From assembly GCA_003455715.1 (NCBI GenBank), contig DMQJ01000472.1, positions 1 through 13,263 of the forward strand: 13,263 bases of DNA, in the 5' to 3' direction. Below are positions 1 through 13,263 of the stretch, one piece after another. The DNA is from Acidimicrobiaceae bacterium (GTDB lineage: Bacteria > Actinomycetota > Acidimicrobiia > Acidimicrobiales > Ilumatobacteraceae). The position numbers and the translations under genes were made by a program. How positions within the stretch are numbered: the stretch's first letter is position 1; each line of letters begins with the position of its first letter. The notes under the pieces are model-generated. The model was not told the DNA's origin. It worked only from the letters and a program-made list of their open reading frames with translations, and searched no databases.

Positions 1-370
1 AGCTCGCGGGTTCGGCGGGTGTCGCGAAGTCGTCGTAGGCGGCCAGAGCACGGGGGCCGTACACCGTCGACGGGCCGCCGTTCATCAGGATGGCGACGCC
101 CATGGCCTCGGCCACTTGGGCCCGGGTTGCGCCCTTCCGGGCGGCGCCGCGGGCGTGCGAGGCGATGCAACCATCGCACTGGCGGGTGACAGCCACCACC
201 AGGGCCAGCAACTCCTTGGTGGCTTCGTCGAGTGCGCCGGGGCCCATGGCCGCCTTGTGCAGGTCGGCGAACGCCTTCACCGTGTCGGGAATCTCGTGGC
301 GCAGTTCGCGGGCGATCGGGGCCAGGGCATTGGCGACGTCGGAGCCGTAGTGGTGGGAGTGTTCGCTCAT
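1..370 (-). CDS. Carboxymuconolactone decarboxylase / AhpD-like protein (3' end cut by window edge)
   Basis: Reading the minus strand from the ATG at 370 gives 123 residues with no stop before base 1, so the C-terminus lies outside the window. The protein begins MSEHSHHYGSDVANALAPIA and is mostly helical. It carries the AhpD/CMD redox-type motif C65-D-G-C68-x3-H72 (QCDGCIASHA), followed by ATRAQVAEAMGVAILMNGGP, a typical helix of this fold. Members with CxxCxxxH commonly act as alkylhydroperoxidase-like thiol peroxidases or reductases; those without it are lactone decarboxylases. The motif therefore favours a redox role, but the substrate is unknown. The normal length of small CMD proteins is about 110-150 residues, so little is missing. 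The start is supported by a TACCCT hexamer seven bases upstream. It is divergent from the PLP enzyme at 435. Confidence 0.88.
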   Translation of the reverse strand, partial: MSEHSHHYGSDVANALAPIARELRHEIPDTVKAFADLHKAAMGPGALDEATKELLALVVAVTRQCDGCIASHARGAARKGATRAQVAEAMGVAILMNGGPSTVYGPRALAAYDDFATPAEPAS

Positions 371-377
371 ACCTGGC

Positions 378-383
378 AGGGTA
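378..383 (-). promoter_or_regulatory. Candidate leaderless -10 box for the CMD gene
   Basis: The minus strand reads TACCCT here, followed by 7 nt and then the ATG at 370. This matches the TAnnnT plus 6-7 nt spacing seen before several other genes in the window, implying transcription starting at or next to the start codon. No Shine-Dalgarno sequence is visible. No convincing -35 box was identified. Confidence 0.5.
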
Positions 384-422
384 TCGGTGGTCTGCGTGGC
401 GCACCAGTGACCAACGGCCCGG

Positions 423-428
423 TAGAAA
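423..428 (+). promoter_or_regulatory. Weak candidate leaderless -10 box (TAGAAA) for the PLP enzyme gene
   Basis: TAGAAA lies 6 nt before the ATG at 435. It lacks the final T of TAnnnT, so it is the weakest of the TA-starting matches. It is listed because its spacing agrees with the others. Confidence 0.3.
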
Positions 429-434
429 CGGTGC

Positions 435-1469
435 ATGCATCCTGCTTCGCTCGCTGTGTCCGCCGGTCGCCCGAAGGGCCATGGCGACCCGCTCAACCAC
501 CCGGTGGTGTTGGCCAGCAACTTCCGCGGTGAGGAAGGCGTGTATACGCGCACCCACGGCACTGCAGGCTGGATCGGGTTGGAGGAAGCCGTGGGCGCGC
601 TCGAGGGCGGGCGTGCAGTTGCTTTCGGTTCTGGCATGGCGGCCGCTTCGGCGGCGCTGTTCGCGCTGGCGCCAAAGGTGCTCGTGTTGCCGACGTTCAG
701 CTATCTCGGCGTGCGGGCGCTGGTGGCCGACCTGGTCGAGCAGGCCCGCATGGAGGTGCGGTTCGTCGACATCGCCGATACGGCGGCCATGGTGGCCGCG
801 TGTGCCGGTGCCGACGTGGTGTGGGTGGAGACGCCCACCAACCCCACGCTCGATGTCGCCGACCTGCCCGCCATTACGGCCGCCGCGCACGCTGCAGGCG
901 CCAAGGTGGTGGTCGACAGCACGTTCGCCACGCCCGTGTGCGCCCAACCACTGTCCGACGGAGCCGACGTGGTGGTGCACAGTGGCACCAAGTTCATCGG
1001 TGGGCACAGCGACCTGCTCATCGGCCTCGCTGTCGCTGCCTCCGACGAGGTCTACGACCGCCTCCACCACGCGCGGCTGGTGAACGGATCCACGCCGGGC
1101 GCGCTGGAGGCATTCCTTGCTTTGCGCGGCCTGCGCACCCTGCCGTTGCGCATGGAGCGCATGCAGGCCAATGCGGTCGAGTTGGTGGCTCGCTTGGGCG
1201 CCCACCCGCACGTGGCCGAAGTGCGCTATCCGGGCTTCGGGGCGATGGTGTCGTTCGTGGTGGCCGGGGGCGCCGACGCCGCCGACGCGGTGTGTCGCTC
1301 CGTGGAGTTGCTCGTGCCCGCCACCAGCCTCGGTGGCGTAGAGACCACCATCGAGCGACGGCAGAAGTACGCGGGCGACGCCCACGTGCCGCCCGGCCTG
1401 CTGCGCATGAGCGTGGGCATCGAGCACATCGACGACCTGTGGGCCGACCTCGCCCACGCCCTCCCGTAA
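435..1469 (+). CDS. Cys/Met metabolism PLP-dependent enzyme (cystathionine gamma-synthase/lyase-like), internally short
   Basis: This 344-residue protein belongs to the trans-sulfuration PLP enzymes (fold type I), which make or cleave thioether links in cysteine and methionine metabolism. Visible landmarks are the N-terminal LAVSAGRP...PLNHPVVLASNF, Y37-T-R39 (the YxR pair that contacts the neighbouring subunit's PLP phosphate), LEGGRAVAFGSGMAA (57-70), the PLP-contacting VETPTNPTLD (131-140) and VVDS (159-162), and the Schiff-base lysine K186 in VHSGTKFIGGHSD. The C-terminal SLGGVETTIERR (298-309) and GLLRMSVGIE (321-330) are also typical. Family members are usually 360-400 residues. Here VRYPG (263-267) runs straight into FGAMVSF, where relatives I remember have about 17 more residues. 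Gamma-synthase, gamma-lyase and other sulfhydrylase activities cannot be separated by eye. The next gene is convergent. Confidence 0.88.
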   Translation: MHPASLAVSAGRPKGHGDPLNHPVVLASNFRGEEGVYTRTHGTAGWIGLEEAVGALEGGRAVAFGSGMAAASAALFALAPKVLVLPTFSYLGVRALVADLVEQARMEVRFVDIADTAAMVAACAGADVVWVETPTNPTLDVADLPAITAAAHAAGAKVVVDSTFATPVCAQPLSDGADVVVHSGTKFIGGHSDLLIGLAVAASDEVYDRLHHARLVNGSTPGALEAFLALRGLRTLPLRMERMQANAVELVARLGAHPHVAEVRYPGFGAMVSFVVAGGADAADAVCRSVELLVPATSLGGVETTIERRQKYAGDAHVPPGLLRMSVGIEHIDDLWADLAHALP

Positions 1470-1472
1470 CCC

Positions 1473-1530
1473 AACGTTGGCGTTGGCGCCGCATGTGGTG
1501 CGGTCTCAGCGCCGACTTTGGTTCGGCCCG
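1473..1530 (+). repeat. Palindromic intergenic repeat, copy 1
   Basis: This 58-bp element begins 3 bp after the PLP enzyme's stop codon. The outer arms are GTTGGCG (1476-1482) and CGCCGAC (1510-1516), complementary with one G-T pair. An inner stem pairs CCGCA with TGCGG (1489-1503). The sequence then reads TTTGGTTCGGCCCG. It is nearly identical to copy 2, which starts 71 bp later. The hairpin and its place directly behind a stop suggest a transcription-termination or mRNA-end role (inference). The strand given is only the orientation in which it was read. Confidence 0.8.
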
Positions 1531-1543
1531 GATCTCCACACAC

Positions 1544-1601
1544 AAAGTTGGCGTTCGCGCCGCACCTGGCGCGGTCTCAGCGCCGACTTTGGTTCGGCCC
1601 G
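1544..1601 (+). repeat. Palindromic intergenic repeat, copy 2
   Basis: This 58-bp near-copy of the element at 1473 has the same orientation and is separated from it by 13 bp. The outer arms are AAAGTTGGCG (1544-1553) and CGCCGACTTT (1581-1590), pairing over 10 bp with one G-T wobble. Inner arms are GCGCC (1557-1561) and GGCGC (1568-1572). Its right end is 7 bp from the stop of the minus-strand metallo-hydrolase at 1609, so it could terminate that transcript. Copies 1 and 2 differ at only about seven positions by eye. Confidence 0.8.
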
Positions 1602-1608
1602 ACTCCCA

Positions 1609-2931
1609 TTAGAGGGGGCGGGTGCGGGTGAAGGTGGGGGGTTCGATGCCTGCGGCTTCGGCCGACTGGAAGGCGGCGGCTTCGAAAATGCCTTTGGCCA
1701 TCAGCGAGGTGGCGGCGAGGCGCTTCGCTGCGTACACCGCCGACCGTGCTTCGTGCACGCTGCGGTCGTTGGGGGCGGCGAGCGCGGCCATCTCGATCAA
1801 CTCGCCTGCGAGACGGGTATCGCCGGCCTCTACGAGCGCAAGTGATCGGGCCACCAGTGGTGCCACGCCTCCGGCCAAGGCGGCCACCTCGCGGGCCACG
1901 TCGCGCTGACGAGCGGGCAGCAGCCGGGCCGGGTTGCCGTCCCACCAACCACCGTAGGTGCGCCAGATGTTGCGCACCACGAACTCGGGCTCGTCGTAGA
2001 ACGGGCGCAGCCATGGCAACGCAAGCACGTCGTCGGGCACCTGGATGTCGTGGATCGCGTCCTCCATCGTGCCGTCGGCGTTGAGCGACTCGATCACCTC
2101 GCGCACCAGGTGTTCGAGTGCCTCGGCGGTGCTGGTGAGCACCAGTTCCCCGCGGTGCGCCTCGCTGACGGGCAGGCCATGGGCGGGGGCCACCAGCGAC
2201 GGTGACAGGGCGGCCATCTTGCGCAGCGCGGCCGCCCACTCGGCGGGGAAGCGCAGCACCTTCTGCGGGTTACCGCAATTGGGGAAGTTCCAGATGAGCA
2301 TGTCGCCCACGAACAGAACACCACGGCCCACCCATTCGGTCCACGCGTGGTCGTCGGTTTCGCCGCGGTCGTGTCGCAGCACGAACTGCTCGCCGCCGAC
2401 CTCAAGCGTCATCTCCGTGGCGAAGGTGACATCGGGATCCGGTGTGACGGTGGGCAGGAAGGCCGACTCGAAGCCGACTGCCGCCCCCGCGTTGCGCCGT
2501 CTGCTGGGCCCGAACTGGCGACGATTGATGGCGGTGTTGTAGCCGTTGGTGTCGCGGTAGCGAGCGAAACGCCCGGTGACGTTGGTGTGGCCGACGAAGC
2601 GAGGGCGAGGGCGGCCGTGGGCCTCGGCGTCGGCCAGGAAGGCGCCTGCGCCACCCACGTGGTCGACATGACCGTGGGTGTACACCACCGTGTGCACTGG
2701 GTCGTCGGTCCAGCCACGGATGGCTCGCACCACGGCCTGGCCGGTGGCCTCGCCCGACGCGTCGAACACCACGAGTCCATCGGCGGTGCGTACGACCCAC
2801 GAGTGCGAGAACGCCTCCACCACGGCCAGGTCGTCGGCCACCACAGACAGTTCCAGGTTCACCCGGTTGGTGGGTACGTCGGTGCGTCGAGTGTCGATGA
2901 CGTCGTTGGCGTAGCTGATCAGGTCCATCAC
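1609..2931 (-). CDS. Alkyl-sulfatase-type metallo-beta-lactamase-fold hydrolase
   Basis: The 440-residue protein has an MBL domain with the zinc motif T85-H-G-H-V-D-H91, then R189-G-E-T-D-D-H195, FVGDML (D210) and APAHG (H251). These resemble the metal ligands of the SdsA1/BDS1 alkyl sulfatases, including an acidic pair in place of the more usual histidine. Residues about 270-410 contain NIWRTYGGWWDGNPARLLPA (321-340), the hallmark of the alkyl sulfatase dimerisation domain. SdsA1 proper is about 650 residues with a signal peptide and a C-terminal SCP2-like domain; this protein has neither and should be cytoplasmic. Hydrolysis of a sulfate or other ester is likely, but the substrate is unknown. 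I chose GTG 2931 because a TAGTGT box lies exactly 6 nt upstream; the adjacent ATG 2928 is the alternative. Confidence 0.88.
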   Translation of the reverse strand: MMDLISYANDVIDTRRTDVPTNRVNLELSVVADDLAVVEAFSHSWVVRTADGLVVFDASGEATGQAVVRAIRGWTDDPVHTVVYTHGHVDHVGGAGAFLADAEAHGRPRPRFVGHTNVTGRFARYRDTNGYNTAINRRQFGPSRRRNAGAAVGFESAFLPTVTPDPDVTFATEMTLEVGGEQFVLRHDRGETDDHAWTEWVGRGVLFVGDMLIWNFPNCGNPQKVLRFPAEWAAALRKMAALSPSLVAPAHGLPVSEAHRGELVLTSTAEALEHLVREVIESLNADGTMEDAIHDIQVPDDVLALPWLRPFYDEPEFVVRNIWRTYGGWWDGNPARLLPARQRDVAREVAALAGGVAPLVARSLALVEAGDTRLAGELIEMAALAAPNDRSVHEARSAVYAAKRLAATSLMAKGIFEAAAFQSAEAAGIEPPTFTRTRPL

Positions 2932-2937
2932 CCGCGG

Positions 2938-2943
2938 ACACTA
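2938..2943 (-). promoter_or_regulatory. Candidate leaderless -10 box for the MBL hydrolase gene
   Basis: TAGTGT on the minus strand lies 6 nt before GTG 2931. It is part of the perfect palindrome CACTAGTG (2939-2946), so a weaker opposite-strand start is conceivable. No ribosome binding site is apparent. Confidence 0.5.
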
Positions 2944-2957
2944 GTGCCGAGACCCCA

Positions 2958-3002
2958 TTGTTGGCGTGGGCGCCGCACCTGGTGCAGCCTCAGCGCCGAC
3001 TT
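2958..3002 (+). repeat. Palindromic intergenic repeat, copy 3 (diverged)
   Basis: This shorter, diverged copy of the element at 1473 and 1544 lies 1.4 kb away in the same orientation. Outer arms GTTGGCG (2960-2966) and CGCCGAC (2994-3000) still pair with one G-T wobble. The inner stem is now GCAC/GTGC around CTG (2975-2985). It lacks the TTCGGCCCG tail. Its right end is flush with the stop codon (3005-3003) of the SAF-domain gene, repeating the stop-abutting placement of the other two copies. Confidence 0.75.
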
Positions 3003-3602
3003 TCAGGTGTGGCGGGCCAGGACGACGGTGCCGGCTTGGAGGTGGACGGCGACGGTGGCCGCGCAGTCGGGGGGAAGCCACACTTCCGTGGTGCCGCCCA
3101 TCGACGCCGCGTCGGATTCGACCGTGGGCCCGGCGAGGCCGTCGCACACTTCGCTGCCGTTGCCGAACACCACCACCGAGTCACCCGGCACCAGCGATGG
3201 CGCGCCAGTGCGGGGGAGCGCCATGGCCACCCAACCCGTCGGCGGCGCGGCATCGGAAAGGTCGAGCGCGGTCACCACTTCGCCAGCACCAACGCTTCGG
3301 CCGGCCACGCCCGTTGGCGCGGCGCTGACTCCCCCGGACGGCACCATCGCCAGCGGGAACTCTTCAGCCTTCACCGCCCACTCATCGCCCGCATCGAGCG
3401 ACCGACTGGCCACCCACACCGTGCGGGTGGTGCCCCACGCATCGGCCCGCCGGTCGGCGGCGGCGAGGGCCGACTGCACCGCCCACCAGCACGTGAGGCC
3501 GGCGACGGCAACGACCATCCAATACAGCCATGGGCGCTGGCTGAGCGCTGAGCGTGCTTTGGCCGCGATAGGCGGCACGGGCGGAAGACGACGGAACTGC
3601 AT
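3003..3602 (-). CDS. SAF-domain membrane-anchored protein (CpaB/FlgA-like)
   Basis: The 199-residue protein has a short basic N-terminus, one transmembrane helix at about 24-45 (WLYWMVVAVAGLTCWWAVQS) and an extracytoplasmic part. Residues about 60-118 resemble a SAF domain: TVWVASRSLDAGDEWAVKAE, then VAGRSVGAGEVVTALDL, the beta-clip fold found in CpaB/RcpC pilus assembly proteins and FlgA. A later segment (VPGDSVVVFG, 138-147) is the kind of strand-turn seen after SAF domains. A GGAGG ribosome binding site at 3612-3608 is 5 nt before the ATG, so unlike many neighbours it is not leaderless. It lies 100 bp downstream of fmdB on the same strand and may be cotranscribed with it. Its role is unknown, and no pilus genes are nearby. 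Confidence 0.8.
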   Translation of the reverse strand: MQFRRLPPVPPIAAKARSALSQRPWLYWMVVAVAGLTCWWAVQSALAAADRRADAWGTTRTVWVASRSLDAGDEWAVKAEEFPLAMVPSGGVSAAPTGVAGRSVGAGEVVTALDLSDAAPPTGWVAMALPRTGAPSLVPGDSVVVFGNGSEVCDGLAGPTVESDAASMGGTTEVWLPPDCAATVAVHLQAGTVVLARHT

Positions 3603-3607
3603 GCAGG

Positions 3608-3612
3608 CCTCC
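3608..3612 (-). promoter_or_regulatory. Ribosome binding site of the SAF-domain gene
   Basis: GGAGG on the minus strand, 5 nt before the ATG at 3602. The remaining 3613-3702 up to the fmdB stop has no gene and no clear terminator, which allows read-through from fmdB. Confidence 0.6.
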
Positions 3613-3702
3613 AGGGCGCGAATCGACCAGGGTTATCAGCGGGGAAGCCGTGCGGCGCACCATATCGGCGCGGAGGGTGAAGCTGCGATGAGAAGTGGTG
3701 AC

Positions 3703-4059
3703 TCAGCTCGCCGCGGCCGACGACGACGTCGACGATGGCGTGGCGTTCGACGTCGAGGCGGCGCTGCTGGTGCCGCTCGAGGAACTCGACGTCTCGCTGC
3801 TCGACGAGCTGGACCCCGAGTCGGTGGCCGCGCTGCTCGTACTGCTCGACGACGAGGTGGAGCTGGACGACCCGCGGCTGTCGGTCTTGTAGAACCCGCC
3901 ACCCTTGAAGGTGACTCCCACCGGCGTGAACACCTTCTTCACCTGCATCACCTGGCCCGTAGCCGGGTGGGCGGCCTCGGTGAGCGCAGCATCGGTGAAT
4001 GCCTGCTGCACTTCGATGGTCTCGCCGGTCTCGACGAACTTGTAGACGTAAGTGGGCAT
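3703..4059 (-). CDS. FmdB-family regulatory/chaperone-like protein lacking the zinc-ribbon cysteines
   Basis: The 118-residue protein starts MPTYVYKFVETGETIEVQQA and continues with VFTPVGVTFKGGGFYKTDSR (43-62), the diagnostic FmdB/CxxC_CXXC_SSSS pattern. In ordinary members, two CxxC pairs (near residues 8-11 and 29-32) bind zinc. Here they are replaced by FVETG and AHPATG, and the whole protein contains no cysteine. Residues 63-118 are almost only Ser, Thr, Ala and Gly, clearly disordered. The M. tuberculosis relative Rv0991c (Ruc) is, as I recall, an HrcA-controlled chaperone switched on by cysteine oxidation and zinc loss. This form could not use that switch and might be permanently active (inference). 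An AGGAG ribosome binding site (4070-4066) lies 6 nt before the ATG, and a CIRCE operator lies 21 nt upstream of the start. In the tail, translation-frame caution is needed only because of low complexity. Confidence 0.88.
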   Translation of the reverse strand: MPTYVYKFVETGETIEVQQAFTDAALTEAAHPATGQVMQVKKVFTPVGVTFKGGGFYKTDSRGSSSSTSSSSSTSSAATDSGSSSSSSETSSSSSGTSSAASTSNATPSSTSSSAAAS

Positions 4060-4065
4060 CGATGG

Positions 4066-4070
4066 CTCCT
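4066..4070 (-). promoter_or_regulatory. Ribosome binding site of fmdB
   Basis: AGGAG on the minus strand with 6 nt to the ATG at 4059. It fixes the start and shows this gene has a real 5' leader, in contrast to the leaderless-looking neighbours. Confidence 0.7.
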
Positions 4071-4080
4071 GCAGAGGGAG

Positions 4081-4107
4081 TTAGCAGTCTGGTACGGCGA
4101 GTGCTAA
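4081..4107 (-). promoter_or_regulatory. CIRCE element (HrcA operator) in the fmdB-galU divergent region
   Basis: Read toward fmdB, the element is TTAGCACTC, then 9 bases, then GACTGCTAA. The CIRCE consensus is TTAGCACTC-N9-GAGTGCTAA, so 17 of 18 arm positions match and the spacer is exactly 9. CIRCE is bound by the heat-shock repressor HrcA, usually before groES/groEL or dnaK operons. It lies 21 bp upstream of the fmdB ATG, over or just downstream of a possible TAGCCT -10 (4112-4107). It also ends 12 bp before the candidate galU -10 at 4120, so it may touch that promoter as well. Confidence 0.85.
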
Positions 4108-4119
4108 GGCTAGCGGCCG

Positions 4120-4125
4120 TAACAT
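4120..4125 (+). promoter_or_regulatory. Candidate leaderless -10 box for galU
   Basis: TAACAT lies 6 nt before the GTG at 4132, with no Shine-Dalgarno sequence between. The arrangement is almost the same as TAACGT plus 6 nt before the gene at 9133. The -35 region would overlap the right arm of the CIRCE element. Confidence 0.55.
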
Positions 4126-4131
4126 GGCGGC

Positions 4132-4944
4132 GTGCGTGTCCGGACTGCCGTCATTCCGTGCGCGGGGAAGGGCACCAGGTTCCAGCCCATCACCCGCACG
4201 GTCCCCAAGGAACTGCTGCCCATCGTCGCCAAACCGGCGCTGCAACTGGTGGTGGAGGAGTGCGCCGGCGCTGGCATCGACCACGTGGTGCTGGTGAGCA
4301 GCCACGCCAAGCCGGCCATCGCTGCATTCGCCCTCGATGTCACCGAGCACATGCCCGGCATGCGCATGAGCGTCGCCTACCAAGACGAGCCGCTCGGTCT
4401 CGGGCACGCAGTCGGTTGTGCACGAGCCGCCGTGGGCGACGAGCCGTTCGCGGTGCTCTTGCCCGATGAGTTGATGGGCGACAGCAGCCTGCTGGCCCAG
4501 ATGATCGACGTGTGCGAGCGCACGGGTGGCAGCGTGGTGGGCCTGAAGCAGGTGCCGCGCGAAGAGGTTCCCGCCTACGGCGTCATCGACCCGTCGGGCG
4601 AGATGAACGCCGACGGTGTGGTCGCGGTGCGCACCATGGTGGAGAAACCGTCGCTCGCCGAGGCACCGAGCGACCTCATCATCATCGGTCGCTACGTGCT
4701 CACCAACGATGTCTTCGACCTCATCGATCAGGTGCAGCCCGGCGCCAAGGGTGAAATCCAGCTCACCGACGCCTTGCGGGTGCAAGCCGCTTCCGGCCCG
4801 TTCCACGGCGTGCTGAGCCGCATTCAACGCCACGACACCGGCAACCCGCTCGGCTGGCTCACCGCCGTGGTCGACATCGCGCTCGACGATCCCACGCTGT
4901 CGGCGCCGTTCGAGTCGTGGTTGCGAGAGCGCCTCGCCCCATGA
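4132..4944 (+). CDS. galU: UTP-glucose-1-phosphate uridylyltransferase
   Basis: The enzyme makes UDP-glucose from UTP and glucose-1-phosphate for glycan and envelope synthesis. The 270 residues show the nucleotidyltransferase signature VIPCAGKGTRFQPITRTVPKELLPIVAKP (7-35, quoted in part by its key residues G12, G14, T15, R16, K26), then YQDEPLGLGHAV (83-94), LLPDEL (109-114), PAYGVID (147-153), MVEKP (169-173), GRYVL (186-190) and KGEIQLTDAL (206-215). Members are typically 290-310 residues, so this is at the short end but complete. LPDEL replaces the more usual GDD-type sequence, as is common in GalU. The GTG start gives the correct N-terminus and follows a candidate leaderless -10. It overlaps the next gene by 4 nt and is divergent from fmdB, as in M. 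tuberculosis. Confidence 0.93.
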   Translation: MRVRTAVIPCAGKGTRFQPITRTVPKELLPIVAKPALQLVVEECAGAGIDHVVLVSSHAKPAIAAFALDVTEHMPGMRMSVAYQDEPLGLGHAVGCARAAVGDEPFAVLLPDELMGDSSLLAQMIDVCERTGGSVVGLKQVPREEVPAYGVIDPSGEMNADGVVAVRTMVEKPSLAEAPSDLIIIGRYVLTNDVFDLIDQVQPGAKGEIQLTDALRVQAASGPFHGVLSRIQRHDTGNPLGWLTAVVDIALDDPTLSAPFESWLRERLAP

Positions 4945-5678
4945 CCACCCGGGCTGCGCAGGCACTTGCCGAGCAGCTTGGGTCGCTCGGCACCACCGAG
5001 CGGGCGGTCGGGCAGGCTGCGTACCTGAAGAGCACCGACCATCACGTGGGTGTCACCGTGCCCGACGTGCGCCGAGTGGCGAAGGCGTGGCTACGCACCG
5101 CCCGCCCCACTCACGAACAGCTGCTCGCCCTCGCCGACGCGCTGTGGGAGCACCGCACCGGCGGCCGACCGGTGTACGAGTGCCGTTTGCTCGCCGTGGA
5201 GTTGCTCGCGGGTTCGCCGCGGTTGCTCACCGCAGCCGACCTGCAGTTCATCGAGGGTCGTTTGAGAGAGTGCGGCACCTGGGCACTGGTCGACCCGCTG
5301 GCCGGCTGGGTAGTGGGCCGCATCGTCGAAACAGAACCGGTACAGGCGCTACCGGTGCTCGACCGCTGGGTGGGCGACACCGACTTCTGGGTGCGGCGCT
5401 CGGCGGTGCTGGCCCTCAGCCGCAGCCTTGCAGCCGGCCGAGAGCGCGAGCGCTTCTATGGCTATTGCGAGCGGCTGTTACCGGAGACCGAGTTCTTCAT
5501 CCGCAAGGTGCTCGGGTGGATGCTCCGCGAGGAGGCGAGCCGGAATCCTGCCGAGGTGGAGGCCTGGCTGCGGGCACACATGCAAGGCATGAATCTGGTG
5601 ACGCTGCGCGAACCGATGCGCAAGTTCAGCCCGACGGTTGCGGCCGAACTGCGGGCGCTCTACGACACCCGGCGGTAA
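4941..5678 (+). CDS. AlkD-type DNA alkylation repair protein (HEAT-like repeats)
   Basis: This 245-residue, all-helical protein matches the DNA alkylation repair family (AlkC/AlkD), glycosylases that excise alkylated bases with a HEAT-repeat superhelix. Evidence is GQAAYLKSTDHHVGVTVPDV (24-43), TWALVDPLAGWVVG (113-126) with W114 and D118 at the positions of the AlkD Trp and catalytic Asp, FWVRRSAVLAL (149-159), and FFIRKVLGWMLREEA (185-199), the conserved late-repeat signature. The ATG overlaps the galU stop as ATGA, so translation is probably coupled. An upstream in-frame GTG at 4917 would overlap galU further and is less likely. Its 3' end overlaps the convergent glycolipid-binding gene by 19 bp. 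The link with galU looks like operon convenience rather than shared pathway. Confidence 0.88.
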   Translation: MTTRAAQALAEQLGSLGTTERAVGQAAYLKSTDHHVGVTVPDVRRVAKAWLRTARPTHEQLLALADALWEHRTGGRPVYECRLLAVELLAGSPRLLTAADLQFIEGRLRECGTWALVDPLAGWVVGRIVETEPVQALPVLDRWVGDTDFWVRRSAVLALSRSLAAGRERERFYGYCERLLPETEFFIRKVLGWMLREEASRNPAEVEAWLRAHMQGMNLVTLREPMRKFSPTVAAELRALYDTRR

Positions 5679-6205
5679 CGGCCGGGCAGGTCGACCGGAA
5701 GGCCGTGGTCGTCGACCTCGAACTGCTCGTCGTCGAATCTCCACGTGACGGAATCGACGCGGGTGAGCCGCCGCGGTTCGGCCAACACCTCCAAGGTCTC
5801 CACATCCACCGTCACGACGGGCACGTCGGCGGTATGCCCATCGAGTAATGGCAGCCGCCGCACGGGGAGCGCATGGGTGAATGGTGTGCAGGGCAGCAGC
5901 ACGTCGTAGCAGCCGTCGAGTTCGGTGCGGTGGGCGCCGTTCATCTCGCCCCACCTGCCGTGTCCGTCGGTGGCCAACCACAGGTCGGGCTCGGGGAGAT
6001 CGCGGAACAGGATGAACTGGCGAACCTGCCACGTGGGCGAGAGGCGCAGCACATACTCGATGCGTTCGCGTCCGACCGCGCCGTTGACGGTGAAGCCCTC
6101 GTTCTCCCACCGGATGGTGACGGTCTCCAAGCCCTCGCCGTCCCAGGTGGCCCAGCGCACCACGTGGCCGGGTGCTTCGTGGGCAGCTACGAACGGCGCG
6201 TACAT
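5660..6205 (-). CDS. Putative glycolipid-binding protein (DUF1089 / PF06475-like)
   Basis: The 181-residue protein begins MYAPFVAAHEAPGHVVRWAT and shows the pattern of the putative glycolipid-binding family: VVRWATWDGEGLETVTIRWE near the start, GFTVNG, a central W followed by G, then GCYDVLLPCTPFTHALPVRRLPLL, and VTWRFDD...FEVDDHGLPVDLPGRYRR at the end. The fold is a beta-barrel resembling LolA/LppX-type lipid carriers. There is no signal peptide, so a cytoplasmic site is likely. The biochemical function is unproven in the family. The reading frame stays open upstream to 6259, but ATG 6205 aligns with the family start and sits 7 nt behind a TACCGT box shared head-to-head with moeA. Its stop overlaps the 3' end of the alkD-like gene. 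Confidence 0.82.
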   Translation of the reverse strand: MYAPFVAAHEAPGHVVRWATWDGEGLETVTIRWENEGFTVNGAVGRERIEYVLRLSPTWQVRQFILFRDLPEPDLWLATDGHGRWGEMNGAHRTELDGCYDVLLPCTPFTHALPVRRLPLLDGHTADVPVVTVDVETLEVLAEPRRLTRVDSVTWRFDDEQFEVDDHGLPVDLPGRYRRVS

Positions 6206-6212
6206 CACGGCC

Positions 6213-6222
6213 ACGGTACCGT
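6213..6222. promoter_or_regulatory. Palindromic bidirectional -10 element between the glycolipid-binding gene and moeA
   Basis: ACGGTACCGT is a perfect 10-bp palindrome. On the plus strand it gives TACCGT at 6217-6222, 7 nt before the moeA GTG (6230). On the minus strand it gives TACCGT at 6218-6213, 7 nt before the ATG at 6205. The two -10 boxes share the central TA pair and the geometry is fully symmetric. Both transcripts would be leaderless. Divergent transcription from -10 symmetry is a known bacterial phenomenon; its use here is inferred from sequence. Confidence 0.65.
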
Positions 6223-6229
6223 TGCCGAG

Positions 6230-7474
6230 GTGATCACGCTCGACGAGGCCCGCCACCATGTGATGTCGAACTGCCCGCCGCTTCCGGCGGTCGAGGTGCC
6301 GTGTCGTGCGGCTACCGGGTTGGTGTTGGCCACCGAGGTGCGCGCTGCCGAAGACGTCCCTCCGTTCGCCAACTCTGCAGTCGACGGCTACGCGGTGGTG
6401 GCGGCATCGCTGGCTGGTGCGTCGGCAGACGAGCCCGTGCTGCTGCCCGTGGTGGGTGAGGTCGCCGCTGGCGCGTCGACGGATCGGGTGCTGCGTACCG
6501 GCGAGGCCATTCGCATCATGACGGGTGCGCCGGTGCCCGCAGGTGCCGATGCGATCGTGATGGTGGAAGACACTGAGCGGCTCGACGGCGGCGCCACGGT
6601 GCTCGTGCGGCGAGCCGTGTCGGCGGGTGATGCGGTGCGTGGCGTGGGCGACGACGTTCGTGCCGGTGCGTTGCTCTACGCGGCGGGCACGCTGGTCACC
6701 CCTGCGGTGGCCGGAGTGCTGGCCAGTGTGAACGCATCGCCGGTGACGTGTGTGCCGCGGCCGCGTGTGGCCGTGCTGAGTACCGGCGACGAGTTGATCG
6801 ACGACGGCTCGCCCCTGCAGCCCGGGCAGATTCGCGAGAGCAATCGCACGATGCTGCTGGGCCTGGTGGCCGACGCCGGGTGCGACGCCGTCGACCTCGG
6901 CATTGTTCGCGACGACGAAGCGCTGTTGGAAGACGTGCTGCGCTCGGCAGCCGACTCGTGTGACGCCATCGTCACCAGCGGCGGGGTGAGCATGGGCGAC
7001 TACGACGTCGTGAAGGCCGTGCTCAGCCGCATCGCCCGCATGCGCTGGATGCAGATCGCCATCAAACCGGCCAAGCCGTTCGCCTTCGGCATGCTGGCCA
7101 CCCTCGACGGCACCCGCGAGGTTCCCGTGTTCGGGCTGCCGGGCAACCCGGTGAGTTCGCTGGTGTCATACGAACTGCTTGCCCGCCCCGCGCTGCGGCA
7201 GATGGCCGGGCACCCAGCGGTCACTGTCGACCGGCCGACGGTCGAGGCGGTGGCCGACGCCGGGCTTCCCCGCCGAGCCGACGGCAAGACGCACTTCATG
7301 CGGGTGTTCGCGTCGTTCGCCGCCGACGGGCGGGTGCATGTCGCCTCCGTGGGGGCCCAGGGCAGCCACCAGTTGGCAGCCACGTCGCTGGCCAATGCCA
7401 TCGCCGAGGTGCCCGATGGCTACGGAGTTGCCCCCGGCGGCTCGGTGCGCACCATTCTGCTTTCGGTAGGGTGA
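6230..7474 (+). CDS. moeA: Molybdopterin molybdenumtransferase MoeA
   Basis: MoeA inserts molybdate into adenylylated molybdopterin, the last step of molybdenum-cofactor synthesis. The 414 residues carry the expected order of motifs: ITLDEARHHV (2-11), PPFANSAVDGYAV (44-56), GEAIRIMTGAPVPAGADAIV (91-110), VAVLSTGDEL (180-189), SGGVSMGDYDVV (250-261) in the MPT-binding domain, KPAKPFAFG (279-287), GLPGNPVSSLVSYE (302-315), and the C-terminal GAQGSHQLAATSLANA (375-390). Length is normal. The GTG start was chosen because it begins the conserved ISLEEAR-like opening and lies 7 nt behind the TACCGT box. The frame is open farther upstream to 5873, but that part is antisense to the neighbouring gene. 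It is followed by moaA after 4 nt. Actinobacteria often carry several moeA copies; this one corresponds in position to moeA1. Confidence 0.95.
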   Translation: MITLDEARHHVMSNCPPLPAVEVPCRAATGLVLATEVRAAEDVPPFANSAVDGYAVVAASLAGASADEPVLLPVVGEVAAGASTDRVLRTGEAIRIMTGAPVPAGADAIVMVEDTERLDGGATVLVRRAVSAGDAVRGVGDDVRAGALLYAAGTLVTPAVAGVLASVNASPVTCVPRPRVAVLSTGDELIDDGSPLQPGQIRESNRTMLLGLVADAGCDAVDLGIVRDDEALLEDVLRSAADSCDAIVTSGGVSMGDYDVVKAVLSRIARMRWMQIAIKPAKPFAFGMLATLDGTREVPVFGLPGNPVSSLVSYELLARPALRQMAGHPAVTVDRPTVEAVADAGLPRRADGKTHFMRVFASFAADGRVHVASVGAQGSHQLAATSLANAIAEVPDGYGVAPGGSVRTILLSVG

Positions 7475-7478
7475 GCCG

Positions 7479-8498
7479 ATGGCCGTGCAGGATCTCGTCG
7501 ACCCGTTTGGTCGCACCATCCGCGACCTGCGCATCAGCGTCACCGACCGCTGCAACTTCCGCTGCACGTACTGCATGCCCGAGGAAGGGATGCAGTGGGT
7601 GCCGCGCAGCGAGGTGCTCACCTTCGAGGAGATCGAGCGCGTCGCCAGGCTGTTCGTCGAGCGATTCGGCGTCGATGGCATTCGCCTCACCGGCGGCGAA
7701 CCCACCATGCGCGCCCATCTTCCCGTGCTGGTCTCCAAGCTGGCGGCGCTCGGCGTCGACATGGCACTCACCACCAACGCGGCCACCTTCCGCCATCATG
7801 CTCACGAGTTGCGCGAGGCCGGGCTGCGGCGGGTGAACATCAGCCTCGACACGCTCGACCGCGAGAAGTTCGAGCGCATGACCCGTCGCGACGAGTTGGT
7901 GCGCGTGCTCGACGGCATTGACGCTGCGCTCGAGGCAGGGTTCGCGCCGGTGAAGATCAACGCGGTGGTGCAGCGCGGGGTGAACGACGACGAGATCGTC
8001 GCGCTCGCCACCTTCGGCCGCGAGCGCGGCGTCGAGATGCGCTTCATCGAGTTCATGCCGCTCGACGCCTCCGGCCACTGGCTGCACGACGACGTCGTGG
8101 GGCAAGACGAAATCGTCGCCCGGCTGTCGGAGGCATTCGAGCTCGATCCGGTGCCGGCCCGCGGTGCCGCACCCGCCGACCGGTGGCGCTACGGCGACGC
8201 CGACGAGTTGGCCGCCAAGGGCCGGGGCGGTGGCGCGATGGTGGGGGTCATTCCCACGGTCACCAAGCCCTTCTGCGGCGACTGCGACCGGGTGCGCCTC
8301 ACCGCCGACGGCCAGTTCCGCACCTGTTTGTTCGAAACCCGCGAGTTCGACGTGCGCGACGTGCTGCGCAGCGGTGGCTCCGACGACGATCTCGCTGCCC
8401 TCATCGAACGGGCCGTGGGCACGAAGTGGGCCGGCCACCAGATCGGCCAGGTCACGTTCGTGAAGCCACGCCGCACGATGAGCCAAATCGGCGGCTGA
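7479..8498 (+). CDS. moaA: GTP 3',8-cyclase MoaA (radical SAM)
   Basis: MoaA starts molybdenum-cofactor synthesis by converting GTP to 3',8-cyclo-GTP with a radical SAM mechanism. The 339-residue protein has both [4Fe-4S] sites: N-terminal C25-x3-C29-x2-C32 in TDRCNFRCTYCMPEEG for SAM, and C-terminal C266-x2-C269-x13-C283 (FCGDCDRVRLTADGQFRTC) for GTP. It also has IRLTGGEPTMR (68-78), NISLDTLD (120-127), MRFIEFMP (187-194), and the essential diglycine tail MSQIGG (334-339). Usual motif TGGEPLLR is here TGGEPTMR, a tolerated change. The ATG is 4 nt after the moeA stop, so the two form an operon joining first and last steps of the pathway; moaC, moaD and moaE are not in the window. Confidence 0.96.
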   Translation: MAVQDLVDPFGRTIRDLRISVTDRCNFRCTYCMPEEGMQWVPRSEVLTFEEIERVARLFVERFGVDGIRLTGGEPTMRAHLPVLVSKLAALGVDMALTTNAATFRHHAHELREAGLRRVNISLDTLDREKFERMTRRDELVRVLDGIDAALEAGFAPVKINAVVQRGVNDDEIVALATFGRERGVEMRFIEFMPLDASGHWLHDDVVGQDEIVARLSEAFELDPVPARGAAPADRWRYGDADELAAKGRGGGAMVGVIPTVTKPFCGDCDRVRLTADGQFRTCLFETREFDVRDVLRSGGSDDDLAALIERAVGTKWAGHQIGQVTFVKPRRTMSQIGG

Positions 8499-8534
8499 TT
8501 GCTGGCTGCCCCGACGACCCAGTCGCCGCAGTGG

Positions 8535-8909
8535 TCAGCGGTCGAAGGCGCTGAGGATCAGGATGGTGCCGAGGAGGGTCGTGCCGAGGGCCCCCATGAC
8601 GACGCCGAGCCACGCCCTTACCTTGCCGCGCCGTTCGGGGTGCTTCGCTAGGTCGCGCAGCGCCACGAACCCCACCACGAGTGAGATCGGCGCCGGAAGG
8701 AGCACCCATGAGAGGAGGCCCAGATAGCCGGCCGCCACTGCCCACGGCGACACACTTACGGGGACGAGAAGGTGTGTGTATCCGGGAGTGCTCGGGGCTC
8801 GCCGCTGTCCGTACGGGTTCGCAGGCGAAGGAGGTGGCATGGGCGGCGGTATGTCTGCCGACCGCGCATCGGGGGGAGGTGGCAGCTCAGGGTCGCCATC
8901 GAACGTCAT
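8535..8909 (-). CDS. Small proline-rich membrane protein, DUF4190-like
   Basis: From ATG 8909 the protein has 124 residues. About 45 N-terminal residues are proline-rich and probably disordered (PELPPPPD, DIPPPMPPPSPANPYGQ), facing the cytoplasm or outside. Then come two hydrophobic helices: VSPWAVAAGYLGLLSWVLLP and the stretch after it, a loop ALRDLAKHPERRGKVRAWLG, and a last helix VVMGALGTTLLGTILILSAF. This layout of Pro-rich tail, helix, short basic loop with a conserved Gly/Ala, and helix is that of actinobacterial DUF4190 proteins, whose function is unknown. The frame stays open upstream to 9047 across the CACTCG repeats, but that extension does not look like protein and begins without a ribosome binding site. 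The gene converges with moaA, 36 bp apart. Confidence 0.72.
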   Translation of the reverse strand: MTFDGDPELPPPPDARSADIPPPMPPPSPANPYGQRRAPSTPGYTHLLVPVSVSPWAVAAGYLGLLSWVLLPAPISLVVGFVALRDLAKHPERRGKVRAWLGVVMGALGTTLLGTILILSAFDR

Positions 8910-8977
8910 CTCCGTCAGTCTTGCAGGAGTGATGGTGTCGATCTCGGGCGCCTCGCCGTGCCCACGTGGGTTCGACC

Positions 8978-9075
8978 CGAGTGGGCACTCGCGCCCCGGG
9001 AGGCGAGTGGGCACTCGCTTGCCGGTTCTCACTCGGGTGGGCGACATCTCACTCGGGTGGGCGACACGTCACTCG
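8978..9075 (+). repeat. Cluster of five CACTCG elements: two palindromes plus a 20-bp tandem repeat
   Basis: The exact palindrome CGAGTG-GG-CACTCG occurs at 8978-8991 and again at 9004-9017. It is followed by a 20-bp direct repeat, ACTCGGGTGGGCGACA plus 4 bases, at 9031-9050 and 9051-9070, and a truncated third unit, ACTCGGGTC, at 9071. The word CACTCG therefore occurs at 8986, 9012, 9030, 9050 and 9070, with spacings of 26, 18, 20 and 20 bp. The cluster ends about 45 bp before the candidate -10 at 9121. Operators for a dimeric regulator, or a small satellite grown by slippage, would both fit. Confidence 0.75.
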
Positions 9076-9120
9076 GGTCAGCTCCCGCCCAGAAGGCGGC
9101 GGGGCACCATCGCGCCCGAC

Positions 9121-9126
9121 TAACGT
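9121..9126 (+). promoter_or_regulatory. Candidate leaderless -10 box for the saccharopine-dehydrogenase-family gene
   Basis: TAACGT lies 6 nt before the ATG at 9133 with no ribosome binding site between. The layout matches the galU promoter (TAACAT, 6 nt). Confidence 0.55.
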
Positions 9127-9132
9127 CGGCGC

Positions 9133-10344
9133 ATGCGATTGCTCGTGGTCGGCGCAGGCGGAGTCGGATCATCAATCGTCCCCATCGCCGCCCGCCGGCC
9201 CGCCTTCGAACAGATCGTCGTCGCCGATGTCGACGCGGCACGGGCGGCCCGGGCCGCGGCCCGCACCGGAGCCGACCACGTCATCGGCACTCGCGTCGAC
9301 GCATCGGACCGCATCGACCTCGTCGAACTGGCACGCACGTCACGCGCCGACGTGGTGGTGAATGCCTGCGACCCTCGCTTCAACCCGCCCATCTTCGACG
9401 CCGCCTTCGAGGCAGGGTGCCACTACCTCGACATGGCGATGCACATGTCGGTGCCGCACCCCACCCGCCCGTACGAGGAGTGCGGGGTGAAGCTCGGCGA
9501 CGCCCAGTTCGCGGTCGCCAATCAGTGGGAAGACCGCGAACTGCTGGCCATCGTGGGCATGGGCGTCGAGCCCGGCTTCAGCGACGTCGTGGCCCGTTAC
9601 GCCAGCGACCATCTGTTCAGCCGCATCGATGAGGTCGGCGTGCGCGACGGCGCCGACCTGGTGATCGACGGGTTCGCCTTCGCCCCCACGTTCAGCATCT
9701 GGACCACCATCGAGGAGTGCCTCAACCCGCCCATCATCTACGAACGCGACCGTGGCTGGTTCACCACCGAGCCGTTCAGCGAACCGGAGACGTTCCACTT
9801 CCCCGACGGCATCGGCCCGCTCGGCTGCGTCAACGTCGAGCATGAGGAGGTCATCCTCATGCCTCGCTGGCTCGATGTGGGCCGGGTGACGTTCAAGTAC
9901 GGCTTGGGCGACGAGTTCATCGACGTGCTGAAGACCCTCCGCAAGCTGGGCCTCGATTCCACCCGCCCCGTCACCGTTCGCGGGCAAGAGGTGTCGCCGC
10001 GCGACGTGGTGGCCGCCACCCTTCCCAACCCGGCCGAGCTCGGCGACCGCATGCGCGGCCGCACCTGCGCAGGCTCGTTGGTGACCGGGCTTGGTGTCGA
10101 CGGCCGCCCCCGGAGCACCTACCTCTATCAGGTGGTCGACAACGAGTGGACCATGCGCGAGTACGGGCACCAGGCCGTGGTGTGGCAAACGGCCGTGCAC
10201 CCGGTGGTGGCGCTCGAACTGGTTGCCACCGGCGAGTGGAAGGGCGCGGGGGTGAAGGGGCCGGAGGCGTTCAGTGCCGACCCGTTCCTCGCTCTCCTCA
10301 ACGAACACGGAGCGCCCTGGGCGATGGAGGAGCGGCCAGCATGA
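9133..10344 (+). CDS. Saccharopine dehydrogenase-family NAD(P)-dependent oxidoreductase
   Basis: The 403-residue protein opens with a Rossmann fold: MRLLVVGAGGVGSSIVPIAA with G7, G9/G10 and G12, and an acidic residue D32 at the end of strand 2 (VVADVD), which suggests NAD(H) rather than NADP(H). VVVNACDPRFNPPIFDAAFE (74-93), AGCHYLDMAM (94-103) and LLAIVGMGVEPGFSDVVARY (137-156) are the usual saccharopine/carboxynorspermidine dehydrogenase landmarks. The C-terminal part (to 403) is the catalytic/dimer domain. Lysine-pathway saccharopine dehydrogenase, carboxynorspermidine dehydrogenase and related enzymes cannot be told apart by eye, and no lysine or polyamine gene is adjacent. The ATG is placed by the TAACGT box and the immediate Rossmann start. 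Its stop overlaps the next gene's start as ATGA. Confidence 0.88.
   Translation: MRLLVVGAGGVGSSIVPIAARRPAFEQIVVADVDAARAARAAARTGADHVIGTRVDASDRIDLVELARTSRADVVVNACDPRFNPPIFDAAFEAGCHYLDMAMHMSVPHPTRPYEECGVKLGDAQFAVANQWEDRELLAIVGMGVEPGFSDVVARYASDHLFSRIDEVGVRDGADLVIDGFAFAPTFSIWTTIEECLNPPIIYERDRGWFTTEPFSEPETFHFPDGIGPLGCVNVEHEEVILMPRWLDVGRVTFKYGLGDEFIDVLKTLRKLGLDSTRPVTVRGQEVSPRDVVAATLPNPAELGDRMRGRTCAGSLVTGLGVDGRPRSTYLYQVVDNEWTMREYGHQAVVWQTAVHPVVALELVATGEWKGAGVKGPEAFSADPFLALLNEHGAPWAMEERPA
10326..10332 (+). promoter_or_regulatory. Ribosome binding site of the 87-aa gene
   Basis: GGAGGAG lies 8 nt before the ATG at 10341, inside the 3' end of the dehydrogenase gene. This is one of the strongest Shine-Dalgarno sequences in the window and is the main support for the small gene being translated. 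Confidence 0.65.
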
Positions 10345-10604
10345 CCCTCGCCCGCCTCAACAAGTTCGAGGCTGAACAGCTGATGAACCGCTACGACACC
10401 GAGCCTGTGGCCGCGCTCACGGAGGCGCTGCGAGTGGTGCTCGACCGTCCCCACGACGACTGGCCGGCACTGGTGAACGCTGCAGGGTTCAGGTGCGATC
10501 GCCGCATCCTGTTGCACGCGGCCGACCCATCCGCGCTCGACGACCTGGCTGCGGAGCTCAACGAGTTGCGATCCCTCGACCCAGCCGGGCGTCGACCGGG
10601 CTGA
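10341..10604 (+). CDS. Small protein of unknown function coupled to the dehydrogenase
   Basis: This 87-residue protein begins MTLARLNKFEAEQLMNRYDT and ends LRSLDPAGRRPG. I do not recognise a family. It is predicted mostly helical and acidic in parts, with one cysteine, no transmembrane segment and no signal peptide. It is most likely a real gene because it overlaps the dehydrogenase stop by 4 nt (ATGA) and has a strong GGAGGAG ribosome binding site. That tight coupling suggests it acts with the dehydrogenase, perhaps as a small partner subunit (inference). It ends 15 bp from the convergent DCC-family gene. Confidence 0.7.
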   Translation: MTLARLNKFEAEQLMNRYDTEPVAALTEALRVVLDRPHDDWPALVNAAGFRCDRRILLHAADPSALDDLAAELNELRSLDPAGRRPG

Positions 10605-10619
10605 AGCATTCGACCGTGC

Positions 10620-11003
10620 TCAGCGGTCGGCGAGGGAGCACGCCGTGGTGCCGCCCGGCAGACGGTGGCGGTTGCGGGCCACCCAGCGGTAGGCCACCCC
10701 ACTCGGCCAGTGGATGCCCGGCACGCGCATGAGTGCCCCGAGCAACCACCAGCCCTTGCCCGCCGCCAGCAGGAGCGCGCTCACCCCATCCTCCGCTGCA
10801 TGCACTCGATGGTCGCGAGCGACGTACTGCACGGCCACCTGGCATGCCGCCTCGGTGAGACCCAACGCGGCAAGGTTGGTGCGTTGGTAGGGCACCACTG
10901 TGGGCATCCGCCCGATCCACCGTTGGGCGAACCGCACCGACGACGAACAGAAGGCGCAGTCGCCGTCGAACACCAACACTGGCAACGAGATCGGCTCGGT
11001 CAC
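10620..11003 (-). CDS. DCC-family thiol-disulfide oxidoreductase-like protein (DUF393)
   Basis: The 127-residue protein has the family-defining D13-G-D15-C16-x2-C19 motif (VLVFDGDCAFCSSSVRFAQR), a thioredoxin-like CxxC near the N-terminus. It continues with FAQRWIGRMPTVVPYQ, then GVSALLLAAGKGWWLLGALM and YRWVARNRHRLPG, typical of the DCC/DUF393 family. The family is widespread in bacteria, and its reductase activity is predicted rather than proven. I chose GTG 11003 over the longer TTG 11030 because a TAGCCT box lies 7 nt before it and because it leaves the usual short N-terminus. It follows the DUF4262-like gene by 10 bp on the same strand. Confidence 0.85.
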   Translation of the reverse strand: MTEPISLPVLVFDGDCAFCSSSVRFAQRWIGRMPTVVPYQRTNLAALGLTEAACQVAVQYVARDHRVHAAEDGVSALLLAAGKGWWLLGALMRVPGIHWPSGVAYRWVARNRHRLPGGTTACSLADR

Positions 11004-11010
11004 AGGTTGC

Positions 11011-11016
11011 AGGCTA
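11011..11016 (-). promoter_or_regulatory. Candidate leaderless -10 box for the DCC gene, overlapping a stop codon
   Basis: TAGCCT on the minus strand lies 7 nt before GTG 11003. Its first three bases are the TAG stop of the upstream DUF4262-like gene. It would give the DCC gene its own promoter within an otherwise operon-like arrangement. Confidence 0.4.
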
Positions 11017-11496
11017 CGGCCAGTCGGCAAGCACGGGCTGGGCCATCACCATACGCCGGTCGAACCCCACCTCGGTGGGAAGGAACCCGTTGCGGTCGGG
11101 CCACAGCAACTGCACCGCATCAAACGGACGACCCTTGCGCCACGCCACCGCAGTGCCCAGCAGGTCGACGGTGACCTCGGGGGCGAGCGGAGCGAAGACG
11201 CACCGCTGCTCGCCATCGAAGAGCCCGGTGAGCGCCACCCCGAGAGGGATCTCGGTGCCACCCCGCAAGAGGTCGGCGACCATGTCGAACAAGCCTCTGG
11301 CGGCTGATGGAGTGAGCCCGAACACCACCACCTCGGGGAACCCGAACGCCTCCGGATAGCCGATGGTGTACACGTAGCCGGCCAACGGCGGATCGGTGTC
11401 GGTGCGGGCTGCCACGGGCTCCATCGCCCACCCGTGGGTGTCGATCATCCACTCGATCTTCTCCGCGTGCGGGATGTGGAAGTCGGGCAGTTCCAT
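11014..11496 (-). CDS. DUF4262-like protein
   Basis: From ATG 11496 the protein has 160 residues. It contains GYVYTIGYPEAFGFPEVVVF followed by GLTPSAARGLFDMVADLLRG, which match the DUF4262 pattern of YTIGL...peliv.GL near the N-terminus with a helix after it. The remainder includes PLGVALTGLFDGEQ and a tryptophan-rich C-terminal strand (VAWRKG, LLWPDRNG) expected of this small alpha/beta family. The function is unknown. The frame extends four codons to a TTG at 11508, which I consider less likely. The gene begins 21 bp after the phosphotransferase stop on the same strand, with no clear ribosome binding site, so cotranscription is probable. Its stop is 10 bp before the DCC gene. Confidence 0.78.
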   Translation of the reverse strand: MELPDFHIPHAEKIEWMIDTHGWAMEPVAARTDTDPPLAGYVYTIGYPEAFGFPEVVVFGLTPSAARGLFDMVADLLRGGTEIPLGVALTGLFDGEQRCVFAPLAPEVTVDLLGTAVAWRKGRPFDAVQLLWPDRNGFLPTEVGFDRRMVMAQPVLADWP

Positions 11497-11517
11497 GCGA
11501 TCAGTCAACCAGGCCGC

Positions 11518-12552
11518 TCAGATGAGCGCTTCGGAACCAAGATCGAGGCAGTGCCGCACATGGCGAGTGGCCATGGCCGCGAACATCGCCTCACTGCGCT
11601 CGCTGGCCCCGACGATCTGCGACGCCACCACGGCCATGATGACGCCGCCGTAGGCGTCACGGGCGTAGTGGCGGAAGAACTCGTCGCCATCGGTATGCAC
11701 GCCGTAGCCGGCCAGCGCTCCGAGGTAGTCGTCCACCAGGCCGCGTTCGATCTCACGACGCACCTCGGGAAGTGGGCCAGCGCCCATGAAGTAGCTCACA
11801 TCGGCGCTGGCCGGGCCTTGCCCGGGCGTCTGCCAGTCGACCGCTGCCACGGGGTAGCCACCGGCAGGCGACTCGAACATCAGGTTGTCGAGCCGGTAGT
11901 CGCCGTGCGTGACGGTAAGCGGCAGGTTGCGCCCTTCGATCCAGTCGGGGATGCGGGGCCCGAAGCGCTCCACCAACGCCACCCCCTCCGCGTCGAGGTA
12001 CTTCGAGTACGTACCAAGGAAGCCCGGTACGAACATGGTCCACATGCCCTGCAGCGCCGGGGCATCGCCCGACGTGCGCTTCTGCAGGAACTCGATGTGC
12101 GAGAGCGAGTCGTCGCCCCACCGCGGGCCGTGCAGGCGGGCCAACTCCAACACCGCGATACGGGCGTGCTCGGCTGAGCAACCGGTGATCTGATTGCCCT
12201 GCTCGGCGGGCGAGAGATCCTCCATCACGAGCACGAAGTCGCCACTCTCGGGGTGCCATTCGCTGTAGTGACAGTGCGCCACACGGATGTCGACCGTGGG
12301 TGCGATCTGCCGGTAGAACTGCACCTCCCGCTCGTAGTTGCGCAGCGCAATGCCGGTGGCTCGGCTGGTGGGGTCGGGTGACGGCAATTTGGCGATGAGG
12401 CTGGCCGGAAGGTCGCTGCCCGCGGGCGCCTCGATGGTGAGGCGCAGGTTCATGCCCACGAGGCCGTCGCCAATGCGCTTCGTACCGGTGATGCGGACAT
12501 CGGCGTCGAGCACAGTGCTCAGCCATTCGGAAGTGATTGCGTCGGGCTCCAT
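11518..12552 (-). CDS. APH-like phosphotransferase (aminoglycoside phosphotransferase / ecdysteroid-kinase-like fold)
   Basis: The 344-residue protein has a small-molecule kinase fold: IAKLPSPD with the ATP lysine K55, E75 in the next helix, the hinge-like VLVMEDL (108-113), and the catalytic loop H216-G-D-Y-R-L-D-N223, followed by the metal-binding V238-D-W in PVAAVDW. It resembles actinobacterial phosphotransferases often found next to acyl-CoA dehydrogenases, and the EcKL group; aminoglycoside resistance should not be assumed. The substrate is unknown. ATG 12552 was chosen because it gives the normal N-terminus and a TACCGT box lies 9 nt upstream. The frame is open for 207 more codons to 13173, but that stretch is antisense to the PhyH gene. 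It is divergent from PhyH, which may share its regulation. Confidence 0.88.
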   Translation of the reverse strand: MEPDAITSEWLSTVLDADVRITGTKRIGDGLVGMNLRLTIEAPAGSDLPASLIAKLPSPDPTSRATGIALRNYEREVQFYRQIAPTVDIRVAHCHYSEWHPESGDFVLVMEDLSPAEQGNQITGCSAEHARIAVLELARLHGPRWGDDSLSHIEFLQKRTSGDAPALQGMWTMFVPGFLGTYSKYLDAEGVALVERFGPRIPDWIEGRNLPLTVTHGDYRLDNLMFESPAGGYPVAAVDWQTPGQGPASADVSYFMGAGPLPEVRREIERGLVDDYLGALAGYGVHTDGDEFFRHYARDAYGGVIMAVVASQIVGASERSEAMFAAMATRHVRHCLDLGSEALI

Positions 12553-12561
12553 GGACCGCCG

Positions 12562-12567
12562 ACGGTA
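12562..12567 (-). promoter_or_regulatory. Candidate -10 box for the phosphotransferase gene
   Basis: TACCGT on the minus strand lies 9 nt before ATG 12552, giving a leader of at most a few bases. It is the same hexamer as in the moeA bidirectional element. Confidence 0.4.
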
Positions 12568-12588
12568 GCCCTTCGGCGCCGCTTCTGG

Positions 12589-12594
12589 CACAGT
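12589..12594 (+). promoter_or_regulatory. Weak candidate -10 box (CACAGT) for the PhyH gene
   Basis: CACAGT lies 6 nt before the ATG at 12601. It has the A and final T of TAnnnT but not the first T. It is included because the spacing is the same as at galU and at 9133. Confidence 0.25.
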
Positions 12595-12600
12595 TGGCGC

Positions 12601-13263
12601 ATGACGGCGACCGCACAGGGCACGTCGGCCGAGTTGGCCGACCACATCGATCGGCTCGACCGAGACGGCTACACGATCGTGCGAGATGCCTTCGACGCCG
12701 AACTGGCCGCGGCGATCGACGCCGACATCGACCGTCTGGAGCGCGACCTCAACATCCAGGTGGGCGGCAACGGTTTCGAGGGGCGGGCCACCACCCGCGT
12801 CTACAACCTGCTGGCACACGGAGCCCTCTACGAACAGATCCCGGTGCACCCCGTCGTGCTGCCCCTGATGCATCACCTCCTCGGCACCGGTTGCCTGGTC
12901 AGCAGCCTCAGCGCGATCACCATCCATCCCGGCGAGACCCCCCAGCCCATCCACGCCGACGACCAGGTGATTCCAGGGCCCAAGCCGCGCCAGGCCGTCA
13001 CCGCCAACAGCATGTGGGCCATCACCGACTTCACCGAAGCCAACGGCGCCACCCGCATCATTCCCGGCAGCCACCGGCGCGACCACTCCCCCACCTACGG
13101 CCAGCACTACGACAGCGTCCCAGCCGAGATGCCTGCGGGCAGCATTCTCGTGTGGGACGGTGGCTTCTGGCACGGCGGCGGGGCCAACACCACCCAGCAG
13201 CGCCGCCGCGGCATCGCCATGAACTACTGCGCTGGCTACATCCGCCAGCAGGAGAACCAGCAG
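12601..13263 (+). CDS. Phytanoyl-CoA dioxygenase (PhyH)-family Fe(II)/2-oxoglutarate oxygenase (3' end cut by window edge)
   Basis: The 221 visible residues show no stop before the window ends. Landmarks are DRDGYTIVRDAFDAELAAAI (20-39), a RVYNLL segment (66-71), the iron-binding H118-x-D120 in PQPIHADDQ, SMWAITDFTEANGATRIIPG (137-156) followed by SHR, the distal iron ligand H191 in WDGGFWHGGGAN, and arginines 201-203 in a likely 2-oxoglutarate-binding position. PhyH-type enzymes hydroxylate small molecules, lipids or acyl-CoAs with Fe(II) and 2-oxoglutarate. The substrate is unknown. Family length is about 250-300, so a quarter or less is missing. The start is the first ATG, directly preceding the conserved N-terminal helix. 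It is divergent from the phosphotransferase by 48 bp. Confidence 0.88.
   Translation, partial: MTATAQGTSAELADHIDRLDRDGYTIVRDAFDAELAAAIDADIDRLERDLNIQVGGNGFEGRATTRVYNLLAHGALYEQIPVHPVVLPLMHHLLGTGCLVSSLSAITIHPGETPQPIHADDQVIPGPKPRQAVTANSMWAITDFTEANGATRIIPGSHRRDHSPTYGQHYDSVPAEMPAGSILVWDGGFWHGGGANTTQQRRRGIAMNYCAGYIRQQENQQ

Follow-up and report, generated by a model that had tools for sequence, protein, structure and literature searches.

The window (the whole 13,263-nucleotide stretch analysed here) carries on its minus strand, read from position 4059 down to 3703, an fmdB/ruc gene for a protein of 118 residues, MPTYVYKF...PVGVTFKGGGFYKTDSR, whose translation contains no cysteine. Residues 1–62 (positions 3874–4059) have the FmdB/Ruc frame, MPTYVYKF ... 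VKKVFTPVGVTFKGGGFYKTDSR, and appear to form a ribbon-like N-terminal domain in which F8, T11, A29 and the H31–P32 region replace the zinc ligands; residues 63–118 (3706–3873) make up a C-terminal tail with 33 serines in 56 positions that is predicted to be disordered. A Shine-Dalgarno-like AGGAG (4066–4070, minus strand), as read from the sequence, lies 6 nt upstream of the fmdB ATG. Between fmdB and the divergent gene for a galU-like nucleotidyl transferase (4132–4944, plus strand; PF00483) sits a CIRCE operator, the site of HrcA, at 4081–4107, 21 bp upstream of the fmdB start. The downstream neighbour on the minus strand (3003–3602) encodes a SAF/CpaB-like protein scoring under both cut-offs (SAF, 16.4 bits against 21; CpaB, 17 bits against 71). 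Such a gene is a frequent neighbour of fmdB in Ilumatobacteraceae, being found nearby at 28 of 47 distinct Cys-free loci versus 6 of 80 cysteine-bearing loci.

Scored with the curated models of FmdB, the window protein stays below the cut-offs, at 18.7 bits for TIGR02605 (cut-off 31.3) and 17.0 bits for PF09723 (cut-off 34.4). This is expected because the zinc ligands are absent: the FmdB zinc ribbon is defined by two zinc cysteine pairs, and neither the window protein nor any of the 47 family loci has a single cysteine. Members of this kind are easily misread, falling under the cut-offs as the window protein does or appearing, like its relatives in some records, as FmdB 'transcriptional regulators'. 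By descent, the window protein is the orthologue of FmdB/Ruc (M. tuberculosis Rv0991c). The alignment MPTY..FKGxGFYxTD is common to it and to FmdB/Ruc orthologues, and the FmdB membership proposed in the initial annotation is borne out by the shared start and FKGxGFYKTD frame, by the divergent galU and by the single change on the tree described below. The same genomic position had also been claimed, and indeed galU lies divergently upstream of fmdB at 42/47 distinct Cys-free and 65/80 cysteine-bearing loci; it presumably lies near ruc in M. tuberculosis as well.

To determine how far the loss extends, we collected FmdB homologues and mapped their cysteines on a tree, as the initial annotation had proposed. 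From the same family, Ilumatobacteraceae, 49 loci of 25 genera were read, two of which (L074 and L080) repeat others, and all of the remaining 47 distinct loci lack cysteine. In the other Acidimicrobiia families at least three cysteines are kept at 82/82 loci read (22 non-family matches of one search and 60 of the 233 matches of another; the 80 that were tabulated span 51 families, and L125 and L126 complete the sample). The same holds in the rest of the phylum Actinomycetota for 40/40 loci read, with exactly three cysteines in two of them; these were drawn from 249 matching genomes outside the class, among the better-scoring matches listed, at one to three per family from 31 families. Thus, no Cys-free FmdB was found outside Ilumatobacteraceae among the sampled loci, 82 of the class and 40 of the phylum, although further losses may exist beyond this sample. 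When named genomes were scanned with the family alignment, 190 loci were confirmed, and all 80 that were kept are Cys-free; because the search words had been taken from the Cys-free alignment, the scan is uninformative on loci outside the family. Likewise, 119 of the 120 database relatives listed (of 5426 matches) have no cysteine, and the cysteine of the remaining one lies after the FmdB domain. On a quick tree of the FmdB domain plus GalU (105 rows, 43 of them Cys-free), built without the four cysteine columns, the Cys-free trait needs one change, the branch having an SH-aLRT of 84 (not starred). The best explanation is that the metal-free form became fixed once, at the base of Ilumatobacteraceae.

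In one genome search, 34/37 family genomes matched the Cys-free protein. A genome of the window's own genus that is listed as 98% complete (G014) gave no match, and its gene may have been lost or be absent from the assembly. In the window's source genome (G000, completeness 78.5%), no cysteine-bearing Ruc-type copy was found elsewhere; the only other FmdB match belongs to a different subfamily, described below.

The alignment columns show what replaced the cysteines and confirm that both CxxC pairs are gone. Across the 47 family sequences, column 8 is Phe without exception and column 11 is Thr (38) or Ser (9), while column 29 is Ala in 33, Tyr in 6, Leu in 3 and another residue in 5. The fourth column, whose alignment is less certain because of an adjacent insertion, has Thr in 17, Asp in 17, Ser in 10 and other residues in 3; next to it P32 is fixed (47/47), and H31 and G35 occur in 46/47 each. 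E13, T14 and E16 are invariant (47/47), and among 41 same-family sequences the N-terminal domain has 24 invariant columns. Judging from these residues, it is conceivable that H31 and the conserved acids serve another metal or another function. In the cysteine-bearing set, C8 is present in 80/80, C11 in 77/80, C29 in 63/80 and the fourth cysteine in 79/80 sequences; a partial change, His for the third cysteine, occurs in 12/80. The three proteins with Thr at position 11 all belong to one family, f29 (L090, L101 and L111): they are of the Ruc type, with the second zinc cysteine alone changed (CxRTGE) and a longer loop before the last cysteine, and their sequences suggest a possible, partly changed metal site. 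Listed selenoproteins include FmdB-family proteins with UxxU, i.e. a pair of selenocysteines (PMC13188914), so the same residues appear to have changed in the opposite direction as well.

The Cys-free domain is under purifying selection, as its median dN/dS of 0.19 indicates (863 pairs of equal domain length, dS 0.1–2.5). The median was 0.33 for 1516 cysteine-bearing pairs chosen by the same limits, but these span many families and are unmatched for divergence, so that nothing is drawn from the contrast. That the function of the gene is fading, or that its cysteine codons are erroneous, would agree with scores under the curated cut-offs, and yet we regard this as extremely improbable. A sequencing error of this strain only is ruled out by the 47/47 family and 80/80 kept named loci that agree in having no cysteine, and pseudogene decay by the dN/dS value together with the new invariant residues.

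What the loss may mean is best seen against Ruc of M. tuberculosis. Its four cysteines bind one zinc; reduced Ruc is inactive, and oxidised Ruc is a holdase that feeds DnaKJE and needs its disordered tail for activity (Becker et al., 2020; PMC7448276). The window protein resembles Ruc in the MPTY start (read from a primer in PMC7448276), in the two-part build and in the disordered hydrophilic tail; in contrast to the oxidation-activated, four-cysteine zinc protein, it has no cysteine at all. The Ruc variants C8S,C11S and C29S,C32S are zinc-free and are active when reduced (PMC7448276). They resemble the natural form in that zinc-ligand cysteines are replaced, pairwise in their case, but they are man-made and retain two of the four cysteines each (PMC7448276), whereas in the natural form none of the four remains and a conserved sequence has evolved in their place. 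Because all four switch residues are absent, the Ruc zinc switch cannot hold the Ilumatobacteraceae protein, and constitutive activity would be the simplest reading; the zinc-free Cys-to-Ser variants, being active without oxidant, also favour it. By analogy with these mutants we infer the 'active-like' state that the initial annotation had suggested. However, the active variants may be unfolded ribbons and may not be equivalent to the natural domain, which is predicted to be folded.

AlphaFold2 predicts that the Cys-free domain folds as a ribbon. Given 45 residues and a 41-sequence alignment, it placed residues 1–40 at block pLDDT values of 90–93, a prediction that is silent on activity, and the first two predicted strands coincide in position with those of a cysteine-bearing orthologue. 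Tail residues 64–93 have a pLDDT below 50, and the window protein, with 33 serines in a 56-residue tail of low pLDDT, shows the disordered hydrophilic tail that characterizes Ruc; the serine-rich tail of this length given in the initial annotation, like the lack of cysteine, is confirmed by the translation. Tails of the Cys-free family and of the cysteine-bearing set are alike in median length (54 versus 52 residues) and serine content (47% versus 43%).

The predicted fold raises the possibility that the metal-free domain copies the zinc-bound, reduced and inactive shape. The protein would then have ceased to be a holdase activated by oxidation; it might keep a task that is independent of redox state, for instance docking on DnaK, or be opened by heat or by a partner. 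This alternative would be in line with the strong purifying selection, with the invariant residues newly acquired by the domain and with a confidently predicted metal-free fold whose strand pattern resembles that of the cysteine-bearing orthologue; moreover, tagged Ruc and DnaK co-purified from M. tuberculosis when no oxidant had been added (PMC7448276). Against it, reduced, zinc-free Cys-to-Ser Ruc is active (PMC7448276), and the type of tail needed for activity has been retained with similar length and serine content; on balance we consider it a tentative option, somewhat doubtful but deserving attention.

With the Cys-free alignment, a sequence search for solved relatives yielded none up to an E-value of 1, and with the cysteine-bearing alignment the best E-value was 0.049. 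Foldseek gave weak best matches only, including the ribbons of RbpA and MCM; RbpA may be a precedent for a zinc-less ribbon, for which passages of PMC9695777 gave no confirmation. These matches leave room for a Cys-free domain that is no chaperone and has gained a new binding role, for example at the machinery of transcription or translation, a course that other ribbon domains have taken; this seems to us quite improbable.

The reading that we consider best, and to which we would give about an even chance, is that of a constitutively active, metal-free Ruc/FmdB chaperone. A phenylalanine, probably located in the core, and the metal-free turns TGE and HPxxG would stand in for the zinc knuckles, so that the small ribbon could fold zinc-free and thiol oxidation is impossible. 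The serine-rich disordered tail, released from the zinc-controlled latch, would bind unfolding proteins and pass them to DnaK. The working amount of the protein would then be set by its production, through HrcA and CIRCE in the window's genus and by other means where fmdB has no CIRCE. We know of no chaperone assay of any Cys-free member.

The heat-shock operator on which the proposed control depends had been noted in the initial annotation and proved genuine by its fit to CIRCE, with one mismatch in 18 at 4081–4107 and no match in any of 200 shuffles of the window. HrcA is encoded in the source genome (E-value 2.2e-42), and with a CIRCE upstream the window's fmdB is a putative member of the HrcA/CIRCE regulon. 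The genome contains four CIRCE-like sites with at most three mismatches: two precede groES-groEL, while a second groEL and fmdB have one each (groES and groEL were identified by eye from the open reading frames). HrcA of M. tuberculosis is reported to repress ruc along with three Hsp60/Hsp10 genes (Becker et al., 2020; PMC7448276); the control of ruc jointly with Hsp60/Hsp10 genes is a further likeness, and the CIRCE set of the source genome matches this reported HrcA set.

Within the window's genus, a CIRCE precedes fmdB at 11/12 loci. Across the family it was found at 19/47 Cys-free loci and not at the other 28, compared with 49/80 cysteine-bearing loci; the survey accepted up to five mismatches, a cut reached by 2/635 shuffled upstream regions. 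Since HrcA is present in 57/61 family genomes and a CIRCE occurs somewhere in 55/61, several genera keep the regulon without a site at fmdB. A substitute in the form of an HspR-type operator was not seen, as no site with fewer than 4/14 mismatches to the motif lies upstream of the 47 loci. The initial annotation had placed control of the protein in transcription rather than redox; judging from the operators, such control is well supported in the window's genus and fails as a rule for the whole family. At L033, L034, L036, L060, L066 and other loci, the gap between fmdB and galU measures ∼27–28 nt, and a search of the fmdB upstream region gave no CIRCE.

A second structural search returned as best rows ribosome chains of ∼50 residues, weak ribbon-like matches that we take to be bL33. 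These would fit a different history, in which the cysteines were lost for zinc saving or under metal stress and not for control of activity. Such replacements are established in mycobacteria, where zinc-independent alternatives of the ribosomal proteins S14, S18, L28 and L33 are natural Cys-less forms of zinc-binding proteins (PMC5912738). The alternative ribosomal proteins, however, are Zur-controlled paralogues that exist beside the zinc form (PMC5912738), whereas in Ilumatobacteraceae the FmdB orthologue itself has been replaced. No Ruc-type zinc form was found beside the Cys-free one among the 27 additional FmdB copies that were read from family genomes, and the operator found is CIRCE. 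Those 27 copies, of 30 loci, belong to a second FmdB subfamily encoded in these genomes (MPxYEFRCxxC ... GCGxGCxC), which scores above the PF09723 cut-off in 71/121 family genomes. It is likewise a short FmdB protein with a zinc ribbon, but differs in keeping its cysteines and in its Cys-rich end: the CxxC is kept in 27/27 copies read and the FKGxGFY motif is present in 0/27. Since the second FmdB keeps its CxxC, zinc ribbons were not abandoned generally, which speaks against plain zinc saving, and we hold a zinc-sparing origin to be unlikely. The copy in the source genome (G000:C90:4354-4470; L006, L063) has intact cysteine pairs and the Cys-rich C-terminal end GGGCGGGCAC.

Hsp33 is, like Ruc, a redox-controlled zinc chaperone and was compared with it by Becker et al. 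(PMC7448276), but it is unrelated in sequence to Ruc/FmdB. A search for Hsp33 (PF01430) matched 0/61 family genomes, while 8/14 control genomes were positive. Ilumatobacteraceae thus seem to be without both Hsp33 and a Cys-bearing Ruc. That an oxidation-activated zinc chaperone became, throughout this family, a permanently competent metal-free one, with the ribbon fold kept and no Hsp33 as backup, is a conjecture that we advance with some hesitation, its chances being a little short of even.

Natural loss of zinc cysteines in ribosomal proteins (PMC5912738) and laboratory-made, constitutively active Ruc were known already. Among the listed titles and abstract openings of the FmdB literature we found no paper on a Cys-free FmdB, and none on a family-wide, conserved Cys-free Ruc orthologue. 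Ruc is one of few redox-regulated bacterial chaperones described, and a lineage that has no cysteines but retains domain, tail, genomic location and, in part, the operator offers a ready comparison for the restraint of the tail by the zinc domain. Activity of the Cys-free proteins without oxidant would make the redox switch an add-on, and inactivity would mean that the domain has another job of greater importance. A constitutively active form would be the evolutionarily tuned equivalent, in nature, of the constitutively active Ruc mutants, and the redox switch of Ruc/FmdB would be separable from chaperone function.

Two sets of repeats were also seen in the window. A 62-nt intergenic repeat with partly self-complementary ends occurs at 1469–1530, 1540–1601 and 2953–3014; its 38 matches within the same genome mark it as a dispersed, REP-like element of the organism. 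Within 8978–9078, a 22-nt unit (CGAGTGGGCACTCGC...) occurs twice, and 2.6 copies of a 20-bp tandem repeat (TCTCACTCGGGTGGGCGACA) come after it.
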